59,414 nucleotides of DNA, from IMG/VR virus record IMGVR_UViG_3300029923_000020, positions 1 to 59,414 of that record. The stretch is one strand, 5' to 3'. Under the pieces are notes generated by a model, which was not told where the DNA came from, searched no databases, and worked only from the letters and a program-made list of their open reading frames with translations. Positions within the stretch are counted from its first letter, which is position 1. Each line of letters opens with the position of its first letter. Position numbers and translations under genes: made by a program. The DNA is from a virus. Below, piece by piece: positions 1 through 59,414 of the stretch.

Positions 1-930
1 CGCCGGGTTGCTGGTGAAACCGATCTTGAACGAGCCGTCCCAGACGCCCGTGTATACGCGCGTTTCTGGGTCATAGTTCGAAGGCACGCGGACATACAGG
101 CCGTCGATTAGGTAGGCGCGGGTGGGCAAGCTGGAGAACTGCTCTGCCGTCACCTTCACGCCGCACATCACCGAGTTCGGGTAATACAGGCGCTCGTTGA
201 TGATTTCGTAGTAAGAGTCGAGATATGTGTCGTTCGTCAGCAGCGAACTGGTTGAATCTGGCGTCAACCTAGTCATGCGGAGCTTGTAAGATGTTGCTGG
301 TTTCGGCAGGGTGAACAGATGCTCGCGCTGGTATTTGGATCGCGACTTATCATTGATCACAACCACCGTGCCGCCGGCTGCGTCAACCGCTACGGGGATG
401 AATGGCCCATTGTCGGTGGATAGCGAGAACATGTATTGAACTTCGGTGCCGGTGATGTCCCCAGTCTCGCTATCCTGACGCGAAAGCGAAGGCAAACTGA
501 CGATCACGCGGACCTGATCGGCGTCTGTATCGTTGATGGTCATCGTCTGCGGTGTCGATTGCTTGACTTGAACGCTGACGTTGTAAGGCGTGGTCACGTC
601 AGGGAAGCCCTGAATGACGTCTTGATCTTGACGCCCGTCGCGGAACTCCCATTCGAAGCCGGAGAAGTTCTCACCGCCGTCCGGGTTCGCTAAAGGCGTG
701 CCGTCCAGAATGATAGACGACTCACCAGACTTAGGGTCGGTCGACGTCATGCCCACCAGACCTTTCACCTGGCCTTCGCAAATCAAGTCCAGAATCGAAA
801 GCATCGCTTTCGACTGGATTGTGTCCGGGTCAGTTACCGGCGTTCTCGCGCCGGTCGACTTGCTACTGCCACCGCCGGCGCCCAGCGTGATTCTTGCCAT
901 GGCCTTTTTTGGAAAAGGAGCTTCTTTCAT
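1..930 (-). CDS. J: Tail tip / host specificity protein J (partial, N-terminal part)
   Basis: The first ~310 residues of a lambda gpJ-like central tail tip protein, which forms the distal tail tip and contacts the host receptor; the C-terminus lies beyond position 1. The translated segment follows lambda J closely, including YYEIINERLYYPNS and VPSNYDPETRVYTGVWDG, the conserved stretch before the fibronectin-like region. I chose the ATG at 930, five bases after GGGA and just past the stop of the upstream I gene. An in-frame ATG at 900 is possible but its AAGG lies too close. It is the last gene of the M-L-K-I-J block. Family assignment is secure; receptor specificity cannot be read because that part is missing. 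Confidence 0.93.
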   Translation of the reverse strand, partial: MKEAPFPKKAMARITLGAGGGSSKSTGARTPVTDPDTIQSKAMLSILDLICEGQVKGLVGMTSTDPKSGESSIILDGTPLANPDGGENFSGFEWEFRDGRQDQDVIQGFPDVTTPYNVSVQVKQSTPQTMTINDTDADQVRVIVSLPSLSRQDSETGDITGTEVQYMFSLSTDNGPFIPVAVDAAGGTVVVINDKSRSKYQREHLFTLPKPATSYKLRMTRLTPDSTSSLLTNDTYLDSYYEIINERLYYPNSVMCGVKVTAEQFSSLPTRAYLIDGLYVRVPSNYDPETRVYTGVWDGSFKIGFTSNPA

Positions 931-932
931 GA

Positions 933-1508
933 TTATCCCATCAGTTGGTCAATGGACACGGAGGCACTTACAGCTTGGCTACCAACGAGGCAGCGGCCGT
1001 AAACAAGAGGGACTGGAACGCCTTGAGCCGTGGTGTTTACCGGCCCGTTGAAGTAGTAGGAGGTGCCATCGTCGCTGGTGTTGTTGTTCGCCTTTGGGCG
1101 TGGGGACAACATTTCGACCAGACCCCCAATCAGCATGCTCACACCCATGGGGGTTAGATATGCGTTACCGGTCATAAGCCCAACCACGATCAGCACAACG
1201 CCGATCACGATGCGTAAGGTGGCTGATCGGCCTTCGGTGATGGGGGTAAATCGAATCACTGCTGGGGCTTCGTCACGGGCAAGAAGGTAAGCGTCCTCGC
1301 TCAATGTAACCTTCTTGCCGCGACGATCTGTCATGGTCACGCGGTATTTGGCGTATTTAGCCTTGTTGTTGCGAATCCACCCGGTGATCCCGGGCTTGTT
1401 CGCTTCAATCATGCTTAGCGCTTGGGTGGGGGTGGACACCGCAAGGCGCCATTCCCTTCCGAAGAGCCTGCCCATCGGTCCGTCAAGAATTACCTGTGTC
1501 AATGCCAT
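933..1508 (-). CDS. I: Tail assembly protein I
   Basis: A 191-residue homologue of lambda gpI, needed to assemble the tail tip but probably absent from the finished virion (known for the family). Two hydrophobic glycine-rich stretches (about residues 98-135) and a C-terminal segment containing VPVPLVYGR, typical of this family, are visible. The start overlaps the end of the K gene by 26 bases and the stop sits two bases before the J start, so translation is probably coupled. Length and gene order match lambdoid tails. Confidence 0.88.
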   Translation of the reverse strand: MALTQVILDGPMGRLFGREWRLAVSTPTQALSMIEANKPGITGWIRNNKAKYAKYRVTMTDRRGKKVTLSEDAYLLARDEAPAVIRFTPITEGRSATLRIVIGVVLIVVGLMTGNAYLTPMGVSMLIGGLVEMLSPRPKANNNTSDDGTSYYFNGPVNTTAQGVPVPLVYGRCLVGSQAVSASVSIDQLMG

Positions 1509-2265
1509 TTGGAACCTCGGGATGCCGAAGCATCGCTACTGTGTGCTTGTGCCAGTAGCCCCCGTAAATGGTGCGACTGGATAATCTGTTCTCGCAATGG
1601 TGAAGAATCATATCGTCGCCAATGTAAATTGCAACATGGTTGGCTACGGTTCCGCCTGTCTGAATCAGCAGAACGTCACCCTTTCTTGGCTGTGCATCAT
1701 ACACGCGTTCGAAGCCAAGTTCAGTGTAGTTCTGCTCGATCACCGGCACCGGCACGTCAAGCTCCCAGAAGCGCGTGTCGCGGCAGTTGCGACAAACAGC
1801 CAGGTCGATGCTGTATTCGCCCTTGTAATAATCGCGCAACAGCGAGTAGCAATCGACCAGACCATAGTGATACGGCCGGCCAACATATTCCATCATGAAG
1901 CCGCTCGGCTCCATCAGCGACGTGTCGGAAAAGAGGAACCCTTCCTCATCGCTCTTGGTGATCGCGTTGATGAACCATGGCAGCTCCATGCTTTCGCATT
2001 CTACGCGGTCAAAGTCCGATGGCTGATTGGTCTTGTCCGGGTGCGAGTGCCAGACGGCGATGATTTCCCCCACGTCGGCACAGCGCTGGTATTCGTTTTC
2101 GTCGATGCGAAATTGAGTGTGTGGCTTTTCGGCGCTGTTCTTGCAAGCCATGAAGCTCTGCTTCTTGCCGACCGCGACGATATAGCCACAAGCCTCTTCA
2201 GGATAGCGAGCTTCTGCTTCCTCTCGAAACGCCTTCAATAGCGCAGCATTCTGCTTAGCCTTCAT
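1483..2265 (-). CDS. K: Tail tip assembly protein K (JAMM peptidase + NlpC/P60)
   Basis: A 260-residue two-domain protein like lambda gpK. The N-terminal half is a JAMM/MPN metalloprotease: EEACGYI supplies the glutamate and HSHPDKTNQPSDFD the H-x-H...S..D zinc motif. The C-terminal half is NlpC/P60-like, with the catalytic cysteine in YGLVDCYSLLRDYY and the histidine in HVAIYIGDD. The family processes tail tip proteins and may cut peptidoglycan during entry. The reading frame stays open upstream to 2421, but I start at the ATG at 2265 because CAGGAG lies ahead of it and the extension has no family similarity. It overlaps L by 11 bases. Confidence 0.9.
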   Translation of the reverse strand: MKAKQNAALLKAFREEAEARYPEEACGYIVAVGKKQSFMACKNSAEKPHTQFRIDENEYQRCADVGEIIAVWHSHPDKTNQPSDFDRVECESMELPWFINAITKSDEEGFLFSDTSLMEPSGFMMEYVGRPYHYGLVDCYSLLRDYYKGEYSIDLAVCRNCRDTRFWELDVPVPVIEQNYTELGFERVYDAQPRKGDVLLIQTGGTVANHVAIYIGDDMILHHCENRLSSRTIYGGYWHKHTVAMLRHPEVPNGIDTGNS

Positions 2266-2950
2266 ATCGTGTTGCTCCTGGGAAGCCGCCATAAGGCAGC
2301 GGGTTTTTACCGAAGCGCGCGCGGCAGCTCGAAAGCCTCTTCGCGCACGAATCGTCAATTGGTTGACACGGCTGGTCGAAGCGGTCGAACGCGGTGCCGG
2401 TGTAGCCACACTCCGACCCACGGTATCGCCACGAGCATGCCGACTTGAGAACTTGCCGATACGGTAGCTGGATGCCCATCAGGTCGAACACGGACGCAAG
2501 CTCGAATTGCAGCGAGTAGCGGTCCTCGGACACCTTCTGGTCGATGAACCAGGAGTCGTCGTCCGCGTGTTGCGTCGGGTCTGCATCCGGGTTCACGCCG
2601 TTCGGGTAATTCACCGCGTCAAGGAACTTCGCGAAAGTCCGCTTGCGAATGACCATGCAGCCGAGAAGGTCGTCGTTTGCCGAGACCTCCCCGCTGAACA
2701 GTCCGTTCGTGTTCGCTACGGTGATTTTTGGGCGCGGCAAAGCGCCCTGGGTGCTTAGGTCAAAACCTGAACACTCAATGGGCCAGGGCTGGTATTCCTG
2801 CCCCTGCCAGACAACCGGCCCATTGAGCTGATTGGTTCCGGCGTGAAAATAGAGCTGACCGCCGCTGGTTGTGCTGCTCAAGTCCAGCACGAACAGCTCA
2901 ATTAGCGAAGTTGGCGATAGGGACTGAATTTCCTCAGTGAATTTGCTCAT
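2255..2950 (-). CDS. L: Minor tail protein L (Fe-S cluster type)
   Basis: A 231-residue lambda gpL homologue, part of the tail tip complex between the tube and J. The C-terminal region carries cysteines in CSWRYRGSECGYTG, a further pair, and RLSSCRARFG, the pattern that binds a [4Fe-4S] cluster in lambda L. The N-terminus (residues 15-100) resembles the family's beta-sandwich. Its ATG overlaps the stop codon of M by one base, so the two are translated together. Confidence 0.9.
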   Translation of the reverse strand: MSKFTEEIQSLSPTSLIELFVLDLSSTTSGGQLYFHAGTNQLNGPVVWQGQEYQPWPIECSGFDLSTQGALPRPKITVANTNGLFSGEVSANDDLLGCMVIRKRTFAKFLDAVNYPNGVNPDADPTQHADDDSWFIDQKVSEDRYSLQFELASVFDLMGIQLPYRQVLKSACSWRYRGSECGYTGTAFDRFDQPCQPIDDSCAKRLSSCRARFGKNPLPYGGFPGATRYEG

Positions 2951-3288
2951 TATTCGAATACCTGCTCAAAAGTGGCCGTGACGGTGACTTCTCCCCGGTC
3001 TGACTTTGCGGTCCACTTACGCGCGACCACTGTCAGACTCTCTTCGAAAGGATTCGTCCAGAGGAAAGAGTCTTTCCCCTGATGGTCCTGAAGGAACAGG
3101 CGGATCGCCTGTCCCTCCCCTGACACGCGACCGCGTGTGAATGTTACGTTCCAGTTTTGACGATTGACGTTCAGCGAATCGGATGTCCTGGATTCATACC
3201 CGTCACCGTATTTCGTAACGTTGACCGCAGGTTCCTCGGACGCCTGACTTGCTACGTCCGGGAACCAACCAAATGTGCGCTTTGTCAT
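2950..3288 (-). CDS. M: Minor tail protein M
   Basis: A 112-residue lambda gpM-like protein, the tail tip component that connects L to the tube. The RTFGWFPD start, the YGDGYESR motif and the NPFEES region are characteristic. It follows the tape measure gene after nine bases and precedes L with a one-base overlap, the order expected for a lambdoid tail. Confidence 0.88.
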   Translation of the reverse strand: MTKRTFGWFPDVASQASEEPAVNVTKYGDGYESRTSDSLNVNRQNWNVTFTRGRVSGEGQAIRLFLQDHQGKDSFLWTNPFEESLTVVARKWTAKSDRGEVTVTATFEQVFE

Positions 3289-3297
3289 GCTGACTCC

Positions 3298-6200
3298 TTA
3301 CTTGCGCTTGTCGAGTAGACCGTTAGGGCGGCTTTCGTATGCCAGAACTTCACGGACCACGCCTTTGATTTTCGTAGCCAGTTCTTGCCCGGTTGCACGA
3401 TCATCGTCTTTCCCGCTTGCGGATTGCTGCTCGCCGCCGGACTTGTCGATGTTGATCGTGATCACCACCTGCTGACCGCCTGATTTCTCAGTAGACGTGT
3501 TCGTGCCGCTGCCAGAAAAGCTCACTGGGATACTACGGCCATCTGGAAGAGGAACATACGCCTCATTCATCTTGCCTTCACCAAAAAGCGCGAGCTGCGG
3601 GCTATTCGCTACGCCGCCGTTCGAGTAAGCCTTCAGTGGCAGCGCACCCAGGCCAGACATGATACCGCCGTTCGCGAAACCGAACACCGAACTTTGTCCA
3701 ACGGCCTGCTGACCCAAGCCCATACCGACGCCGGTCCCGCTTGTCACGCCGCTGGTTGCCGTTGCTGCGCCGCCATAGCTACCGGCGTATGCAGAAAGTC
3801 CCATCTGCGCGATACCACCAATCAGACTTGCTGTGCTGCTACCTGTTTGGGTCGCAGCCATCGCGAGAAGTGCGGATGTAGCCATTTGAACAGCCATCGC
3901 GAAAGTGGTTGTTGATGTTGCGGCCGACGCGTCTGCGCTTCCGCTGATTGCAGACTGAACCGCAGTTTTCGCAAGACCGGTTGTTGCTGCGCCAGCACCG
4001 TCAGTAGCCAGACCTTTGACAGCGTCTGTGGTCTTGTCGGTCATCGCAGCCAACTTATCCAGGCCGAAGTATTTGGCAGCTTCGTTGATGCCACCTTTCA
4101 CAGCAGAACCGGCGCTCGACAGGCCGTTACCGATAGCGGACATGATGCCGCCGCCGCCAGCTACACCGCTTGCCGCGCTACCAGCCGCGCTGCCCGCTTG
4201 CGAGCCGGGTGTTGTCTGCTTGGAACTCAAGCCACTGAGCATATTGGTCAAACCGTCCAGCATTGAAGACATCGGTTTAGCCAACGCCTCCTTCAGCTTC
4301 ATATCCAACAGGTCTTTCAACATGCCGGCCACGAAAGACTTGAACGACACAGTGCCGCCTGTCAGCCAGGTAGACAGTTGACTGACGAACCCATTACCCC
4401 AGCTTGCAGTCACTTCGTCCAGCTTGTCGAAGCTGTTTTCCCACTCTTGCTGCATCTTCGCGATTGCGCCGCGTTGTGCATACTCTCGGGCGTTCGCTTG
4501 AACCTTCATGTGTTCGGTGAAGTTTGTTTCAGCGCGGGTCCGCGCTGCGTTGAACTCGTCGTCCAGAACGGTGAGTTTCGCTACTCGGTCTTCCTCGCTA
4601 ATCTCCAAAGTCATAACGCCAGCGCGAGCCGCGTCATAGTTCTTTTTCATTTCGGCGAGGCGGGCGTTGTAGGTCTCCAAGTCCTTCTGGGCCTTGGTGT
4701 CGAACTGAGCACCTACGCGCGCTTTGGTGTTGTAGATCATGCTGTTTTGCGTTTCGCGGTCGCCTTCCTTGAAGTCGCCGGTGAAGTTCACCAAGTCGGA
4801 GCGCGAACGCTCGAACAGGGCTTCGTTCTTCTTGGCGTTCCAGGCTTGGAACTCTTTGGTGCCATTTTTCAGGCGCTCTTCAGTCCGGGCGAGTTCGCGT
4901 TGCAGGCCAGACATTTCGCGGGTCTGTTTGGCGGTGTCGTCGGTGCCGCGCTCCATTGCTGTGTTCGCGTCTTCCCGTGCTGCGGAAATGCGCTCGTTCG
5001 CGTAGGTCAGTGCTTTGAGCTGTTCTTCCTGTTGCAGCATCGCGGCGCGGGTAGTCACCCAGTCGTCGACGCTACCGGACGCACCAGCGGATTTCCAATC
5101 CAGACCACCACCGGCAGCTTGGAATGGGCGCTTGTTCGAGTCGTGGTTAGGGTCGAAGTCGCCTGCCTTCCATTTCTCGAAAAACTCTGTGCGCGCTTGC
5201 TCCAGCAGGTTGTCGGCTTTGCCGGTGATCTGGGCGGTGATCCGCATAGCGGTCACTTCCTGCTTACTGGTCACTTCTGCAAGGGACCGGGCAAACTGGT
5301 CGCGGTCAGCGCGCGGGGCTTTCTTGGCCGGCGCATCAGGCAACTCATACGGCGTGCCGTTGGTGTTTACCGACGCTTTCGGGTCTTGGTGCGTGAAACC
5401 ATTACCGGCGATCAGGTCTTGCAGGTCTTTTTGCGCTTTAGCAGCATCTGCTTCAGCTTTTACCTTCGCATCTTCCTGGGACTTTTTCTCTGCATCGCTT
5501 TTCGCAGTGGCGTCTTTCTGGTTTTGCTCGTTCGCTTTGAGCTTCGCATCCCAGGCTGCTTGTTCTGCTGCGCCTTCGTCTTCGATTTGCTTGATGCGTG
5601 CGGCGCCTTCCGCGTTGGAGTCTTCACCCATGCGGAACACGTTGCGGAACTTGACAGCCCACAGCTCGGCCTTGTTCATCATGCCGGCCATCCAGTGATC
5701 CATCCAATCACCGATGCTTGCGAAGCCCACTTCGAACGAGAGAACCAGGGTGGTCAAGTCCCAGGCGAGAAGCAGCCAGCCGACGTATGGGATCATTCGC
5801 AGGAACACGGCGCCCAAGACCTTCGCTACGGTCGTGATGGTCACGCCGAGGCCCAGGAAGCGTCCAGCCAGACCGGCAAGGCTTGCGCCCCACGACATGA
5901 TTGGGGCGAGCATTGCAGCCATGGTTGCGCGGAACCCAGTAGCCGCCACGGCCATACCAGCCATACGCGCTGAGAGAGCCGTAGCGCTCGATGCGACGGT
6001 TCCCGTCATCAGAGCACCCAAACCACCCAGAACACTCCCTAGCAGCCGCAGGGGAGCTAGAGCGACCGTGCCGATGAGCGAGAGAGCGCGGCTGAAGATA
6101 CCAACCTTCGCTGCTGCACCAGCACCGGCTTCACCGGCGCCCATGATCAACGTCTTCACGCCGCTGAACAGGCCGAACATTTTGACTGCGCCGGCCAGCG

Positions 6201-8547
6201 ACAGCGCCATACCGCCGACGGCACCGCCGATCATCGCGATCTGCGTAACCATCGGGTTATTCGCCCCGAAGTCCTGCATTTTGTTGACGATCTTGGTGAT
6301 CCAGCCAAAGAAGCTGGTCATCAGCGGCAGAACTGTCGTGCCCAGGGTCACCTTGAGGTTCGCCATTGCAGCGTCGAAGTTCTTCACCTGTTGCTCGTAT
6401 GTGTCCATACGGAGTTTTTTCAGGTCGTCTACACCGGCAGCGCCTTTGATCATGCCGCTCTGGTGGTCGACCCGCTCCTGCATACGCGGGTCAGCGATGG
6501 TGGTCAGCAGTTGGGAAGCCGTGGTCGTGGTGCCGTTACGGGTAGCCCACTTGCTCAATGCCGCACGTTGCGCTTCCGGGTCGTTGACGTCGGAGTCGCC
6601 GAAATACTTCTTGCGGTTCACTTCGTTGCTGATCGTGCCCAGAACCGTAGCCATCATTTCCCGGACGGCCGTTACCGGGTCGGTGTTGAACAGTTCGGCG
6701 TTTTTGAAGCCAGCCTTCTTGGCTTGCGACATGATCTTTTTGAGCGAGTTGTCTTTCGGCGTTGCGTCTCTCTGGGAGCCGTCAGCGGTGCCGCCGCCGT
6801 CGATAGCGTCGGTGTTCAGAATGCCAGACTCTGCCGCTTGCGAGACCATTTCATTCGACATGGTTTTGCCGTTCGCGTAAGCCTGAAGCATTTTGAACAT
6901 GGTGCCCACGGTAGACACGCCGCCAGCACCACCGCCGCCAGCACCACCGGACACTTTCATCTGGTCGAGCAAAGCAACGCTGTTGATGATGCCGTTATCG
7001 GACAGTTGAGCGGCGCCGCCTGGGCCGATACGGCGCAGCAGCGTCTCGACGTCCGGGATGTCGATCTTGTTACCGGTCGCAGACATGATCTTCTGCAACA
7101 TTTCCATCGTTGCTTTGGTCTTCTCAGGGTTGTATTGCACCTGACGTGCTTCAGCAACACCGTAGAGGTTCCGAATGTAGTTCTCGAACGAGTCCTTGCC
7201 TTCGTCACCCGTGATGTATTGGATGTTTTGCGCGGTGTCGATTGCGGTCGGCAGCGTCTGGTTAATCTGACGCTGGTTCGTTGTTGCGAGACCACCCATC
7301 GCGCCGATTCGCGCGGTAGCTGCGTCGTTGAAGCTCAACCCCGGGTGTGTCTTGGAGTCGTATTTGCTCATGTAGTCGAACTGGGACTGCTCTTCTGGAC
7401 TCATCCCCATGGATTTTGCGCGAACGCCTGTCCGCTCGAACTCACCGGCCGAGTGAATGGACGCCTTCTCGCCCTGGGCGATTTTAGCCCCGGCGTAGAG
7501 CTGGGCGAGACCTTTCACCATTTCCATCTGTTGACGGGAGGTCTCAAGCTGTTCTTTTGCCTTGCTCGCGTTTTGACGCTGGGTGTTCAGGTATTCCTGG
7601 GCCCGGGCATTCTGACGCTGCAACGCCGCTTCGATCCGGCCTTCCAGACCGATGCGCTCGTTCAGCATACGGTTGATGCCAGAGATAGAGCTGATGTTGG
7701 TGTTCAGCTTCACGCCTTCCTGGCTGATGATGCTCAAGCCACGCTGAAGCGCTTCCACCTTCTGGTTCTGCAATGCAAGCTCACGCTGATACGCGGCGAG
7801 TTGAGGGCTGTTCGAGCCCATCATCCGGCCGTTGGTGTCGCGGCGGCTCTCTACGCGCTGTTGCAGAGCCATCTGCTTGGACTTTTCAGCACTCAGGGTC
7901 CGCTGGTATTCGCGTTCGGCTTTCACCAGACCATCGAGAGCTGCTTTCTTCGAAGCCAGGGTGCGGTTGTTGGTGTTGATTTCGTCGGCGGCTGCTTTCG
8001 CGTTTTCGTTCTTGCGCAGACCGGCGGCGAGCACGACTTGCTGCGCTACCTTCGCGTGGGCATCACCCAGGTTGCGCATTGCTCGCTCTTGGGCGCTCAA
8101 GCCGTTGACAGTTGCAGCCGACGTCGATGCCACTTCCTTCTGGCTTGCGGCGAGCTTGTTGTTCGCGGCGCTCGCCTTGTTCGTTTCAGTCGTTGCACCG
8201 TCCAGCAGGCGTGCGAGTTTCAGCACCACGCCATTCAGCAGTTCGGAGTTTCGACTAGCAGCTTCGGCCGAAGTGTTGAAGCTCGCCATGGACTTGCCTG
8301 CCGACGCGAACTGGCTTTCAAGTGCCTTGGAACTGGCTTGCAACGACTTCAGGTTGTTTGAAGTGAGGGAGACGTTTTTGCCCAGGGTTCCGATTTTGGT
8401 CTCGAAACCGTCCATGGCTTTTGTCGCTTGGCCGAACGCGGTGTTCAACCCCTTCACGCCGTCTCGCGCTTCCCTGCTCTTCACAGTAAAGCCCGCGTCG
8501 TCCAGCGTCAGTGTGACCTTGATGTTCCCGCCGACTGCGTTTGTCAT
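3298..8547 (-). CDS. H: Tail length tape measure protein
   Basis: A 1749-residue tape measure protein, the longest gene here. It sets tail length, fills the tube and is probably ejected into the host envelope (known for the family). The N-terminal ~350 residues are helical and coiled-coil rich. Residues about 750-930 hold several hydrophobic, glycine/alanine-rich segments that could span membranes. Residues 980-1030 are highly charged, and the C-terminal third has Gly/Ala/Ser-rich stretches typical of lambda H-type proteins. If the usual ~0.15 nm per residue holds, the tail would be around 260 nm (inference). The gene follows the frameshifted chaperone, as in lambda (G, GT, H). Confidence 0.95.
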   Translation of the reverse strand: MTNAVGGNIKVTLTLDDAGFTVKSREARDGVKGLNTAFGQATKAMDGFETKIGTLGKNVSLTSNNLKSLQASSKALESQFASAGKSMASFNTSAEAASRNSELLNGVVLKLARLLDGATTETNKASAANNKLAASQKEVASTSAATVNGLSAQERAMRNLGDAHAKVAQQVVLAAGLRKNENAKAAADEINTNNRTLASKKAALDGLVKAEREYQRTLSAEKSKQMALQQRVESRRDTNGRMMGSNSPQLAAYQRELALQNQKVEALQRGLSIISQEGVKLNTNISSISGINRMLNERIGLEGRIEAALQRQNARAQEYLNTQRQNASKAKEQLETSRQQMEMVKGLAQLYAGAKIAQGEKASIHSAGEFERTGVRAKSMGMSPEEQSQFDYMSKYDSKTHPGLSFNDAATARIGAMGGLATTNQRQINQTLPTAIDTAQNIQYITGDEGKDSFENYIRNLYGVAEARQVQYNPEKTKATMEMLQKIMSATGNKIDIPDVETLLRRIGPGGAAQLSDNGIINSVALLDQMKVSGGAGGGGAGGVSTVGTMFKMLQAYANGKTMSNEMVSQAAESGILNTDAIDGGGTADGSQRDATPKDNSLKKIMSQAKKAGFKNAELFNTDPVTAVREMMATVLGTISNEVNRKKYFGDSDVNDPEAQRAALSKWATRNGTTTTASQLLTTIADPRMQERVDHQSGMIKGAAGVDDLKKLRMDTYEQQVKNFDAAMANLKVTLGTTVLPLMTSFFGWITKIVNKMQDFGANNPMVTQIAMIGGAVGGMALSLAGAVKMFGLFSGVKTLIMGAGEAGAGAAAKVGIFSRALSLIGTVALAPLRLLGSVLGGLGALMTGTVASSATALSARMAGMAVAATGFRATMAAMLAPIMSWGASLAGLAGRFLGLGVTITTVAKVLGAVFLRMIPYVGWLLLAWDLTTLVLSFEVGFASIGDWMDHWMAGMMNKAELWAVKFRNVFRMGEDSNAEGAARIKQIEDEGAAEQAAWDAKLKANEQNQKDATAKSDAEKKSQEDAKVKAEADAAKAQKDLQDLIAGNGFTHQDPKASVNTNGTPYELPDAPAKKAPRADRDQFARSLAEVTSKQEVTAMRITAQITGKADNLLEQARTEFFEKWKAGDFDPNHDSNKRPFQAAGGGLDWKSAGASGSVDDWVTTRAAMLQQEEQLKALTYANERISAAREDANTAMERGTDDTAKQTREMSGLQRELARTEERLKNGTKEFQAWNAKKNEALFERSRSDLVNFTGDFKEGDRETQNSMIYNTKARVGAQFDTKAQKDLETYNARLAEMKKNYDAARAGVMTLEISEEDRVAKLTVLDDEFNAARTRAETNFTEHMKVQANAREYAQRGAIAKMQQEWENSFDKLDEVTASWGNGFVSQLSTWLTGGTVSFKSFVAGMLKDLLDMKLKEALAKPMSSMLDGLTNMLSGLSSKQTTPGSQAGSAAGSAASGVAGGGGIMSAIGNGLSSAGSAVKGGINEAAKYFGLDKLAAMTDKTTDAVKGLATDGAGAATTGLAKTAVQSAISGSADASAATSTTTFAMAVQMATSALLAMAATQTGSSTASLIGGIAQMGLSAYAGSYGGAATATSGVTSGTGVGMGLGQQAVGQSSVFGFANGGIMSGLGALPLKAYSNGGVANSPQLALFGEGKMNEAYVPLPDGRSIPVSFSGSGTNTSTEKSGGQQVVITINIDKSGGEQQSASGKDDDRATGQELATKIKGVVREVLAYESRPNGLLDKRK

Positions 8548-8563
8548 GGTGTTTCCTACGTGG

Positions 8564-8890
8564 CTATTGCATGGTTTTCAGTTGGTCAAATGCAGCCTGA
8601 TCGCGCTTTTCATAAAGGGGGCCGGTCTCTTCCAGAACCTGGATTGTGCCAAGTTCGATAACAAGCCTTTTTTGCAACTCCTGGCCGCTCTCTCCAGTTG
8701 TTGCGCTTGCGGCTACGTTCAGCGCCCGCATGTCACCTTGCGCCATGATTCTATCTACGTTGGCTGTAAAAAGCCAAAACCGCCGGATGGGCATTTCCAT
8801 CACGGCGGTCTGGGATAGTCCGTAAAAGTGAATCACTCGGCAAAAGTGGAAGCCGAAGTCGACTTCTTTTACTTGCGGGCGCGTGGGCGC
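8564..8890 (-). CDS. T: Tail assembly chaperone, frameshift extension (gpT-like)
   Basis: The -1 frame part of the tail assembly chaperone, read only after ribosomes slip out of the upstream G frame. The frame is open from a TGA near 8940 down to 8564. It has no good start of its own (GTG at 8836 without a clear Shine-Dalgarno), and residues before that GTG look coding (VKEVDFGFHFCRVIHFYG). After slippage at AAG (8892-8890) it adds 108 residues, giving a G-T fusion of about 217. In lambda the fusion recruits the tape measure protein and tube subunits and is absent from the virion. Confidence 0.8.
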   Translation of the reverse strand, partial: APTRPQVKEVDFGFHFCRVIHFYGLSQTAVMEMPIRRFWLFTANVDRIMAQGDMRALNVAASATTGESGQELQKRLVIELGTIQVLEETGPLYEKRDQAAFDQLKTMQ

Positions 8891-9216
8891 TTTGCACCTG
8901 GCACTACAGGCTCGGACGCATCCGGCACTGCTTCGACTTCATCACCGCGAACGAACGCGACAATGGTTTGCAGGTGACGCAGTGGAACTTTGTTCAGGGT
9001 GTCCCGGGAGACAGTCGGAACAGAACGGATGATCAGGCTCACAGCGCTTTCCACTTGGGCGGTCAAAGGCGCGTTGGTGCTTTGCAGCTCTTCAGCAGCC
9101 TTCGTGGTAGCGATGAAGTTATCGACGTTCATTTCCACCACTGGATGCTCAACACCGCCCAGAACGAGGGTGCGTTGATCGGAAGTCAGGGTGTCAATGT
9201 TCAGAATCTTGGTCAT
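8869..9216 (-). CDS. G: Tail assembly chaperone (gpG-like)
   Basis: A 115-residue protein in the position of lambda G, between the tail tube and tape measure genes. It is helical, with a basic tail (KRPRARK) encoded over the frameshift region. The family coats the tape measure protein during tail assembly; most product is G alone and a minor share is the longer G-T fusion. GGAGAC precedes the ATG. Assignment rests on position, size and the overlapping -1 frame extension. Confidence 0.8.
   Translation of the reverse strand: MTKILNIDTLTSDQRTLVLGGVEHPVVEMNVDNFIATTKAAEELQSTNAPLTAQVESAVSLIIRSVPTVSRDTLNKVPLRHLQTIVAFVRGDEVEAVPDASEPVVPGAKRPRARK
8890..8896 (-). promoter_or_regulatory. Probable -1 ribosomal frameshift site (G to G-T)
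   Basis: Read on the minus strand the bases are TGCAAAG, in frame as T GCA AAG. Slippage is confined to the 24 codons between a -1 frame TGA near 8940 and the G stop at 8869, and A-AAG is the only plausible slippery tetramer there. It is not a textbook X XXY YYZ heptamer, so efficiency may depend on the GC-rich sequence just downstream. Confidence 0.6.
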
Positions 9217-9235
9217 GGGTAAGTCTCCAGTTCAA

Positions 9236-9263
9236 ATTAAAAACCCGCCTGTTAGGGCGGGTT
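9236..9263 (-). terminator. Terminator after tail tube gene
   Basis: On the minus strand AACCCGCCC, a five-base loop and GGCGGGTT are followed by TTTAATTT. It lies 20 bases after the tail tube stop and would reduce read-through into the chaperone and tape measure genes, matching the high demand for tube subunits. Confidence 0.85.
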
Positions 9264-9282
9264 CGGTGAGGCGCTTGGGCTC

Positions 9283-10119
9283 TTAGGCACCGACGCGGAA
9301 CAGCTTACCACCGTTCGCCGAGTCAGGAAAGCCACTGAACTCAGTGCTGAAGATTCGCTCTTTTTCAACCTCGTAAGCGAATTCCAGAGCACCAGCGGTC
9401 GCAGCCAGCGGAATGACGAAGTCCTCGGACTTGTCCGAATCCGGCAGAGCCATCGGGTGCAGGCGCAGCTCTTTCGCGATGTCCAGCAGGGAAGTGCCGA
9501 TAGCGGTGGTCACTTCAACGCTTTGCGAGGTCGGTGCAGCGCCGCCGCTCATCGCCAGAACAGTTACCGAGGCTTGACCGGCGACCAGGGTCATCGTGTT
9601 GCCAGCGGCACTCAGGGTGTCGTAGGTCACGTTTACGGCACCAGCAACGGCGACGTAGGTTGCGACCGAAATGTTCGCCGCGACGGAGGCGTTCAGGAAC
9701 GCAGCCAAGGCGATGGCAGTTGCGCTTACGGACACGCCAATGACCACTTCGTTCGCGGCACCGGTGGATGCGGTCTTGAAGGTGATCACAGAACCGTTGA
9801 CGTTGACAGTGTCGCCGTCGGCAGGGACCGAAGCCACGGTGATCTTGCCGGTAGCAGCAGAGCCACCAACGGTCACCAGGGTTGCGCCCGGCATGATGGT
9901 CACGAGGTTGGCGAGGGTGGTTTCAGCCAGCGGAACTTTTGCAGTCACGTCGCGGGACATGATGAATTCGTTCACGGTGCTTTTGCCGAACTGGTCGATG
10001 TTCACCTTGTGGGTGTCGGTCTTCACAGTAACGGTAACGCCGCCCTGGGTGTAGCCGAGGTCTTTGCCGTCGTAAAAGACTTTGCAGACGCCCAACTTGA
10101 CGTTTTTGGTATCAGACAT
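9283..10119 (-). CDS. Major tail tube protein
   Basis: A 278-residue tail tube subunit, identified by its place before the chaperone pair and by its composition. The start at 10119 has AAAGGAG ahead; an open frame further upstream has no such site. Residues about 85-190 form an extra Ala/Thr/Val-rich domain containing PADGDTVNVNG and IGVSVSATAIALAAFLNAS, a small beta domain often inserted into phage tube and decoration proteins. The flanking parts would form the tube barrel. The gene has its own promoter and is followed by a terminator, as expected for a protein made in many copies. Confidence 0.85.
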   Translation of the reverse strand: MSDTKNVKLGVCKVFYDGKDLGYTQGGVTVTVKTDTHKVNIDQFGKSTVNEFIMSRDVTAKVPLAETTLANLVTIMPGATLVTVGGSAATGKITVASVPADGDTVNVNGSVITFKTASTGAANEVVIGVSVSATAIALAAFLNASVAANISVATYVAVAGAVNVTYDTLSAAGNTMTLVAGQASVTVLAMSGGAAPTSQSVEVTTAIGTSLLDIAKELRLHPMALPDSDKSEDFVIPLAATAGALEFAYEVEKERIFSTEFSGFPDSANGGKLFRVGA

Positions 10120-10167
10120 GGTGTAGCTCCTTTGCAAAGGGGGTTGTATTGCGCGATGCGGAACATA

Positions 10168-10197
10168 CCATAAAATGGATGCTTTTTCCACAGACAA
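10168..10197 (-). promoter_or_regulatory. Possible tail tube promoter
   Basis: On the minus strand TTGTCT, an 18-base spacer and TTATGG (then TATGTT) lie about 50-80 bases upstream of the tail tube ATG. It sits directly after a terminator, which makes a fresh promoter here sensible. The match to sigma70 is moderate. Confidence 0.45.
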
Positions 10198-10224
10198 AAA
10201 AAAGCCAACTGGTTCAGGGTTGGC
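10196..10224 (-). terminator. Terminator after head-tail joining genes
   Basis: On the minus strand GCCAAC, a nine-base loop and GTTGGC are followed by eight T residues. It closes the head-completion gene group ending at 10255. Confidence 0.75.
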
Positions 10225-10254
10225 GAAAGGAGACTTTCAGGGTCAGTGGTCATG

Positions 10255-10725
10255 TTATCCGCCGAACAGGTCCATTGCAAGCTCTTGAATCAATCCTTGG
10301 GCCTCTTGTTCCATCGCTCTGGTCAGAAAGCCGCCGCCGACAGTTGCGCCGGATGCTTTCGCGCTAGAGAGCGGGCCCAGTTGCAGCGGGCCGACCGGTG
10401 TTAGGTGTTCGTGCATTTCGTATGCGTAGTCGCCGACTGTCTTCCCAGGGCGACCCGGTATCGGCATTGTCATGTCGATGTAGACTTCGATTTCCTGACG
10501 AACGAACTGACCAGTCGCTTCATCCCGTGCGCGCCCTGGGGTGGAAGGTGACACTTTGATCGCCTTTTCCAAGTTCCCTTCGTCGACCGGCGCCATCTTG
10601 ATTGCGAGTTCTTGAATCTTCTTCGCCTTCAGCCACATCTTCGACGTCACGCGCTTCTTCGTGTCCATGTCGACTCGGATGAGCATCGCTTCTACACCGG
10701 CAAACCCGCTGACTACGAGGCCCAT
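10255..10725 (-). CDS. HK97 gp10-like tail completion protein
   Basis: A 156-residue basic protein resembling the HK97 gp10 family of neck/tail-completion proteins: an N-terminal helix rich in Lys, then APVDEGNLEKAI, the family's typical A-P-V-D-x-G-x-L motif around residue 46-56. Proteins of this family sit at the head-tail interface. Its ATG overlaps the upstream stop (TAATG). The exact place in the neck is inferred from order. Confidence 0.72.
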   Translation of the reverse strand: MGLVVSGFAGVEAMLIRVDMDTKKRVTSKMWLKAKKIQELAIKMAPVDEGNLEKAIKVSPSTPGRARDEATGQFVRQEIEVYIDMTMPIPGRPGKTVGDYAYEMHEHLTPVGPLQLGPLSSAKASGATVGGGFLTRAMEQEAQGLIQELAMDLFGG

Positions 10726-11144
10726 TATTCGTCCGCCTCGTTGTAGCAGACGTCCATTGGCACCGTGAACTCAATGAAGTTGCCCAGGGTGACCGGGAAC
10801 GACACGGGCTTCGACGCCGGGCGCATGTATCGAACGAACATACCGCCAACTTGCTCGTCTGACTTGATCAGCAGTGCTGCCGTGGCTTGCTTGATCAGTA
10901 ACATCCCCGCTTCGAAGTTCCGCGTGCGAACAATGACCTGAAGGCGTGTTTTGAAGTATTCGGGCAGCTCGTAGTTGATGTGCGTCCCGGTTAGCGGCTG
11001 ACGCAACAAAATGCCAGCCTCACACTCTGTTGGCATCATGTTGACGAAGATGGTTGTGCCCAGGGTGCCCAGGTTCGCCGCTTGCAGTCTTTCAGCGATA
11101 GGTAGCAGGTTCACGATGGCAGCTCCCAGATTTTCAGTTCGCAT
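10725..11144 (-). CDS. Probable tail terminator / minor capsid protein
   Basis: A 139-residue protein located between a head-closure candidate and the gp10-like protein, the place occupied by tail terminator (gpU-like) proteins in siphoviruses. The middle has alternating beta-strand-like segments (KTRLQVIVRT, MFVRYMRPA, FIEFTVPMDV) as in that fold. There is no decisive motif; the call rests on size and order. It overlaps its neighbours by 34 bases upstream and one base downstream. Confidence 0.5.
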   Translation of the reverse strand: MRTENLGAAIVNLLPIAERLQAANLGTLGTTIFVNMMPTECEAGILLRQPLTGTHINYELPEYFKTRLQVIVRTRNFEAGMLLIKQATAALLIKSDEQVGGMFVRYMRPASKPVSFPVTLGNFIEFTVPMDVCYNEADE

Positions 11145-11461
11145 TCGTAGTGGTCGAGTAGACCAGCGGCGGACCAGCGTGGGTGGATCATCATGATGCG
11201 CAGGGTGAACCCGCGAATGATGAGAAAGTCGTGAAGAGTCGCCACAGTCTTGTTCGTCAGCAGCACGACAGCGTCGGCTTGGAATTCGTGCGCGTTGCCC
11301 CTTGATGCCGAACTGTCAGCGCGCACCGCCGACTTCACGTCAGTGGTCGGGAACTTCACAATCGACCCGCGCTCGCGAGACCGGACACCCTGAACCGGCT
11401 GGCCGTATACATCGTTGCCAGCCCGCTTCTCAATGACGAAAATCTGGTTAGGTCGCAGCAT
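11111..11461 (-). CDS. Probable head closure (stopper) protein
   Basis: A 116-residue protein with a short N-terminal segment (NQIFVIEKRAGNDVYGQPV) and beta-rich remainder, typical of head closure proteins such as SPP1 gp16 or HK97 gp7. It is placed between the adaptor candidates and the tail terminator candidate. It starts 14 bases inside the upstream gene and overlaps the next by 34 bases. The function is inferred from order and size. Confidence 0.5.
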   Translation of the reverse strand: MLRPNQIFVIEKRAGNDVYGQPVQGVRSRERGSIVKFPTTDVKSAVRADSSASRGNAHEFQADAVVLLTNKTVATLHDFLIIRGFTLRIMMIHPRWSAAGLLDHYECELKIWELPS

Positions 11462-12134
11462 GCGGGATCACCTCGGCTTTTGAGTTTGGGTGGAACACCG
11501 TCTTTTCCAGGTCCGCGAAGGATGGGTGAGCCTTGTCGTTGCCTTTCGGGCTGAACACGAGGCCGTCCTCTTCATGGTCCGGGTAGAACACTTCGGCCAG
11601 ACCGTCACCTACATCAGACAGTTGCTTCAGCAATTGGAGGCGATACACGAACTCGCGAGCGGCGAAGCTCAAGAGTCGGCTGGCGTCCCACTTGCGGTCT
11701 GCCGAGTCATGAGCGAAGAAGGTGATCTTCTGCACCCTGTTCGACAGCAGTTGCCCCATAGCGCCGCCGAGGGCTTTGGTGAACATCTTACCCAGGTCAT
11801 CGCGACCGGCGCGTAGGGCGCTGATCACCGTCTGAACGTTCTCTGCCGTGATGTGAGCGAAGTCAGCGTCGAAGCCTTCTGCGAGAGCTTGCATGCGCTC
11901 GCTGGTGACGTTATCTGCTGTCGGCGTGAGCGAAGCCACCAGTGCGGCGGCTTTCTCGCTCATACGCGCTACCAGAGCCTGACGTGCGACGTGCGACCAG
12001 CGGGTGAAGTCGACCACGTCACGCGGCGTCGGCTTGCTCCCGGGTTGCAGCAGTTGCAGGTAACGACCGTTGAGGGCCAGCAGAAACAGCTCGTGTTCGT
12101 CTACGACCTGGGCGGCGAAGGTTGTCGGTTCCAT
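11448..12134 (-). CDS. Uncharacterised virion-region protein
   Basis: A 228-residue protein of unknown function inside the head-completion block. It is mostly helical and moderately charged, with no membrane segment or recognisable motif. One untranslated base separates it from the 12136 gene, and it overlaps the next by 14 bases, so it is surely co-translated with neck genes and is probably a structural or assembly protein. Confidence 0.6.
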   Translation of the reverse strand: MEPTTFAAQVVDEHELFLLALNGRYLQLLQPGSKPTPRDVVDFTRWSHVARQALVARMSEKAAALVASLTPTADNVTSERMQALAEGFDADFAHITAENVQTVISALRAGRDDLGKMFTKALGGAMGQLLSNRVQKITFFAHDSADRKWDASRLLSFAAREFVYRLQLLKQLSDVGDGLAEVFYPDHEEDGLVFSPKGNDKAHPSFADLEKTVFHPNSKAEVIPHAAT

Positions 12135-12135
12135 A

Positions 12136-12972
12136 TTAGCGGCTCGTCTTCAGGCTGAAGCTAACAAACGGTGCCAGGTAACGCATCGCCGGGCGGCTCA
12201 CGCCAAGGTTCATGACTTTCCCACGGGCGAACACCTGCTTCGATTCGCCGATGCTGTCCTCTACCAGACCTTCGATTCGCTTCTGGAGAATGCTGCCGCC
12301 GGTCGAAGTCCCGAGAATGTCGTTCGCTTCTGCGATCTGGGCCAACTGCAACGCCTTCAAGAACCGCACGGGCAGTTGCAAGAACGCGGAGGCTGGCAGA
12401 AAGGTAATGTCGCCGCTGAAGCTGAAGAGGCCAGCGTAGGGGGTGATATACACGCCCTCCGGCACATAGTTCAGGCTGTCTTGAGCCCAGAAGTTCGCCT
12501 TCAGCAGCGAGTAGTTCAACATGCACATGCGCGCCCGGGCTTCTACCATCGCGGCGATCTTGTCTTTGTAGAGCGCCGCATCCCAACCTGTGAGGTTCGG
12601 GATGTCCAGCGCGGTAAGTTCTGCCTGATCGTAGCTCTGGAATGAGTTGACACCCATAACCAAAATATCAGACGCCTCGATAGCGTAGAGGCTGCGAATC
12701 GAGACCGTGTTGCCGCCCACCGCACAATACAACGTGATGCGGCGGGTGGCGCGGGTCAGACCTGGGTCGATTTGGTTTGCATCTGCCGGAACGTCGATTG
12801 TCACGCTTGCGGAGCCTGGCACAAAGCCGGGCAGCGCAGCGCGTGCGACGATTGACGCGCCCGACTGGTCGACTACGTCGTATTCCAATGAGTCGGCCGT
12901 GATTGGGTTGTCGAAGCTGTCCGTGATAGCGATCACGTTACGGACGGCCGTTCCAGCAAGATACATTTCCAT
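12136..12972 (-). CDS. Putative head-tail adaptor or structural protein
   Basis: A 278-residue protein with a beta-rich N-terminal half (residues 1-110) and a helical C-terminal half (about 120-250) that includes a helix with two Met/Cys-containing turns. Head-tail adaptors are usually helical and follow the capsid gene, so the C-terminal half could fill that role. This is inferred from order only. The gene lies ten bases after the preceding one and one base before the next. Confidence 0.45.
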   Translation of the reverse strand: MEMYLAGTAVRNVIAITDSFDNPITADSLEYDVVDQSGASIVARAALPGFVPGSASVTIDVPADANQIDPGLTRATRRITLYCAVGGNTVSIRSLYAIEASDILVMGVNSFQSYDQAELTALDIPNLTGWDAALYKDKIAAMVEARARMCMLNYSLLKANFWAQDSLNYVPEGVYITPYAGLFSFSGDITFLPASAFLQLPVRFLKALQLAQIAEANDILGTSTGGSILQKRIEGLVEDSIGESKQVFARGKVMNLGVSRPAMRYLAPFVSFSLKTSR

Positions 12973-12982
12973 TTCGTTGGCC

Positions 12983-13477
12983 TTATTGAGCTGCGGTGGC
13001 TTTTGCCAGTTCTTCGATCAGGTTGGTGATCGAATTGGATTTGATGCCAAGCGGTGTAGCGATTTCGCGCAGACCGGCGATGCCTTTCTTGTCAGCGATT
13101 TCTTCCAGGTCTTCGCGGCTGTATACGACGCTCGAACGCAGAATCGGCTGATCTTGTTTAGGCTGGTCGAGAGCGATCAAGACTGGCTCTTCGACCGATA
13201 CGCTTACCGGCAGCTCATCGTCGGGGGCTTTGTCCGTGGTCTCGCGACCAAAGACAGCCTCCTGATGCGCGGTATCCAGAAGGCGCTGTGCCGGGTTGCA
13301 GCTAGAGCCATCCTCAAACTCGCAAATCATCACAGCCGACATGCGGTTTGCGTCTTTGAACGGCACTGGGTGCGTAGACAGGCCATCTTCGAAGAAGAGG
13401 ATGCCCATCTGCCCAGAGTAGTGTTCGTAACCCGGCTGAGTCAGGCGGATTCGTTGTTGCGTGTCGGTGTGAATCAT
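12983..13477 (-). CDS. Small virion-region protein, paralogue of its upstream neighbour
   Basis: A 164-residue protein whose residues 10-37 (RLTQPGYEHYSGQMGILFFE and on) match the N-terminus of the 95-residue protein encoded just upstream. An acidic middle follows, then a C-terminal helical domain (residues about 118-164, SREDLEEIADKKGIAGLREI) like a small SAP/HeH or lysine-rich fold often found at the end of phage capsid-associated proteins. Its function is unknown; the capsid neighbourhood suggests a decoration or head-associated role. Confidence 0.6.
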   Translation of the reverse strand: MIHTDTQQRIRLTQPGYEHYSGQMGILFFEDGLSTHPVPFKDANRMSAVMICEFEDGSSCNPAQRLLDTAHQEAVFGRETTDKAPDDELPVSVSVEEPVLIALDQPKQDQPILRSSVVYSREDLEEIADKKGIAGLREIATPLGIKSNSITNLIEELAKATAAQ

Positions 13478-13497
13478 TTTGATACCCTCGCGTTGGC

Positions 13498-13785
13498 TTA
13501 TTCGGCTGCTGCGGGCTCGGCGGGCTCTTCAACTACAGGCTCCGCAACGACAGGCTCCACAACAGGTTCTGGTTCGACTACAGGTTCTGGTTCGGCTACC
13601 GGCTCTTCAACCACCGGCTGGAATTGCGGCGAACCAAGCTCTACAAGCTCACCCTGGACGACGTTCAGGATACCAGCAGATTGCTGGCCTGACACGCTTT
13701 GAGTGGACACGCCGTCGACGAAGTCGATGGAGCCCAACAGACCGGTGAAACCTTCGTAGCCAGCTTGCGTCAATTTTACGTGCAT
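13498..13785 (-). CDS. Small virion-region protein with Pro-Val-Glu tail
   Basis: A 95-residue protein. Residues 1-33 (VKLTQAGYEGFTGLLGSIDF and on) are paralogous to the next gene. The C-terminal third is a low-complexity repeat of Val-Val-Glu-Pro and Ala-Glu-Pro units, very acidic and probably extended. Such tails occur on capsid decoration or linker proteins. It lies directly downstream of the major capsid gene and its terminator. Function is unknown. Confidence 0.6.
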   Translation of the reverse strand: MHVKLTQAGYEGFTGLLGSIDFVDGVSTQSVSGQQSAGILNVVQGELVELGSPQFQPVVEEPVAEPEPVVEPEPVVEPVVAEPVVEEPAEPAAAE

Positions 13786-13815
13786 GGTGTAGTCCTCAGT
13801 TCGGATTAATCAGAT

Positions 13816-13850
13816 TAAAAAAAAGGCGAAGCCTTTTGAGCTTCGCCTTT
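13816..13850 (-). terminator. Terminator after major capsid gene
   Basis: On the minus strand AAAGGCGAAGC, a short loop TCAAAAG and GCTTCGCCTTT run into eight T residues. It lies 20 bases after the capsid stop and would limit transcription of the neck genes relative to capsid. Confidence 0.9.
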
Positions 13851-13870
13851 CACATCCAGCCAGTCAAGGC

Positions 13871-14803
13871 TTAGATGTTGGTAACGCCTTGCAGTTGAGC
13901 GATGGAGCGGGTGGATTTCAACACCAGGCCGCAATACCACTTCAGACGGATGCGGGTCGCATCCTTGTTTTGCACGGTGCCGATGTTCTCGACCACGATA
14001 CCAGCGTTGTCACCGCCGTAGATGCCGTGCAGGCCATCGACTTCGTTCATACGCAGAGCGTAGACCGAACCGGTGTTGGCGTTGGAACCGACGGTTTCGT
14101 TGCCGGCCAGGAACTCGTTCATGATGATCGGAACGCCGTTGTGGGTCAGCATCGGGCGACCGAAGTTTTCCAACTGCTGCATCACAGCGTCGGTGCCGTA
14201 GGTAGCGCGCAACAGGGCACGGTAAGCACGGATCGCACCACGACGCATCACGATCACGTCGGCGCCGTTCGGCACGGCATCCAGCAGTTCGTCGAGCATA
14301 GTCAGGGTCAGGGCGTTACCGTTGGTGCCTGCGGTGATGATTTGTTGACCACCGGCAGTTGCAGCGTAAGCCTGGGCTTGTGCGGCCAGTTGAGCCAGAC
14401 CGTCGAATTGCTTCGGCGAGTTGGTGGCGTTGCCCTGAGCCAGAACGCGGTGGAACTCACGACCAACGCCTTTGGCTTTCTTCTGAATCTGGATCGCCAT
14501 TTGGTTGTTGGTGTCGGACTGAGTGCCTTGCAGGAACTTGTCGACGTCGACATCGCCAGCCAGGATACGCAGCTTCGCTACGACTTCTTGGAAGGTGGAC
14601 GCGCTTTCGTTGATCGGGTCGTTCGGGTCGAGCCAGTCAGCAGTCGCGAGGGTGTTCTCACGGTTGTAGACGTAAGCCTTACCTTCGACACGCTTGAAGG
14701 GCAGAATGGAGAACAAATCATCCTTTTGGATGATTTCGTCAATGACGCCCGATTCCAGAGTGTTGTTACTCAGGCGGGCCGCTTCAACAGCTAACAGAGG
14801 CAT
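13871..14803 (-). CDS. Major capsid protein
   Basis: A 310-residue HK97-fold major capsid protein, identified by its place after the scaffold and by family features: an N-terminal arm (residues 1-45), an E-loop region with YNRENTLATADWLDPND, a long spine helix region, and a C-terminal segment (VRRGAIRAYRALLRATYG, DATRIRLKWYCGLVL). It is close in size to capsid proteins that need no N-terminal cleavage, and no protease gene is seen. It has its own strong promoter and its own terminator, in line with ~400 copies per head. Confidence 0.88.
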   Translation of the reverse strand: MPLLAVEAARLSNNTLESGVIDEIIQKDDLFSILPFKRVEGKAYVYNRENTLATADWLDPNDPINESASTFQEVVAKLRILAGDVDVDKFLQGTQSDTNNQMAIQIQKKAKGVGREFHRVLAQGNATNSPKQFDGLAQLAAQAQAYAATAGGQQIITAGTNGNALTLTMLDELLDAVPNGADVIVMRRGAIRAYRALLRATYGTDAVMQQLENFGRPMLTHNGVPIIMNEFLAGNETVGSNANTGSVYALRMNEVDGLHGIYGGDNAGIVVENIGTVQNKDATRIRLKWYCGLVLKSTRSIAQLQGVTNI

Positions 14804-14872
14804 GGTGTGCTTCCTTTTTCCAATTGATTGAAATGAGATATTTCAGTTCAGGGTCGAATCGGGCAAGGTCGC

Positions 14873-14940
14873 TTTTGCTCTCGATGTAGGACGGCAACAT
14901 ACAACAAACAGTCCATTTTGTAAATCCATCGAGAGCAAAA
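14873..14940 (-). promoter_or_regulatory. Capsid promoter enclosed by a perfect inverted repeat
   Basis: On the minus strand TTTACA (14924-14919), a 17-base spacer and TATGTT (14901-14896) form a good sigma70 promoter. It sits exactly inside two 14-base perfect inverted arms (14873-14886 and 14927-14940, CATCGAGAGCAAAA and its complement). The arrangement could be an operator pair or a structure that exposes the promoter. Confidence 0.7.
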
Positions 14941-14953
14941 ACTTCCTAGGCGA

Positions 14954-15868
14954 TTATTTGTTCGGTTGGCCCATCAGTGCAGCCAGACCGCCTTGAATCT
15001 TGTCGAGACCGGTCTTCTCGGCTTGATCATCCTTGGCCTTAGCCTGGGTGACCTTGCTGTTCGACTGGGCGCCCGGCTTAACGCCAGCCTTGATCAGATG
15101 TTCAGCGTCAGGATCGGCTTCAACGATTTTGCGCATGGCGATGTCGAAGCTGACCGGGTTGCCCAGACTGTCAACCAAGGCGGTGCGGTTCGCGGCGCCC
15201 TTCGGCTTGTCGTAACCGGTGACGGTGCCGTCTTCGCTCAAGTCAAAGTGACTGCCGTAGATCACGCGCGCTTTAGACGGCGTCAGGGTCAGCTCTTTGC
15301 TGATGAAGTCGGAGTTCGCGAACGAGCCACCCACGGTCATTTCGTTAATGCGGCTGTCCTTGTTGCCCAGCTCACCTTGCAACAGGGCGATCTGGTCGAT
15401 GAGCTTTTGCTTTTCAGCGGTGTGCTCTTCACCCATGCGAACCTTCAGTCGGTCCCATTCGCCCTTTTCTTCCAGCGCCTTTTCATCGGCCACCTTTTGA
15501 GCGTCCAGCAGTTTCTTCACTGCGACAGGGTCGATACCTTCGAAGTCTTTCAGCTTGGCCTTCAGGGCTTCAGCTTCGGTCTTCAGGGCCGTTTCGCTTT
15601 CCTTACGCTTCATCACTTCCTTCAGAAGTTTGGCTTCTTCGTCAGAAGGTTTGCGGTCACCGTCATTGCCGGTCTTCAGCTTGTCGGCTGCGGCTTTATC
15701 AGCGGCCTCCTTGTCGGAAGCGTCAGCCTTCAGCTTGTCGGCTGCGGCTTTATCAGCGGCGATCTTGTCGGCATCACTGCCGCCCAGGTCGTTGCCGTTG
15801 CCGTCGTTGGCTTCAAGATACACGCCAGCACGGCCCATGAAAGTTGCGAGGTTACGGTTGATCAGCAT
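14954..15868 (-). CDS. Capsid scaffolding protein
   Basis: A 304-residue, very charged helical protein between portal and capsid, as expected for a scaffold that guides procapsid assembly. After an N-terminal segment (residues 1-25) comes an Ala/Asp/Lys repeat region (about 30-70), then a long coiled coil (about 75-175) and a less charged C-terminal domain (180-270) that would contact the capsid protein. I start at ATG 15868, preceded by GAGAGAGG; an in-frame ATG at 15907 has a weaker site. A 33-base direct repeat lies inside the gene. Confidence 0.82.
   Translation of the reverse strand: MLINRNLATFMGRAGVYLEANDGNGNDLGGSDADKIAADKAAADKLKADASDKEAADKAAADKLKTGNDGDRKPSDEEAKLLKEVMKRKESETALKTEAEALKAKLKDFEGIDPVAVKKLLDAQKVADEKALEEKGEWDRLKVRMGEEHTAEKQKLIDQIALLQGELGNKDSRINEMTVGGSFANSDFISKELTLTPSKARVIYGSHFDLSEDGTVTGYDKPKGAANRTALVDSLGNPVSFDIAMRKIVEADPDAEHLIKAGVKPGAQSNSKVTQAKAKDDQAEKTGLDKIQGGLAALMGQPNK
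15674..15760 (-). repeat. 33-bp direct repeat inside scaffold gene
   Basis: Two identical 33-base copies (15674-15706 and 15728-15760) encode the repeated Ala-Ala-Asp-Lys-Leu-Lys segment of the scaffold. Exact identity at DNA level suggests a recent duplication or slippage. Confidence 0.85.
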
Positions 15869-15929
15869 GGTGAAAAGCCTCTCTCTTGGCTTGGATTTTT
15901 CAGTCACCGGTCTCGTGGTGACGGTTGGT

Positions 15930-17537
15930 TTATACAGCTTTCATTGTTGCAGTCGATTGATTCTTTTCGGCCGTTTTCTGTAGGGATTGGAGGTCACTTG
16001 CCACTTCCAACGGATCAACGGGCCAGTCTTTCAGTTGCGCTTCCATCGTTGCTCGCAGCGATGCTTTGAGTTGCGGGAAGAGCTTGTCGATCAGGGTCTT
16101 CATTTGCTCTTGACGAACCGCGTCCGGGGCGTCGACGAGCATCAGCCGTGCAGCAAGGTCGAATTCGTCATACAGGCCACGGGTGTCGAAGTTGTCAGGG
16201 TAGGAGACGAAACACTTGTCTTCGACCTTGGCTTCTTCGCCGTTCCACAGTGCGACGATTTCCACGATGCGATTCTCGATGATTTCGAGACTATCGGCCT
16301 TAGCTGCCAACAGAGCATTCACTCGCTCAAAGTCGTAAGCCTTAGCCACACCGCTGGAGTTGTCGATACCCTGCGAGTTGTCCTGTTTGGTTCTTTCACC
16401 AGCCAGACCCACCGTGTGGTAAATCTCGTTGATGATCTTGTTGATCACGTCCAGCAGGATACCTGCCTGTTTCACATCTGGCGAGAGGTAAAACGGAACA
16501 GCGCCACTTTCCCCGTCGAACAGAAAGATTCGGTTGGTCCCGACCTCCACCAGCTTGTTGTAGTTGTCGTCGCCCGGCAGCAGGTTTTGAGCTGGCATGG
16601 CGAGCTGACTGAACGTCTGGTCTTGAATGATTGCGTCAAGGTTCGACAGGTAGTTGCCCACAGCTTTGTCGAGATATGCAATATCGTCGATCAGTGCCGG
16701 GGTTACCCAGTCGTCGTCAGAGACGATGTTGTCCGCGAGGATTACAGGGACTTCGCCCAGGTTGTGGTTGCCCTGTTCAACAATGACGATCTTCTGTGAG
16801 CGGCCGATCTGCTTTCTGGTGAGAAGCACCCATTCGTTGCGCGTCCACAGACGGTAGAACGTGCTCTGCTTGCCGGAAGATGCCATAGGGTCGCTGTCGT
16901 CGCGGCGAATCTCCTTCAGCAGAATCCAGTTCAGGTCGCCGTCTTCGTCATGCGAATAGTCCAGAATATGTTCTGGCGGCACGATGTATGCGTAGGTCTT
17001 GATGTCGAGTGCTTTCGCCTCGGCAACACTCATTTCGGAGGCTTCTTCCGGGGCGTTGTTGTCGATCACGATTGCAACGCGGCCGAAAATGGAAGTCTTC
17101 TTGCTGATCTGCCTGGCGAAGTCTTTGATGCTCAGACCGTTGCGGGTGGCGCGCTTCCAGAACTTCTTCACCGATTCCGGCGCATCTTCGCTGCGTGTGA
17201 TGTTCTGCTTGAACAGGTATTTGTTCAGCAGGTCGACCACTTCCCGGGTGTGGTTGAAGCGATAGGCGCGAGCGAGTCGGTTGTTGAACTCCTTGTCGCC
17301 TTCCTTCAGGTAGCGGTGAACGTTCTCTTTGAACCACTCGCGCCCGCCGTTGTAGGTGGACTCAAGGAATTCCCAATGCTCTTTCGTTGCTTCATACAGC
17401 GGGTGCCGACGGGAAATGAGGGCGAGAAGCACTTTCTGCTCCGCGTCGTTAGCCACAAGCGGACCAGTGCCTGAAGCCGAAACTTCAACTGGGTCGATTG
17501 TGGCGATTTCACCTGGCTTTAGCGGGATAGTTTTCAT
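15930..17537 (-). CDS. Portal protein
   Basis: A 535-residue portal, the dodecameric ring through which DNA enters and leaves the head. It belongs to the DUF4055-like/SPP1-type portal group by layout: N-terminal helical wing with TKEHWEFLESTYNGGREW, a domain beginning RQISKKTSIFGRVAIVID, the stem and tunnel-loop region around residues 280-390 (VGNYLSNLDAIIQDQTF, IYHTVGLAGERTKQDNSQG), and a helical crown. It lies between large terminase and scaffold. It has its own promoter 9-37 bases upstream of its ATG. Confidence 0.9.
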   Translation of the reverse strand: MKTIPLKPGEIATIDPVEVSASGTGPLVANDAEQKVLLALISRRHPLYEATKEHWEFLESTYNGGREWFKENVHRYLKEGDKEFNNRLARAYRFNHTREVVDLLNKYLFKQNITRSEDAPESVKKFWKRATRNGLSIKDFARQISKKTSIFGRVAIVIDNNAPEEASEMSVAEAKALDIKTYAYIVPPEHILDYSHDEDGDLNWILLKEIRRDDSDPMASSGKQSTFYRLWTRNEWVLLTRKQIGRSQKIVIVEQGNHNLGEVPVILADNIVSDDDWVTPALIDDIAYLDKAVGNYLSNLDAIIQDQTFSQLAMPAQNLLPGDDNYNKLVEVGTNRIFLFDGESGAVPFYLSPDVKQAGILLDVINKIINEIYHTVGLAGERTKQDNSQGIDNSSGVAKAYDFERVNALLAAKADSLEIIENRIVEIVALWNGEEAKVEDKCFVSYPDNFDTRGLYDEFDLAARLMLVDAPDAVRQEQMKTLIDKLFPQLKASLRATMEAQLKDWPVDPLEVASDLQSLQKTAEKNQSTATMKAV

Positions 17538-17545
17538 ATTTCCTC

Positions 17546-17574
17546 AATATATCCGAATGACCTTATATGGACAA
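17546..17574 (-). promoter_or_regulatory. Portal promoter
   Basis: On the minus strand TTGTCC, a 17-base spacer and TATATT form a close sigma70-type promoter ending nine bases before the portal ATG; GAGGAAAT supplies the ribosome site. TTGTCC is also the core of the promoter family in the small-gene region. Confidence 0.65.
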
Positions 17575-17577
17575 GAG

Positions 17578-18855
17578 TTAGATGGAAACGCCCAAAATCT
17601 CTACCTTGCGGACTGGGAATTCCAACTCGATGCAGTAACCGCCAGCATCCGCACTGTGCTCAACCCCCGCTGCCTTGTCGACGTCCCGGCTACCCGGTTT
17701 GTAGATCGTCTGTTCAAGAGCGTTGATGAAGTGCTTGCACTTCGTGTTGACGCGCATCTTAACCGTTCCATTGGCTGAACGCAGCATTCTGTTCACGGCG
17801 TTGACCCGGTCAGCAACAAACGGGTGCTTGCGTCGGTATTTGATCCGCTTGAACCCCTTCTCGCGAAGAATGTCCATGTCAGTCTCACCACGGGCGTGTT
17901 GGCGCTGTCCGCCGGCCGGGTCGGGATAGATCGTGATTTGACCTGCGCCCTGCTGACGCCAGTAGCGTCTGTCCAGTTCTGCGCAAATCTCTTCAGTGTT
18001 GGAGCCGAACAAGACGATTTCATCCACCGCCCACAGCTCGCCAGAAGGTTGGGGCTGAAAGATCACAGTGGACATAGGGTCGATGTTGAAGTCCATCCCT
18101 ACCCACAGCGGGAGTTGAGGGTTGAACTTGAATTGCTCACCAGAGTGCTCGCGGCGCTCGAACGGGTAGTAGACCCGGCCCGACATCGACTCGAAGCTCG
18201 CCATGAACTCTTGGGCGAACGACTTGGCGTCCATGTCGTTCATCGCCGCTTCAAGTTCGCTCTTCGGAATAAATGGCGAGGTGATAGTCGGGAACTGCCA
18301 GGACATCCAGTCGTTCTTGCGGGTGCAGCCTTTTTCGTCGGTGTAATACTCGCCACGGGTGCCGGATTTATACAGCTCGTAGAGGTAGTTGTAAGCCTTC
18401 GGCGTGCCGATGAAGATCGCGTGACCGCCGGTGTCAGCCAGGGTCGGCCGAAGAACCTTGGTCCAGGTGTCCTCTTCCATGTCTTGGAATTCGTCGAGCA
18501 CGAGGAAGTGAATACCCACACCCCGAAGGGAGTCGGCCTTGTCCGCGCCCTTCAGGCTGATTTCCGTCTTGTTGATCAGCGTGATCTTCATTTCGGTTTC
18601 GTTGATCTTGCGAATCCACTTCTTCGGGATTGCCTCCTGCAAATCGTTCCACATGATCTGCTTTGCCATCCGGTAGGTCGGTGCGACATACCAGATTTTC
18701 TGCTTTGGCTTCTGGGCGTGTTTGATGATCAGCACTTTCGACAGGGCGGTCTTGCCCCAGCGCCGGCCAGCGACCACCACGCGGAAACGATGGTTGTCTT
18801 TGTAGACCTCCATTTGCTTGGGGTGCAGACTGAGTCCAGCCGATGTGACTGCCAT
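17578..18855 (-). CDS. terL: Terminase large subunit
   Basis: A 425-residue packaging motor with both expected domains. The ATPase has Walker A at residues 29-36 (AGRRWGKT), the Trp/Arg-containing adenine region around LHPKQMEVYKD, and Walker B followed by the catalytic glutamate in FLVLDEFQDM. The nuclease domain shows the first aspartate in GMDFNIDP, a further acidic residue in YPDPAGGQRQ, and the C-terminal D...HSADAGGY motif. It translocates DNA into the procapsid through the portal and cuts concatemers. Its ATG overlaps the small terminase stop (TAATG). Confidence 0.95.
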   Translation of the reverse strand: MAVTSAGLSLHPKQMEVYKDNHRFRVVVAGRRWGKTALSKVLIIKHAQKPKQKIWYVAPTYRMAKQIMWNDLQEAIPKKWIRKINETEMKITLINKTEISLKGADKADSLRGVGIHFLVLDEFQDMEEDTWTKVLRPTLADTGGHAIFIGTPKAYNYLYELYKSGTRGEYYTDEKGCTRKNDWMSWQFPTITSPFIPKSELEAAMNDMDAKSFAQEFMASFESMSGRVYYPFERREHSGEQFKFNPQLPLWVGMDFNIDPMSTVIFQPQPSGELWAVDEIVLFGSNTEEICAELDRRYWRQQGAGQITIYPDPAGGQRQHARGETDMDILREKGFKRIKYRRKHPFVADRVNAVNRMLRSANGTVKMRVNTKCKHFINALEQTIYKPGSRDVDKAAGVEHSADAGGYCIELEFPVRKVEILGVSI

Positions 18856-19523
18856 TACTTTTCACCTTCTGAAACTACTTCGTTTTCACCGTCGTCATCA
18901 GGCTCATTGCCGTCATCAGACAAGTCTTGAATCGCTTCACCGACCGACAGGCCGATGTCCTCAATATCCTTGGCTTGCAGCTCTTGAATCTGGGCTGCGG
19001 TGAGTTCGCTGATCACCAGTTCTGGGATCACGTCACCGTCGATGTAGTCGGAACGATCCAGGCCAAGGATTGCCCAGCGCTCGTTGCGCAGTTTGGCAAG
19101 GCCGGTCGCGGCGATGTCCAGGGCTTTCAGGTTGGCTGTTGCGACGGATAGCGGCTGCTCCTTGGACTTGGCGCCGAGGATTTCGGCCCAAATCAACTTG
19201 GACAGGCCGGATGCCATCTTGTAGTGCTCTTCCTTCGTCTCGCGGATTCGGGAAGCGGTGACTGTCGCGTCATCGACACCGGCAGCGGTCACAGCGTCAG
19301 CTACCCGCTTTTTGTGAACTTCTGCTTTTGCGCCACGCTTGATGCCCTTCTTGTCGAAGTGGCGGCTGAAATTCGATTTGTGCTTGCTGAACTTGGTCGC
19401 GAGGTCGTCCAGGGTGACTTCGCCGGATTCCCATAGGGCTTCAGCTTCCGCCCATTGTTTAGGCGTGAGTCTGCTGGACGGCTTCACTGCTGGCTTGGCT
19501 GGTGTCTTCTTTGCGGTCGTCAT
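18855..19523 (-). CDS. terS: Terminase small subunit
   Basis: A 222-residue DNA-recognition subunit of the terminase. After a Lys/Ala/Pro-rich start, residues about 18-50 (LTPKQWAEAEALWESGEVTL, then a helix with KHKSNFSRHFDKKG) form a helix-turn-helix that would bind the packaging site. The middle is helical (oligomerisation), and the C-terminus is strongly acidic, the part that usually contacts the large subunit. Position directly before terL with a one-base overlap supports the call. Confidence 0.82.
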   Translation of the reverse strand: MTTAKKTPAKPAVKPSSRLTPKQWAEAEALWESGEVTLDDLATKFSKHKSNFSRHFDKKGIKRGAKAEVHKKRVADAVTAAGVDDATVTASRIRETKEEHYKMASGLSKLIWAEILGAKSKEQPLSVATANLKALDIAATGLAKLRNERWAILGLDRSDYIDGDVIPELVISELTAAQIQELQAKDIEDIGLSVGEAIQDLSDDGNEPDDDGENEVVSEGEK

Positions 19524-19624
19524 GCAAAACCTTCAGGCGAAAAAAATGGGCGTGGAGTGCGCCCGTATGATGTCCGACAGAGGATCGGTTGGCGGATTCA
19601 ATCATACTGACGCCTACATATCAA
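19524..19624. other. Gap upstream of terS
   Basis: About 100 bases between the small terminase and the next gene upstream. I see the terS ribosome site region but no clear hairpin or promoter. Confidence 0.4.
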
Positions 19625-19951
19625 TCAGTTGCGCTTCGGTGATTCTTCCAACGAGCACAGAAGCGCGGATGCCAGAGTGTGCGCCCATGAAGCCCCTGAA
19701 GCAACGCACAAGCCGTCCAGATGGTCGAACACCAACACAGACGCCCCTGAAACGTCTTCGAGCCTTGTAAGGGTGTCACAGCGGCTCTCAAGTATATTCG
19801 CAGTCAGGTCCGGCGACTCACAGTAGTCCGGCACCTCGTTTTCTACCGGGATGCCCATTAGGTCTGCGATGCGCCGGTTTGTGTCGAAGCCGGGTTTGAA
19901 TTCCTGGCTAGTTACCCTGACCGGGATTCTCGTTTCAGTGACTTTTGCCAT
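19625..19951 (-). CDS. Hypothetical protein upstream of terS
   Basis: A 108-residue protein I do not recognise. AAGGAGAT precedes the ATG at 19951. The sequence mixes short helical and beta segments, contains four cysteines and has no signal or membrane segment. It is the first gene after a 104-base inverted repeat and the first of the packaging operon, so a packaging or regulatory role is possible but not shown. Confidence 0.6.
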   Translation of the reverse strand: MAKVTETRIPVRVTSQEFKPGFDTNRRIADLMGIPVENEVPDYCESPDLTANILESRCDTLTRLEDVSGASVLVFDHLDGLCVASGASWAHTLASALLCSLEESPKRN

Positions 19952-19972
19952 TCCGGGAATCTCCTTTGGATT

Positions 19973-20076
19973 CACTTGGGGCCCCAAGGGTCCGTCTATA
20001 AGTTCTTAAATACTCAAATACATAAGGTGTAAGTGTAATTAAAGAACTTATAGACGAGGGGTGGAAGCCCCAAGTG
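19973..20076. repeat. 104-bp imperfect inverted repeat with internal palindrome
   Basis: Two blocks share one centre (20024.5): a 14-base perfect pair (19994-20007 with 20042-20055, AAGAACTTATAGAC and its complement) and a ten-base pair (19973-19982 with 20067-20076, CACTTGGGGC and its complement). The left outer arm also contains a perfect 14-base palindrome, CTTGGGGCCCCAAG (19974-19987). The AT-rich centre could extrude as a cruciform. It lies in the gap between packaging genes and the ParB/ABC cassette. A packaging site, origin or regulator target are all possible. Confidence 0.85.
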
Positions 20077-20094
20077 ATTTTCCAAGTCATAAAC

Positions 20095-20382
20095 TCAATC
20101 ACCGGGAGCGGTCAGCGCGGCGAGAAGAGAGACTTTAGGGAACATCCCGGAACCCAGGGTCGACGGGATGATGGTTTGCCGCTCGCGACCCCGGCGTGAC
20201 TCGCGGGTGCCTTTCACCACCAAGTCCTTCTTGATCAGTGCCCGGAGCGAGAATTGGAAGCTCTGCTTTGAAGGCTTGTAGCTCAAGCGCTCCAGAATCT
20301 GGTCGATGTCTACCGGCGTCCCGTCTGGGTTACCGGCGGCGATCACCTTCATCTGTTCGATTTGTTTGTCCGTCAGGTGCAT
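20095..20382 (-). CDS. Small winged-helix-like protein
   Basis: A 95-residue protein beginning LTDKQIEQMKVIA, followed by a helix pair (PVDIDQILERLSYKPSKQSF, LRALIKKDLVVKGT) that resembles a winged helix-turn-helix, then a basic hairpin with RRGRERQ that could be the wing. It is the last gene of the ParB/ABC/GNAT cassette, ten bases after the GNAT gene. It could regulate the cassette or contact DNA as part of it. The nearby inverted repeat is an obvious candidate target (inference). Confidence 0.55.
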   Translation of the reverse strand: MHLTDKQIEQMKVIAAGNPDGTPVDIDQILERLSYKPSKQSFQFSLRALIKKDLVVKGTRESRRGRERQTIIPSTLGSGMFPKVSLLAALTAPGD

Positions 20383-20392
20383 TTCTCGTTCC

Positions 20393-21280
20393 TCAAACCA
20401 AAATCAGGGGTTGATCCACCGGCTGCGCGTCGAATGCCGTGATGGAAATGCGCGCCGGAAGCTGCCGGTCGTGGTCTGGGTTCATGTAAACCCCATAAAG
20501 CGGGCTCGCCAGCACCAGTTGCTGCAACGACTTCAGCAGGTATCCAACCTCCATCCCATCCACCCGACTGGTCCCGTTGAAGCGGTTGTCGCCGGACTTC
20601 TCCATGGAGCTGAAGGTGAAGTAGTGGTGGCGCATTTCGGCGATCACTTTGTCGCGGACCTTCTGCGGCATGGCGTCAAGCTCGGCCCGGACGCCCATGT
20701 AGTCGCTCGGGTTGCACTCGAACCAGCGGCGGAACCACTGCAAGCCGACTTTGTAGTTCGACGCGCGCTTCGGCGCGGTGAACTGGATGCCAGCTTTCGA
20801 CGCGAACGGGTTGAACTTCGACATGGACGACTGAAACTCAATGATCTGCTTGCCGGTCATCCGCATCATGATGTTCTGGATTCGGTAGGCGATACCGCAC
20901 CCGCGATACATGGTGTCGAGGACCAAGCGGCTGTTCGTGCAGCTATTCGCGTTAATCCACTGGGCCCGGTAGCGGTTGATCATTGGGGTGTCGCGCCCGC
21001 CCTGGTTCGGCCGAAGGTTTTCGAAGAGCCCGTTGCGGCCGGACGACAGCATTTTCGGCACCGTCATCACGCCAACGCCAATTACGTTTCCATGGAGAAC
21101 CGCCCGGTAGATCGACGGCCCGATGCCCAGGTTCTCGGCCTTGTAATGCAGCTCGTGAAGCAGGTTCCAATCGTCGATGGTCCCCCGCTCGACGTAGATG
21201 TCGGGAAGCAGCGAAAGGGAATGCCCCTTGGGGCACTCTCTGCGTTCGATCAGCATGTCTTCGTTATCAAGAACGATCAC
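20393..21280 (-). CDS. GNAT-fold protein, possible DNA-modifying (Mom-like) enzyme
   Basis: A 295-residue protein with GNAT acetyltransferase hallmarks: beta strands around residues 58-76 (YRAVLHGNVIGVGVMTV), the acetyl-CoA loop motif A at 117-135 with R-G-C-G-I-A, and a motif B-like segment at 146-164 (IIEFQSSMSKFNPFASKAG). The long C-terminal part (170-295) is not typical of ordinary GNATs. Phage Mu Mom, which modifies adenine, has this fold, and the ABC ATPase and ParB neighbours point to DNA rather than to a small molecule. Substrate is not shown. It overlaps the HExxH gene by 14 bases. Confidence 0.65.
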   Translation of the reverse strand: MIVLDNEDMLIERRECPKGHSLSLLPDIYVERGTIDDWNLLHELHYKAENLGIGPSIYRAVLHGNVIGVGVMTVPKMLSSGRNGLFENLRPNQGGRDTPMINRYRAQWINANSCTNSRLVLDTMYRGCGIAYRIQNIMMRMTGKQIIEFQSSMSKFNPFASKAGIQFTAPKRASNYKVGLQWFRRWFECNPSDYMGVRAELDAMPQKVRDKVIAEMRHHYFTFSSMEKSGDNRFNGTSRVDGMEVGYLLKSLQQLVLASPLYGVYMNPDHDRQLPARISITAFDAQPVDQPLILV

Positions 21281-21851
21281 GATTGCCCCCTTTGACCTTA
21301 GATCCCTTCAGCGGCGTCTCAGGGGCTTGAGCAATATCAGCCTGCGCCGCCTTCTCGCTCTCTGCCGCTTGCGCTTTCATCTTTTCGCGTTTTTTAGCAC
21401 GAGCATCCCGGGCGTCTTCTTTTTTCAGCTCTGCCGCCAGCTCTTTCTGGGACTGAACAAACTGAGGCTCGAATTGCTCCGTCAGGGCGCCGATCAGGTA
21501 GCAGAACGCTTCGCTGGTGTGGTTGTCGATTGGGCACCCGGCGCGGTCAAGCGCTTCGATTGCCAGGTGACTCAACTCGTGAACGAAGGTGTTCAGACCG
21601 GCGTCGAACACGCCGACGATATACGCGGCGCAGTTTTCTTCGCTGATGAGCGGGCAGACGCAGCCCAGGCACCCATCGGTCATTTCGTAACCACGATCCG
21701 ACGAAGTCATGTAGTCGTAGACCTGGGCAAAGTCTGCCTTGTCAGTGCAGAGATAAACCAAGCCGCCGTAGAGCGGGACGTAATACGGCTTTTTCCCCTT
21801 CGGGAACGAGCGGCGAACGGTATAAACGGGATTTTCGATCACTCGTTTCAT
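21267..21851 (-). CDS. HExxH metalloprotease-like protein
   Basis: A 194-residue protein with a zinc-peptidase signature, HELSH at about residues 91-95, followed 19-20 residues later by SEAFCYLIG, which would give the third zinc ligand of a gluzincin. Upstream cysteines (CLGCVCPL) might bind another metal. The C-terminal 60 residues are a charged Lys/Ala/Glu helix with no fold. Its ATG overlaps the ABC ATPase stop by four bases. A protease within a DNA-linked cassette may process a partner or act on a host factor (inference). Confidence 0.6.
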   Translation of the reverse strand: MKRVIENPVYTVRRSFPKGKKPYYVPLYGGLVYLCTDKADFAQVYDYMTSSDRGYEMTDGCLGCVCPLISEENCAAYIVGVFDAGLNTFVHELSHLAIEALDRAGCPIDNHTSEAFCYLIGALTEQFEPQFVQSQKELAAELKKEDARDARAKKREKMKAQAAESEKAAQADIAQAPETPLKGSKVKGGNRDRS

Positions 21852-22501
21852 TGCTTATATCCTTCTGGGGACTGGATGATTGCGATCTTCTCGCGATAGC
21901 GCTTGTCGATGAATAGGTTTGGCGTCAGGTCGTTCACCATGTCGGTGTGCGTCGTGGCTACGATCAGCGTTGCGCCGAACTTGCGGGCGGTCTTCTGAAG
22001 GTTGAAAGCGATAACCTTTGCGGTCACCCGGTCGAGAACCGCGAGGAATTCATCCGCAGACCACACCTTGGCGCCCGATTCGATGATTTTCGCCAGGCGG
22101 AAGCGATAGCGCTGACCGTCGGACAGTTCCTGCGGCCGGCGGATGAACAGGTAGGCATCGTTCAACCCGGCGATGCTCAACAGGCTCAATGCCTCGGCGG
22201 TGGTCTTGCCGATTTGGTCGATCAGCGGCTTGTCTTGAAAGACGACCGCGTCGATGTCCGCTACCGTCAGGCCGGACTCTTCCATCTGCTTGCACAGCTC
22301 GCGCAGAACAGTCGATTTGCCGGAGCCCGACTGACCGGTGATGTAGACGATGTCGCCCTGGTTGATTTCCAGCGGCTGGTTATCGAACACCACGAACTCT
22401 TTGTCGTCCAGACCGAGGCCGAACGCTTCGGCGATTTCGAGAACCCGGTCGCTTCGGTCGATGTTGGACTGAAACCGCTTGTTGATGATGTATTGGGTCA
22501 T
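21848..22501 (-). CDS. ABC-type ATPase (soluble)
   Basis: A 217-residue single ABC ATPase domain with all motifs: Walker A GQSGSGKST (56-64), Q-loop VVFQDK, signature LSDGQ (126-130), Walker B VWSADE (147-152) and H-loop histidine 185. No permease is encoded nearby; the only membrane partner is the 59-residue protein immediately upstream. It therefore probably acts as a soluble ATPase, as in DNA-associated ABC proteins. I start at 22501 because AAAGGG precedes it and the ATGA overlaps the upstream stop; the longer open frame is spurious. Confidence 0.85.
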   Translation of the reverse strand: MTQYIINKRFQSNIDRSDRVLEIAEAFGLGLDDKEFVVFDNQPLEINQGDIVYITGQSGSGKSTVLRELCKQMEESGLTVADIDAVVFQDKPLIDQIGKTTAEALSLLSIAGLNDAYLFIRRPQELSDGQRYRFRLAKIIESGAKVWSADEFLAVLDRVTAKVIAFNLQKTARKFGATLIVATTHTDMVNDLTPNLFIDKRYREKIAIIQSPEGYKQ

Positions 22502-22677
22502 TTCGAGCGCCCTTTGAACAGTCCGCAGACGAACAAGACCGTCGCGAAGAAGATGAACATAAGGCCCAGCCAAAGGCCCAGCAGAAACAGCAAGATCAGC
22601 TTGAAGAACTGGGTGATCGCGTTCCAGTAGCACAAGACAAATACCGCTGCGATTATGCCAAGAAGCCAGTCGATCAT
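22498..22677 (-). CDS. Small two-helix membrane protein
   Basis: A 59-residue protein made almost entirely of two hydrophobic segments (residues about 4-20 and 25-53) with a short basic end (KGRSK). Four-base ATGA overlaps join it to the ParB-like gene before it and the ABC ATPase after it, which supports it being real. It could anchor the cassette at the membrane. Confidence 0.7.
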   Translation of the reverse strand: MIDWLLGIIAAVFVLCYWNAITQFFKLILLFLLGLWLGLMFIFFATVLFVCGLFKGRSK

Positions 22678-23345
22678 GATTGCGGCGCCTGTGTGGCTTT
22701 TGCGTAGTAGTTGCGCGCGAAGTCGACCAGAGCCTGCGCACCTTCGGAGCCGGTTTCAGCTTCCATCAGCGCGATCAGTCGAGATACGTGGCGTTCGTCT
22801 GAGCCGGTGATGGTCTTGAATCCGAACACCTTCGCAAGCGGAACCTGGCGTTCGTCGACTTCCTTCACCTGCTGGGTAGACTCGATGGCCTGCTGGGTGA
22901 CTGCGAGGTCGATGTCCGGCACGAACGCACCGATGTCCATCTTGCCCAGGTCTGCTTCCATGAAGGCCAACTCCTTGGAGTCGAAGATGCCGTCGAGGTC
23001 ATATTCCAGCGTTGCCAGCTCACGCTTCAGCAAGTCACTGTCGATGCCGCCCACGGCTACGCGGTTATCGGCGAGGCGTGCCACGCGGACTTGTTCGGGG
23101 GTCAGGTCGCGGCGAACCAGCACCGGCACGTTTTCTTGGCCCAGACGAAGCGCGGCAAGGCGCCGGCCGTGGCCCTTGATGATTACGCCGTCCACATCCA
23201 CAACGATTGGCTGATCCCAGCCGGTCGCTTGAATCGCGTTGGCGATCTTCTCCACTTGGGTTTCATCGTGGACTTTCGAGTTCAGTTCGTAAGGGATCAG
23301 GCGCGTGACAGGCCAGACCTCGATTTTCAATTCAGGCGCGGTCAT
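22674..23345 (-). CDS. ParB-like protein 1
   Basis: A 223-residue protein with a ParB/Srx N-terminal domain: LIPYELNSKVHDE, then IKGHGRRLAALRLG (the GxGRR nucleotide-binding box, residues about 56-69), and the following helices with ARLADNRV. Proteins of this family bind CTP or act as nucleases, and phages often carry them beside DNA-modification genes. The C-terminal half (120-223) is helical and unassigned. It is coupled by ATGA overlaps to a 49-residue acidic protein upstream and the small membrane protein downstream. Confidence 0.8.
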   Translation of the reverse strand: MTAPELKIEVWPVTRLIPYELNSKVHDETQVEKIANAIQATGWDQPIVVDVDGVIIKGHGRRLAALRLGQENVPVLVRRDLTPEQVRVARLADNRVAVGGIDSDLLKRELATLEYDLDGIFDSKELAFMEADLGKMDIGAFVPDIDLAVTQQAIESTQQVKEVDERQVPLAKVFGFKTITGSDERHVSRLIALMEAETGSEGAQALVDFARNYYAKATQAPQS

Positions 23346-23491
23346 TGCTGCTTTCCTTCAAGGAGGGTGAGCAGTTCGTGCAATGTGATTTCATCGCCTT
23401 CGTCGTGCTCTACGTTGATCGACCCGGCGTCAGCATCGACATACGGGAATTCTTCGAGGTCTACGGAATCGCTGTCGTCTTCGCGCGGCAT
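23342..23491 (-). CDS. Tiny acidic protein between two ParB-like genes
   Basis: A 49-residue protein with about one third Asp/Glu and a C-terminal helix (ITLHELLTLLEGK). It starts at ATG 23491, overlapping the stop of the upstream ParB-like gene (TAATG), and ends with an ATGA overlap onto the next. Precise coupling on both sides argues that it is translated. It may be a DNA mimic or a binding partner for the basic ParB proteins (inference). Confidence 0.65.
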   Translation of the reverse strand: MPREDDSDSVDLEEFPYVDADAGSINVEHDEGDEITLHELLTLLEGKQQ

Positions 23492-24147
23492 TAGATTTCA
23501 ACCTTGCTCATGATGTAGGCGAATGCGTCCCCGGCGTTGGTCAGCGGGTCTTCTTTGTCGAAGCCCTGCAAGCGCATCACGCGCTCCAGCTTGTCGGTGA
23601 CATCTTGGGAGCTTTCGACCGGGATGCGAAAGCGCATGATTTGGTGGGTTTGAAGTTTCGCCGTCGGCTCCGTTGGCGCTCCCAGCGGCACCAGCGAATC
23701 TTCTTCTAAGTCCAGACTGTCGAGGTCAATATTGACCGACGCGAAGATGTTTTGCATGGCTGCGTCATCGAACGGCATGAAGGTCGTCACGTCGGTGTCG
23801 AGGTTCAGCTCTTCGAGCAGTTTCGCCAGCGCTACCGTGTCGTCTTGACCGTAGCGGGCATTGTCCACCACACCGATCTGCTTCGCCTTGACGTCGTCGA
23901 TTTCGCCCAGGTTGTGAATCGGGACTTCGGTCAGGCCGACGCGAACCGCAGACTGCGCCCGGTGCTCGCCGCCGAGAATTTGAAGCGAGCCGTCAGCGAG
24001 GGTTCGCACGAGGATCGGCTTGAACATGCCCAGCTTGCGGACGGAGGCGTCGAGCTTCACTTCGGTATCCGGCGGGCAACTGTTCGTGTTCCACGGGTTT
24101 GGCTTGAGTGACTTTGGATTGACCGTCGAACTTTGGTTTGGCTTCAC
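23491..24147 (-). CDS. ParB-like protein 2
   Basis: A 218-residue second ParB/Srx-domain protein: PNPWNTNSCPPD, VRKLGMFKPILVR, and ILGGEHRAQSAVRVG (GGEHR replaces GHGRR of protein 1), then KQIGVVDNARYGQDD. It is only distantly related to protein 1, so the two probably have different roles, for instance one catalytic and one structural. It is the first gene of the cassette, and its promoter lies in the divergent region shared with the helicase. Confidence 0.8.
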   Translation of the reverse strand: MKPNQSSTVNPKSLKPNPWNTNSCPPDTEVKLDASVRKLGMFKPILVRTLADGSLQILGGEHRAQSAVRVGLTEVPIHNLGEIDDVKAKQIGVVDNARYGQDDTVALAKLLEELNLDTDVTTFMPFDDAAMQNIFASVNIDLDSLDLEEDSLVPLGAPTEPTAKLQTHQIMRFRIPVESSQDVTDKLERVMRLQGFDKEDPLTNAGDAFAYIMSKVEI

Positions 24148-24190
24148 TTGGTGGTTCCTTCATGGTGGTGGAACGGTTGGACGAATTGGC

Positions 24191-24217
24191 CTTATACTAG
24201 CGCCACTTATATTTCAA
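24191..24217 (-). promoter_or_regulatory. Divergent promoter region, cassette and helicase
   Basis: On the minus strand TTGAAA, a 15-base spacer and TATAAG would drive the ParB/ABC/GNAT cassette. On the plus strand TATACT at 24193-24198 lies 30 bases before the helicase ATG with only a weak -35. The two start regions overlap, so the units may compete. Confidence 0.5.
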
Positions 24218-24228
24218 GGCAATCGGAT

Positions 24229-25956
24229 ATGAAAAAGGTCACCATTGCTCACGCCGCTGTAAACGCCAAGTTGATCGACCCCAGCCGAGAGGTAAAACTT
24301 GAGGTTCAGCAAATCCTGTCCTACATGGTGCAGGGCGCCGAACAGACAAGCCGCTTCAAGACCTCTGGGTGGGACGGCCGCAGCTCGTTTCTCGACTTCA
24401 GGAATGGAACCTTCCCGGCTGGCTTCGTGCATCTGGTAAGCGCTCACCTTCAGCGGCGCGGCTACGAGTGCAACATCGTCAAGAAACCTCTACCGCCCGC
24501 CCTGGGCCCAGAGAGACCCATTGTCGACCCATTCCCATACAACCCCGACTACGACTACCAAGACCACACGGTTGAAAAGCTGCTGCGTCACGGGAAGATG
24601 ATCGCTCAAATCGCTACCGGCGGCGGCAAGTCGCGGATCGCCAAGCTGGTCTACGCCCGCATTCACCGGCCGACGCTCTTTCTCACCACGCGAAGCCTGC
24701 TGATGTATCAGATGAAGGACTCTTTTGAGACCGACATGGGTATCGAAGTCTCTGTGCTTGGTGACGGCCACTGGGGCACCAAAACGACCAACCCTGACGG
24801 CACCGTTACGACCTCTATCAACCGCATGACTGTCGGCATGGTGCAGACGCTCAACGCCCGGCTGGAAGTGCTGACCCTGCAAGGCGAGTTCGAAAAGGTC
24901 TATGACACGCTCATGACCAAAGAGAAGGCTGCGTTTGCTGCCAAAAAGACTGCGCTGAAAATGATGAAGGTCGACTCTGTTGAGTCCAGCCGTCTTCTGC
25001 GCGAGTTTGCCCTGACTCAAGAAAAAGAACGACCAGACCCTGAACGCATCAAGGCCGAGGCCCAACACCGCGTGACCAAGCAAGACGCGATTCGTGCGAA
25101 CACTATCGCCGTGCTGGGGAAATTCGAGGTCGTCATTCTCGAAGAGGCCCACGAGGCTTCCGGCGCCGGGTTCTACGGGATCATGAGTCATTGCGTGAAC
25201 GCCCACTACCGCCTGGCCCTGACCGCCACGCCGTTCATGAAGGACGACGAAGAGGCGAACATGAAACTCATGGCCGTGGCGGGCCCGGTCGGGATCAAGG
25301 TCACCGAGAAGATGCTGATCGACCGTGGCATTCTCGCCAAGCCTTACTTCAAATATCGGACGATCACTCTACCGGCCGAAAAACTCTACCGGTCCACCGC
25401 CTGGGCTCCTGCATACCGTCTGGGCATCGTCGAGTATGAGGCGCGCAATCAAGCCATTGTGCAGGAGTGTGCTGCTGCCAAGTCTTACGGGATCACCGCT
25501 ATGGTGCTGATTCAGCACAAGGCCCACGGCGAGACCTTGCTGAAGAAGATGGATGCTGCCGGGCTGCGAGCTGAGTTCATTTTCGGCGAAAGCGACCACG
25601 GAACCCGCAAAGCACAGTTGCGCAAACTTGCCGACGGCTCTATCGACGTGCTGATCGGTTCCACCATTCTCGACGTGGGTGTCGACTGCCCGGCCGTGGG
25701 CATGATTGTGCTGGCCGGCGGCGGCAAGGCTGAAGTCGCATTGCGCCAACGTATCGGCCGTGGGCTGCGCCGCAAGAAGACCGGGCCGAACATTTCCCTG
25801 GTCGTAGACTTCACCGATACGCAAAACGACCACCTACGCGGGCACTACCTGCAACGGCGCGCAATCGTCGAACACACCGAGGGGTTCGGCGAGAACGTGC
25901 TTGCGGCGAACAGTGACTTCAATTACGAAGCCCTTGGATTCAAGAAAGTGGCTTAA
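24229..25956 (+). CDS. SF2 DEAD/DEAH-box helicase
   Basis: A 575-residue superfamily 2 helicase of the type II restriction/UvsW/SSL2 group. Motif I is ATGGGKS (129-135), motif II is EEAH in VVILEEAHEA, motif III is LTATPF, and the C-terminal RecA domain ends in QRIGRGLRRK (motif VI). Residues 1-105 form an N-terminal DNA-binding part. The first residue of motif II is Glu rather than Asp, a tolerated variant. Likely roles are branch migration or replication-fork work in phage recombination. It is a single-gene unit followed by a terminator. Confidence 0.9.
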   Translation: MKKVTIAHAAVNAKLIDPSREVKLEVQQILSYMVQGAEQTSRFKTSGWDGRSSFLDFRNGTFPAGFVHLVSAHLQRRGYECNIVKKPLPPALGPERPIVDPFPYNPDYDYQDHTVEKLLRHGKMIAQIATGGGKSRIAKLVYARIHRPTLFLTTRSLLMYQMKDSFETDMGIEVSVLGDGHWGTKTTNPDGTVTTSINRMTVGMVQTLNARLEVLTLQGEFEKVYDTLMTKEKAAFAAKKTALKMMKVDSVESSRLLREFALTQEKERPDPERIKAEAQHRVTKQDAIRANTIAVLGKFEVVILEEAHEASGAGFYGIMSHCVNAHYRLALTATPFMKDDEEANMKLMAVAGPVGIKVTEKMLIDRGILAKPYFKYRTITLPAEKLYRSTAWAPAYRLGIVEYEARNQAIVQECAAAKSYGITAMVLIQHKAHGETLLKKMDAAGLRAEFIFGESDHGTRKAQLRKLADGSIDVLIGSTILDVGVDCPAVGMIVLAGGGKAEVALRQRIGRGLRRKKTGPNISLVVDFTDTQNDHLRGHYLQRRAIVEHTEGFGENVLAANSDFNYEALGFKKVA

Positions 25957-25974
25957 ATACAACCTCTTATAGAC

Positions 25975-25999
25975 AGGGCGCTTCGGCGCCCTTTCTTTT
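25975..25999 (+). terminator. Terminator after helicase
   Basis: AGGGCGC, a TTCG tetraloop and GCGCCCT are followed by TTCTTTT. It is preceded by CTTATAGACAGGG, which resembles the right arm of the inverted repeat near 20050. Confidence 0.85.
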
Positions 26000-26086
26000 G
26001 GCACATTAGCTGGCAGAGCTGCTGAGTGCAGAAATGTATGTATTTTTCGTATATACTAATCGCATAACCAAACGAGGGCACACAAA

Positions 26087-26365
26087 GTGACCAATAAGCA
26101 GACAGAAGAGAAGCGCGTGACCGTTGTCTTCACCGACAAATCGTTCTACGAGCGCATCAAGGACTATGCAAAAGAGCACACGCTCTCCCAGGGCGAAGTT
26201 ATCGAAGTTCTTCTCGATACCGTTTACGACGAGCACTTCTTGGTCGAAGGGCTGATCCAGAAACGCAAAGCGAAAGTCGCCGGGCGCACCAGCATTCGTT
26301 CCATTATTGAGCGCACCAAGGGCTCTTTGGCAAAAACTACCTCACAGAAGGCTGCATCGAAATGA
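26087..26365 (+). CDS. Small ribbon-helix-helix-like DNA-binding protein
   Basis: A 92-residue basic protein starting at GTG (GAGGG ahead). Residues 10-45 (RVTVVFTDKSFYERIKDYAK, then SQGEVIEVLLDTV) have the strand-helix-helix pattern of ribbon-helix-helix regulators; the C-terminal half is very basic. It heads a plus-strand run of small genes, so it may regulate that run. TATACT at 26052-26057 is a possible -10. Confidence 0.55.
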   Translation: MTNKQTEEKRVTVVFTDKSFYERIKDYAKEHTLSQGEVIEVLLDTVYDEHFLVEGLIQKRKAKVAGRTSIRSIIERTKGSLAKTTSQKAASK

Positions 26366-26538
26366 GCAGAACAATTCGCGGCGACAAAGGCAATGGCACT
26401 GACTTCTGGTCGCGCCGCCCTCACTCCGGCCGTGGTGTTGGCCCTGTCCCAAAAGACATGTGCCACCGCACCGAGCGTCAACAGGCTCGTGCTGCCGCGC
26501 GCAAAGGCATTGAAGAGGTGCTCAATGAGCCGGACTGA
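26362..26538 (+). CDS. Small Arg-rich protein
   Basis: A 58-residue basic protein (about ten arginines) joined to the previous gene by an ATGA overlap. Its N-terminal region (RGDKGNGTDFWSRRPHSGRG) looks flexible, followed by a helix. No function is recognised. Confidence 0.6.
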   Translation: MSRTIRGDKGNGTDFWSRRPHSGRGVGPVPKDMCHRTERQQARAAARKGIEEVLNEPD

Positions 26539-26719
26539 CATCAGGAAGAAATGGACCATGACGGTAACCACTCGCAGCGATAAGCCGGGTTACCAGACAT
26601 TCTGGTTCGGCCGCGCCGACATGAAAGACAACCTGCGCCCGACCCAGGTCGAAGCCCGCGACGGCGTCGAGGCGTGGAAATTGCTCGAAGAGCAGGAGAA
26701 GGCCAAATGCTCCACATAA
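26525..26719 (+). CDS. Hypothetical small protein
   Basis: A 64-residue protein starting at ATG 26525 with GAGG six bases ahead. It has a beta-like N-terminal half and a helix (GVEAWKLLEEQEKAK) at the end. Overlaps of 14 bases upstream and 13 downstream suggest coupled translation. Function unknown. Confidence 0.55.
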   Translation: MSRTDIRKKWTMTVTTRSDKPGYQTFWFGRADMKDNLRPTQVEARDGVEAWKLLEEQEKAKCST

Positions 26720-26844
26720 TCGTTTTCGCGATCATCATCTGGTTCTGCTGCAAAGATGGCAGCATCTGGAAACTTGCCGGCTGGACCGTCGGCATCACCC
26801 TTGTCCTTTTCGCTACCTTCAAGTTCGCCGGTCTGCTGCCGTGA
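26707..26844 (+). CDS. Small membrane protein
   Basis: A 45-residue hydrophobic protein with two likely membrane segments (residues 3-14 and 21-43) separated by CCKDGSIWK. Its stop overlaps the GTG start of the SLOG gene. Function unknown. Confidence 0.55.
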   Translation: MLHIIVFAIIIWFCCKDGSIWKLAGWTVGITLVLFATFKFAGLLP

Positions 26845-27251
26845 AGGTGCTGATAACCGGCGGTCGTGTGTTCACCAACGCGGTCGACGCTTTCTACAAG
26901 CTCGACCAGTTTCACGCCCTGGTGCCGATCACAGAGCTGATTCACGGCGATGCTGAAGGTGCCGACGCGCTTGCGCGCTTGTGGGCAGAGCGGCGCGGTA
27001 TCGTGCATCACCCAGAGCCCGTGCCGCCTGAATCTTGGCAACGTCTTGGCGGCAGGGCCGGCAACGCTCGCAACTCGCTTATGCTGAGAAAATGGGAACC
27101 CGAAGCTGTAATCGCGTTCCCCGGCGGCACCGGCACGCTCGACATGGTCAAGAAGGCGCGTGTCCTGGGCACGCCGACCTTCATGACTTGGTCAGCGGAC
27201 TACATTCTGAACATTCAGAAATGGGCCGCAGAGCTTCACAGAGACGCTTAG
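26841..27251 (+). CDS. SLOG-family (YspA-like, DUF2493) protein
   Basis: A 136-residue Rossmann-like SLOG protein, starting at GTG in a GTGA overlap. MKVLITGGRVF opens the first strand and nucleotide loop, TELIHGDAEGADALARLWA is the family helix, and FPGGTGTLDMV is the second glycine-rich ligand loop. SLOG domains bind or make nucleotide-derived molecules such as those of the LOG/YspA group. The next gene encodes a SpoT-like hydrolase, so the pair may act on one nucleotide signal (inference). Confidence 0.8.
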   Translation: MKVLITGGRVFTNAVDAFYKLDQFHALVPITELIHGDAEGADALARLWAERRGIVHHPEPVPPESWQRLGGRAGNARNSLMLRKWEPEAVIAFPGGTGTLDMVKKARVLGTPTFMTWSADYILNIQKWAAELHRDA

Positions 27252-27329
27252 CGCCCTTTAGCGCTGCGTTGGTGTGCAGAAACCCTTAAAACATCACCAG
27301 CGGCGCCCAGGGCGCCCGTAGGGGAACAT

Positions 27330-27905
27330 ATGATCTACAGCGCTTCACTGTGGGGACACAACGGGATCACCAGTCAGGCCGAAGCCTACGCCCGTGGCGC
27401 CCATCAAGCTCTCAAACAGGCTCGCCGCTACAGCGGCGAGCCCTATATCAACCATCCAGCCCGCTGTGCGGAAATGGCTGCAAGTTTTGGCCTGCCAGTC
27501 TTCGCCATCGCCGGCCTTTGGCTTCACGATGTGCCCGAGGACACCGGTGTCGAGCTGGAAGAAATTCGCGATGTGTTCGGCGAGCAGGTCTACACGGTGG
27601 TGTCCGGCCTGACCAACATCTACACCAAAGACGCCGACGGCGTTTATGACCTCAAGCCCAGGTCTCGGCGGCACGCTGCAAACCTTTCGAAACTGCAAAG
27701 ACAGCCAACGATCGTTAAGGTTTGTCGCATGATTGACAGTTTAGACAACCTGAGCGACCTGTCTTCAGACCCGTCTTTTGCCAAGACTTTCATCCCGGAG
27801 AAGCGTGACATTTGGAAAATCTGCGGCGGCACGCATTACCAAATTCATCACATACTTGGTAAGCGTCTGGATGAAGTCGAACTTCAGTTCGGGCTACGCC
27901 GCTGA
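27330..27905 (+). CDS. SpoT/MESH1-like HD hydrolase
   Basis: A 191-residue HD-domain protein resembling the (p)ppGpp hydrolase half of SpoT and small alarmone hydrolases. Metal and active-site residues are in place: His42 (YINHPAR), His66-Asp67 and Glu70-Asp71 (LHDVPEDT), and a later Asp/Asn box (VCRMIDSLDNL). The spacing fits MESH1. A phage copy could remove alarmones and keep host synthesis going, or counter a toxic alarmone synthetase. AGGGGA precedes the ATG; the 78 bases upstream hold no gene. Confidence 0.8.
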   Translation: MIYSASLWGHNGITSQAEAYARGAHQALKQARRYSGEPYINHPARCAEMAASFGLPVFAIAGLWLHDVPEDTGVELEEIRDVFGEQVYTVVSGLTNIYTKDADGVYDLKPRSRRHAANLSKLQRQPTIVKVCRMIDSLDNLSDLSSDPSFAKTFIPEKRDIWKICGGTHYQIHHILGKRLDEVELQFGLRR

Positions 27906-28282
27906 TGGTTCGGTATGGCGAGGCGCCTTTCCTGGAGTGTTCAAGCCGTGGTGACTTTCGCTTCAGCGCGTTCGGCGCCATGGTGTTCGGCAAGTCCATC
28001 GAAACGCACTACCACGCTTCGAAAGTGTTTGCCGATGGCTCAACTGGTTTGACCTGGCGCGAGTGTCGCGGTCGGATACCGGTCAACCTCGACGAATGCG
28101 CCAAGTTGTATTTCCAGCTCTGGGAGCATTACATGAGCTGCAACCCACACCTCTACCCGGTGATCGCGCAAGCAAGTGGCTTGAGTGACATTTTCGGGAA
28201 AGAGGGTCACCAGTGCCAAGCTACCGCTTTATGGGAGCTTCGCCGAATTTACCTGGAGAAGATGAATGGAAAAGCCCAGTAA
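27905..28282 (+). CDS. Conserved phage protein, function unknown
   Basis: A 125-residue protein of a type I recognise as recurrent in phages: it opens with RYGEAPFLECSSRGDFRFSA and has LTWRECRGR and ASGLSDIFGKEGHQC in the middle and end. I know no established activity. Its ATG overlaps the HD hydrolase stop (TGATG), so the two are coupled. Confidence 0.65.
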   Translation: MVRYGEAPFLECSSRGDFRFSAFGAMVFGKSIETHYHASKVFADGSTGLTWRECRGRIPVNLDECAKLYFQLWEHYMSCNPHLYPVIAQASGLSDIFGKEGHQCQATALWELRRIYLEKMNGKAQ

Positions 28283-28805
28283 ACAGCCTCAACTTGGTTG
28301 GGCCACGCCAAAAGAGTTCAACTCGCACGCTGTGATTCCGAATCTGGCGTATCGCGTTGAGGGTTTGCCGATTACCGCGCAGAGCCTGATCGACATTGCA
28401 GGTCACCTGGCCGGCATGGCTCAAGCCTGGAAGAATGCTGAACAGCTCGGTCAAACCGTCACCACTATCGGCGGTTTGTATTTCACCGGCACCAACGAGC
28501 GCGACTGTCGTTTCTTCGGCTTGAATTCTGACCTGCGTATCGAGTTCGGCGAAGTGCCTGAATTCACCTGGAAGGATGGTGACGTTTTGAACCCGCTTCA
28601 CCTGCGCGTCGACACGTTTTCAAGCTCGCCGTGCGGAAGATTTGCAAACCGCAATAGCGCTGGTGTTCGTGTGATTCACCTGCCGACCGGCCTTGAGGCT
28701 AAAGTCGAAGGCGGTCGCAGCGCTTTCGCCAACCGCCGCGATGCGGACTTGGAGCTTATTCGCTTGCTTGATAAACGTTTCGGGGTGACCCATGAAGTCC
28801 GCTAA
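28266..28805 (+). CDS. Release-factor-like protein without GGQ
   Basis: A 179-residue protein whose C-terminal half resembles domain 3 of bacterial release factors: NSAGVRVIHLPTGLEAKVEG corresponds to the segment around S-A-V-R-I-x-H-x-P-T-G, followed by NRRDADLELIRLL. The catalytic GGQ loop is missing; CGRFANR stands near its place. It may bind ribosomes without releasing peptide, or act as a decoy. The N-terminal 100 residues are of no known family. It starts 17 bases inside the preceding gene. Confidence 0.6.
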   Translation: MEKPSKQPQLGWATPKEFNSHAVIPNLAYRVEGLPITAQSLIDIAGHLAGMAQAWKNAEQLGQTVTTIGGLYFTGTNERDCRFFGLNSDLRIEFGEVPEFTWKDGDVLNPLHLRVDTFSSSPCGRFANRNSAGVRVIHLPTGLEAKVEGGRSAFANRRDADLELIRLLDKRFGVTHEVR

Positions 28806-29379
28806 TTGGCTGAAGCTGAAGAACATTTTGTTCGGCGGTGGCGACTTGAACATGGACGGCTGGTTCAAGTCGATGGAAGACGAACATCGTGCTCGCTACG
28901 CTGAACTGACGCCGGCCGAAGGCCCGGTCAATCTCGCACCGGCCGGCCAGCGCATCCCAGTTCGCTTCAGCGACCCGCTGATGCAGAAGCGTTACGACGC
29001 TGGGGTTTGTGTCGAGTGCGGCGGTGAGACGGCGCCCTGCCGCTTGTGCGGCTCTGTAGAGAATCAGACGAAGATCGACCGCTTTCGCGCGCACTACACG
29101 GACATGGCTACTCGCCAGGGCTGGGACAAGAACAACGGCGAAGGCCCGGTCGACTTTCTCATGCGTCAGGCTTACACGACCGGGCACGCCGATGCGATCA
29201 CCCGGGACGGCCGCGTGCTGGTCAACGCGCAACTGTTGAGCGAAGCGGCAGATGCAATTCAGACGCTGGCCGAAAGGCAGAGCGACAGCGAAGCCGGTGA
29301 ATGGTGGACGAAGCACTACGGGACTATAGCTGGCGAGTTTCGTCGGATGCTGGCAAAAGCGCACAAGTCCTTGCAGTGA
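28792..29379 (+). CDS. Zinc-finger-like hypothetical protein
   Basis: A 195-residue protein with a four-cysteine cluster CVECGGETAPCRLCG (about residues 73-87), likely to bind zinc. The rest is helical. The C-terminal half includes a long helix from LLSEAADAIQTLAERQ. Arg/Trp-rich parts could contact nucleic acid. It overlaps the release-factor-like gene by 14 bases. Function unknown. Confidence 0.6.
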   Translation: MKSANWLKLKNILFGGGDLNMDGWFKSMEDEHRARYAELTPAEGPVNLAPAGQRIPVRFSDPLMQKRYDAGVCVECGGETAPCRLCGSVENQTKIDRFRAHYTDMATRQGWDKNNGEGPVDFLMRQAYTTGHADAITRDGRVLVNAQLLSEAADAIQTLAERQSDSEAGEWWTKHYGTIAGEFRRMLAKAHKSLQ

Positions 29380-29414
29380 TCGGTAACCTCGACTGACTAA
29401 CACGGGAGAAGAAG

Positions 29415-29741
29415 ATGCGCGGTATACAGGTTCAATATGCCGCCGCCCCGGCGAAGATAGGCCCAGGTCAAATTAGATACGCCATAGCCTCAAGTTTCGT
29501 CAATCATGAGGGCGGCTATCAAATGATAAAGCGTGCTACCGACGTTTCATTCTTTTTTAATAAACAGTCTGTCACTGAGTTAAGCGCTTTAGACCTTATT
29601 CTTAACGGATGCAGCGTTGGCTTTGTAATTCAAATCGACTCAACTCAAGTTACCGTCATTCGCTCTTTCGAAACTCCAGCGGATCAGATGGCTAAGATCG
29701 CGGATCAACCCGGGGAGTATGAAGATGGAGGAAGTTGGTGA
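29415..29741 (+). CDS. Small protein with C-terminal GSW (family member 1)
   Basis: A 108-residue protein with GGGAG before its ATG. It is beta-rich (IRYAIASSF, VGFVIQIDSTQVTVIRSF) and ends in EDGGSW. It is the first of ten plus-strand proteins that share a final G-[STA]-W. It overlaps the next gene, whose ribosome site (GGGGAG) lies inside its 3' end. Function unknown. Confidence 0.65.
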   Translation: MRGIQVQYAAAPAKIGPGQIRYAIASSFVNHEGGYQMIKRATDVSFFFNKQSVTELSALDLILNGCSVGFVIQIDSTQVTVIRSFETPADQMAKIADQPGEYEDGGSW

Positions 29742-30111
29742 TTATCCGCAAGATGATGGCGATGTTTGCGATTCGCCGTTGCTGATAGTCATGTCTAAAC
29801 ATGAAGTCAAGCCGGTGCGTGATCGCTTCTACGTTGTCGATGGTGATGGTGATATTTGCGGACTCAACGAAGAGCAAATCAGCGGCTTCCCTATTTTATC
29901 CTTTGCAGCAGTCGCCGCAAAAGATATTGAGCGACTTCACGGCGTGATAGTGAATGTCTCCATAGTCGAAGACGAAAAAGATCGTCTTCCTGCGAACGTA
30001 AAGTATCAGTGGCAAACCGTATGGAGACTTGGAGACCGGAAGCCGAAAAGAGGCTGCGGTAAACAGCCGGCACCTGCCGGTTCAACTCACTCTGATTTTG
30101 GAACTTGGTAA
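29725..30111 (+). CDS. Small acidic protein with C-terminal GTW (member 2)
   Basis: A 128-residue protein. I choose ATG 29725, seven bases after GGAG; ATG 29719 is in frame but too close. The N-terminus is acidic, the middle has FYVVDGDGDICGL and VIVNVSIVED, and the C-terminus is SDFGTW. Its stop overlaps the next start (TAATG). Function unknown. Confidence 0.6.
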   Translation: MEEVGDYPQDDGDVCDSPLLIVMSKHEVKPVRDRFYVVDGDGDICGLNEEQISGFPILSFAAVAAKDIERLHGVIVNVSIVEDEKDRLPANVKYQWQTVWRLGDRKPKRGCGKQPAPAGSTHSDFGTW

Positions 30112-30488
30112 TGGTCATGAACTCACGCCCACCGCCGTCCAGGCCGCAAACGTATGCGAAGAAGGCTTCGAATGCGTGTCTGGTCAACTACGGCCTGATT
30201 AAGCAGACACCCCAGGGTGAGGAACCCTTCTATGCCCTGGTTCAGCAGCACACCGCGACGACTATGTTCGGCGGTCACTTCTGGCAGGGTGTAGCCATAG
30301 ACACGGCCGCGAACCGCACGCGGCGATTTGAGACGGGCGCTGGCGCTCTTGAAGAGGTTCGCCTGTTCAGGGCTATCGGCGTGCGGGTCGATGCAATCGT
30401 GCGGGTCAACAGCACAGGGCAGCACCTGGAACACTGGGTAGCAAAAACAGAACAACCACCACAAGACGCAGACTCTGGGTCTTGGTAA
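30111..30488 (+). CDS. Small protein with C-terminal GSW (member 3)
   Basis: A 125-residue protein with a Pro/Arg-rich start, a beta-rich middle (EPFYALVQQH, FWQGVAIDT, VDAIVRVNST) and the ending DADSGSW. The stop is 16 bases from the next start, which has its own GAGGAAG site, so here the GSW codons are not needed for reinitiation. ATG 30117 is an alternative start. Function unknown. Confidence 0.6.
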   Translation: MVMNSRPPPSRPQTYAKKASNACLVNYGLIKQTPQGEEPFYALVQQHTATTMFGGHFWQGVAIDTAANRTRRFETGAGALEEVRLFRAIGVRVDAIVRVNSTGQHLEHWVAKTEQPPQDADSGSW

Positions 30489-30504
30489 GCGAGGAAGAAA
30501 CGAT

Positions 30505-30870
30505 ATGAACAAGATACTGGAAATTATGTTTGGCCGCACTGGCGGCAAAATCGTTATCAACGGGCAAAGCTACTCCGGGCGTAACGTATCCATTGCTGGC
30601 GGGCGCATCATAATCGACGGGAAAGAGCAACCTGGGTCTATCGCCATGGACCAGCATGTGAACGTCAATGTGGAGGGCTCTGTAGAGCGCCTGACGACTG
30701 CGAACGGCGAAGTCAATGTCGTCGGTGATGCTGGCTACGTTGAGACCACCAACGGCAACGTGCAGGCTGGACGCATCAGCGGCTCCGTGAAGACGGTGAA
30801 CGGCAATGTCGCAGCAGACACCATCGGCGGCTCTGTTTCCTCTATCAACGGGAACATCAAGAGGAAGTAG
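30505..30870 (+). CDS. Beta-helix (bactofilin/DUF4097-like) protein
   Basis: A 121-residue protein made of short repeated strands: VERLTTANGEVNVVGDAG, VETTNGNVQAGRI, VKTVNGNVAADTI, VSSINGNIKRK. Four or five turns of a V-x-T-x-N-G-x-V repeat suggest a beta-helix like bactofilins or DUF4097 proteins, which polymerise or form adhesive surfaces. It lacks the G-x-W ending of its neighbours. Its role among them is unknown; it might be a scaffold they bind (inference). Confidence 0.65.
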   Translation: MNKILEIMFGRTGGKIVINGQSYSGRNVSIAGGRIIIDGKEQPGSIAMDQHVNVNVEGSVERLTTANGEVNVVGDAGYVETTNGNVQAGRISGSVKTVNGNVAADTIGGSVSSINGNIKRK

Positions 30871-30872
30871 CG

Positions 30873-31262
30873 ATGGGCCATTTTGCAAGCGGTGGGCCGT
30901 CTACAGAAGAAGAGCGAAAAGCGCTCTGTAGGTGGCTGCTTGACGCACATGCTGAAGGCGATCTTATTAATCCAGATAGCTGGCATCTTCAGAGAAGCAT
31001 GATTCAGTATGATCGAATAGAGTTTGAGTTCGTTCATACTGAAGGGCATGAGGTGAAGATGGCTATGCCGATGGTCGAAGGGCGCAATTTAATCGAGGCT
31101 GCGTCTTATAATGTGAACATTGTTCGGCGCGGATTTGATATGAACACTGGCGAGGTGACAGTTACAAGAAACACTTACAGCGACAACGGTTCAAGGTCTT
31201 ACAAAGTCGAGCCCAAAAATGCGTCTTACAAGTCTGCGGACCCAGAATGGGGAGCTTGGTGA
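30873..31262 (+). CDS. Small protein with C-terminal GAW (member 4)
   Basis: A 129-residue protein with GAGGAAG before its ATG. It has an N-terminal helix with EEERKALCRWLLDAHAEG, a beta-rich middle, and ends DPEWGAW. Base composition here is richer in A+T than in the surroundings. The stop overlaps the next ATG (TGATG), and the GGGGAG encoding the tail doubles as that gene's ribosome site. Function unknown. Confidence 0.65.
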   Translation: MGHFASGGPSTEEERKALCRWLLDAHAEGDLINPDSWHLQRSMIQYDRIEFEFVHTEGHEVKMAMPMVEGRNLIEAASYNVNIVRRGFDMNTGEVTVTRNTYSDNGSRSYKVEPKNASYKSADPEWGAW

Positions 31263-31678
31263 TGTCATACAAATCAGACTGCGACTACGGCAATGAAGCG
31301 CGTGTAAAACTTATCACCCATCTGAACGCTTTGGCTGAAGATGATATTGAAATGACCGCCGCACTAAGTGAGTTGCTTGATGGACTCAACTGGTCGACTG
31401 GCGAGTTTGAGCGAAGGAGGGCCGAAGGTGATTCGTTCGTGTGCATGACGACGCTCTTTCATAAGGACGGAAAGAGCATGGTCAAATATTTCGACTATGA
31501 GTGTGAACACCCTTTGCCAAGTCAGAGCTTTTTTGGTGATATTTTCGTTCGCCCTATGCGACCCGGTGGCATTTCGATCACCTACAGCATGAAGCAGCTT
31601 GAGCGGTTCTGCCTTGAGCGAAGAGAAGCCCGCGAAGAGGTCGCGAGAGCGGCGAACCCGGGGTGGGCAGGCTGGTAG
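31262..31678 (+). CDS. Small protein with C-terminal AGW (member 5)
   Basis: A 138-residue helical/beta protein, starting in a TGATG overlap and ending NPGWAGW, a variant of the shared ending. It is followed by a terminator, so it closes the first transcription block of the family. Function unknown. Confidence 0.65.
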   Translation: MSYKSDCDYGNEARVKLITHLNALAEDDIEMTAALSELLDGLNWSTGEFERRRAEGDSFVCMTTLFHKDGKSMVKYFDYECEHPLPSQSFFGDIFVRPMRPGGISITYSMKQLERFCLERREAREEVARAANPGWAGW

Positions 31679-31691
31679 AGCAGATAAAGAA

Positions 31692-31711
31692 AAAGCCCGG
31701 TGAGGGGCTTT
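31692..31711 (+). terminator. Terminator after first G-x-W block
   Basis: AAGCCC, a short loop and GGGCTT form a compact hairpin 14 bases after the AGW gene. The T-run is short, so strength is uncertain. Confidence 0.55.
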
Positions 31712-32034
31712 GTGCTGTGACGGTGGTTGGTTCACACCCTTACCTGCGTCGTGATGATCGACCTTCCCGTCACCGGGTGCTCCTGACCATCAACACGTCT
31801 TACTGGGATTCTCCCGGCACCCAGGGCCAGACTCCATTTACAGCAGAACGGTGGTCGCTACCCGAACGGGCGCATCATTAAGCCATCTGCCGCACCATCT
31901 TCTGTATTTCCAGCGGCATCTTAAACGGCTGGACCTGCACCCGCTACACAGACCTGGACAAGTCGAGGGGCGCAGCTTGTCGATGTGCAGCTCACACGTA
32001 TGCGGCTGACTTGCCGAGGATACCAAATCACGGG
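31712..32034. other. Gap without a convincing gene
   Basis: About 320 bases. Short open frames exist on both strands but none has a ribosome site and family-like sequence together. It separates the two G-x-W gene blocks and ends at the tRNA terminator. Confidence 0.5.
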
Positions 32035-32062
32035 CAAAAAGAAACCCACCGAAGCGGGTTTC
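32035..32062 (-). terminator. Terminator of the tRNA unit
   Basis: On the minus strand GAAACCC, a loop GCTTCG and GGGTTTC are followed by TTTTTG. It lies about 75 bases after the 3' end of the tRNA-Asn. Confidence 0.8.
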
Positions 32063-32138
32063 TGACCTCTTTAATCACCTTTGCCGAGTATGGTTACCGG
32101 TGACCGGGAGTCATCCCGACGCGCACCAAGGCGTTGAT

Positions 32139-32214
32139 TGGCTGGCAAGTCTGGATTCGAACCAGAGACCGAACGGTTAACAGCCGTTTGCTCTACCAAC
32201 TGAGCTACATGCCA
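32139..32214 (-). tRNA. tRNA-Asn (GTT), CCA encoded
   Basis: A full cloverleaf read from 32214 down: acceptor stem of seven pairs with one T-T mismatch, D arm with AGCTCAGTTGGTAGAGC, anticodon stem AACGG/CCGTT with loop CTGTTAA (anticodon GTT), T arm TCTGGTTCGAATCCAGA, discriminator G and encoded CCA. It lies antisense to the surrounding plus-strand genes, with its own terminator. It may supplement host Asn AAC/AAU decoding, or be a remnant of gene uptake. Confidence 0.93.
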
Positions 32215-32416
32215 AAATAAGCCCCTGCCGCTATTTGTCCCTAAAGCGTTTGCCCCTACCTGGGAACAGGGTTTGTGCAGCGATTCGCTCGACACTGTCA
32301 CTAGGTGCAGTCGGTCGCCCACGAAACGAATAGTGCCAGCGATGAATTTGCTTGGCAAGCACTTTCTCCAAGAGCGCTTCGATAAACTTCACATACACAC
32401 CAAAGGGCTGAAGACC

Positions 32417-32728
32417 ATGTATTGCGGAACGATTGAGGCTGACAAGCTGTTTGTAGTGCCTGCGTGGCTAACCGATAGGCCCGGGCCGCTGTTCTACGTT
32501 GCGTTGCCGCTTGGCTACTCCCTTCAGCGCGGCAACAACTTTGCCTCTTACACTGCCGGTCTCACCTCTCTGGATAGCGCCCTGGTCGAGTATCAGAAAC
32601 GCATTGACGGCGGGTGGCCGCTGTTCGGCGTGATTCAGGTCACTGACAGCGGAGGCAAGGTGATTGAGCGCAATGAAGAGCCGGTGACGGCCGAGCTTGT
32701 CCCTCGCAAGGACTTTGGCACATGGTGA
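32417..32728 (+). CDS. Small protein with C-terminal GTW (member 6)
   Basis: A 103-residue protein with AAAGGG nine bases before ATG 32417; ATG 32342 is an in-frame alternative adding 25 residues. It has beta strands with LFVVPAWL and PLFYVALPLGYS and ends RKDFGTW. It opens the second block of the family, and its last codons overlap the next ATG (ATGGTGA). Function unknown. Confidence 0.6.
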   Translation: MYCGTIEADKLFVVPAWLTDRPGPLFYVALPLGYSLQRGNNFASYTAGLTSLDSALVEYQKRIDGGWPLFGVIQVTDSGGKVIERNEEPVTAELVPRKDFGTW

Positions 32729-33117
32729 TTCCATTTGGCACACTTGAGAACGCGAAGACGGTCATCGTCAATTGGCTTCTTGAGCGCTCGCCGAAAGAGC
32801 ACTGGCGGCAGCATGGTATGGACTCTCTTCTCTATGCCCCGGCCTGGCATGTTGAAGAATATGGCGAAGAGGATTATGCGGACGATGGCGATAAGAACTT
32901 TCGCATCTACGCAATCAAAGACGCTTCTGTAGATGGCGTTCTATCCGGCCGTGTTCGTGTCGTGTCTGATCACAGTGATGAGCAAATTCTGTCTATTGAG
33001 CCTTATTCGGCTAATTTCGAGCTTAGCTACCACCAAAAGAGGTTTTTTGAACTCTGCAAAGCGTCAGAGCCAGTTGAGGCAGTAAAATCCGATAATCCTG
33101 AATTTGGGAGCTGGTGA
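32722..33117 (+). CDS. Small protein with C-terminal GSW (member 7)
   Basis: A 131-residue acidic protein with an N-terminal helix (TVIVNWLLERSPKEHWRQH), beta strands in the middle, and the ending NPEFGSW. The codons GGGAGCTGGTGATG both encode the ending and supply the next gene's ribosome site. Function unknown. Confidence 0.65.
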   Translation: MVIPFGTLENAKTVIVNWLLERSPKEHWRQHGMDSLLYAPAWHVEEYGEEDYADDGDKNFRIYAIKDASVDGVLSGRVRVVSDHSDEQILSIEPYSANFELSYHQKRFFELCKASEPVEAVKSDNPEFGSW

Positions 33118-33488
33118 TGGACATCATCAAAGAGCTTTGCGCATTTCTGCCTAAAGAGAACGGTCGTGATGCGTGGAGCAGGTTCAACATGCGCGAATAC
33201 CTGTCCATCACGATGTGGATACAGATAGACAAGCGCCCTGGCCCAAATAAAGCCTACTACAGCTTCTTTCTCGGCACGACAAGCCCGGATTGGCCCGGGG
33301 TGTTCGAAGTTCGCACAAATTGGGATGCTGACAAGGTTGTGGGCATCTACTTCTCATATCCGGCAACATTGACCGCTGAACTTGCTGCGAAACAGGCTTT
33401 GTTGTTCGATTTGACGTTCACTAAGGACATTGTCAGCCGTCTGATCAGGGCAACCATAATGTCGTATCCAGACGCCGGGAGTTGGTGA
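33117..33488 (+). CDS. Small protein with C-terminal GSW (member 8)
   Basis: A 123-residue protein. Its opening (MDIIKELCAFLPKENGRDAW) resembles the first helix of member 7 (helix then W), hinting at paralogy. The middle is beta-rich (AYYSFFLGTT, VFEVRTNW, VVGIYFSYPA), and it ends YPDAGSW. The stop overlaps the next start. Function unknown. Confidence 0.65.
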   Translation: MDIIKELCAFLPKENGRDAWSRFNMREYLSITMWIQIDKRPGPNKAYYSFFLGTTSPDWPGVFEVRTNWDADKVVGIYFSYPATLTAELAAKQALLFDLTFTKDIVSRLIRATIMSYPDAGSW

Positions 33489-33811
33489 TGGGGCTTAATC
33501 TGGAGTTTTTCAGCTTTCCTTGTGGTAAGCCGCAGACCGTCGACAAACTTTTTTACGTCGTTCGGCGCACAAACCCAGGCTCACCGACAATCTACGAAGC
33601 CGTTCGTGAGAACGTGAAAAATGCCGCAGACCGATGGGCAACCTATGAGCAGGCTACGACTATGGCGAGCGCATTCAAGACATTCTACAAGGCCGAACTC
33701 GACGGTATCGTGATGGTTGATAAGCGCGGCGATGTGACCTTCTTCGACCTGCCGGGCGTGAGCTATGTGCAGACGCCGGGTTTGGATTACGCAGACGCCG
33801 GGAGCTGGTAA
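33488..33811 (+). CDS. Small protein with C-terminal GSW (member 9)
   Basis: A 107-residue protein with DKLFYVVRRTNPG near the start, a central helix with EQATTMASAFKTFYKAE, a strand GIVMVDKRGDVTFF, and the ending DYADAGSW. The layout matches member 10 (FYIARK, helix, IVEV strand), so the two look like distant paralogues. Function unknown. Confidence 0.65.
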   Translation: MGLNLEFFSFPCGKPQTVDKLFYVVRRTNPGSPTIYEAVRENVKNAADRWATYEQATTMASAFKTFYKAELDGIVMVDKRGDVTFFDLPGVSYVQTPGLDYADAGSW

Positions 33812-34131
33812 TGAAAACCCGTATTCCGATGAACCTGGCGCCTGGTGCCAAACCTCGCTTCTACATCGCCCGCAAGGTGAGCGATTGGGGAGAAGGTGTT
33901 GATCCGCCATATGTGTCTGTAATGGACGTAGACAGGGTCTGGTCTCACAACATTAGCTCTCTTCTGCCTCAAATCAGAAAGTTAGTTGAGAACTGGGATC
34001 ACGTCACCAATATCGTCGAAGTGCGCGCCGCCCAGACCGGAAGCGAAGAATACGAGCGCCTTTGGACAATTCACGACATACCGACCCTGTCTTTCGAGAT
34101 AGGCCCGCACGAAGACCTTGGAACATGGTAA
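33811..34131 (+). CDS. Small protein with C-terminal GTW (member 10)
   Basis: A 106-residue protein starting in a TAATG overlap. It has PRFYIARKVSDWG, a helix (LLPQIRKLVENW), a strand NIVEVRAAQ, and the ending HEDLGTW. The next gene starts 20 bases away with its own AGAGGAAA, so the GTW codons serve no visible reinitiation role. Function unknown. Confidence 0.65.
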   Translation: MKTRIPMNLAPGAKPRFYIARKVSDWGEGVDPPYVSVMDVDRVWSHNISSLLPQIRKLVENWDHVTNIVEVRAAQTGSEEYERLWTIHDIPTLSFEIGPHEDLGTW

Positions 34132-34150
34132 AGCACAGAGGAAACACCTA

Positions 34151-34405
34151 ATGAGCACTTCTAATTTTGTTGTTGATATTCAAGACAGTGATATGGGCAT
34201 CTGCGTGATGGTTGCCACCAAAGAGCATTACGACGCGGAGGGCGGCTTTGACTGCGTTCACATGAGCGAATCTGTAGAGCCGGTCTGGCCCAAAGAGTAT
34301 GAAATGGACGAACTTGCTGAAGCCTGCTTTTTGATCGGCGAAGAGAGTGATCTTTCGACCGTAAAGGAAGTATTTTCCGGCGCTGGGTTTATTTTACTCC
34401 CTTGA
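34151..34405 (+). CDS. Small acidic protein
   Basis: An 84-residue acidic protein following the G-x-W run but lacking that ending (it stops FILLP). It has strands (NFVVDIQ, ICVMVATK) and an acidic helix with EMDELAEACFLIGEE. Function unknown. Confidence 0.6.
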   Translation: MSTSNFVVDIQDSDMGICVMVATKEHYDAEGGFDCVHMSESVEPVWPKEYEMDELAEACFLIGEESDLSTVKEVFSGAGFILLP

Positions 34406-34416
34406 GGGCGCAACCC

Positions 34417-34980
34417 ATGCAATCTCCACTGAAATGTCGCTTCTACGTTCCAAACGATCTAAGTCATCCTGGTGCGTTCGGTGCCCGCCGCAAACACGAC
34501 GTTCACACTGGTGTCGACCTGTATTGCCCAGAAGGTGAGCCGGTCTACGCCATTTGCTCTGGCACCGTCGTTTCGATCATTGAGCACTTCACCGGCCCAG
34601 GTGCAGGCTCACCGTGGTGGAACCAAACCGGCGCGATCATGATTGAAGACGTCATGGGCGTGTTCCTCTACGGCGAGATAAACGTCGACCTGGGTATCAC
34701 GGTCGGCGAACGCATCAGACCGGGCCGCTTGCTGGGCACCGTCGCGCAGGTGCTGAAGAAAGACAAAGGGCGACCTATGTCGATGCTTCACGTCGAACGC
34801 TACTCACACGACACCACAGAGCCTTGCGCGTGGTGGGGCTTAGACAACCCATTCGTGCCTAACCGTCTACGCGACCCCACCGCCCTGTTGCTCGGCATCC
34901 AGCAGATGGAAGCGAACACCGAGAACCGCAAGCGAGAGCTGGGCCGGTGGAACGATATCATCGAACGGCGTCACCGATAG
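34417..34980 (+). CDS. M23 (LytM)-like peptidase-fold protein
   Basis: A 187-residue LytM-fold protein: HTGVDLYC gives the H-x-x-x-D zinc motif, PVYAICSGTVVSI is the G-x-V strand pair, FLYGEINV follows, and MLHVERY stands where catalytic peptidases have H-x-H-F-E. The first histidine of that pair is Met, so hydrolase activity is doubtful; it may be a non-catalytic wall-binding protein or a variant. I start at ATG 34417 (GAGGG ahead). Family members are common in phages as endolysin-like or structural proteins. Confidence 0.7.
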   Translation: MQSPLKCRFYVPNDLSHPGAFGARRKHDVHTGVDLYCPEGEPVYAICSGTVVSIIEHFTGPGAGSPWWNQTGAIMIEDVMGVFLYGEINVDLGITVGERIRPGRLLGTVAQVLKKDKGRPMSMLHVERYSHDTTEPCAWWGLDNPFVPNRLRDPTALLLGIQQMEANTENRKRELGRWNDIIERRHR

Positions 34981-35048
34981 GGTCACGAGGCGCAGCCGAG
35001 GGGTCCGGGTTCGGCTGTGCCATGATCACGATTTTTTGGGAGGTATAC

Positions 35049-35552
35049 ATGACTGAAGTTTGGAAAGAAGTGCCAGGTTATGAGGGCACATATGAGGTAT
35101 CGAACTTGGGAAGGGTGAAGTGTCTTGCTGCGGTAAGCATTTCTGGGCATCAGCTCAAAGAGAAGATTTTGAAGCAGACCCCGAATGGAGACGGGCATTT
35201 GCAAGTTGGACTTCGCGGCAGGCTGCATACCGTTCATTCGGTCGTAGCTCTCGCGTTCATTGGGCCGCGTCCGTTTGATGGCGCCCAGGTTCGACACTTG
35301 AACGATGATCCTTCCGACAATGGGGTTTGGAATTTGGCATATGGGACTTCGGTCGAAAATGCTGCGGATCGGCTCAAGAATAATGGCAGATTGGTGCGAG
35401 ACCCAGCACGAGCGGCGAGCATCGCCGCGAAGTTGAGGTCTCTGCTCGCGATTGGCCCTGTCAGTTACAAGGATATGGCCGCTATCGCTATCGAGTTTGG
35501 CGTTTGCGCCAAAACTGTCAGGCGATCCATGGATAAATTGAAAAGTTCCTAA
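35049..35552 (+). CDS. HNH endonuclease with NUMOD4 domain
   Basis: A 167-residue free-standing homing endonuclease type protein. Residues 3-20 (EVWKEVPGYEGTYEVSNLG) are a NUMOD4 DNA-binding motif, and VRHLNDDPSDNGVWNLAYGT is the HNH core (H-x-N...N-x-x-x-N-L). A C-terminal helix-turn-helix (YKDMAAIAIEFGVCAKTVRR) would read the target. GGGAGG precedes the ATG. No split gene is seen next to it, so it is probably an independent mobile gene. Confidence 0.85.
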   Translation: MTEVWKEVPGYEGTYEVSNLGRVKCLAAVSISGHQLKEKILKQTPNGDGHLQVGLRGRLHTVHSVVALAFIGPRPFDGAQVRHLNDDPSDNGVWNLAYGTSVENAADRLKNNGRLVRDPARAASIAAKLRSLLAIGPVSYKDMAAIAIEFGVCAKTVRRSMDKLKSS

Positions 35553-35806
35553 GTATAAGGATGGTAATCTGGAAATTTCCTGGCCTGGTATAAGGACGAC
35601 CATTTCCACCTCTGGCTTAGTAGAGGGTGGGCCATCAGCCCTTTCATCCAAACCTAGGACTATTGACTTCTCACGTAGGCGTCAACCCCGCTTAGCCTTA
35701 TCGCTATCGTTCGACACGCGGGGTCGCATTTGGTTGGTGGTTTGGGGAATGCGAGTGGTGTTGACTGTGTTGGTGTGCTGTGTTGAACACAGCACGCACA
35801 CGCTTG
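35553..35806. other. Converging intergenic region
   Basis: About 250 bases between the plus-strand endonuclease and the minus-strand 35807 gene. It contains one CCTAGG (35653-35658), a GT-rich stretch and an inverted pair GTGTTGAACAC near 35790, but no strong terminator on either strand. Confidence 0.4.
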
Positions 35807-36109
35807 TCAGTTGGGTGAGTCGGTGAAGGTGTCACCCTCTTGCACTGGTTCACGCATTGCGATACGTGCTATCAACTGAGTGTATGCCGGCTGCGCTACA
35901 CCCATCACAGAAAGCAATATGTTCTCGAACATATACAGGGCTTGAGCATGATCAAGCGTGCAATGGTTAACGTGTTGCGCTCCCTCTGTGTCGGTGAAGG
36001 TGAGTTGAAAGCTGACACTACTCACACCCGACGGGTAACCAGTGATGCTACTCACACGAATTGAACAGTGTGCTCTGTGCGTGCTGTGTGTGTCGTGCAT
36101 GTTGTGCAT
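35807..36109 (-). CDS. Hypothetical protein
   Basis: A 100-residue protein. GGGAG lies six bases before ATG 36109, which supports the start although the first ~17 residues are a His/Thr-rich string. The rest has a beta strand pair (VSFQLTFTDTEG) and helices. It is the last gene of the minus-strand small-gene region. Function unknown. Confidence 0.55.
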   Translation of the reverse strand: MHNMHDTHSTHRAHCSIRVSSITGYPSGVSSVSFQLTFTDTEGAQHVNHCTLDHAQALYMFENILLSVMGVAQPAYTQLIARIAMREPVQEGDTFTDSPN

Positions 36110-36131
36110 GTTGTGCTCCCTGTGTGCATGT

Positions 36132-36154
36132 GTAGGGCACCCTATGCGGGTGCC
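36132..36154 (-). terminator. Hairpin after the KPA-tailed protein gene
   Basis: AGGGCACCC and GGGTGCCCT pair around a five-base loop, just after the stop at 36167 on the minus strand. There is no T-run, so it may be a rho-dependent site or an mRNA-stabilising hairpin. Confidence 0.5.
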
Positions 36155-36166
36155 CTTGTGGTGGGG

Positions 36167-36961
36167 TTACTTCTTAGCGGCGGGCTTCTTTGCTGCTGGT
36201 TTAGTCTTCACCGGCTTGTCAGCTACAGCGGGCTTAACTGGTTTGACAGCGGGCTTCTTATCAGCGACCGGCTTAACGGTGGGTTTAGCTGCTGGTTTAG
36301 CTGGTTTAACAGCGGGCTTTGCAGCAGTAACAACAGCAGCAACAGGGGCGGCTTTAGCCGGTGCGTCTGCAATAATGCTGACCTTCTTACCGGTGAAGAG
36401 TTCGATCATTGCAGCGGTGCGCTCGTTGGTCTTCATGGTCATAACGTCACCGCGACGGCTCTTCTCGACTTCGCAAATGTCGAGGTTGCGCAACATCATG
36501 CGGGTAGAGCTTGACTGTGTGCCCGCTGTGCCCGCACTGCATGCATACTTGCTTACAAGGTTCGCTTTCTGGTCGTCGTCGGTGTAGACGATTGCGCGGC
36601 TCAAGCTAACCATTGCGCTCTTGTTGCTCAAGCCCTGCAATTTGATCAAGTTTTCGATAATGGTCTTGCTGTATGGGTCAAGAAGGGAAACCGAACCCTT
36701 AGCGATTGCGTTAGCGGCGGCGATGATCTTTACCACCACTTTGACAGCGATAAAGTCTTCACGGTTCTGCTTAGCGTCGGTGATGCTCAACGAGGTCAGC
36801 AGCTTTTTAGCGATTGGGTCGAAGGCTTTCGTGCCGAACAGCGCGTCAAGGGCACGAGCGTGCGATTTAGCGTTGTTAATCGACGTTACCAAGTCATTCG
36901 ACGGGGCAGCGGCTTGACGGGCGGTGAGAGTTTCGAGAAGAGCGTTAGAAAAGTTTTTCAT
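36167..36961 (-). CDS. Two-part protein with Lys/Pro/Ala-rich tail
   Basis: A 264-residue protein starting at ATG 36961. Residues about 1-195 are a globular helical domain. Residues about 205-264 are repeats of Lys-Pro-Ala-Val/Ala, like histone H1 or bacterial AlgP tails, and should bind DNA or RNA loosely. The globular domain shares a pattern (G-T...S.S.S..M...L.IC..E) with the C-terminal domain of the protein at 46459-47298, which carries its KPA-rich part on the other side. A strong promoter lies upstream. A nucleoid- or genome-binding role is inferred. Confidence 0.6.
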   Translation of the reverse strand: MKNFSNALLETLTARQAAAPSNDLVTSINNAKSHARALDALFGTKAFDPIAKKLLTSLSITDAKQNREDFIAVKVVVKIIAAANAIAKGSVSLLDPYSKTIIENLIKLQGLSNKSAMVSLSRAIVYTDDDQKANLVSKYACSAGTAGTQSSSTRMMLRNLDICEVEKSRRGDVMTMKTNERTAAMIELFTGKKVSIIADAPAKAAPVAAVVTAAKPAVKPAKPAAKPTVKPVADKKPAVKPVKPAVADKPVKTKPAAKKPAAKK

Positions 36962-37011
36962 TTTGAGACCCTGCTTTGGTTGGTTGAAGCAATCTGTGTT
37001 GCTTGAGTTGA

Positions 37012-37039
37012 ATTCTAGACCTTTCGACGGACCTTGCAA
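37012..37039 (-). promoter_or_regulatory. Sigma70-type promoter for the KPA-tailed protein
   Basis: On the minus strand TTGCAA, a 16-base spacer and TAGAAT lie about 55-80 bases before the ATG at 36961. The match to consensus is good, and it differs from the GTCCAAG promoter family of the neighbouring operons. Confidence 0.7.
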
Positions 37040-37079
37040 GCGGTTTTTACATATATTTTCGCTTATTCTTTTCGCATAG

Positions 37080-37336
37080 TTTCTTGACAGGGCGACGGAC
37101 CTGGGCTACTCGCGGGCACGCCCGGTTCATCTATCTGTGCCCGCGCAGGATGATGTGGCACGTCAGAAGCCCGTCCATGGAGAAAAAGGTGGTCGAGGGC
37201 TTTCCTAGGCAGCGACGTCCGGCCTGGTCCGAGGACATCCGTGGCCGGCCCAGCTCCTTTATAAAAACCCGAGGAATTCGAACGTCTCCGAGGCTGGCGT
37301 TTGCCTAGGCTCTGACAGCCCTGAAGCCCGCAGGAG
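37080..37336. other. Non-coding gap with CCTAGG sites
   Basis: About 255 bases without a supported gene. It holds two CCTAGG motifs (37204, 37304) and several GC-rich short inverted segments. A plus-strand open frame (37084-37308) has no ribosome site and unusual composition. Confidence 0.45.
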
Positions 37337-37498
37337 CTACGGGCAGGCTGGTGTGTGTGTCACTGGGTTTCTGACTCGATAGTGCCCGTCAGCGCATTGC
37401 ATGGGCAGCACTTCAGGGAAGGGTAGCGACTTCAGCACACCGGGCGAGTTGCACCCGGTGAGCGTGAGCGCGACCAACAGCATGGCCGCGTATTTCAT
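37337..37498 (-). CDS. Small lipoprotein
   Basis: A 53-residue protein with a classic lipoprotein signal: MKYAAMLLVALTLTGC has a short charged start, a hydrophobic core and the lipobox L-T-G-C, so Cys16 would be lipidated and the mature 38-residue peptide tethered to a membrane. Its ATG overlaps the upstream stop (TGATG). Possible roles are envelope change or superinfection exclusion (inference). Confidence 0.7.
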   Translation of the reverse strand: MKYAAMLLVALTLTGCNSPGVLKSLPFPEVLPMQCADGHYRVRNPVTHTPACP

Positions 37499-37716
37499 CA
37501 GAGACCGCCCAGCTTAGTGATGGCTTCGACAACAGCTACGCCCTGGAGGCGATTCGCGGCGATGATTGCAGCGCCGTCGTTCGGGCCGTCGAGCACGCAC
37601 CACTCTTCCGAGTTGAGCGAAGCGTTCATCAGCTTTTGCACATGAAAGCCAGCCTCTTCCAAAGCCTTCTTGCGTGCGAAGCCGGACATGTGTTCACCGG
37701 TGTTGATAGCGCTCAT
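37498..37716 (-). CDS. Hypothetical small protein
   Basis: A 72-residue protein with AAGGATG before its ATG. It has a helix ARKKALEEAGFHVQKLMNAS and a C-terminal helix. It is coupled to the lipoprotein gene and lies one base after the next gene's end. Function unknown. Confidence 0.6.
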   Translation of the reverse strand: MSAINTGEHMSGFARKKALEEAGFHVQKLMNASLNSEEWCVLDGPNDGAAIIAANRLQGVAVVEAITKLGGL

Positions 37717-37717
37717 A

Positions 37718-38020
37718 TCAGTTCATCCTTTCTTTCAGTGGTTGCTGCTGGAGGTAGAATTCTTTTGCGGCGATACGCGCCCGCAGTTTGTCGGTGCCGC
37801 TACCGGCGTCGGGTTCGAAGATGGTGTAGTGGGCGCGCTTGTCAGCGTGACCGAACGTCACCACATAGGGCGAGCCGTTCACTGGGTCAACCAGCGAAGC
37901 CACACCGGGCTTGTGGGCAAGCTCATACAGCGCATCTTCAGTGAAGGCGATGCCCTGTTCGTTCAACGCTTGCAGGAACTGGCTCGCTACGTTGCTTTCG
38001 ATGCGTTCAATGCGTTGCAT
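37718..38020 (-). CDS. Hypothetical protein
   Basis: A 100-residue mixed helix/strand protein. I start at ATG 38020 (GGGAG seven bases ahead) rather than the longer open frame from 38038. Function unknown. Confidence 0.6.
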   Translation of the reverse strand: MQRIERIESNVASQFLQALNEQGIAFTEDALYELAHKPGVASLVDPVNGSPYVVTFGHADKRAHYTIFEPDAGSGTDKLRARIAAKEFYLQQQPLKERMN

Positions 38021-38121
38021 GTCAGTTCTCCCGAACAACCTTGACGCGCTGGGCTGAAGAAGCCCGACGCTTTGATCTGTGTCTGGGCCTACGGCTCAAG
38101 ACAATGCCTACTGGCCTACGA

Positions 38122-38397
38122 CTACTCGCAGAGGGTCACAGTTAGCTTGGAGTTGTCACGATCCAGGATGTAGTGGGCGCAACCACTCACAAACCGAGCC
38201 CCATACACCCGGCGCCAACGGCCTTCGAAGTGAATCATGTGTTCAGTGGTGAAGCGCGCACCGAACGAGCGCGCTTCGTTTTTAGCGGTTGCGCTTTTCG
38301 GCACCGGGCGGGTTTGGTGCGGCACGCCTTCGGTGAGCATGGGGCGAGTGCTGCCGACCCCGTTGCCGCCGTGCTGGATGAACGCTTGTGTTGTCAT
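38122..38397 (-). CDS. Hypothetical basic protein
   Basis: A 91-residue basic protein with GGGGAG before the ATG. The C-terminal part is beta-like (FEGRWRRVYGARFVSGCAHY). It is the first gene after a GTCCAAG-type promoter with a leader of only about 20 bases. Function unknown. Confidence 0.6.
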   Translation of the reverse strand: MTTQAFIQHGGNGVGSTRPMLTEGVPHQTRPVPKSATAKNEARSFGARFTTEHMIHFEGRWRRVYGARFVSGCAHYILDRDNSKLTVTLCE

Positions 38398-38420
38398 GGT
38401 GTAGCTCCCCGTTTCGATAG

Positions 38421-38483
38421 AGCTATAGTCTCAAGCTCATCTTGGCGAAGATAGTGAATTGCTAGGCAAGATTTAGTTCGTCC
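38421..38483 (-). promoter_or_regulatory. Small-gene promoter P1
   Basis: On the minus strand GGACGAACTAAATCTTGCC is followed by CTAG, then TTCGCCAAG and TATAGC, ending about 24 bases before the ATG at 38397. It is a member of the repeated promoter family and one of three copies carrying the GGAYGAACTAAAT upstream block. Confidence 0.6.
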
Positions 38484-38524
38484 TGACATTTCCTAGGCTG
38501 TGATGTGAAACTGTAGGCTTTCGC

Positions 38525-38737
38525 CTACAGCTCACTCCATTTGCACAATTTGCTGTGATCGTCCCAACCATTCAACTTGCACACGTCCTGAAGGTTGATT
38601 TTGATCATTTGGTGGTATTTCGCTGGTATTTCGTTCGGCGGCGTGTCTTTGCCGTTGTGCATCACGCAAAACCCGTTGAAGTGAACACGAATGCCGATTT
38701 CGTGCCCGGTGTCGTGACAAAGGATTCGAGTGGCCAT
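38525..38737 (-). CDS. Hypothetical small protein
   Basis: A 70-residue protein with a His/Cys-containing N-terminal half (ILCHDTGHEIGIRVHF) that might bind metal. It starts in a TAATG overlap with the upstream 56-residue gene. Function unknown. Confidence 0.6.
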   Translation of the reverse strand: MATRILCHDTGHEIGIRVHFNGFCVMHNGKDTPPNEIPAKYHQMIKINLQDVCKLNGWDDHSKLCKWSEL

Positions 38738-38907
38738 TATTTGTTTTCCCAGATGTGATAATTGAGGTTACCGGCGCGGTCGTAGCTTTTGTAACCATTC
38801 CAACGCGGCGAAGTGAAACCACCCGCGAAGTCATACTCAAAACCGCACCACTTGCGCAACCGATTAAGATTGCGCTGTTTGTTCTTCTTGAGTGTCAGGA
38901 CGCGCAT
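38737..38907 (-). CDS. Hypothetical small basic protein
   Basis: A 56-residue protein, basic at its N-terminus (LTLKKNKQRNLNRLRKW) and aromatic-rich later. It overlaps the upstream gene by 13 bases and the next by one, which supports translation. Function unknown. Confidence 0.6.
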   Translation of the reverse strand: MRVLTLKKNKQRNLNRLRKWCGFEYDFAGGFTSPRWNGYKSYDRAGNLNYHIWENK

Positions 38908-39158
38908 GTTTCAGCTTCAGCGTGTGCGGCGAGTATTTCGTTCATAAGCGACTGGATGCGCGCGATGAACACTTCGTGCTTGTCACGAGCTTTCAAACCG
39001 AGCCGGGCAGCGATACGCGGGCGAATTGCACCACCTGAAGACTTCAAGCCGAGCTTTTCGAGTTTTACCGCGCCTTTCCAAGAAGCGAGACAGAAATAGT
39101 TCACCTCTTCGGTTGCGCCCGGCGCTACGACGTTTGCGGCTGCTGGTTTGTTGTTCAT
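38895..39158 (-). CDS. Hypothetical protein
   Basis: An 87-residue helical basic protein with GGGAGA before the ATG and promoter P2 20-85 bases upstream. The C-terminal helix (VFIARIQSLMNEILAAHAEA) may mediate oligomerisation. Function unknown. Confidence 0.6.
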   Translation of the reverse strand: MNNKPAAANVVAPGATEEVNYFCLASWKGAVKLEKLGLKSSGGAIRPRIAARLGLKARDKHEVFIARIQSLMNEILAAHAEAETCAS

Positions 39159-39180
39159 GGTGTGTCTCCCTGGTTGATGT

Positions 39181-39243
39181 AGCTATTGTGCTTCGCCACG
39201 TTTGGACAACATAGCGTTTCGCTAGGCAAGATTTAGTTCGTCC
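39181..39243 (-). promoter_or_regulatory. Small-gene promoter P2
   Basis: On the minus strand GGACGAACTAAATCTTGCC and CTAGCG are followed by TTGTCC and CAATAGCT. The upstream 23 bases are identical to those of P1, the clearest evidence that this is a repeated element. Confidence 0.65.
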
Positions 39244-39287
39244 ATGGAGGCTCCTAGGCCCCGTGTAAAAGCCCGAAGGCTCCTATT

Positions 39288-39458
39288 TCAGTAGAGTCCG
39301 ACGATGCTTATTGCCCAAACTTCACGGTTTGCTGTGAAGGATATGCTTTTCGCCTTCGCCCGGGCCTTCTCTTCAGCGCCTGGGCCGTAGAATTGCCAAC
39401 GATCTACAGCTTTGGGCCTTTTTGTTGCCCGAACCTCATACCCTATCGGCTTCATCAT
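39288..39458 (-). CDS. Hypothetical small basic protein
   Basis: A 56-residue basic protein (VRATKRPKAVDRWQFYG, then a Lys/Ala helix). Its ATG overlaps the stop of the 25-residue reading frame upstream, and GGGGCTGA lies ahead. It resembles phage proteins that modify a short strand-helix-strand fold. Function unknown. Confidence 0.55.
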   Translation of the reverse strand: MMKPIGYEVRATKRPKAVDRWQFYGPGAEEKARAKAKSISFTANREVWAISIVGLY

Positions 39459-39532
39459 TCAGCCCCGGTGCGGTCGGTGCGGTCGGTGCGGTCTTCTATG
39501 CTGCTGAAGATGTGCGTAATGGTGACTTTCAT
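39455..39532 (-). CDS. 25-residue reading frame with Asp-Arg-Thr repeat
   Basis: A possible micro-protein joined by ATGA overlaps to the genes on both sides. Its second half is D-R-T repeated three times, from a nine-base tandem repeat (GGTGCGGTC, three copies near 39471-39497). It may be a true peptide or only a translational bridge. Confidence 0.35.
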   Translation of the reverse strand: MKVTITHIFSSIEDRTDRTDRTGAE

Positions 39533-39789
39533 GCTTTTGCACTCCCGGCGAACTTCAGGTTGTTGTTACCGCGCTGAGCCGGGTCGGTCATGTCGATCAG
39601 GTCGACCTTACCAATGAGCGCCCATTGCGCAGCATCTGCACGCAACGCTTCAAGCTGCTGGTAGGTCGGGCGGTTGATCACTTTGCGTGTAATGCTGCGG
39701 TTGTTACGCACGAAGTCGAGCGAGACATCAAGAACGGCGCCGTGCTGGTTAGAGCAAGGGGTGATCTTTACGTAAGTGCGGCGAGTCAT
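39529..39789 (-). CDS. Hypothetical protein
   Basis: An 86-residue basic protein with a beta-rich start (TYVKITPCSN, AVLDVSLDFVRNN) and a helix (TYQQLEALRADAAQWALIG). CAGGTAAA precedes the ATG; promoter P3 is just upstream. Function unknown. Confidence 0.6.
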   Translation of the reverse strand: MTRRTYVKITPCSNQHGAVLDVSLDFVRNNRSITRKVINRPTYQQLEALRADAAQWALIGKVDLIDMTDPAQRGNNNLKFAGSAKA

Positions 39790-39818
39790 GGTCGTTTACC
39801 TGTTGTGCGTTGGTGTGA

Positions 39819-39881
39819 AGCTATTGTGGTCATTAGCGCTAGGAGAAAATACCCACTTTCTAGGCAGAATTTAGTTCATCC
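39819..39881 (-). promoter_or_regulatory. Small-gene promoter P3
   Basis: On the minus strand GGATGAACTAAATTCTGCC and TAGAAA are followed by TTCTCC and CAATAGCT. It carries the same upstream block as P1 and P2 with three changes. Confidence 0.6.
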
Positions 39882-39998
39882 TGCTGCTCACCCTCGGACC
39901 CCAGCAGCAGAATTCACCCCGCCTAGGCAGTCCTGCGCAATCCATGGCTATCCTAGGCCCACGGCCAACAACCAATCGGGGCCGAAGCCCCGTCCTGG

Positions 39999-40337
39999 TC
40001 AACCCCGGCCGAAGCCCCGCTCTTCTTCTGCGGCTTCTTCACATAGGAACACGCTCGCTTCGAACTGGTTGCTGAAGTTCCTGTAATCAGCGATTTCATG
40101 CGAATGCGGGTCAGAACACACCAGCTTCACGTAAACGAATGCGGGTTCCCCGATCACCTTGCGCCGGTCTACCGGGTCGCGCTGTGTGCGGTCAATCACC
40201 GCGTATACGTCGTCTCCCGACACGGCATAAAAGCTCAAGCACTGCGGTTGCCCGGTGCCGTCAATCACAGACGCAAGGGAAGCCTTCTCCCGGTCGGTCA
40301 AAGCCCAGATTTTCGTGCTGCTGATCATAGTGCCCAT
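39999..40337 (-). CDS. Hypothetical protein
   Basis: A 112-residue protein with GGGAG six bases before ATG 40337. The middle is beta-rich (LSFYAVSGDDVYAVIDR, FVYVKLVCSD) and the C-terminus acidic. It stands alone under promoter P4. Function unknown. Confidence 0.6.
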   Translation of the reverse strand: MGTMISSTKIWALTDREKASLASVIDGTGQPQCLSFYAVSGDDVYAVIDRTQRDPVDRRKVIGEPAFVYVKLVCSDPHSHEIADYRNFSNQFEASVFLCEEAAEEERGFGRG

Positions 40338-40365
40338 TGTTTGCTCCCGGTGTTGCGTTGGTGTG

Positions 40366-40405
40366 CATTCATAGTGCTGTTCAGCGCTAGGAGTGAACAG
40401 CCCTC
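40366..40405 (-). promoter_or_regulatory. Small-gene promoter P4
   Basis: On the minus strand CTGTTCACTCCTAGCGCT is followed by TATGAA. CTCCTAGCGCT is shared with P3. It ends about 30 bases before the ATG at 40337. Confidence 0.45.
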
Positions 40406-40412
40406 TCGTTGG

Positions 40413-40724
40413 CTATCTGCGCATCCCTTTGAGAACGACAGCAGAAGCAATACCAGAAGCGGCCGACTTGCCGACGAGGTCGGCGCCGTCGTCGATATAG
40501 TGGGTGCCGTGAATCATCGCGAGCAGGATTTCCTCTTCGTTCATCTGCCCAGGGCGAGAATGCGGGAACTGTTCAGACAGGGCGTTGAGCGCTTCGCTGC
40601 TGATTCGCTTCTCTACGGGGCGACCCATGCTCAGCGAGCCGGTAATCGACCCAGAGATAGGAACCTGCACGGTGTAGACGAAGGTTTCGGGATTGTTCTC
40701 GAAACCAGTGATGGTCAATTTCAT
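40413..40724 (-). CDS. Hypothetical protein
   Basis: A 103-residue protein with GGAG before ATG 40724. Its start (LTITGFENNPETFVYTVQVP) is similar in layout to the 71-residue protein at 45497 (KVEIIGFNHRNDTYRYT), and both continue with an M-x-x-G-x-P-x-x-E/D segment, so they are probably paralogues. Function unknown. Confidence 0.6.
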   Translation of the reverse strand: MKLTITGFENNPETFVYTVQVPISGSITGSLSMGRPVEKRISSEALNALSEQFPHSRPGQMNEEEILLAMIHGTHYIDDGADLVGKSAASGIASAVVLKGMRR

Positions 40725-40834
40725 GCTTCCGACTCCAGGAAGATGCAAGCGCAGTTCTTGTTATCGACCACCCAGATACGGGACTGTTGAGCAAGCCGGT
40801 TGCAGCAGTTGCAGAGCATAAAGAGCTGTTTCAT
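40721..40834 (-). CDS. 37-residue Cys-rich micro-protein
   Basis: A 37-residue protein with five cysteines (LCNCCNRL near the start, NCACIF near the end), probably zinc-binding. It is framed by ATGA overlaps on both sides and has GGGAG before its ATG, so translation is likely. Function unknown. Confidence 0.55.
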   Translation of the reverse strand: MKQLFMLCNCCNRLAQQSRIWVVDNKNCACIFLESEA

Positions 40835-41328
40835 TCTGGTGTGCTCCCGATGCGAACCATCATCAAGCTCAGTTCGATGCACGCTTCTGCATAGCTTTCG
40901 ATGCGACGATTGTCGGTCTGGTCGTCTTCTTCAGCCTTGCGGGTTGCCCAGTCACCGTCTGAAGCCTCTATCGCGTGAATGGTGTAGAACAGCTCACCAT
41001 CAGCGGCCGACTGGTCGTCATAGCTGCGTTCGATCAACAGCAACATGGTGGTGCCCACCTCTACGCGAGTAACCAACCGACCGCGACGTGGTGTGACGAT
41101 TTGCCAAGCGGGCTCGCTGCCCGCTTCTTCATCGTCTTTGTTCTCCCAGCCGTAGATCACAGGGCGGTCGGTGTCGGTGCCCTTCTCCCACAGGTTAAAG
41201 ATGTGACCCTGCGGGCAGGTGATGGTGATCAGCGGGCCGGTGTGGTCACGGTCAAAGCTGATGCGAAAGCCGCCGTTTACGACGTCTGGTTGAGCGTGGT
41301 CAAAGGCTGGTTTCGGCGCGTTCATCAT
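40831..41328 (-). CDS. Hypothetical protein
   Basis: A 165-residue acidic protein, beta-rich in residues 20-120 (FRISFDRDHTGPLITITCPQ, LVTRVEVGTTMLLLIE), with a C-terminal helix. AGGGAA precedes the ATG, and promoter P5 lies 28-76 bases upstream. Function unknown. Confidence 0.6.
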   Translation of the reverse strand: MMNAPKPAFDHAQPDVVNGGFRISFDRDHTGPLITITCPQGHIFNLWEKGTDTDRPVIYGWENKDDEEAGSEPAWQIVTPRRGRLVTRVEVGTTMLLLIERSYDDQSAADGELFYTIHAIEASDGDWATRKAEEDDQTDNRRIESYAEACIELSLMMVRIGSTPE

Positions 41329-41355
41329 GTGATTCCCTGTGCTGCGTTGAGAGGT

Positions 41356-41404
41356 GACCAGAATCGAGGTTTTTGCTTGGACAAAACACCCCTTTTCTTG
41401 GCAA
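41356..41404 (-). promoter_or_regulatory. Small-gene promoter P5
   Basis: On the minus strand TTGCCAAGAAAAGGGG is followed by GTTTTGTCCAAG and, after 13 bases, GATTCT. It is one of the clearest copies of the family consensus. Confidence 0.6.
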
Positions 41405-41433
41405 TTTCGAGAAAACTTATAGAAGGCATATAG

Positions 41434-42486
41434 TCAACAAATACAGGGGTCTGCGTTAGGCTCGCCCGTAGGCGGACCAGGAGCTTGGACCCCGCCTAGG
41501 AAAAGGCCATGGAAGGCCATGAATTTGGTTGGATTCGAGCGGTTTTGGATGGGAAAAGTGCGCAAGATTAGTCTGAAAATCCAAACGTTGCCTAGGCTGG
41601 CGTCCGAGGAATGCCAAGGACGGGTAGGCAACCGCTCGAACCGGGCTTGTTTGTCCTGCGGCGGGCGTCGAATCTGGTGTTGCCCAGCCGCTGATTTGGC
41701 TGTGGTCACTCTTTAACAACTAGGCCCGTGAGTAGCTCCAAGCCCAACGTTTCCAAGGGCCAAGTGAGTGTTGTCGAAGGAGCCAGCGCCATCGTTGAGC
41801 CCAACACACCGTCAATACACCCCCACTCCACGGGTCATACGTTGTTCACGCATACCTTCTCTCTACAGTCATACGTTTTACGTGTGTTCTCCCTATGGGG
41901 TTACCTCTCATAGCCGGGGTGGTTCTTCTGTGGGTTGGTCTTTGTGTTCTTGTGAATCCTCTTGGTCTTTCCTCTTACGTTCCTGAGAGTTTGGGTTGAG
42001 ACATTTGTGATCCTGATGTCTTGGGATTCTTTGGTCTTTCCTCTTACGATTGCGCTTTGTTTGTTGGTGCAAGTCTTTTGCCCCTGGTTTGTGTTTCCCT
42101 CTGCGGTTTGAGCTGGTTGGGGTGGTTTGAGCTGGTCGAGTTTGGTTCTCCCGGTGGTTTGTTTCTCTTACGCTCCCAGGTTCAGCGCTTTGGTAGATTT
42201 GGTGTGAATTTGTCTCCCGGTGTTGGTTCCCTACGTTCCATGGATTTTAGCAACCTTGGTTGTTTTGGATTGCGTTAGGTCTCCCGGGTTGAGCTTTGTT
42301 GCGACTTGGATAGCACTTGGCATCCAAAGGGGTCATCTATAGGTATTACATACCGGGTTAAGAGCTTTAAGATCAAAAGCACCGGAAGCCTAGGAAATGC
42401 CAATGCCTCAGACAAAATGTCTACGAACGAAAAGGCCGGGAGCTTTTGCCTACCCGGCCTGTTATCTGCGCGCTTTGCTTATGCGA
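41434..42486. other. 1-kb non-coding region, strand-biased G+T-rich
   Basis: No supported gene on either strand. From about 41900 to 42300 the plus strand is strikingly rich in G and T. It holds repeats: GGTCTTTCCTCTTACG twice (41964 and 42033), CTCTTACG a third time near 42165, and GGTTTGAGCTGGT twice (42105, 42124). Three CCTAGG sites flank it (41495, 41591, 42389). Candidates are a replication origin, an untranslated RNA or a silencing-protein target. Confidence 0.6.
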
Positions 42487-42735
42487 TCAGAACATAACGA
42501 CAAAGTCCTGCATGTCGATCCTTTCGCTCTTACCACTTTCGTCTTTCCATGTGAAATAGCTGCTCCCGTTCTCGCGTGTGCGAATGGCTAAACGACGCGG
42601 CCGATCTGTTGCCCGGCCCTTCTTTGTCACGGTGTAGTGGGCAACCTCGACATATGGTTTCTGCGCGTCGATCCTCGCATCAGTCAGCAAAAGCCCTTCG
42701 GTTTGCGTGATTTGTTTGAATGCGGTCAGTGACAT
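42487..42735 (-). CDS. Hypothetical protein
   Basis: An 82-residue basic protein with GAGGT before ATG 42735 (an upstream in-frame ATG at 42771 lacks a site). It is beta-rich (VEVAHYTVTKKG, RRLAIRTRENGSSYFTW). It is isolated between two non-coding stretches. Function unknown. Confidence 0.55.
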   Translation of the reverse strand: MSLTAFKQITQTEGLLLTDARIDAQKPYVEVAHYTVTKKGRATDRPRRLAIRTRENGSSYFTWKDESGKSERIDMQDFVVMF

Positions 42736-43204
42736 GGGTTCTACCTCGATAGCGTGAGTTTTTAAGGGCATTCTCCGGCCCGTTATTCCGTTTGGTGGTT
42801 TTGGGTGCTCTAAGCCCAGTCAGTGCGGGTTGCGCTGACATTTGAATTAGACCCTGTGGCACTTGGCGAAGAAAGGGCTTTGCTTGGCTCGTTTGCGGGC
42901 TCGTATAACGCGATTTGAGCCGCTTTAGGGCATAGCGCTACCTGTGTCGGGGTCGATGTGCGTTCGTCGCTCTGTGCGGGCTCTCAAGCGCTCCCCGGTG
43001 TGGTCGGTTGCCCAGGTTCTAGCGATAGGTCATCAAGCGGGAAACCCGTTCTACTTACAATAGGCTTGCGTTGCGTTTGGTGCCATGGCTGCGTTAGGCG
43101 AAACTCTATATAGGACAATGACTTACAGCGGCTTTTGACGCCGCTTGAGGGGTCAGCGTGCAACGGGGTGCAACCTGGGCCGTTTTGTTGCGTTTGGTGA
43201 AACG
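42736..43204. other. Non-coding leader region
   Basis: About 470 bases without a supported gene. On the minus strand CATTGTCCTATATAG near 43107 resembles the TTGTCC promoter core and could start a long leader for the 42487 gene. Confidence 0.4.
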
Positions 43205-43225
43205 CAAAAAGCCCCTTACGGGGCT
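43205..43225 (-). terminator. Terminator after the alpha-CTD-like protein gene
   Basis: On the minus strand AGCCCC, a GTAA loop and GGGGCT run into TTTTTG, about 27 bases after the stop at 43252. Confidence 0.9.
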
Positions 43226-43251
43226 CTCTGGTGTCGCTGGTGAGGTTTCTG

Positions 43252-44343
43252 TTAGTGCCGGGTCTGCTTACCTGGGTTCAGGCCCAAACCCTTCAGCAGC
43301 GCGACGAGGGTCGGGTCCACTTCGTCACCGTCGACTTTAGCCAGGGTGATATGGGCACCGCCCACCTGGATACCATCGCCGACCAAGTCTTTCAGCAGGG
43401 CGGCGACCTCCGGGTCAGCAGCGTTGACAGCGAAGCGACCGCCGCCCATGTCAATGCTGGATTGCATCAGCTTCAACAGCTTCTCGCTGTCTTTGGTCAG
43501 CACCGGGCGTTCACCCGTGGTCGTGATGTCTTTGCCCAGCGCAACCAGTGCTTGGAGCTTTTCGGTGGACTTGATCAGGGAGGCGCGCTTCTCTTCGCTG
43601 ATTTTCGGGCTGTCGTTGACGTCGTGCTTGAGGTTGGTCACGACATGTCCGAGAACAGCCATGCTTTGCGACGGTTCAGGCAGCAGTTGCAGAACACGCA
43701 TGGAGGCGCTCAGGCTGTGAGCGATGTCACCAATCGTCTGGAAGCCGGCGTTATGCAGAATGGTGACGGTGTTCGTATTCAGGTCAGAGAACGAATCCAA
43801 CGGCAGCGAGCCGTATTCGCTGTATTCGCTGGAGTCGTCTTTCGCGTTCTGGTGACGCTCCATCAAGAACATGCCGACCGGATTCAGGATTGCCAGCACC
43901 TCTTCAGCATGTTCTTCCTCTTCGAAGATGCTCAAGACTTGCGGGCCAAGGTCAACGATCTGCCCGAAGTATTCAATACCCGCTTTGCCCAGGGCAGCGA
44001 TAGCGCCAGCGCTCAACTCTTGGATTTCGCTCAGCGGTGTAACCAGACTGTAGAAACCTGCGGTTTTCAGGTCTTTGTCGAGACCGGCGCAGTTTTCGCA
44101 AGACAGCACGTTGGCCGCGTAATCGTCAGGCGCTGATGCGACCTCGACAGGTTCGACGACAGGTTCGGCCGAACCCGTCTGACATTGACCGGCAGACTTC
44201 AGACTACCACCAGAGAGGAACAAGTCGAACAAGTTGGCCGCTTCTACGACTTTATCAGCGTTGTGAAGGTATTCACTGGAGCCGGTGGCAATCGCTACAG
44301 CGTGACCGAGTGCCAGTTCGCGGGTGTGGTAATTAGAGGACAT
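43252..44343 (-). CDS. Protein with two RNA polymerase alpha-CTD-like repeats
   Basis: A 363-residue protein. Residues 102-140 (TPLSEIQELSAGAIAALGKA, then GIEYFGQIV) and 180-220 (PLDSFSDLNTNTVTILHNAG, then FQTIGDIA) each match the helix-hairpin-helix pattern of the bacterial RNA polymerase alpha C-terminal domain (L-x-x-S-x-x-x-x-x-L-x-x-A-x-I-x-x-I-G-D-L). A cysteine pair (SCENC, 81-85) precedes the first. The N-terminal 45 residues resemble a helical segment common in phage proteins. It could bind DNA or compete with alpha for activators (inference). It is cotranscribed with the next gene from P6. Confidence 0.55.
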   Translation of the reverse strand: MSSNYHTRELALGHAVAIATGSSEYLHNADKVVEAANLFDLFLSGGSLKSAGQCQTGSAEPVVEPVEVASAPDDYAANVLSCENCAGLDKDLKTAGFYSLVTPLSEIQELSAGAIAALGKAGIEYFGQIVDLGPQVLSIFEEEEHAEEVLAILNPVGMFLMERHQNAKDDSSEYSEYGSLPLDSFSDLNTNTVTILHNAGFQTIGDIAHSLSASMRVLQLLPEPSQSMAVLGHVVTNLKHDVNDSPKISEEKRASLIKSTEKLQALVALGKDITTTGERPVLTKDSEKLLKLMQSSIDMGGGRFAVNAADPEVAALLKDLVGDGIQVGGAHITLAKVDGDEVDPTLVALLKGLGLNPGKQTRH

Positions 44344-44369
44344 GACTTTTTCCTTCTTGGGTTTGGCGA

Positions 44370-45038
44370 TTAGCCGTTGATTTTGAGTGCTTTGATCACA
44401 GCTTTCGCTTGTGCTTTGGTCAAGCCGTTCAGCTTGAGGTCGATGCTGCTGTTTTCGTAAACTTGGAAGGTTGCGCTTGCAGGCGCACCGGACTTAGCGT
44501 CGAGACGAACCGGGAAGCTGTTGTTGGCGCCGTTGGCGGCACGGCGCTCGAAGTGTTCAGGGCTGTAGCCGAGCGCCAAAGACAGCTCTTGAGCGGTCGC
44601 ACGGGCTTCTTTCTCTTGCTTGATTTCCTCCACGATGCCATTGGAAACCAGCGGCTCGACGGCGAGAATGCGCGGGATCAAACGCTTGCGCATGTCGGCG
44701 GCGATTACAGCCGGGCCGCGCTTGTAGCTGACGCCGATTGTTTCAGGGTAGCCGCCGATTGCTTCGGCAATTGCGCTATGAACGTAAGTCGATGCGGTGA
44801 TCTGACGATGATCAACGAGCGGCCAAGTAACGTGCGAGTCAAAACGGCCGGTGTATTCTTCGACGCGGAACCACAATTTGGCGATACCCAGCTCGGGAGC
44901 TTCGACGGTGAAAGTCCAGCAGCCGTATTTCTGCGACGGGTTGCCGATGCTCTGCTCTTTCGCGACGACAAAGTCTTTACCCAGGGCGGCGCATACTTCG
45001 TTTACCAGTGCGGCGGCGTTAAACGATTGGGTGGTCAT
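44370..45038 (-). CDS. Hypothetical protein
   Basis: A 222-residue protein starting at ATG 45038 (an in-frame ATG at 45053 lies too close to the expected transcript start). It has a beta-rich middle (YGCWTFTVEAPELGIAKLWF) and a C-terminal strand-helix element (IDLKLNGLTKAQAKAVIKAL). No family is recognised. It is the first gene after promoter P6. Confidence 0.6.
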   Translation of the reverse strand: MTTQSFNAAALVNEVCAALGKDFVVAKEQSIGNPSQKYGCWTFTVEAPELGIAKLWFRVEEYTGRFDSHVTWPLVDHRQITASTYVHSAIAEAIGGYPETIGVSYKRGPAVIAADMRKRLIPRILAVEPLVSNGIVEEIKQEKEARATAQELSLALGYSPEHFERRAANGANNSFPVRLDAKSGAPASATFQVYENSSIDLKLNGLTKAQAKAVIKALKING

Positions 45039-45070
45039 GTCTGCGGTTCTCATGTTTGTTTTCGATGGTT

Positions 45071-45116
45071 GAATTATCAACCACCCACCTTGGACTAAAC
45101 AGTGCTTTTCTTGGCC
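45071..45116 (-). promoter_or_regulatory. Small-gene promoter P6
   Basis: On the minus strand GGCCAAGAAAAG is followed by CTGTTTAGTCCAAG and, after 10 bases, GATAAT. It matches P5 closely and lies 33 bases before the chosen ATG. Confidence 0.65.
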
Positions 45117-45123
45117 GGTTTCG

Positions 45124-45303
45124 CTACTCGCCGTAGAGCATTTTTGAGAGCTTTTCGCGCTCCCGCTCAAGTTTGGCCTGCTGGTAGAAGTATTCGTCCA
45201 AAGCCTTCTGCTCGCGCCGGGTTCGGCAGTGCCCACACTTTCCGTCGTGGGTTGAAGCGATACCGCGACCGCAGCAACGCAGGCGCTCGCTCACGGTGTG
45301 CAT
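45124..45303 (-). CDS. Small zinc-ribbon-like protein
   Basis: A 59-residue protein with RCCGRG and KCGHCRTRR, giving a CC...C-x2-C cluster likely to hold zinc, followed by a charged helix. It starts 13 bases inside the upstream gene. It closes an operon that starts at P7. Function unknown. Confidence 0.55.
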   Translation of the reverse strand: MHTVSERLRCCGRGIASTHDGKCGHCRTRREQKALDEYFYQQAKLEREREKLSKMLYGE

Positions 45304-45500
45304 TCGTTGTGCGGCTGAACGCCGTCAATCCGGCGGTTCATTTCTTGGCCGATTTGTTCAAACAATTCCATGAACTTCTTGGCAGACAGCCTTCTGTCTC
45401 TAAGAAACTTGTAATAAGCGTCGTCGTAATAGATTTGGACATAAGACATTTCATTGAACAGGGTCAGCAGCTCAACAAAGGTCATTTCCTGGACTTTCAT
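45291..45500 (-). CDS. Hypothetical small protein
   Basis: A 69-residue helical protein with several Tyr residues (YVQIYYDDAYYKFLRD). It starts in a four-base overlap with the upstream gene. Function unknown. Confidence 0.6.
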   Translation of the reverse strand: MKVQEMTFVELLTLFNEMSYVQIYYDDAYYKFLRDRRLSAKKFMELFEQIGQEMNRRIDGVQPHNECTP

Positions 45501-45712
45501 GGGTATTGAGCCTCTTCGCCAAGCATGCTGTGCCCCTGGGCGTTTGACTTGCAGATAGCCAAGCAGCGCTCTTCGTCGCTGACCGGCTCGCCTGCTTCAA
45601 CCATTTCAGCGATGTTCAATACGCGAGAGATTGTCGCGTCTTTGGTCAGGCCGTCGGCGGTGTAGCGGTAGGTATCATTGCGATGGTTGAAGCCAATTAT
45701 TTCGACCTTCAT
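45497..45712 (-). CDS. Hypothetical small protein
   Basis: A 71-residue protein starting at ATG 45712 in an ATGA overlap. Its opening and its MVEAGEPVSDEE segment resemble the protein at 40413-40724, suggesting paralogy. Function unknown. Confidence 0.6.
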   Translation of the reverse strand: MKVEIIGFNHRNDTYRYTADGLTKDATISRVLNIAEMVEAGEPVSDEERCLAICKSNAQGHSMLGEEAQYP

Positions 45713-46047
45713 GACTGGATGCCCTTTTCGGTTTGACGGCTTCGAATAACCCCGCACTCGATAGCGAGTTCCGCCAATGCTTTGTTCATCTGGGTAAGCG
45801 CGGCCGGGTCATGGATGTGGTTCATGGTCTTGTCGCTGAAGAACCTGCGGGTCTGCGTCTCGCGCAGGATTTCGTAGACCTTGGTCGACAGTTCGACAAC
45901 GATGATTTCGAACTTGGTTGGAGTAGGCACAAGAGTTTCCGACTCAACCTGTTCGGTGATCGTGAGAATGGTCAGCCGGGTTCGCCCTGGGCGCTTTGCG
46001 GGCGCTTCCCCAATACTGCATTTGTTCACCGCGACCAGGGCGCTCAT
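45709..46047 (-). CDS. Hypothetical protein
   Basis: A 112-residue protein with a beta-strand (FEIIVVELSTKVYEIL) and helices. It is coupled to both neighbours by ATGA overlaps. Function unknown. Confidence 0.6.
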   Translation of the reverse strand: MSALVAVNKCSIGEAPAKRPGRTRLTILTITEQVESETLVPTPTKFEIIVVELSTKVYEILRETQTRRFFSDKTMNHIHDPAALTQMNKALAELAIECGVIRSRQTEKGIQS

Positions 46048-46412
46048 GATTGTTGGCCGATGTCTTCAAGTTTTGCAGATGCCAAAGGCTTCAGGTCATC
46101 AGCCTTCGCGCGGTATTCAACACGGTGCGCAGTCGGGTCGACGAACACAGCGCAGTAAACCAGCGGCGTCATCGGCGGCATCGGCGGCATCGACATCTGC
46201 CAGGAATCGGCACACTTGCCCCGGGCGATCACCTTGTCGTCGCGATCCAAAATGCGAAGGTGGTGAGGAAGAGTGCTGGCAATTTCCAGACGCTTACGCG
46301 GCGTCAGCTCGTGGGCTTTATCTTTCAAAGCGAGTTCGAAAAGTCCGCAGCCTACGTTGACCGTGCGTGACTGATCGGCTACGTCCGTGATTACCCAGAA
46401 AAAGTGGTTCAT
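46044..46412 (-). CDS. Hypothetical protein with Met/Pro repeat
   Basis: A 122-residue protein starting at ATG 46412 (GAGGGAAA ahead). It is beta/helix mixed and carries a short M-P-P-M-P-P-M repeat near residue 80. It is coupled to the next gene by ATGA. Function unknown. Confidence 0.6.
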   Translation of the reverse strand: MNHFFWVITDVADQSRTVNVGCGLFELALKDKAHELTPRKRLEIASTLPHHLRILDRDDKVIARGKCADSWQMSMPPMPPMTPLVYCAVFVDPTAHRVEYRAKADDLKPLASAKLEDIGQQS

Positions 46413-46458
46413 GCGTGTTTCCCTCAAGGGCACAAGCCGCGCCCGATTAGTTGTTGGA

Positions 46459-47298
46459 TTACAGGCCCAGCTCAACCTTCATTTTCATCAGGATGGTGCT
46501 GTCTTCGTTCATTACCAGCTTCCCGGCTTCACGCTCGTGACAGATGCCCAGGGCCGGGAACAGTTGGAACATCTGGGTCGACTGCGAACGACAGGTGCCA
46601 ATCGAGTAGGGCTTCTTCTCCAGATTGGTGACCAGATTGCCCTTGTCACCAGTGGTTAAGAAACCATCGGCCAACAGGACAGTAAAGGTGCGGCGCATGA
46701 CTTCGTTGAGCTTGCCACCGTTGCGCAAGAAGCCGAACAGCATAGTGGCCTTCTCGCCCACCTTGACGGCCATCATGTCAACAGCCTTGAGCAGCGCAGC
46801 CTGCTTGGCGCCCAGCTCTTCATCGCTCAGTTCGGCGTCTTTGATGTCCATCATCAGAAAGTCGCGGGCCTTTTCGCCGAGCTTATGACTGATCTTTTGA
46901 GACTTCAGGGCAAAAACAATACGCGGGGCCGGTGCAGCCTTTACCGGCTCTGGTGCAGAATCTACGACCGGTGCCGCTTCGACAACAGGGGCAACCCCAA
47001 CCGGCGCGGCCGCTTCGGCAGCCTTCTTGACCGGTGGCTTCTTCGGGGCCGTGGTGGCTTTCTTCTTGACCGGTTTCGCTTCAACCGGCGCGGCTACCGC
47101 TTCAACCAGCGGTTTGACCTCGGTCACACCTTCAACCAGGGCTAGCTGGTCTTGCTCGATAGCGGTGAACACGTTCGCGCCGGTCGGCTGTTCAATACCG
47201 CTCAGAAGTTCAGCGAGAAAGTCTTCCTGATTCAATTCGCCCATGGTCATCAATACAGGGCTGACTTGTTCGGCTGAAGCGCTGGCTGCTTTATTCAT
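46459..47298 (-). CDS. Two-part protein, KPA-rich linker before globular domain
   Basis: A 279-residue protein. Residues about 60-125 are a Lys/Ala/Pro/Val-rich, probably unfolded linker. Residues about 125-279 form a helical domain whose C-terminal pattern (IGTCRSQSTQMFQLFPALGI, then C-H-E) parallels that of the protein at 36167-36961, where the KPA region follows the domain instead. The N-terminal 60 residues are acidic. It probably binds nucleic acid or another polymer. It is the first gene after promoter P7. Confidence 0.6.
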   Translation of the reverse strand: MNKAASASAEQVSPVLMTMGELNQEDFLAELLSGIEQPTGANVFTAIEQDQLALVEGVTEVKPLVEAVAAPVEAKPVKKKATTAPKKPPVKKAAEAAAPVGVAPVVEAAPVVDSAPEPVKAAPAPRIVFALKSQKISHKLGEKARDFLMMDIKDAELSDEELGAKQAALLKAVDMMAVKVGEKATMLFGFLRNGGKLNEVMRRTFTVLLADGFLTTGDKGNLVTNLEKKPYSIGTCRSQSTQMFQLFPALGICHEREAGKLVMNEDSTILMKMKVELGL

Positions 47299-47348
47299 GT
47301 TGGGTAAACTCCGGTGAACTTCTTAGATGAGGGTGTGTCGCGATGGGT

Positions 47349-47398
47349 GAACTATGAACCTTGTAACTTGGCGGTAACAGTGACTTTGCTGGCAATGT
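47349..47398 (-). promoter_or_regulatory. Small-gene promoter P7
   Basis: On the minus strand ATTGCCAGCAAAGTCACTG is followed by TTACCGCCAAG and CATAGT. The upstream TTGCCAG and the CCAAG core keep the family pattern. It sits about 50 bases before the ATG at 47298. Confidence 0.5.
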
Positions 47399-47446
47399 AA
47401 CGTATCTGCCAAAGCGCCAGTTTTGTTCCTTGGCATTTATTGCGGG

Positions 47447-47485
47447 CAAAAAAAGACGCTAAGTTCGGGGAGAAACTTAACGTCT
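47447..47485 (-). terminator. Strong terminator after the GAW gene
   Basis: On the minus strand AGACGTTAAGTT, a short loop and AACTTAGCGTCT run into seven T residues. It isolates the operon above (47565-48839) from promoter P7. Confidence 0.9.
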
Positions 47486-47564
47486 AAAGGGAATACAGCT
47501 TTGGGTCTCACTCTAAAGCAGTAGTAGAACTATAAAGCAGTGTTACTGGAATGTCATTGGCAAT

Positions 47565-48017
47565 CTACCATGCCCCTTCTACGCCGTCGTCGCCAATTAC
47601 AACTTCGCTTTCAGGGGTGTTGCGGTCGGGCGGTGGCGGCAGTGCTGCCAGGTTGTCGTCAGCCTCAACGAACACCTCGCCTTTGCCCAAGTCTTCCATG
47701 CTCGAATCACTCCAACAGAGCAAGAAGTCCTGATAGTCACCCAGCGCAGCAGAATACCGGCCGTAAGTCTCGCCGCTGTTAGGGTCGGGGACCCATGAAT
47801 CATCCGAGCGGTTGCGGATTTCTAGGGCATAGAGCGGCCAGTATTCGGCGTCCATGTTATCCGGCGCGACGACCTTGCCGAGCCATTGAATCACCACGCG
47901 AACCTTGCCGTTATCGTAGACTTTCATTTCCACGTAACCAGGGTCTTTGCGCAACTCTACCCACTGGGCTTTTTCGATGGGCGCGCCGTCGCGGTCGTAG
48001 TAGCGGGTCTTAGACAT
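47565..48017 (-). CDS. Protein with C-terminal GAW (distant family member 11)
   Basis: A 150-residue acidic protein starting at ATG 48017 (GGAGACC ahead). It is beta-rich (VEMKVYDNGKVRVVIQWLG) and ends GVEGAW, the same G-[STA]-W ending as ten plus-strand proteins 13-18 kb away. No gene follows its stop; a terminator does. Function unknown. Confidence 0.6.
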   Translation of the reverse strand: MSKTRYYDRDGAPIEKAQWVELRKDPGYVEMKVYDNGKVRVVIQWLGKVVAPDNMDAEYWPLYALEIRNRSDDSWVPDPNSGETYGRYSAALGDYQDFLLCWSDSSMEDLGKGEVFVEADDNLAALPPPPDRNTPESEVVIGDDGVEGAW

Positions 48018-48201
48018 CAGATGGTCTCCATTCGTTTTCGATATAGCGCCCGTGGACTTCACCGACGCAGAAAGCCAGCGTCTTGCCATCGGACGTGTGA
48101 ACTTTTATGACACGCCCGGCGAACGGCCCGCCGCTCAAGCATGCAAACCCAGGCTTGCCCCTGTTGACCTTTGGTCGGCCCGGCCGGACCCAGCGACTCA
48201 C
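48010..48201 (-). CDS. Small beta-barrel-like protein
   Basis: A 63-residue protein starting at GTG in a GTGA overlap. ACLSGGPFAGRVIKVHTSDG, followed by a strand and GRYIE, resembles small SH3-like phage proteins. Function unknown. Confidence 0.55.
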   Translation of the reverse strand: MSRWVRPGRPKVNRGKPGFACLSGGPFAGRVIKVHTSDGKTLAFCVGEVHGRYIENEWRPSDV

Positions 48202-48839
48202 GCGGCCTGCTCACGGTCGCGCAGTCGGGTGGTGGCTTCGTTCCAAATACGCATGTCGACGAAAGGGTCATTGATGATCAGGGAGCCATCGGCAGGTCGG
48301 ACCATGAAGTTCGCCGCGTGCATGTCCAGCAGGGCGTTCTCATAGTTCGGAGCGAAGCCTTCGAGGATGCTGAAGGCTTCACGCAGGGATTCAATGTGCG
48401 CCGGGTTGTTGGCGAGCTGACGCATTACAGATGCAGGATTGAACAGACCGGCGCGCAGGTCGGCCATTCTCATCCCGTCGTAGATATCGCTGACCTGCGT
48501 CATGACCTGCTTAGCCTGGCGACGAGCCTGAATGTTGCCTCGCAGCTTGACCAGCTTTTCGGTCTCGTAGAGGTAAAGATTCAGGTCGCCATAAGCCTGA
48601 TCGCCAATCTGGCCGTAATCGTTGGTTACCTGGGAAAAGTGCTTGCTTTGGTCTGCGATAGCCATCACGCCGTCACAGTGCATCGCGTAGCCGACCGGGT
48701 CGCAAGTGAGGTGCAACACCGTGTCACCGTTGTCGTATACAGCAGAGAATTTGCCGCGCCCTATCATGGGCAAACCTTTCAACTCAGGGTGACGGCGTGC
48801 CTGTTTGGTGCCGAAGTCGCTAAGTAGTAGAACATTCAT
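48198..48839 (-). CDS. Protein kinase-like protein
   Basis: A 213-residue protein with traces of a kinase fold. IGRGKFSAVYDNGD (27-40) resembles a glycine-rich loop, LLDMHAANFMVR the catalytic loop (H..N in place of HRD..N), and LIINDPFVD the metal-binding D-P-F (DFG equivalent). The N-lobe lysine is not clear. It is compact, like phage Ser/Thr kinases or aminoglycoside-type kinases. A host-takeover phosphorylation role is inferred. It is the first gene after promoter P8; ATG 48848 is an alternative start. Confidence 0.55.
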   Translation of the reverse strand: MNVLLLSDFGTKQARRHPELKGLPMIGRGKFSAVYDNGDTVLHLTCDPVGYAMHCDGVMAIADQSKHFSQVTNDYGQIGDQAYGDLNLYLYETEKLVKLRGNIQARRQAKQVMTQVSDIYDGMRMADLRAGLFNPASVMRQLANNPAHIESLREAFSILEGFAPNYENALLDMHAANFMVRPADGSLIINDPFVDMRIWNEATTRLRDREQAA

Positions 48840-48899
48840 TTGGTGCATTCCCCTGCAAAAATTCTGTGTTGTCTTGCTGTTGTGCCCATTCTCCCGCCC

Positions 48900-48948
48900 A
48901 GCTATTGGCAGGGCAACTTGGAACAAACGCTTACTTTGCGATTGCCAG
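48900..48948 (-). promoter_or_regulatory. Small-gene promoter P8
   Basis: On the minus strand CTGGCAATCGCAAAG is followed by GTTTGTTCCAAG and, after nine bases, CAATAGCT. The -10 octamer is identical to that of P2 and P3. Confidence 0.65.
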
Positions 48949-48949
48949 G

Positions 48950-49120
48950 TTACTGGGGAACTACCTTGCTTTTAGAAGTGTCGTGAAATTCGATCACCGG
49001 CTTATTGCCGCTATATACGAACTTCTCTTTATAGACTTCGAAACCGCTGGACGCGGCGTTGAATACAATACCGGCGATTGCGACAATGAGCATCAGCTCG
49101 ATAAGTGTGAGGTTTTTCAT
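48950..49120 (-). CDS. Type IV pilin-like small membrane protein
   Basis: A 56-residue protein whose start, MKNLTLIELMLIVAIAGIVF, is nearly the N-terminal helix of type IV pilins (F-T-L-I-E-L-M-I-V-V-A-I-I-G-I-L), including the conserved Glu at position 5 of the motif. The Gly that prepilin peptidase needs before the cleavage site is Asn here, so it may stay unprocessed. No globular pilin domain follows, only a 36-residue soluble tail. It could sit in the membrane and disturb pilus assembly, which would block superinfection by pilus-dependent phages (inference). It stands alone under promoter P9. Confidence 0.65.
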   Translation of the reverse strand: MKNLTLIELMLIVAIAGIVFNAASSGFEVYKEKFVYSGNKPVIEFHDTSKSKVVPQ

Positions 49121-49159
49121 ATGATTGCGCCCTGTTTGGGAAAGAACCCTAGAGCGACG

Positions 49160-49208
49160 ATTTTATGGGGTTGAGCGTGGACTAAACAGTAGATTTGACA
49201 CTTGCCAG
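49160..49208 (-). promoter_or_regulatory. Small-gene promoter P9
   Basis: On the minus strand CTGGCAAGTGTCAAATC is followed by CTGTTTAGTCCACG and, after ten bases, TAAAAT. It drives the pilin-like gene with a leader of about 35 bases. Confidence 0.65.
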
Positions 49209-49251
49209 AGAAGGTCCATGTCCTTGGCAGGCAAGTGTCAGCGCCTTGGCT

Positions 49252-49548
49252 TTAGCCCTGGGCTACGACGGTGATACCGGCGACCAGCCCGACTACCCGA
49301 ACGCGGTTGAAAATGGTGGGGAAAGCAACGACCAAGTTCGGCGCGGCCGGGCTGACGTCTTGGTAAGAGACCCAGGCACCGTCATCACTCAGGCGGACCT
49401 GAATCTTGATGGCGGTGTTCGCGGGCAACATACCGTCAAAGCTCAGCACCTTGGCGCCGACGGCGGTGAGGCTGGTGGTAGGGTCAGCGCTTTTAGTGGC
49501 GCTGAAGATCGTGCCAACTGGGCGCGGGTTGAGGATGATGTCTGGCAT
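49252..49548 (-). CDS. Hypothetical beta-rich protein
   Basis: A 98-residue protein with GGAG before its ATG. It consists of alternating strands (GTIFSATKS, KVLSFDGML, IKIQVRLSDDGAW, RVRVVGLVAGITVV), like a small beta-sandwich as found in phage decoration or adhesion proteins. Function unknown. Confidence 0.55.
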   Translation of the reverse strand: MPDIILNPRPVGTIFSATKSADPTTSLTAVGAKVLSFDGMLPANTAIKIQVRLSDDGAWVSYQDVSPAAPNLVVAFPTIFNRVRVVGLVAGITVVAQG

Positions 49549-49610
49549 TTGGTGAAGCTCCTACAGGGCTTAGGGAAGCGGCCAGTATAGGCCGCCGCGT
49601 GATTGTTTGG

Positions 49611-49790
49611 CTATATACCGTCGCCAGAGTCGACGTCCAAGTCACCCATGGGCACGTTATCCCGGCGGCGCAGAACATAGTCGTTGTATTCGACCCGGTG
49701 CCTCCAACGCAACCGGCGCACGAACTCACAGATGGCAACCAATACGACTACCAGAACGATGGCGACTAATGCTTCAGTGGGTTTGTTCAT
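49611..49790 (-). CDS. Small membrane protein
   Basis: A 59-residue protein with one membrane helix (residues 7-22, ALVAIVLVVVLVAICEF), followed by a very basic cytoplasmic-type stretch (RRLRWRHR) and an acidic end. It overlaps the upstream gene by 17 bases. It might be a spanin- or holin-accessory, but nothing proves this. Confidence 0.6.
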   Translation of the reverse strand: MNKPTEALVAIVLVVVLVAICEFVRRLRWRHRVEYNDYVLRRRDNVPMGDLDVDSGDGI

Positions 49791-50142
49791 ATTGTTCCAC
49801 CTTGTTGATGATTTCTTCAGCGGCGAGCCACACTATTTCGCGCTTTACCGCTTCAAACGCCAGCTCGCGCGTGGAGTAAAGCGCTGCTGAAATTCTGCGT
49901 TCAGAGCCAACGCGGCGACCTTTGTTGTCGAGCTGGCAGTGCATCGCTGATGTGCTCAAGCACCGGACGACATTCAAGGTGTTGCCGTAAGGGTTGAACT
50001 TCCATCCGCACGTTTGCTTGCCTGCGTCGACCGGCGCAGGGATGTCTGGAAGAATGCGCGGCTGCAAAACGATCAGCTCGCGCAAACGAGCCTCACGCTT
50101 CGCGGCCGCAAGCTCAGCCTGTTCTTTCTTGTTCATCGCCAT
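49774..50142 (-). CDS. Hypothetical protein
   Basis: A 122-residue protein with a charged N-terminal helix (KKEQAELAAAKREARLRELI), two cysteines in the middle and a C-terminal helix. Function unknown. Confidence 0.6.
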   Translation of the reverse strand: MAMNKKEQAELAAAKREARLRELIVLQPRILPDIPAPVDAGKQTCGWKFNPYGNTLNVVRCLSTSAMHCQLDNKGRRVGSERRISAALYSTRELAFEAVKREIVWLAAEEIINKVEQYEQTH

Positions 50143-50143
50143 G

Positions 50144-50353
50144 TCACAAGTCCTTGTAGCTGTCGGTTACGCCCAAAACTTCCAGCTTGCGCCGGGTTAC
50201 GGCGATTCGGCTGCGCAAATCACCGAGCATCTTCCGATAGTCGTAGGTGCTCAGCTTCACGTCGAAAGCGCTGTTTTCGATGTAATACTTGAGCAAGGCG
50301 CGCTCGCGTTTAAGCTGCGCTGTGAACCACCAGAGTTTTAGTGCTTTAATCAT
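50144..50353 (-). CDS. Hypothetical small basic protein
   Basis: A 69-residue basic protein starting at ATG 50353 (GGAG seven bases ahead), overlapping the upstream stop. It is helical with aromatic residues near the start (KALKLWWFTAQLKRERALL). Function unknown. Confidence 0.6.
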   Translation of the reverse strand: MIKALKLWWFTAQLKRERALLKYYIENSAFDVKLSTYDYRKMLGDLRSRIAVTRRKLEVLGVTDSYKDL

Positions 50354-50666
50354 CTTCATACTCCAGTTCTTGGTTGTCTTGGGGTTCGTCATCGGCTGGC
50401 GCCTGGAGTTCAAACGGCAGGGTGCCGATCTGGGCCAGGGCCAGCAGCAGCCCGACGCGGAAACCTTTTGCCGATTCCTCATTCAGCTCCACATCGAGCG
50501 GCTTGTCTTCGGTGCCCATCTTCAGGGTCACACCATTCTTCGCGTGCTCCAGCAGTGTGTTGATTTGCTCGACGCCGTTCTTGTGCCAAGCCGCTACAAT
50601 TTGCAGCGCCTCAAGTGCGGCACCGTTCACCGGGACGTTCGCGGTCAGTTCTTTCTGTTGGGTCAT
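50346..50666 (-). CDS. Hypothetical acidic protein
   Basis: A 106-residue acidic helical protein ending in an Asp/Glu-rich tail. It lies ten bases after the exonuclease gene. Acidic proteins beside nucleases can act as inhibitors or DNA mimics (inference). Function unknown. Confidence 0.55.
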   Translation of the reverse strand: MTQQKELTANVPVNGAALEALQIVAAWHKNGVEQINTLLEHAKNGVTLKMGTEDKPLDVELNEESAKGFRVGLLLALAQIGTLPFELQAPADDEPQDNQELEYEDD

Positions 50667-50676
50667 ACGCTTCTTC

Positions 50677-51234
50677 CTACGCTCTCGCGGTCAGTGGTGG
50701 GATGGTGTAAAAGCCGCGCTTGTAGCCCTCAAGAAAGCATTGCGCGGTGACTGAAACGTCGTATTCGGCGCCGTGGGCCTTGCTGGGGTCATACGGCACA
50801 CCCAGGGCAAAGCACAGTTCCCCCAGGTTCGGCGACTTGCCGTTGTAGGTGGCCCAGCGGGCTTGCATGGTGTCGACGCTGGGGACGGCGGGCAGAACAA
50901 CACCGGCGGCGGTGAACTCTACCGCCATGAACTTCGCGTCGAACTCCATGTTGTGAGCGATGATGAAGTCGCCTTTTTCGATCTGGGCTTTCATGATAGG
51001 GGCCAGGTCTTTGAACAGTGGCTTGCCGGCCAGCATCGCGTAGCTGATCCCGTGGACCTCTTGAGCCTTGGCGTCAATCGGGCGTTGAGGGTCGAAGCGC
51101 TCGACGAACTTGTCCAGCAACGCGCCGGTCGCAACGCTGTAGCGCAACAAAGCCACTTCAATGATCTTATCGCCCGTAAGCGGGTCGAGACCGGTGGTCT
51201 CGGTGTCGAGCGTGTTGAAGGTAATTTCGGACAT
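50677..51234 (-). CDS. DnaQ-like 3'-5' exonuclease
   Basis: A 185-residue DEDDh exonuclease. Motif I is LDTETTGLD (Asp10, Glu12), motif II is IIAHNMEFDAKF, and motif III is HGAEYDVSVTAQ (H-x-A-x-x-D). It resembles the proofreading or RNase T/ExoX-like group and may trim DNA or RNA ends. No polymerase is present in the window. Its ATG overlaps the upstream stop. Confidence 0.88.
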   Translation of the reverse strand: MSEITFNTLDTETTGLDPLTGDKIIEVALLRYSVATGALLDKFVERFDPQRPIDAKAQEVHGISYAMLAGKPLFKDLAPIMKAQIEKGDFIIAHNMEFDAKFMAVEFTAAGVVLPAVPSVDTMQARWATYNGKSPNLGELCFALGVPYDPSKAHGAEYDVSVTAQCFLEGYKRGFYTIPPLTARA

Positions 51235-51950
51235 TACTTGTCCCCAAACTGCGCTTGACGTTGTTCTTTGGACGGAGCGGCCCGCGCAGGCGCCGGAGCA
51301 ATCCCGCCTTTGTCGAGCGTGATCCAGCTCGCCGCTCGCTCAAGCAACCAAGCCGGCCAGGAACGAGCCATGGTGCGCGCTTTGGTTTTGACTGCGAGCG
51401 GCTTGATATTGCTCTCTTCGGCGAGAACATTCACACGAGCAACCAGACGCTGCTGTGTGACGTGCTTAACGGCCCAGTGCGGCAAGTGGTTCTCGAAGTA
51501 GTCGGCGACCGTGTAGCGGCTCTGTTCAAGTGACCGGTAGGCGTAGCCCGGCTCTTGGACTTCCACCATCGGGGTATCAATGCCGCAGATGTTCATGACA
51601 GTTTGCTTTGGCACGAAACCTGTGGCGATAGACCGAGCGGCAGAGTCTCGAACCACCTTGGCGAGTTCTGCGCTGTCAATCTGTGGCAGACGCCCATCCC
51701 GATTGATTTCAATGCGCAGGGCGCGAACGGTCAACCGGCGGTTGGATTCGCGCAGCTTATTCACCTTGCCGTTCAACAGCGCCACTTCTTTTTGAAGTGC
51801 GGTCATCTTGGAATACATTGCGCTGACGCACTCGCGCGTTACGCCAAGGTCCAAACCTTGCGACCCTAGTCGGGCTTCAAGATCAGCAACCCGGGCCGTC
51901 AGAGACTGGTCGATTTTAGAGCGGCGAAAGAGGCTCAGAAAGATATTCAT
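51234..51950 (-). CDS. Coiled-coil hypothetical protein
   Basis: A 238-residue protein. Residues about 12-75 form a coiled coil (leucine-rich, LTARVADLEARLG and LQKEVALLNGKVNKL). The middle is mixed, and the C-terminal part is Arg/Ala/Trp-rich and basic. It is coupled to the exonuclease by an overlapping stop and start, so the two may act together. Function unknown. Confidence 0.6.
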   Translation of the reverse strand: MNIFLSLFRRSKIDQSLTARVADLEARLGSQGLDLGVTRECVSAMYSKMTALQKEVALLNGKVNKLRESNRRLTVRALRIEINRDGRLPQIDSAELAKVVRDSAARSIATGFVPKQTVMNICGIDTPMVEVQEPGYAYRSLEQSRYTVADYFENHLPHWAVKHVTQQRLVARVNVLAEESNIKPLAVKTKARTMARSWPAWLLERAASWITLDKGGIAPAPARAAPSKEQRQAQFGDK

Positions 51951-51966
51951 GATTCGTTCTCCAGGT

Positions 51967-51995
51967 GTAAAAATGCCCGCGAAGAGCGGGCATTT
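51967..51995 (-). terminator. Terminator after the SPFH gene
   Basis: On the minus strand AAATGCCCGC, a short loop and GCGGGCATTT are followed by TTACA. It lies 27 bases after the SPFH stop. Confidence 0.85.
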
Positions 51996-52021
51996 ATTAT
52001 CTCAAGGTGAAGCTGGACGTG

Positions 52022-52822
52022 TTACTGGCCTTTGCCCAGATTCAGGGTTTTGCCGCTGGCAGAGCCGTCGACAATCAGGGTGCAGTTTTTGCTTTCAGCG
52101 CAGGCTTTCAGGGCTTCGTTGTATTCGTGCTGCAAGAACGCCGGGGTAAACGACTGACCCAACTTCTCGTTCGCCAACGATTCCTGCTCTTTGACCTGCA
52201 CCAGTTTCGTGGCGGTTGCCAGGCGGTTCGACGCGGTCACGTTGTCGCGGATGGACTGCTGCACGCTCTGGTCGTTGGTGATGGTGCGAATCACAATGCC
52301 GGTGACGGTGAAGGTTCCCGCTGCTTTCGCGTCGATCTTCGCCTGGAGGTCGGCCTTGATGCCCTGTTCCAGCTCGGTTCGCTTCGTGTTGAGCGTGTCG
52401 GCGGGATACTTGGCGACCTCGCCCATGATCGCAGAACGGGCCATGCCGTTGATCATGACGTAACCGGGGCGCACAAAGTCGTCACCGCCGACTTTCGCCG
52501 ACTGACCAGCAAAGCGACCCTGGAACGCCGGGAGTGCTGCCGTGTTGGCTTGGTAGAACACCGTCGCTTCGAAGTCCTGCACGGTCATCTTGTCAGACGC
52601 TTGCGGTTGCAGGGCCGTCAGCTCAATGGTCGTTTCCTTGCCGGTGTAGGTGGTCACATCGGAAAGGATGCTGGTGTAGAAGCCTGGCGTGACCAACTGC
52701 TGGTCGATCTTGCCGAACTGGGTGCGAACACCGACCTCGCCTTGGTCCATCATGCCACAGCCGGTGAGGGCGAGAGCCATCAGGAACATCGGGACGGCCA
52801 TAAAAAAGCGCTTCATATTCAT
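52022..52822 (-). CDS. SPFH/Band 7-domain lipoprotein
   Basis: A 266-residue membrane-anchored protein. The first 22 residues are a lipoprotein signal ending in L-T-G-C. GEVGVRTQFGKIDQQLVTPG is the opening of an SPFH (stomatin/prohibitin) domain, and the following ~170 residues keep the helical continuation (TELEQGIKADLQAKIDA). SPFH proteins form rings on membranes and control proteases such as FtsH; host HflKC regulates lambda lysis-lysogeny that way. A phage copy may shield phage proteins or remodel the membrane (inference). AAAGGA precedes the ATG. Confidence 0.78.
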   Translation of the reverse strand: MNMKRFFMAVPMFLMALALTGCGMMDQGEVGVRTQFGKIDQQLVTPGFYTSILSDVTTYTGKETTIELTALQPQASDKMTVQDFEATVFYQANTAALPAFQGRFAGQSAKVGGDDFVRPGYVMINGMARSAIMGEVAKYPADTLNTKRTELEQGIKADLQAKIDAKAAGTFTVTGIVIRTITNDQSVQQSIRDNVTASNRLATATKLVQVKEQESLANEKLGQSFTPAFLQHEYNEALKACAESKNCTLIVDGSASGKTLNLGKGQ

Positions 52823-52855
52823 GCGTTTGTATCCTTTTACAGTTGGGGTTGGGTG

Positions 52856-53056
52856 TTACAGGTTTTGGTCAACGCCGCCGAGAAACGACATGACGAGGAT
52901 CATCAGAACCAACGCGAAGAAGGTCAAGGTGATGTTGCGGTTCCACTTGCGCAGTCGCTCACGGTTCAGGTAGCCCCGGCTGAAGCACAGACGCAAGAAG
53001 CCGAAGAACATGAGAAACAGCACGATAGCGATGAAAAGAATACGGACCAAGATCAT
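52856..53056 (-). CDS. Small membrane protein
   Basis: A 66-residue protein with two membrane helices (residues 3-20 and 43-60) flanking a basic loop (RGYLNRERLRKWNRN). It lies 33 bases before the SPFH gene and is probably cotranscribed, possibly as a partner of the SPFH protein. Size would also fit a holin, but no endolysin is adjacent. Confidence 0.6.
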   Translation of the reverse strand: MILVRILFIAIVLFLMFFGFLRLCFSRGYLNRERLRKWNRNITLTFFALVLMILVMSFLGGVDQNL

Positions 53057-53070
53057 GTAGGTAGCTCCTA

Positions 53071-53086
53071 GGGCTCGCCAGAGCCC
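53071..53086 (-). terminator. Short perfect hairpin
   Basis: GGGCTC and GAGCCC around a four-base loop between the 53099 and 52856 genes, without a T-run. Possible attenuator or mRNA-stabilising hairpin. Confidence 0.4.
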
Positions 53087-53098
53087 GTATGCGGCGTT

Positions 53099-53500
53099 TT
53101 AAGCCTTGTCGGGTGAAATGACCGCGCCTTTAGCGAGAACGGCGCGCATGACGTTCTGAAGGGGCACGATTTCGCCAAGGGCGAAGAACTCGACCACTTC
53201 ATACTCTTCGGGGATAGCGTAATACGGCGCGCCGACTTCTATCTCAGGTCTAGGGCACGGACCCTCTACAATCTTGCCGTGCTGCCAGATGCTGGTCTTG
53301 TCGTTCACGCACAAGAAGAGCGCGAGGTGGCCGGCCAAAGACTTCTTGTTCCAAATCTTCCCCTGCTTTGTCCAGCCTGTGACACGCCCGGAGCTGTCGC
53401 GCTTACTCCCAGCGATTTTGTAGAGACCGGTGTGCTTGCTGCGAATCTTGAAGAAACGCTCAGCGGCTGGTGGAGCAAGTGGTGCGGCAACTGCTTTCAT
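53099..53500 (-). CDS. Hypothetical protein
   Basis: A 133-residue protein starting at ATG 53500 (AGGGAG ahead). The N-terminal half (FFKIRSKHTGLYKIAG, KQGKIWNKKSLAGHLALFL) resembles small beta-helical modules seen in phage proteins, and VEVGAPYYAI-like strands follow. Function unknown. Confidence 0.6.
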   Translation of the reverse strand: MKAVAAPLAPPAAERFFKIRSKHTGLYKIAGSKRDSSGRVTGWTKQGKIWNKKSLAGHLALFLCVNDKTSIWQHGKIVEGPCPRPEIEVGAPYYAIPEEYEVVEFFALGEIVPLQNVMRAVLAKGAVISPDKA

Positions 53501-53528
53501 GACTGTCTCCCTGTTGATGGTCAAAGTA

Positions 53529-53559
53529 TAAAGGGCGACCTTTGGATATGGTCGCCCTT
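53529..53559 (-). terminator. Hairpin between the RMF-like gene and 53099 gene
   Basis: On the minus strand AAGGGCGACC, a short loop and GGTCGCCCTT are followed by TATACTTT. It lies about 30 bases after the RMF-like stop. Confidence 0.75.
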
Positions 53560-53587
53560 CGCAGGATGAAACGAGATACTGCCAGGT

Positions 53588-53740
53588 TTACAGCGAGCCG
53601 TCTTTCGCGTAAGTCCAGCCAGCCTGCCAAAGAATGGCCTTCGGCGAACCGTTACCATACGGGCAGTCTGTGATCGGCAGACCGGCTGTAGCAGCGGTAT
53701 TGCCCTCGGTGAACCAGCGGTTTTCAGTCAGTGCGGACAT
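53588..53740 (-). CDS. Ribosome modulation factor-like protein
   Basis: A 50-residue protein with the RMF pattern: a helix with F-x-x-G-x-x-A-A-x-A-G, then DCPYGNG, then WQAGWTYA. Host RMF (about 55 residues) uses the same G...CPY...W..GW layout to bind the 30S platform and pair ribosomes into inactive dimers. A phage version may silence or redirect host ribosomes, or compete with RMF. The similarity is short; ribosome binding is not shown. It is the last gene of an operon starting at P10. Confidence 0.65.
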   Translation of the reverse strand: MSALTENRWFTEGNTAATAGLPITDCPYGNGSPKAILWQAGWTYAKDGSL

Positions 53741-53741
53741 G

Positions 53742-54164
53742 TCAATCTCCTAAAAGCTCAAGTGCTCTGAAAAGGTGGTCGTCAATCGTCTCGTGGCTAT
53801 GCCACTCAGAAGACGCTTTAGCATGCTTGTTTTGCATGCATCCGTTTAAGGTGGCGGCACGTTTGATTGCCTCAATCGCCTCGCTGTTGTCTTTGATCAG
53901 GGCGTCACGTTGCTCTATCACCTGCTTTGCCATTCCGAGTGTTGTAACGCCCTCGGCGGAATTGATTGCTGCTGTGCCGCCGAGGGCATCCCACAGAGCG
54001 CGGTCGGTTGGCGTGCCGTGACCTTCGTCAGCAATGATCATTAGAGCTTCGCGTAGGGCTTTCAGGGCGAAGCCCGGCTCTTTCATGTTGGCCTTAGAGA
54101 GCCCTTCATGGAAACTGGACATCACAAGCGAAACTTGCTCGTCTGTCAGTGTTTGCGGGTTCAT
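53742..54164 (-). CDS. Hypothetical protein
   Basis: A 140-residue helical acidic protein. It lies one base upstream of the RMF-like gene and overlaps the previous gene by four bases. Phage proteins with similar ends (ETIDDHLFRALELL) are known but uncharacterised. Function unknown. Confidence 0.6.
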   Translation of the reverse strand: MNPQTLTDEQVSLVMSSFHEGLSKANMKEPGFALKALREALMIIADEGHGTPTDRALWDALGGTAAINSAEGVTTLGMAKQVIEQRDALIKDNSEAIEAIKRAATLNGCMQNKHAKASSEWHSHETIDDHLFRALELLGD

Positions 54165-54736
54165 GTGTAGTGGACCTCGGCGTAGACGTTCGACCCTTTT
54201 TTGGCGAACGTGAAGCGGATTTTCATACGGCCATCTTTGACGGTAACCCAGCCAGCGGCGATAGCGTGCATCAGCCCAGCGATACCAGACGGGCCGAAGC
54301 TCAACTCTTGACCGTCATCAGCTTTGAACTCCATGGTCACGCTTGAGCGCCCACGGCCATAGCCAACGAATAGCAGCTCTTCTTCGTAGATTGGCAGGTA
54401 GTCGAGGGCTACCCGATCAGCGAAGAACAGGATTTCGTGAACATGCTCCCAACCCTTGGTCAGGCGATTATATTCAGCAACTTCCTCTGTGAAGCCTGGG
54501 CGGCGCGGGCGCGGCTCGCCGAACCGTCCGACAGAGCCGTCGAATTCGTTCTGCGGGTAGCGTGGGCGCTCAGGTAGAACACCACCTGCCGCGACAAACT
54601 CCACACCCTCGCGGGACTTCGAGTTCACCGTCTCGTGCGGCCCAGACGAAACGTAGCCAAGGTCCAGCAGGCCAGTCTCTTTGAGCTGACACAGAGACCA
54701 CGCCTTTGGAGCTTTCAGCTTGCCGACTTCTTTCAT
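54161..54736 (-). CDS. Hypothetical protein
   Basis: A 191-residue protein with a Pro/Arg-rich middle (RPRYPQNEFDG, EPRPRRPGF) and a beta-rich C-terminal half (SSVTMEFKADDGQELSF, RMKIRFTFAKKGSNVYAEV). ATGA overlaps on both sides. Function unknown. Confidence 0.6.
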   Translation of the reverse strand: MKEVGKLKAPKAWSLCQLKETGLLDLGYVSSGPHETVNSKSREGVEFVAAGGVLPERPRYPQNEFDGSVGRFGEPRPRRPGFTEEVAEYNRLTKGWEHVHEILFFADRVALDYLPIYEEELLFVGYGRGRSSVTMEFKADDGQELSFGPSGIAGLMHAIAAGWVTVKDGRMKIRFTFAKKGSNVYAEVHYT

Positions 54737-54966
54737 GTGTGCTGCTCCTGCTCGGCCTGCTCCAGCTTCTCAGCCAGCACCTGCCTGTCGACGACGATAG
54801 TCACTTTGCAATTGACGCCAAAGTCTTCGCTGAACTGCTGACCGACTGCGGTGAGCATCTTTTCGTAGGCTTCGATGCTCACCGTGTTGGTGCGGGCGAG
54901 TTCATTGGCGGCTTCGAGCACTCGGCGGCGGGTCACGACGCTGGTCACTTTATTGATTACAGGCAT
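54733..54966 (-). CDS. Hypothetical small protein
   Basis: A 77-residue protein with a basic start, helices and a strand (NCKVTIVVDRQVLAEKLEQA), ending in a short coiled coil. Function unknown. Confidence 0.6.
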   Translation of the reverse strand: MPVINKVTSVVTRRRVLEAANELARTNTVSIEAYEKMLTAVGQQFSEDFGVNCKVTIVVDRQVLAEKLEQAEQEQHT

Positions 54967-55630
54967 GGATCAGCTCCAGGCAGCGATTCTTCAGCGCCAC
55001 CATTTCGTGCATCGTTGGGGTGTGCCCGGTGCGTTCCGGCATAGCGGCGCCCCGAGGTAGGTAGAGACGGTTCGACTTGGCCTTGTCTTCGAACTGGCTC
55101 AAGCAAAGCAGGGTCGGTTCCCCGCGCGTGACCAGGGTGTGAATTTGGTCGGTCTTGAGAAAGTAGCTTTGGCCGACGTTGTAACCAGCGCTCGCACCAG
55201 TGTGAACGTTCAACCACGTCTCTTGCGGGCATAGGTCGTCGATGCCGTCCTCGTAGCTGTATTGGTAGCGGTCGGCGGCGAAGTCACCACCGCCAGCGAT
55301 GCCGTCTTCCCAGCGCTGCTGGCAGGTCTTCTTCGGCTTCTTGCCGGCGTCTTCGAAGATCACGTTTCCAATGCTGCCGGCCAGGACCACGGTGTTGAAT
55401 TCGTAGCGGTGGCTGTGCGGGTGAACCAGATACCCGCTGTTGACCTTGATGTCTTCTTCGATCAGGTAGAGCTTCAGGGTGAACTTGTCCGAACGCTGAA
55501 GGTTCAGGTAGTCCATACCCGGGGTGTGATGGTCGATGCGAGAATACCCCTGGCTCTTCTCCAGGTTCAAGCCTTCGATGGCTTTGAGCATCACATCACG
55601 GAATTCTTTCAGCGGGGCTTCAGCAGACAT
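54950..55630 (-). CDS. Cupin-fold protein
   Basis: A 226-residue protein with a single cupin barrel: HPHSHRYEFNTVVLAGSIGN carries the H-x-H...E metal motif (about residues 71-78), and QIHTLVTRGEPTLLC supplies the second histidine motif. The layout resembles cysteine dioxygenase-like and other metal-dependent cupins. A Cys pair and the helical C-terminus are of unclear role. It overlaps its neighbours by 17 and 11 bases. Substrate unknown. Confidence 0.65.
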   Translation of the reverse strand: MSAEAPLKEFRDVMLKAIEGLNLEKSQGYSRIDHHTPGMDYLNLQRSDKFTLKLYLIEEDIKVNSGYLVHPHSHRYEFNTVVLAGSIGNVIFEDAGKKPKKTCQQRWEDGIAGGGDFAADRYQYSYEDGIDDLCPQETWLNVHTGASAGYNVGQSYFLKTDQIHTLVTRGEPTLLCLSQFEDKAKSNRLYLPRGAAMPERTGHTPTMHEMVALKNRCLELIHACNQ

Positions 55631-56117
55631 TGGTTTTCTCCCAATTTTGGCGTTCTTGTTTTTCCACTTCGGCGTCGATCAGCGCGTCGAACTCTTCCCC
55701 GGTTGGGATCAGCCCGCCGCCGTTCGACATGTCTTCGAAGAACTGGTAACCGCCAACCTGGCGGCACACCTCATAGCGAGCTTTCAGCAGCTTCAGCTCT
55801 TCCTTCATCGACCGGTAGGATCGGCCGGTTTCTGGCAGGGCGAATTGGTCGCGGTCGTATTCTTTCCCAGCGAGCGCCCATGATGCGCGCTGAATCACCC
55901 AGCGCGTGCGGCGCGAGCCGGTGCGGCTGTTCTCACAGATGCGTTTGATATGGCCCAGGGCGTCTACCATCAGCTTACGGTCAGGCGGCACGGCGAAGAG
56001 GGGAACCAAGTTGCCCTTTGGAGCCTGTTCGCCGAACGCATAACAGCATTCGTCTTTGCGAAGTGTCGCGAGAACTTCCGGCTTAATCCAGGCGACCGGC
56101 GAGGTGTCTTCGTTCAT
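55620..56117 (-). CDS. Hypothetical protein with PLF motif
   Basis: A 165-residue protein. The segment GNLVPLFAVPPDRK resembles the I-P-L-Y-x-x-P box that recurs near the ends of many phage proteins of unknown role; the P-loop protein next door has a similar box (NLIPLYSHPIPG). The C-terminus is an acidic helix. Function unknown. Confidence 0.6.
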   Translation of the reverse strand: MNEDTSPVAWIKPEVLATLRKDECCYAFGEQAPKGNLVPLFAVPPDRKLMVDALGHIKRICENSRTGSRRTRWVIQRASWALAGKEYDRDQFALPETGRSYRSMKEELKLLKARYEVCRQVGGYQFFEDMSNGGGLIPTGEEFDALIDAEVEKQERQNWEKTNVC

Positions 56118-56692
56118 ACCGCAGCTCCTGCTCTTGCGAGTTTTTTCTTCAGCTCTTCGACTTCGCGCAGTGCCATCGACAGGTCAATGCGCATGCTTTC
56201 GATCAAGCCCGGGATTGGGTGCGAGTAGAGCGGGATCAAATTCTCAGCGCACGAAAAGTCATGAGCGGTGCCGGTAACACGGCCACGGTCGGCGTCGCGG
56301 TTATAGCGCCAGATGTCGTCTTTCCCCAGAATCACTTCGTATCCTGGCTCATCCCTGCGCTCGACCATCTTGACCATCTGACCGCCGAAGCTCTTGTAGG
56401 TGTTGCCGACTTCGAACTCGACGGACTGCAACGCCGAGCCGCCCGCGCCGAACCGGGCAGTCTGGTTGGCGATGATGGTTACACGGGCGCCGTCAGCGCC
56501 GATCTTCCCGATCTTGCGAGCGTTTTCGATGATCTGCAAGGCTGGCAAGCGAACCTGACGGTCACCTTCGCCCGGGTAGTCGATCACGTTCACGTCGAAT
56601 CCGTTCATCTTCAGGATGTCGGCCATGTAGTTCGCGAGAGAGGTGCGGCCCGAACCAGGAGCGCCAGCGATAGTGACTCGAAGCTCTTTCAT
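56114..56692 (-). CDS. P-loop NTPase-like protein
   Basis: A 192-residue protein starting at ATG 56692. GAPGSGRTSLA (residues 9-19) is a Walker A-like loop followed by a helix, and VNVIDYP may be the second strand. The usual Walker lysine is Arg here, so hydrolysis may be weak or absent. The middle of the protein (residues 70-120) does not follow kinase motifs. It ends with NLIPLYSHPIPG and a coiled-coil helix. ATGA overlaps join it to both neighbours. Confidence 0.6.
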   Translation of the reverse strand: MKELRVTIAGAPGSGRTSLANYMADILKMNGFDVNVIDYPGEGDRQVRLPALQIIENARKIGKIGADGARVTIIANQTARFGAGGSALQSVEFEVGNTYKSFGGQMVKMVERRDEPGYEVILGKDDIWRYNRDADRGRVTGTAHDFSCAENLIPLYSHPIPGLIESMRIDLSMALREVEELKKKLARAGAAV

Positions 56693-57159
56693 GCTGATGC
56701 TTCCAATGATTGGTTGAAGTTGATTTTGTTGACGTCTTCCAGTTTTACCCAGAAGCGCAGTCCTTTGCGACCGACGGCCTTGAACAGCGGATCGCCCGGT
56801 TTGGACACGAACAGCGGGCAAGTGAAAGTCACGCTGTTGAAGTCGTCTTGGCCCAGGCGGATGTAGATTCGGGCGATCTTCAGCTTGGTCCCGGCACGGA
56901 GGGTCAGGGTGGTGTAGAAGTTGTCTGGGTGGTGATAGTGAGCGTCTGCGAAACCACCGTCGTAACCCCAGCCAGCGTTGCTCAACAAAGTTTCGCGCTG
57001 CGCCAGGCTGGCAGACCTGAAGCCCTCTTGAAAGCGTGGGCACTCAAGCCCGGCCGCGATGAAAATGCTGTTGTTGCGGCGCTCGTCGAAGATTTTGAAA
57101 GTCCAGTCTTCGGTCAAGGTCAGTTCGAACCCCAGCGGCGGTATAAAAAGTTGAGTCAT
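56689..57159 (-). CDS. Hypothetical protein
   Basis: A 156-residue beta-rich protein (FELTLTEDWTFKIF, FYTTLTLRAGTKLKIARIYI). It is the first gene after promoter P10, with CGGGAG before its ATG. Function unknown. Confidence 0.6.
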   Translation of the reverse strand: MTQLFIPPLGFELTLTEDWTFKIFDERRNNSIFIAAGLECPRFQEGFRSASLAQRETLLSNAGWGYDGGFADAHYHHPDNFYTTLTLRAGTKLKIARIYIRLGQDDFNSVTFTCPLFVSKPGDPLFKAVGRKGLRFWVKLEDVNKINFNQSLEASA

Positions 57160-57185
57160 GTCACAGCTCCCGTTTAATTACCACC

Positions 57186-57230
57186 AGATTACCGAACCAA
57201 CCTTGGAACAAAACGCACTTTCTACTGGCG
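57186..57230 (-). promoter_or_regulatory. Small-gene promoter P10
   Basis: On the minus strand CGCCAGTAGAAAGTGC is followed by GTTTTGTTCCAAG and, after ten bases, GGTAATCT. It lies between the stop of the 57233 gene and the ATG at 57159 and drives the eight-gene operon to 53588. Confidence 0.7.
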
Positions 57231-57232
57231 GG

Positions 57233-57442
57233 TCAGCCGCCCGAGACTTTCATCGCCACATCGAATGGCACGTTTACCCAAGCGCCGTAAGTGAAAGCCC
57301 CGCCCAGCAAACTCATGATTACGCCCATGATTACCGTTTCGCCGGTTTGAAGCGCAGCCGACAGAACGAACATCGTTACAGCCAGGCCAATAAACATGAC
57401 TGCCATCAGCACAATCACAAGCCAACCAATTAATGCCAACAT
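57233..57442 (-). CDS. Small membrane protein
   Basis: A 69-residue protein with two long membrane helices (residues 2-31 and 37-56). GGGGTAAT precedes the ATG. It ends an operon that begins at P11. Possible holin-like size, but no lysis gene adjoins. Confidence 0.6.
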   Translation of the reverse strand: MLALIGWLVIVLMAVMFIGLAVTMFVLSAALQTGETVIMGVIMSLLGGAFTYGAWVNVPFDVAMKVSGG

Positions 57443-57448
57443 TTGCTA

Positions 57449-58036
57449 TTACCCCTTGAAAATCAGTGGAAGAAACTTCTGCGCCGGGCCGGTCGGTTGC
57501 ACGGGAATCTTGGCGTGCATGTCGTCGATCTTGGTGCAAAGGTATTGATATTGCTCTTCTGTCACGTCGAGAGCGTCCAGCCATTTCTTGAAATACAGCT
57601 CAAGTTCGGCCGAACGCGGGTGAGTGCCCTTGTGATACTTCTCAAAGTCCTTGCGGTTTTGGACCTTGTCAGCACGGAGCATGTCGTTAACGCACTTGAT
57701 CGGCGACAGGCGCGGCCCGTCGATCATGATCAGCTCGCCTTCGAACATTTGGACTTTGTTGCTCAGCCAGGCGTTCGCTACGGCGCGATACTCCATCGCC
57801 AGCACCATGTTGCGCGGGCTGGTGTCGAGTGACATGAGCATCTTCATGTTGGACAGCAGAACTTCGTCGTTCTGCACCAGGGGATGCAGACACCAGCCGG
57901 CGTAGGCCCGGTGCCAGGCATGAATTTCCCCCAGAACGATGATGCCCTCGTGGATGTGGTTGATCAGCGGCACGCCAGAACGCTTGGCGGTCTTGCCGTT
58001 GTAAAACTTGGTGATTGCTGCGAGTTCTTTTTTCAT
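57449..58036 (-). CDS. HD-like phage hydrolase
   Basis: A 195-residue protein of a phage family with an HD-like motif, FYNGKTAKRSGVPLINHIHE, followed by a helix with AWHRAYAGWCLHPLVQND. The histidines (about residues 27, 29 and 51) could bind metal, but the paired H-D of true HD enzymes is not obvious. It may be a divergent relative of the SpoT-like enzyme at 27330. ATGA overlap with the upstream gene. Activity unknown. Confidence 0.5.
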   Translation of the reverse strand: MKKELAAITKFYNGKTAKRSGVPLINHIHEGIIVLGEIHAWHRAYAGWCLHPLVQNDEVLLSNMKMLMSLDTSPRNMVLAMEYRAVANAWLSNKVQMFEGELIMIDGPRLSPIKCVNDMLRADKVQNRKDFEKYHKGTHPRSAELELYFKKWLDALDVTEEQYQYLCTKIDDMHAKIPVQPTGPAQKFLPLIFKG

Positions 58037-58251
58037 GGCTTCTGGTATCCAAAGCGAACTTGAGGGTTTCCCTTGCTAAAGCAGCGCGTTTCGCGCGATT
58101 GAAGCCGAGCGTTTAAAGACTTGAGGCTTTTGCTGGACGTCCAGAACCAACCATAGTTCGGGCTTCCGTCGGGACTTGCCTCGTGAACTACCATCGCAAT
58201 CCAGACCTTGTTTTGCGGCGACCAGAAGATATGCGGTTTGCGTCGTTTCAT
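58033..58251 (-). CDS. Hypothetical small basic protein
   Basis: A 72-residue basic protein, Trp-rich in its first half (IFWSPQNKVWIAMVV, YGWFW). Four-base overlaps with both neighbours. Function unknown. Confidence 0.6.
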   Translation of the reverse strand: MKRRKPHIFWSPQNKVWIAMVVHEASPDGSPNYGWFWTSSKSLKSLNARLQSRETRCFSKGNPQVRFGYQKP

Positions 58252-58769
58252 GGCAGCACCTCAAACCCGAACTTTTGCAGAGCATCACTGGACTGAAGCT
58301 GCTCGAACTTCGCCCGGGCTGACGATGAGTCGGCGCACTTGATGCGGTTGGTGGTTGGGCTCTGCCCGTGCATGCAGGTTGTGCAGTCGACGAAGGCATC
58401 ACCGGCCTGCCATCGGAAAGACTTGAAGACGCCCTTTTTGTCGAACAGCACGGTCCGCTGCACCGGGTAGACGTGCTCGATTTCGTTCTGGCACGCGGTG
58501 ATCACGTCAATGAACCTGGGTGACGCGCCGATGGCCTTTCTGACTTCGGGTGCGCCTGGGGCATCCCACGGCAAGTCTCGAAGTGTCTTCGAAGCTGGCT
58601 CTTCTGGCACCAAGCCGGAAACAGCCATGAACAGAACGTCCACACCGGTATTGAACTGCTCTTCTGTGAGCTGGCCGTCGCGTTGACGGCTGATGAGGTA
58701 TTGCAGGGCTTCGAACGACTTACGTCTCAATTCTTGCCCGAGGTCGAAACCATCAGGAACTTCAGACAT
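58248..58769 (-). CDS. Hypothetical protein
   Basis: A 173-residue protein with an N-terminal helical half and a C-terminal half containing a C-x2-C pair (DCTTCMHGQSP) that may bind zinc. It is the first gene after promoter P11. Function unknown. Confidence 0.6.
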   Translation of the reverse strand: MSEVPDGFDLGQELRRKSFEALQYLISRQRDGQLTEEQFNTGVDVLFMAVSGLVPEEPASKTLRDLPWDAPGAPEVRKAIGASPRFIDVITACQNEIEHVYPVQRTVLFDKKGVFKSFRWQAGDAFVDCTTCMHGQSPTTNRIKCADSSSARAKFEQLQSSDALQKFGFEVLP

Positions 58770-58810
58770 TTCCCACTCCCGTGATGCGCGTGATTGCGCG
58801 AAGTCACAGC

Positions 58811-58849
58811 AATGGTATCGCCCGGGGCTTGGACAATATACGCCCCGGG
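58811..58849 (-). promoter_or_regulatory. Small-gene promoter P11 inside a palindrome
   Basis: On the minus strand CCCGGGGC, then GTATATTGTCCAA, then GCCCCGGG: eight-base perfect arms enclose the TTGTCC core, with GATACCAT after it as -10. The hairpin also lies just after the stop at 58862, so it could act as terminator for one gene and promoter for the next. Confidence 0.55.
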
Positions 58850-58861
58850 TTCATGTGCCAG

Positions 58862-59414
58862 TCAGTTGGTGAGGCGCTTCTCTGCGGTGTGGGCGCCGAG
58901 TTCGGCGACGGCCTTCTCAGTGACGCGCTCGCGAATGAACTCCAGCGCGTTCATGCGGCGTTCCATGGAAACCGACTCGCGGGCCAGGTGGTATCCTTGG
59001 ATTGTCAGGCGCTTGTCGCTCATCAGTCCATGGAAGAGCGTGTTCAGGTGCTCGATGTAGGCGACGTTCATCGCCGCCTTACCCTCGGCTGCGACCAGGG
59101 CGATACCCGGCTGAACCAGGGCTACGGTGCAGAAGTAGCGACTGGTCACGTCAAAGCAGCGGTTGACGTATGCGGCGAACCGCTCTTGCTGGTCTTCCGG
59201 CACCGCGTCACCGATTGCGTCAGCCATGGTGTAAGCGATCAGGTCGAGCGGCGTGCGGTCGGTGATAGACCCGGTCTTCAGGTCTGCGCTGGCATACATC
59301 ATTTCAAGGCGCTCCAACACCACCTCTTGCACGTCGAGCCTTTCGGTGAAGGTCATCGGCAGGGCTGGGTCTTTGCCCAGCTCCTTGAAGATCGCCGAAA
59401 CCGAAGTCTCCAGA
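58862..59414 (-). CDS. Hypothetical protein (partial, N-terminus outside window)
   Basis: The C-terminal ~184 residues of a helical protein; the frame remains open to the end of the window, so the true start lies beyond 59414 or is the internal ATG at 59356. No family is recognised. It carries a run of Ala/Met-rich helices and a charged end (AHTAEKRLTN). Confidence 0.55.
   Translation of the reverse strand, partial: LETSVSAIFKELGKDPALPMTFTERLDVQEVVLERLEMMYASADLKTGSITDRTPLDLIAYTMADAIGDAVPEDQQERFAAYVNRCFDVTSRYFCTVALVQPGIALVAAEGKAAMNVAYIEHLNTLFHGLMSDKRLTIQGYHLARESVSMERRMNALEFIRERVTEKAVAELGAHTAEKRLTN

Follow-up and report, generated by a model that had tools for sequence, protein, structure and literature searches.

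The T-even phages encode internal proteins, highly diverse defence proteins that have only a conserved capsid targeting sequence (CTS) in common (PMC3012670). The T4 CTS is N-terminal and is cut off by the prohead protease. The acidic C-terminal tails of SSB proteins (E. coli SSB-Ct, T7 gp2.5, and T4 gp32) are flexible and contact other replication proteins (PMC5686142, PMC9917605). The last residue of both E. coli SSB and T7 gp2.5 is aromatic. The C-terminal endings described here share features with both systems. As with the T4 CTS, one short terminal tag is common to small phage proteins that are otherwise highly diverse (PMC3012670) and, with the final 8 residues trimmed off, no two carriers of one genome had significant similarity in any of four genomes; the present tag, however, is not N-terminal but takes up the final 3-7 positions of each carrier, usually with Trp or Phe last, and its best-conserved carriers are encoded in replication/recombination operons. 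A flexible C-terminal tail is a likeness to the SSB proteins, but there one carrier has many readers, whereas here many unrelated proteins carry the tag and the phage SSBs lack it. The ssrA/ClpXP degrons are likewise short C-terminal peptides on unrelated proteins, but they end in -LAA/-AA and are read by ClpX, whereas the present endings are aromatic (with Trp or Phe last, except in nickie and hairong, where it is Trp-Ala/Ser), encoded within each gene, and lineage-specific. Short conserved gene-end sequences, sometimes with a ribosome site, are also found at phage operon gene boundaries and start-stop overlaps; here it is the amino acids that are kept and not the DNA, as codon use indicates. 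In the literature searched, with most subscription journals and preprints outside coverage, no earlier report of such a tag was found.

The window, i.e., the whole stretch of 59,414 nucleotides analysed (IMG/VR record IMGVR_UViG_3300029923_000020), is a fragment of a siphophage genome related to SSU5, nickie, and BUCTxx99. Ten of its tagged proteins are encoded on the plus strand: at 29415..29741 (108 aa, ending EYEDGGSW), 29719..30111 (130 aa, THSDFGTW), 30105..30488 (127 aa, QDADSGSW; its Ser codon is TCT and its stop is TAA, without an overlapping start), 30873..31262 (129 aa, ADPEWGAW), 31247..31678 (143 aa, ANPGWAGW), 32273..32728 (at most 151 aa, PRKDFGTW), 32722..33117 (131 aa, DNPEFGSW), 33114..33488 (124 aa, SYPDAGSW), 33482..33811 (109 aa, DYADAGSW), and 33811..34131 (106 aa, PHEDLGTW; stop TAA, again without an overlapping start). 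An eleventh is encoded on the minus strand at 47565..48017 (150 aa, DDGVEGAW). These ten plus-strand and one minus-strand reading frames, with their stops and endings, are as given in the original prediction. Within 29415-34405, 10 of the 12 called genes are tagged, the exceptions being 30505-30870 and 34118-34405. The scaffold protein of the window is without a tag.

Chance as the source of the ending was tested and rejected: [GA][STAG]W terminates 11 of the 97 genes called by our own simple gene caller, where composition predicts 0.065 (Poisson P ~2e-21), and only one of 400 other window ORFs of at least 40 aa. Comparison of the carriers with Pfam and PHROGs gave no convincing match, fold searches with the models gave none at E <= 0.001, and neither the viral-contig scan (which included a search for relatives of the 31247..31678 protein) nor tblastn of phage records returned direct relatives of the window carriers. 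Most of the window carriers are orphans without a known link to DNA. The 47565..48017 family is better represented, with orthologues in at least 12 related phages, nearly all of them tagged. Its window member is predicted to consist of an ordered domain (residues 1-120) and a disordered tail (residues 121-150, pLDDT mostly <50) with the tag last. In a second modelled family a helix is predicted ahead of the tag; a clear disordered tail with the motif at its end, as in SSB-Ct and T7 gp2.5, was modelled only in the 47565..48017 family.

Enrichment of the ending in related phages, the lack of which had been set beforehand as grounds for refutation, was strong. Among 3159 genes of the clade, a C-terminal Trp occurs 184 times vs 40 expected, and in these endings Gly is enriched 7x at position -3 and Trp 15x at -4. 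The single motif originally proposed was too narrow, as what was found is a family of lineage-specific C-terminal endings; the proposed search for [DE]xG[STA]W would have overlooked NFGRF, GxWA, and VTPW. Metagenomic contigs carry a WGSW/FGSW version, BUCTxx99 has NYGDW-like endings on nine consecutive genes, Rhizobium phage RHph_N1_10 has NFGRF on eight genes, and nickie and hairong have a GxW[AS] version in which Trp-Ala/Ser is terminal. The SSU5-like phages have only two tags, both in replication/recombination slots, and these read WATW/WATW in SSU5 vs WGSW/WGTW in Cyrano. The lineage-specific spellings are significant (P down to 9e-30), and matching endings on non-homologous proteins of the same genome number 176 pairs vs a mean of 66 and a maximum of 93 in 200 label shuffles. 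Orthologues switch tag with lineage, the WGR-domain protein ending in WGSW in some phages and in NFGRF or YGRF in Rhizobium phages; change is concerted and lineage-specific. The -2 residue is loose, and VTPW, GEVW, and some other endings match the core poorly. No such tags were found in T4 or SPO1, nor any in genome G024 despite the core genes that it has in common with the others.

Of the late genes of the head-tail module, 0 of 304 are tagged vs 108 of 2029 other genes. Two operon slots concerned with replication and recombination, viz. primase-X-ligase and SbcC-X-RuvC/NrdA, carry tags in several lineages, but both are untagged in BUCTxx99. WGR and ExoX-like_C domains occur among the tagged families. 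The carriers are small, variable, and on average acidic. The SSB homologues of 22 related genomes lack the tag, their ends being acidic and Leu-rich. A family with an acidic C-terminus that was at first suspected to be SSB-like proved to be the ribonucleotide reductase small subunit.

Our preferred explanation, which we consider as likely to be right as wrong, is that the ending acts as a docking motif at the C-terminus, where a single partner would read it, probably on the phage DNA; no binding has been shown and no partner identified. The tag would be a short linear motif with the core aromatic-Gly-small/any-Trp or Phe-COOH, usually preceded by acidic or aromatic residues and closing a flexible tail or linker. 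In each phage, a single partner would recognize the C-terminal aromatic residue and recruit the carriers, which in this clade are many, unrelated, mostly small, and non-structural. The phage DNA or the machinery of replication and recombination is inferred to be the likeliest site, given the tags that several lineages, including the SSU5-like phages, have in the primase-X-ligase and SbcC-X-RuvC/NrdA slots and the WGR and ExoX-like_C domains present in tagged families. Drift of the partner's pocket would carry all the tags of that phage along, so that each lineage would come to have its own spelling. Docking to a common partner had been one of three functions suggested from the sequence alone, and it is the best reading of tags that are both lineage-specific and concerted; a sorting tag and a degradation signal are not excluded. 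Against docking, a proteolysis adaptor or a capsid serving as the C-terminal reader would yield much of the same pattern, and the orphan carriers of the window, the untagged replication slots of BUCTxx99, the tagless G024, the loose -2 residue, and the endings that match the core poorly also count against it.

Of the rival explanations, a by-product of selection on DNA is very unlikely. In this case, the last codons would supply the next gene with its Shine-Dalgarno site and overlapping start, or would be a shared junction for gene shuffling. In its favour, GGAG, GAGG, or AGGA lies inside 31 of 104 tags, 35 of 104 have an overlapping start, and the VTPW codons of genome G003 can include a GTG start. 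However, an overlapping start is absent from the other 69, all six Ser codons, all four Gly codons, and all three stops are in use, orthologues encode the retained residues by other codons, and the NFGRF and WGSW spellings have no DNA pattern in common. Selection therefore acts on the peptide and not on ribosome-binding DNA, as originally claimed. The claim also passed the second refutation test set beforehand, as the amino acids persist in related genes that lack the DNA pattern. The accompanying account of ribosome sites formed by the tag codons requires correction, since, of the 11 window carriers, only 5 have a GGAG-like core inside the tag and 5 have a start codon overlapping the stop; the tag DNA does not have the conserved Shine-Dalgarno sequence and overlapping start of a translational-coupling junction. 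An IMG/VR scan for the DNA pattern returned single scattered matches and is uninformative. Common descent, with the carriers as diverged paralogues and the tag as their sole recognizable remnant, is no more credible. Paralogy, like DNA-level coupling, was rejected on testing. Both the window and BUCTxx99 have similar-sized genes in tandem clusters, which is consistent with descent, but no set has significant similarity beyond the tag, several distinct conserved families (WGR and ExoX-like_C among them) are tagged, and descent alone does not account for tag switching by lineage. The distant paralogues proposed earlier (given as 33488/33811 and 32722/33117) were not upheld, the best pair in the window set having E = 0.16 once the last 8 residues were cut.

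The possibility remains, though less likely than docking, that the ending is a capsid-loading tag. Carriers would be packaged in the head, as T4 internal proteins are by means of the CTS, and would enter the cell with the injected DNA, the reader being a scaffold, portal, or capsid protein. The carriers are small and variable, and the T-even internal proteins, alike in their CTS alone (PMC3012670), resemble the orphan cluster with its terminal tag. Against this, the tag is at the C-terminus, the conserved carriers are located in replication and recombination operons, the carriers are on average acidic, unlike basic proteins packaged with DNA, and the window scaffold protein is untagged; the absence of carriers from the head-tail module also counts against it, although internal proteins of T4 can likewise be encoded elsewhere. 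A turnover signal, read by a protease or adaptor of the host or the phage, or shielding from one, and so setting the lifetime of early proteins, is unlikely. Its place at the C-terminus in a disordered tail would suit such a signal, and the -AA ending, frequent on many other proteins of the same phages, resembles ClpXP-type signals. However, the lineage-specific spellings show no obvious correspondence to host group (WG[ST]W is found in an Escherichia phage and in metagenomic contigs), and Trp/Phe-terminal, Gly-containing endings are not known to act as a bacterial degron.

Returning to docking, PhoH is not claimed as the partner. Of the families seeded from BUCTxx99 and G018, it alone has a phylogenetic profile in which exactly SSU5 and G024 lack it and all other full-length relatives examined have it. 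Cyrano lacks it as well, but the tagless T4 and SPO1 give matches. A bolder reading, which on balance we would not yet favour, is a phage-encoded tag-and-hub system with its own C-terminal aromatic code in each phage. The proteins marked in each phage, unrelated to one another and numbering from several to a dozen, would be accessory proteins and proteins of DNA metabolism, and a co-evolving receptor would gather them at one place (the replisome, the phage DNA, or the capsid). If this is true, the diverging spelling perhaps separates the proteins of co-infecting relatives.

Whatever its function, the tag gives sequence-based access to many orphan phage genes together, grouping proteins otherwise without likeness, and a single short-peptide pull-down could identify the partner of all carriers. 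It is unusual for unrelated genes to change spelling in concert and by lineage, and cultured phages (BUCTxx99, RHph_N1_10, nickie, SSU5, and Cyrano) allow a direct test of co-evolution between tag and reader. The within-genome C-terminal count is applicable to annotated phage genomes and would give the frequency of such codes. A UvsW-like helicase (24133..25956, plus strand) serves as a conserved landmark, with the variable tagged cluster next to it in the window, in BUCTxx99, and in G003.

The ending [GA][STAG]W had been noticed, in the window, on ten small proteins encoded by a plus-strand cluster (stops at 29741 to 34131) and on a minus-strand protein (47565-48017), and all eleven ORFs were confirmed to carry it. 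It terminates 11 of the 97 called genes, against 0.065 expected from composition, and 1 of 400 other window ORFs. With the last eight residues removed, the carriers within each of four genomes (the window, BUCTxx99, RHph_N1_10 and nickie) showed no significant mutual similarity, and no convincing match to the ten cluster proteins was found in Pfam or PHROG. The cluster also holds an untagged gene of repetitive sequence (30505-30870, plus strand; NGN repeats; phrog_3163, function unknown) and a tRNA-Asn (GTT) gene (32139-32214, minus strand), where an 84-bp stretch gives an 87% match to the tRNA-Asn region of Limnohabitans phage DC31.

Because of its gene set (terminase, portal, scaffold, major head protein phrog_212, tape measure, two ParB-like proteins, ABC-type ATPases and a UvsW-like helicase), the window groups with siphophages of 100-120 kb that are relatives of SSU5 (Salmonella), nickie (Pseudomonas), BUCTxx99 (Stenotrophomonas) and several Rhizobium phages. 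It is remote from each of them, given that its closest helicase relatives are about 60% identical and DNA-level matches span only about 1% of the query. Comparisons involved helicase relatives and about 30 related records, retrieved in whole or for the most part, with genes called by a simple script. These calls are heuristic and their starts frequently uncertain; close relatedness among some genomes makes the counts non-independent, the window record is incomplete, and uncultured contigs supply many of the counts. Apart from these metagenomic data, the pattern occurs in the cultured phages BUCTxx99, ANB28, RHph_N1_10, RHph_X66, B1VFA, nickie, hairong, SSU5 and Cyrano.

The tag is a property of the clade rather than of the window alone. 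Tryptophan, the most enriched of all last residues, ends 184 of 3159 clade genes (40 expected), and with it Gly is enriched 7-fold at -3, Trp 15-fold at -4 and Ser 4.5-fold at -2; a [GA][STA]W terminus was found on 93 of 3777 called genes but on only 35 of 17,778 other ORFs. Its spelling differs by lineage. BUCTxx99 carries YGxW on ten genes, nine of them consecutive at 27.3-30.1 kb (P 9e-30), where the CDSs are also present in the deposited annotation. Rhizobium phage RHph_N1_10, with terminal Trp in only one called gene, has [FY]GRF on eight (P 1e-17); RHph_X66 and B1VFA have FGAF, FGGF, YGRF and similar endings, and nickie and hairong GxWA or GxWS (P 5e-10 and 8e-17, respectively). Contig G003 has a VTPW cluster plus FGAW/WASW. 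Both SSU5 tags read WATW, and the orthologues of these two carriers in Escherichia phage Cyrano end in WGSW and WGTW. No tag was found in contig G024, and nothing comparable in T4 or SPO1. A label-shuffling test supports the view that tags within a genome change in concert: of the non-homologous pairs within one genome that have an aromatic end, 176 agree at three or more of the last four residues (200 shuffles: mean 66, maximum 93).

Orthologues likewise adopt the spelling of their own lineage. In ten contigs the WGR-domain family (PF05406) has WGSW or a near variant of it, whereas its ending is NFGRF in RHph_N1_10 and YGRF in RHph_X66; a family with a GGEEF-like motif ends in FGSW, FGTW or FGAW in most contigs and in NFGRF or LFGAF in Rhizobium phages, with the F-G of the tag among four invariant alignment columns. 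The 47565-48017 protein belongs to a third tagged family, whose other members are 20-46% identical to it. Four columns of this family's alignment are invariant, the tag Trp among them, and the nickie member ends in AGGWS, nickie's own spelling. Proteins with an ExoX-like_C domain (PF20600) end in WGSW, WGAW, WGAF or similar.

Selection acts on the peptide, not the DNA. Among 39 GSW tags all six Ser codons occur (AGC 13, TCA 7, AGT 7, TCG 6, TCT 5, TCC 1), as do all four codons for the tag Gly and all three stops. Given this diverse codon use, with an overlapping start codon at only 35 of 104 tags and a GGAG/GAGG/AGGA core inside 31 of 104, translational coupling is an occasional overlay on the tag and not its cause. 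An AlphaFold2 model of the 47565-48017 protein, built with ten sequences, shows a domain predicted with confidence at residues 1-120, then a 30-residue tail, mostly of pLDDT <50, with the tag at its end; in the model of the GGEEF-like-motif family the tag comes after a long helix. Neither model matched a solved fold at E <= 0.001.

Tags are absent from the conserved head-tail module (0 of 304 genes, vs 108 of 2029 others; P 4e-7). Two conserved positions are tagged in several lineages. The interval between DNA primase and DNA ligase holds the tagged WGR protein and its tagged neighbor in RHph_N1_10, and in Cyrano a tagged protein of 260 aa for which relatives were detected only among SSU5-like phages; the position after SbcC, near RuvC and NrdA, is tagged in Cyrano and twice in a row in nickie. 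Both positions lack a tag in BUCTxx99, the tags of which lie mainly in a variable cluster near the helicase, as in the window.

The tag may work as a terminal sorting or docking signal, a role that is inferred. A single shared reader would yield a motif that is fixed at the free C-terminus, is borne by unrelated domains and changes its spelling jointly across one genome; as the motif shows these features, a shared reader of some kind, capsid loading and proteolysis included, is likely, but it has not been identified. The more specific proposal, that the tag docks its carriers to a reader located at phage DNA or at the replication-recombination machinery, is the leading explanation, held at about even odds. 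Its main rival is loading of the carriers into the capsid, because the internal proteins of T-even phages are also diverse and have only a terminal tag in common (PMC3012670). The tag fits neither the T4 capsid targeting sequence, which is defined by its N-terminal position, nor the acidic C-terminal tail of single-stranded DNA-binding protein (SSB), which is carried by SSB itself, whereas here the phage SSBs are untagged and other proteins bear the tag; with these defining features unmet, it is seen as a variant of terminal-tag systems. No prior description was found in the open literature searched, most subscription journals being outside coverage. As a candidate reader, PhoH was singled out by a presence/absence screen, yet the tagless T4 and SPO1 also give matches, and it is not put forward.

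Two further C-terminal patterns were observed. A second Trp ending, roughly D-x-P-x-[ST]-x4-W (e.g., DIPTSMVTPW, DKPVTPGAAW and DVPMTTDDAW), occurs on additional small genes of the same phages, in contigs G003 (80.7-82.4 kb), G014, G018, G022 and G023. An -AA ending, which resembles a ClpXP-type signal, forms a pattern that the window, nickie, BUCTxx99, T4 and SPO1 lack; it terminates 11-24 genes per genome, against about 2 expected, in RHph_N1_10, RHph_X66, B1VFA, G002, G003, G005, G018, G022, G023 and G032, and its carriers include ligase, DnaQ and RuvC homologues.

Follow-up and report, generated by a model that had tools for sequence, protein, structure and literature searches.

A putative phage micro-pilin with asparagine at the prepilin cleavage position

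A 56-aa headless pilin-like protein, P0001, is encoded on the minus strand at 48950..49120 of the window, i.e. the whole 59,414-base stretch of DNA analysed here (virus record IMGVR_UViG_3300029923_000020, positions 1-59,414), as indicated by profile comparison, PDB alignment and an AlphaFold2 model. Judged from its sequence, P0001 is a phage micro-pilin, that is, a predicted single-pass inner-membrane protein made of a conserved pilin assembly helix and a short tail, and it appears as a new variant, with Asn at position -1, of a little-noticed phage family. Many such micro-pilins occur in phages whose hosts bear pili. It seems to keep what meets other pilin helices and to lose what permits cutting. 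The original prediction, which had seen in this gene a phage micro-protein imitating the N-terminus of a type IV pilin, is right and understated as regards the observation, and its pilus interpretation appears plausible from our analysis. Among the explanations weighed below, an uncleavable inner-membrane pilin decoy engaging the type IV pilus or type II secretion machinery is the best, if still tentative, one.

Sequence, predicted structure and pilin likeness

The frame of P0001 starts at an ATG, and no ATG, GTG or TTG is present in frame between it and the upstream in-frame stop. This frame is intact and has a positive coding score, together with a short ribosome-site match. The translation, MKN followed by LTLIELMLIVAIAGIV, contains TLIEL and can be divided into the leader MKN, the pilin-type helix LTLIELMLIVAIAGIVFNAASSGFEVYKEK and then FVYSGNKPVIEFHDTSKSKVVPQ. 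The conserved positions of pilins are Thr/Ser at 2, Glu5, Gly14 and Pro22, as described in the available text of PMC5059446. Numbered as a mature pilin, P0001 presents T+2 (T5), E+5 (E8), G+14, F+24 and Y+27 in register, along with a hydrophobic tract of about 21 residues, and has no Pro+22. Aromatic residues at 24 and 27 are pilin positions as well, in agreement with the geopilin alignment.

A pilin assembly helix including TLIEL with its Glu had been proposed over the first 20 residues; the Glu does lie at +5 and the likeness extends past these residues (G+14, F+24 and Y+27). Also borne out are the replacement of the processing Gly by Asn, residue -1 being Asn3 and not the cleavage-site Gly, and the absence of a pilin head, for which 56 aa leave no room. 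The AlphaFold2 model consists of one helix only (residues 6-34; mean pLDDT 67.8 for the model and 92 for residues 11-20), and the 22 residues beyond it form neither helix nor strand, so that no globular head is seen. As for the tail (23 aa, residues 34-56, including GNKPVIEFHD), it is modelled with low confidence.

The matches of P0001 in general libraries are weak. The best PDB sequence match is the Geobacter geopilin (residues 2-38, E 0.0037). At the Pfam level, N_methyl (PF07963) gives 10.7 bits (E 0.44), under its cut-off of 21.2, and is outranked by a chance-like Beta-APP match (E 0.035); the GspH and PilA models match with E 0.005-0.009, far under their cut-offs, and the best PHROG profiles (phrog_11263 and phrog_13280) reach E 0.0057 and 0.006. 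An HMM of 55 pilin-like N-termini, from which P0001 and its homologue L024 were excluded, gave P0001 a score of 23.4 bits, reached by none of 100,000 shuffles of residues 4-33 (maximum 18.1; 94,069 of the shuffles returned a score). With the same approach, all 1336 frames from stop to stop in the window were ranked, and that of P0001 came first (E 3.7e-6, vs 2.0 for the second-best frame). The generic hydrophobic helix, named at the outset as one part of what would overturn the prediction, failed in this profile comparison, the HMM and the shuffle controls favouring pilin likeness. The proposed mimicry is supported, more precisely as membership of a scattered set of phage proteins that start like a pilin, and not as a one-off. 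P0001 is no pilin by definition, being without Gly-1, without a head and under the Pfam cut-off; it is best described as a divergent form, uncleavable by its look, within a class of short pilin-like proteins scattered among phages, and is probably descended from a pilin or a pseudopilin.

Genomic setting and promoter-like element

The window is probably part of the genome of an SSU5/Nickievirus-like phage, as its terminase shares ~60-64% identity with the terminases of phages of 103-117 kb that infect Rhizobium, Pseudomonas syringae and Salmonella. Relatives of the terminase and of neighbour genes infect P. syringae, Rhizobium and others, and point to the host only indirectly.

P0001 stands isolated, with 131 nt to the upstream gene and 110 nt to the downstream one (gene calls of this study), as against a median intergenic gap of 1 nt in its strand block, and its GC content is 45% vs 56% for the block. 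The next gene, at 48198..48839 on the minus strand, is kinase-like (phrog_3809 and phrog_15752 matches), phrog_15752 being annotated as protein kinase and inhibitor of host transcription, and this neighbour suggests a host-takeover neighbourhood. A gene for an SPFH/Band_7 protein (52022..52822, minus strand; phrog_200 'lipoprotein'; Pfam Band_7 match) is located on the same strand as P0001, 2.9 kb and seven genes away. The gap before P0001 contains an inverted repeat at 49196..49240 (no strand assigned), with 19-nt arms that are 84% complementary, 7 nt between them and no T tract; a terminator, an operator and an RNA structure are the candidates for it.

P0001 had also been credited with its own promoter. 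A sigma-70 scan found no promoter upstream of the gene on its strand, whereas a phage-type promoter-like element was recovered by a de novo motif search, and the claim thus holds in altered form, as a promoter-like element only. This element, TACTGTTTAGTCCACGCTCA, lies at 49172..49191 on the minus strand and also precedes other minus-strand genes. It was found by comparing upstream regions (a shared 13-mer, then by eye) as a recurring sequence close to GTTTwGTCCAAG, and seven minus-strand 20-nt sites were recorded, at 45085, 41372, 57198, 39197, 48913, 58824 and 49172, the copy of the kinase-like gene occupying 48913-48932 on the minus strand in the matrix scan. With 3 mismatches allowed, the shared 13-mer shows no enrichment across the window (11 copies vs 9.5 expected). 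With a matrix of six hand-picked sites, P0001's copy ranks 7 of 118,790 positions, directly after the six themselves and with a lead of 4.3 bits over the following position, a rank that is not independent because the sites were partly picked for their likeness to P0001's.

A de novo motif from 32 other upstream regions, P0001's being excluded, corresponds to the same element (CTTTTTTCTCCAAG), with a log-likelihood of 70.7 (best of 150 starts) vs 40.7-48.9 in 12 shuffled sets (best of 60 starts each, i.e. fewer than 150). P0001's copy, CTGTTTAGTCCACG, scores 14.3 bits with the de novo matrix, a value reached by 3 of 5000 upstream-region shuffles. Likely copies of the element are added by this motif before 39789, 38397, 40337 and others. 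Concerning the spacing, a -10-like hexamer tends to lie at a fixed distance after the element; for P0001, the spacing test placed TAAAAT (49160..49165, minus strand) 12 nt after the GTTTAGTCCA core. The summed TATAAT match over the seven sites was reached by none of 3000 random window sets, and by 3 of 5000 when the sets were taken from the upstream gaps; for the six sites without P0001, it was reached by 29 of 5000 upstream-gap sets. Single matches to TATAAT near the -10 offset amount to merely 3-5 of the 6 positions.

Related ORFs in phages and their SPFH/Band_7 neighbours

A full-length relative of P0001, of 60 aa and with the same layout, was found at L024:2989-3168 (IMGVR_UViG_3300009506_000002, a 142 kb IMG/VR contig). 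The pairwise E value is 1e-13 (a single comparison), and for the tail beyond +30 the alignment score was reached by 2 of 20,000 shuffles; the two tails, GKVPGIEYHD in L024 and GNKPVIEFHD in P0001, have the motif GxxPxIE[FY]HD in common. The L024 ORF resembles P0001 in its length, tail motif, Tyr at +24/+27 and lack of Pro22, but differs by Gly-1 and Phe+1. It follows a clamp-loader-like gene (named from sequence), and its record gave no SPFH hit.

No confirmed close orthologue came out of the viral-contig search for P0001-related loci, and no related locus out of the viral-contig searches with the kinase-like and the DnaQ-like neighbours; the pattern MKN[LF]T[LF]IE[LF] matched 0 viral contigs. 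The L024 protein had no match in the phage collection, and L011's record gave no match. Nickievirus gave none either (PF07963 in four records; tblastn with P0001), a soft absence because PF07963 is weak on P0001 itself. Among plasmids, the first 30 residues of P0001 had one weak match, annotated as a pilin. No orthologue of P0001 was close enough for a selection test. A MAG protein (L022:3734-4813), encoded after a 648-aa ORF, apparently opens with MKNLTLIEITLLIV, i.e. an Asn-1 start followed by a long body, and may be another Asn-1 pilin-type anchor. This long protein and L023, an ordinary pseudopilin-like one, were set aside, their phage origin being unsupported.

The search with P0001 led to a 28-aa ORF of Aeromonas phages, annotated in Aeh1 as similar to a pilin N-terminal sequence. 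By tblastn (E up to 10), this 28-aa micro-pilin matched 168 phage records (170 with the Aeh1 copy), whose hosts, by record name, were Synechococcus (49), Pseudomonas (44), Vibrio (32), Aeromonas (25), Acinetobacter (6 or 8), 'Bacteriophage sp.' (8), Delftia (2), Microcystis (1) and, in one case, Salmonella; not all of these hits are micro-pilins, the cyanophage ORF having 127 aa and that of F10 210 aa. The Salmonella record looks like a bacterial contig from its name and annotation, as do some of the Acinetobacter records, and pilin counts are inflated because of such phage-filed records. AFYI01000001.1 and the CAKLQF/CAKLQH records are bacterial-looking records of this kind (annotated PilW, xcpT, pulG, prepilin-type protein).

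The NrdB protein of Aeh1 matches 803 Escherichia, 473 Salmonella, 409 Klebsiella, 91 Shigella and 64 Enterobacter records; for these five enterobacterial genera, there are 1840 NrdB records vs 1 for the micro-pilin, the bacterial-looking one. For Vibrio, Synechococcus, Aeromonas and Acinetobacter taken together, the figures are 1079 vs 112, the Synechococcus ORF being the longer 'pilin'. Fisher's test on the host counts gives 6e-49, to be read as a direction and not as a probability, because related records are counted repeatedly and NrdB and pilin records may differ.

The ORFs have 28 aa in Aeh1, 31 in PX29, 37 in AhP_Mru1, 44 in PhiW-14, 59 in Nankokuvirus G1 of P. aeruginosa (its micro-pilin occurring in 39 Pseudomonas records), 66 in KVP40, 67 in ValKK3, 72 in 44RR2.8t and 82 in Vibrio 1.081.O, with longer ones in Acibel004 (107 aa), ACG-2014f (127 aa) and F10 (210 aa). 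Gly-1 is present in 12 of 12 named-phage ORFs and in 80 of 80 IMG/VR loci, the latter being the best 80 of 196 from a scan in which one of the two patterns admitted only Gly or Asn at -1. Twenty of these 80 have an ORF of 107 aa or shorter, two of them cut by the contig end. Genes for nucleotide metabolism or replication accompany several micro-pilins (td in KVP40; nrdB and nrdD in Aeh1), and gp139 of PAK_P3 shares its minus-strand block with genes for a ligase, a helicase and a dCMP deaminase. According to a transcriptome paper (PMC4933390), middle transcription centres on two regions that carry genes of nucleic-acid metabolism; we infer middle expression for gp139. As for phage F10, gp11 (L026:8679-9311) is a 210-aa pilin-like protein, the gene of which is flanked by those of the major tail protein and the tape measure, and LESphi3 and PAN70 gave tblastn hits similar to it.

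An SPFH/Band_7 gene is found close to many of these ORFs, and Pfam recognised Band_7 in seven proteins, including that of the window at 52022-52822. Whole records with a short pilin-like ORF contain Band_7 in 20 of 27 cases, L024's record being one of the seven without a hit. Of the 16 lineages having both, 8 have the SPFH and the short pilin-like gene on the same strand, their midpoints no more than 1.1 kb apart, vs 0.4 expected under a null of uniform placement and random strand that ignores the clustering of gene types; none of 200,000 null sets reached 8. One record per lineage was used (G006, G017, W10 and W09 being merged into others). Records without Band_7 fall outside the test and would add six lineages, giving 8 of 22, although in two of these six (G020 and G021) the ORF is truncated at a contig end and might in full encode a longer pilin. 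In 6 of the 8 paired lineages, no ORF of 80 aa or more lies in between, some pairs overlapping or being within 10 nt of each other; small genes intervene in L082 (one) and in AhP_Mru1 (two). With longer pilin-like ORFs, Band_7 was found in 3 of 31 records (31 of 60 loci tried), 2 of them over the cut-off, and in these two the ORFs (165 and 122 aa) directly adjoin the Band_7 gene.

A further SPFH-micro-pilin pair, found later and outside the pair test, is that of Aeromonas phage 44RR2.8t, 53 nt apart and located between tk and rI. A table published in 2006 lists 44RR ORF097c (N-terminal methylation motif) and then ORF098c (SPFH), and the available text of that paper makes no comment on the pair (PMC1524935); no account of SPFH-pilin pairing was found in the literature searched. 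The window itself is without such a pair, defined as lying within about 1 kb on the same strand, since its SPFH gene is 2.9 kb away. Individual loci in which an SPFH/Band_7 gene adjoins a pilin-like gene are L029, L060, L071, L087, L089, L092, L041, L070 and L110, and one or two genes separate the two in L082 and L018.

Possible roles of P0001 and known systems

According to the available text of a review (PMC4471445), the last leader residue, Gly, is absolutely critical for processing and Glu5 is dispensable for it; Glu5 mutants form no filaments alone, yet enter filaments with wild-type pilin, so that E5 alone is no proof of use in assembly. The decoy idea fits Asn-1 because Gly-1 is absolutely critical: with Asn at -1, the host prepilin peptidase should not cut P0001. 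Unprocessed pilins are reported, in the available text of PMC13170266, to remain unassembled, to accumulate in the inner membrane and to lower pilA expression via PilS, which leads to resistance to pilus-specific phage. P0001 would insert N-in, as a prepilin does, and, being uncut, could persist in the membrane as a permanent 'prepilin' barred from filaments. There it might occupy the surfaces contacting pilin helices on the platform protein (PilC/GspF) and the peptidase PilD and, in Pseudomonas, also engage the sensor kinase PilS, the behaviour of which is published for host pilins; alternatively, PilC could be blocked by a phage prepilin that escapes cutting, in the manner of PfsE. Infected cells would then carry fewer pili and perhaps show reduced type II secretion, by which pilus-dependent rivals might be kept out or pilus signalling quieted. 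The specific version in which the phage of the window dropped the cleavage Gly, so that an uncuttable decoy mimics a prepilin backlog and switches pili off, is unlikely in our estimate.

The decoy reading is indirectly favoured by the recurrence of short pilin-like ORFs in unrelated phages, by the isolated position of P0001, which has a promoter-like element to itself and a kinase-like gene next to it, by the host bias of micro-pilins away from enterobacterial phages (records that are not phylogenetically independent), and by the precedent of PfsE. The logic of an uncleavable decoy applies to P0001 only, because all the other phage ORFs read have Gly-1, and Asn-1 could equally mark decay. Against a decoy, the gene linked to micro-pilins in other phages is an SPFH and no pilus gene, and the literature searched contained no paper on micro-pilin function and described none for any phage micro-pilin.

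The main rival reading, possible although on the whole doubtful, is that the pilin-type helix is a mere membrane anchor and packing surface and that the phage SPFH/Band_7 protein is its working partner, pili being left untouched; the pair might then organise or protect a patch of the membrane, with lysis timing, envelope stress, proteolysis or superinfection sensing as candidate roles. Proximity on one strand in half of the 16 lineages, the close pair of 44RR2.8t and the SPFH gene of the window, at 2.9 kb, point in this direction. However, the two genes are not near each other in the window, in KVP40-, Aeh1- and G1-type phages or in the L025 jumbo phage, Band_7 gave no hit in 7 of the 27 short-ORF records, among them that of the closest homologue, L024, and the pair null ignores gene-type clustering. 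Moreover, a mere anchor need neither keep E5, G14, F24 and Y27 nor be absent from enterobacterial phages.

We consider it unlikely that P0001 is, or was, a headless subunit cut by PilD and weakening or capping a pilus or pseudopilus, with Asn-1 being tolerated or slowing the cutting. Such a subunit would agree with Gly-1 and Glu being kept in every other pilin-like phage ORF read, and with the solved structures of short Geobacter pilins, but Gly-1, absolutely critical for processing in the available text of PMC4471445, is missing from P0001. Decaying cargo, i.e. a micro-pilin acquired as a lone cassette, deprived of its processing site and now idle, is quite improbable: the occurrence of Asn-1 nowhere else among the phage ORFs read, the weak Pfam score, the short ribosome-site match, the GC content of 45% vs 56% for the block and the lack of a match in relatives are consistent with it, but the frame is intact with a positive coding score, the helix positions are kept, L024 and P0001 have a tail motif in common, and the phage promoter-like element in front of the gene is a good copy. 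Finally, a chance hydrophobic ORF happening to read TLIEL is hardly credible: the 8-mer MKNLTLIE can occur outside phages, as the MAG protein L022 also opens with it and a hydrophobic stretch, but none of the 100,000 composition-preserving shuffles matched P0001, and the frame control, the L024 homologue with its matching tail and the promoter-like element are against it as well.

Should type IV pili or type II secretion prove to be disabled by micro-pilins, these would form an overlooked phage anti-pilus class acting by molecular mimicry, as opposed to binding of the PilB motor. Their presence in complete annotated phage genomes (KVP40, PAK_P3, Aeh1 and 44RR2.8t) makes the question directly testable, and the Asn-1 of P0001 offers a natural, apparently uncleavable form to contrast with its Gly-1 relatives. 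The SPFH pairing, for its part, provides a candidate partner and a hint at the role of phage-encoded SPFH proteins.

Small phage blockers of type IV pili, which the original prediction had brought up for Pseudomonas, do exist at a size similar to that of P0001, namely PfsE, Tip and Aqs1. PfsE of Pf4 is, like P0001, a tiny phage inner-membrane protein, and blocks type IV pili by binding PilC; in the available text of PMC8764522 it has a conserved YAWGW aromatic motif and is not described as pilin-like, whereas P0001 has no Trp and hence lacks this motif. Tip of D3112 and Aqs1 of DMS3, small phage proteins switching off type IV pili, bind the ATPase PilB in the accounts available, Aqs1 being a helix-turn-helix dimer. 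Domain 1 (PilA-N) of the Geobacter geopilin is the best PDB match to P0001, but is bacterial and has Gly-1. This geopilin is a short natural pilin without a head, which is processed and assembled. The cyanophage pilin (phrog_3433) and F10 gp11 are, like P0001, phage genes with a pilin N-terminus, but have longer bodies (127 and 210 aa, respectively) and Gly-1. PHROG 13280, 10597 and 11263, marked as of unknown function, have in common with P0001 a pilin N-terminus in a phage protein too short for a full head, and KVP40.0030, PAK_P3 gp139, Aeh1p044, PX29 gp038 and 44RR ORF097c are the named short ORFs. The short phage pilin-like ORFs that were read (that of PAK_P3 not being among them) have Gly-1, whereas P0001 has Asn-1 and a different tail.
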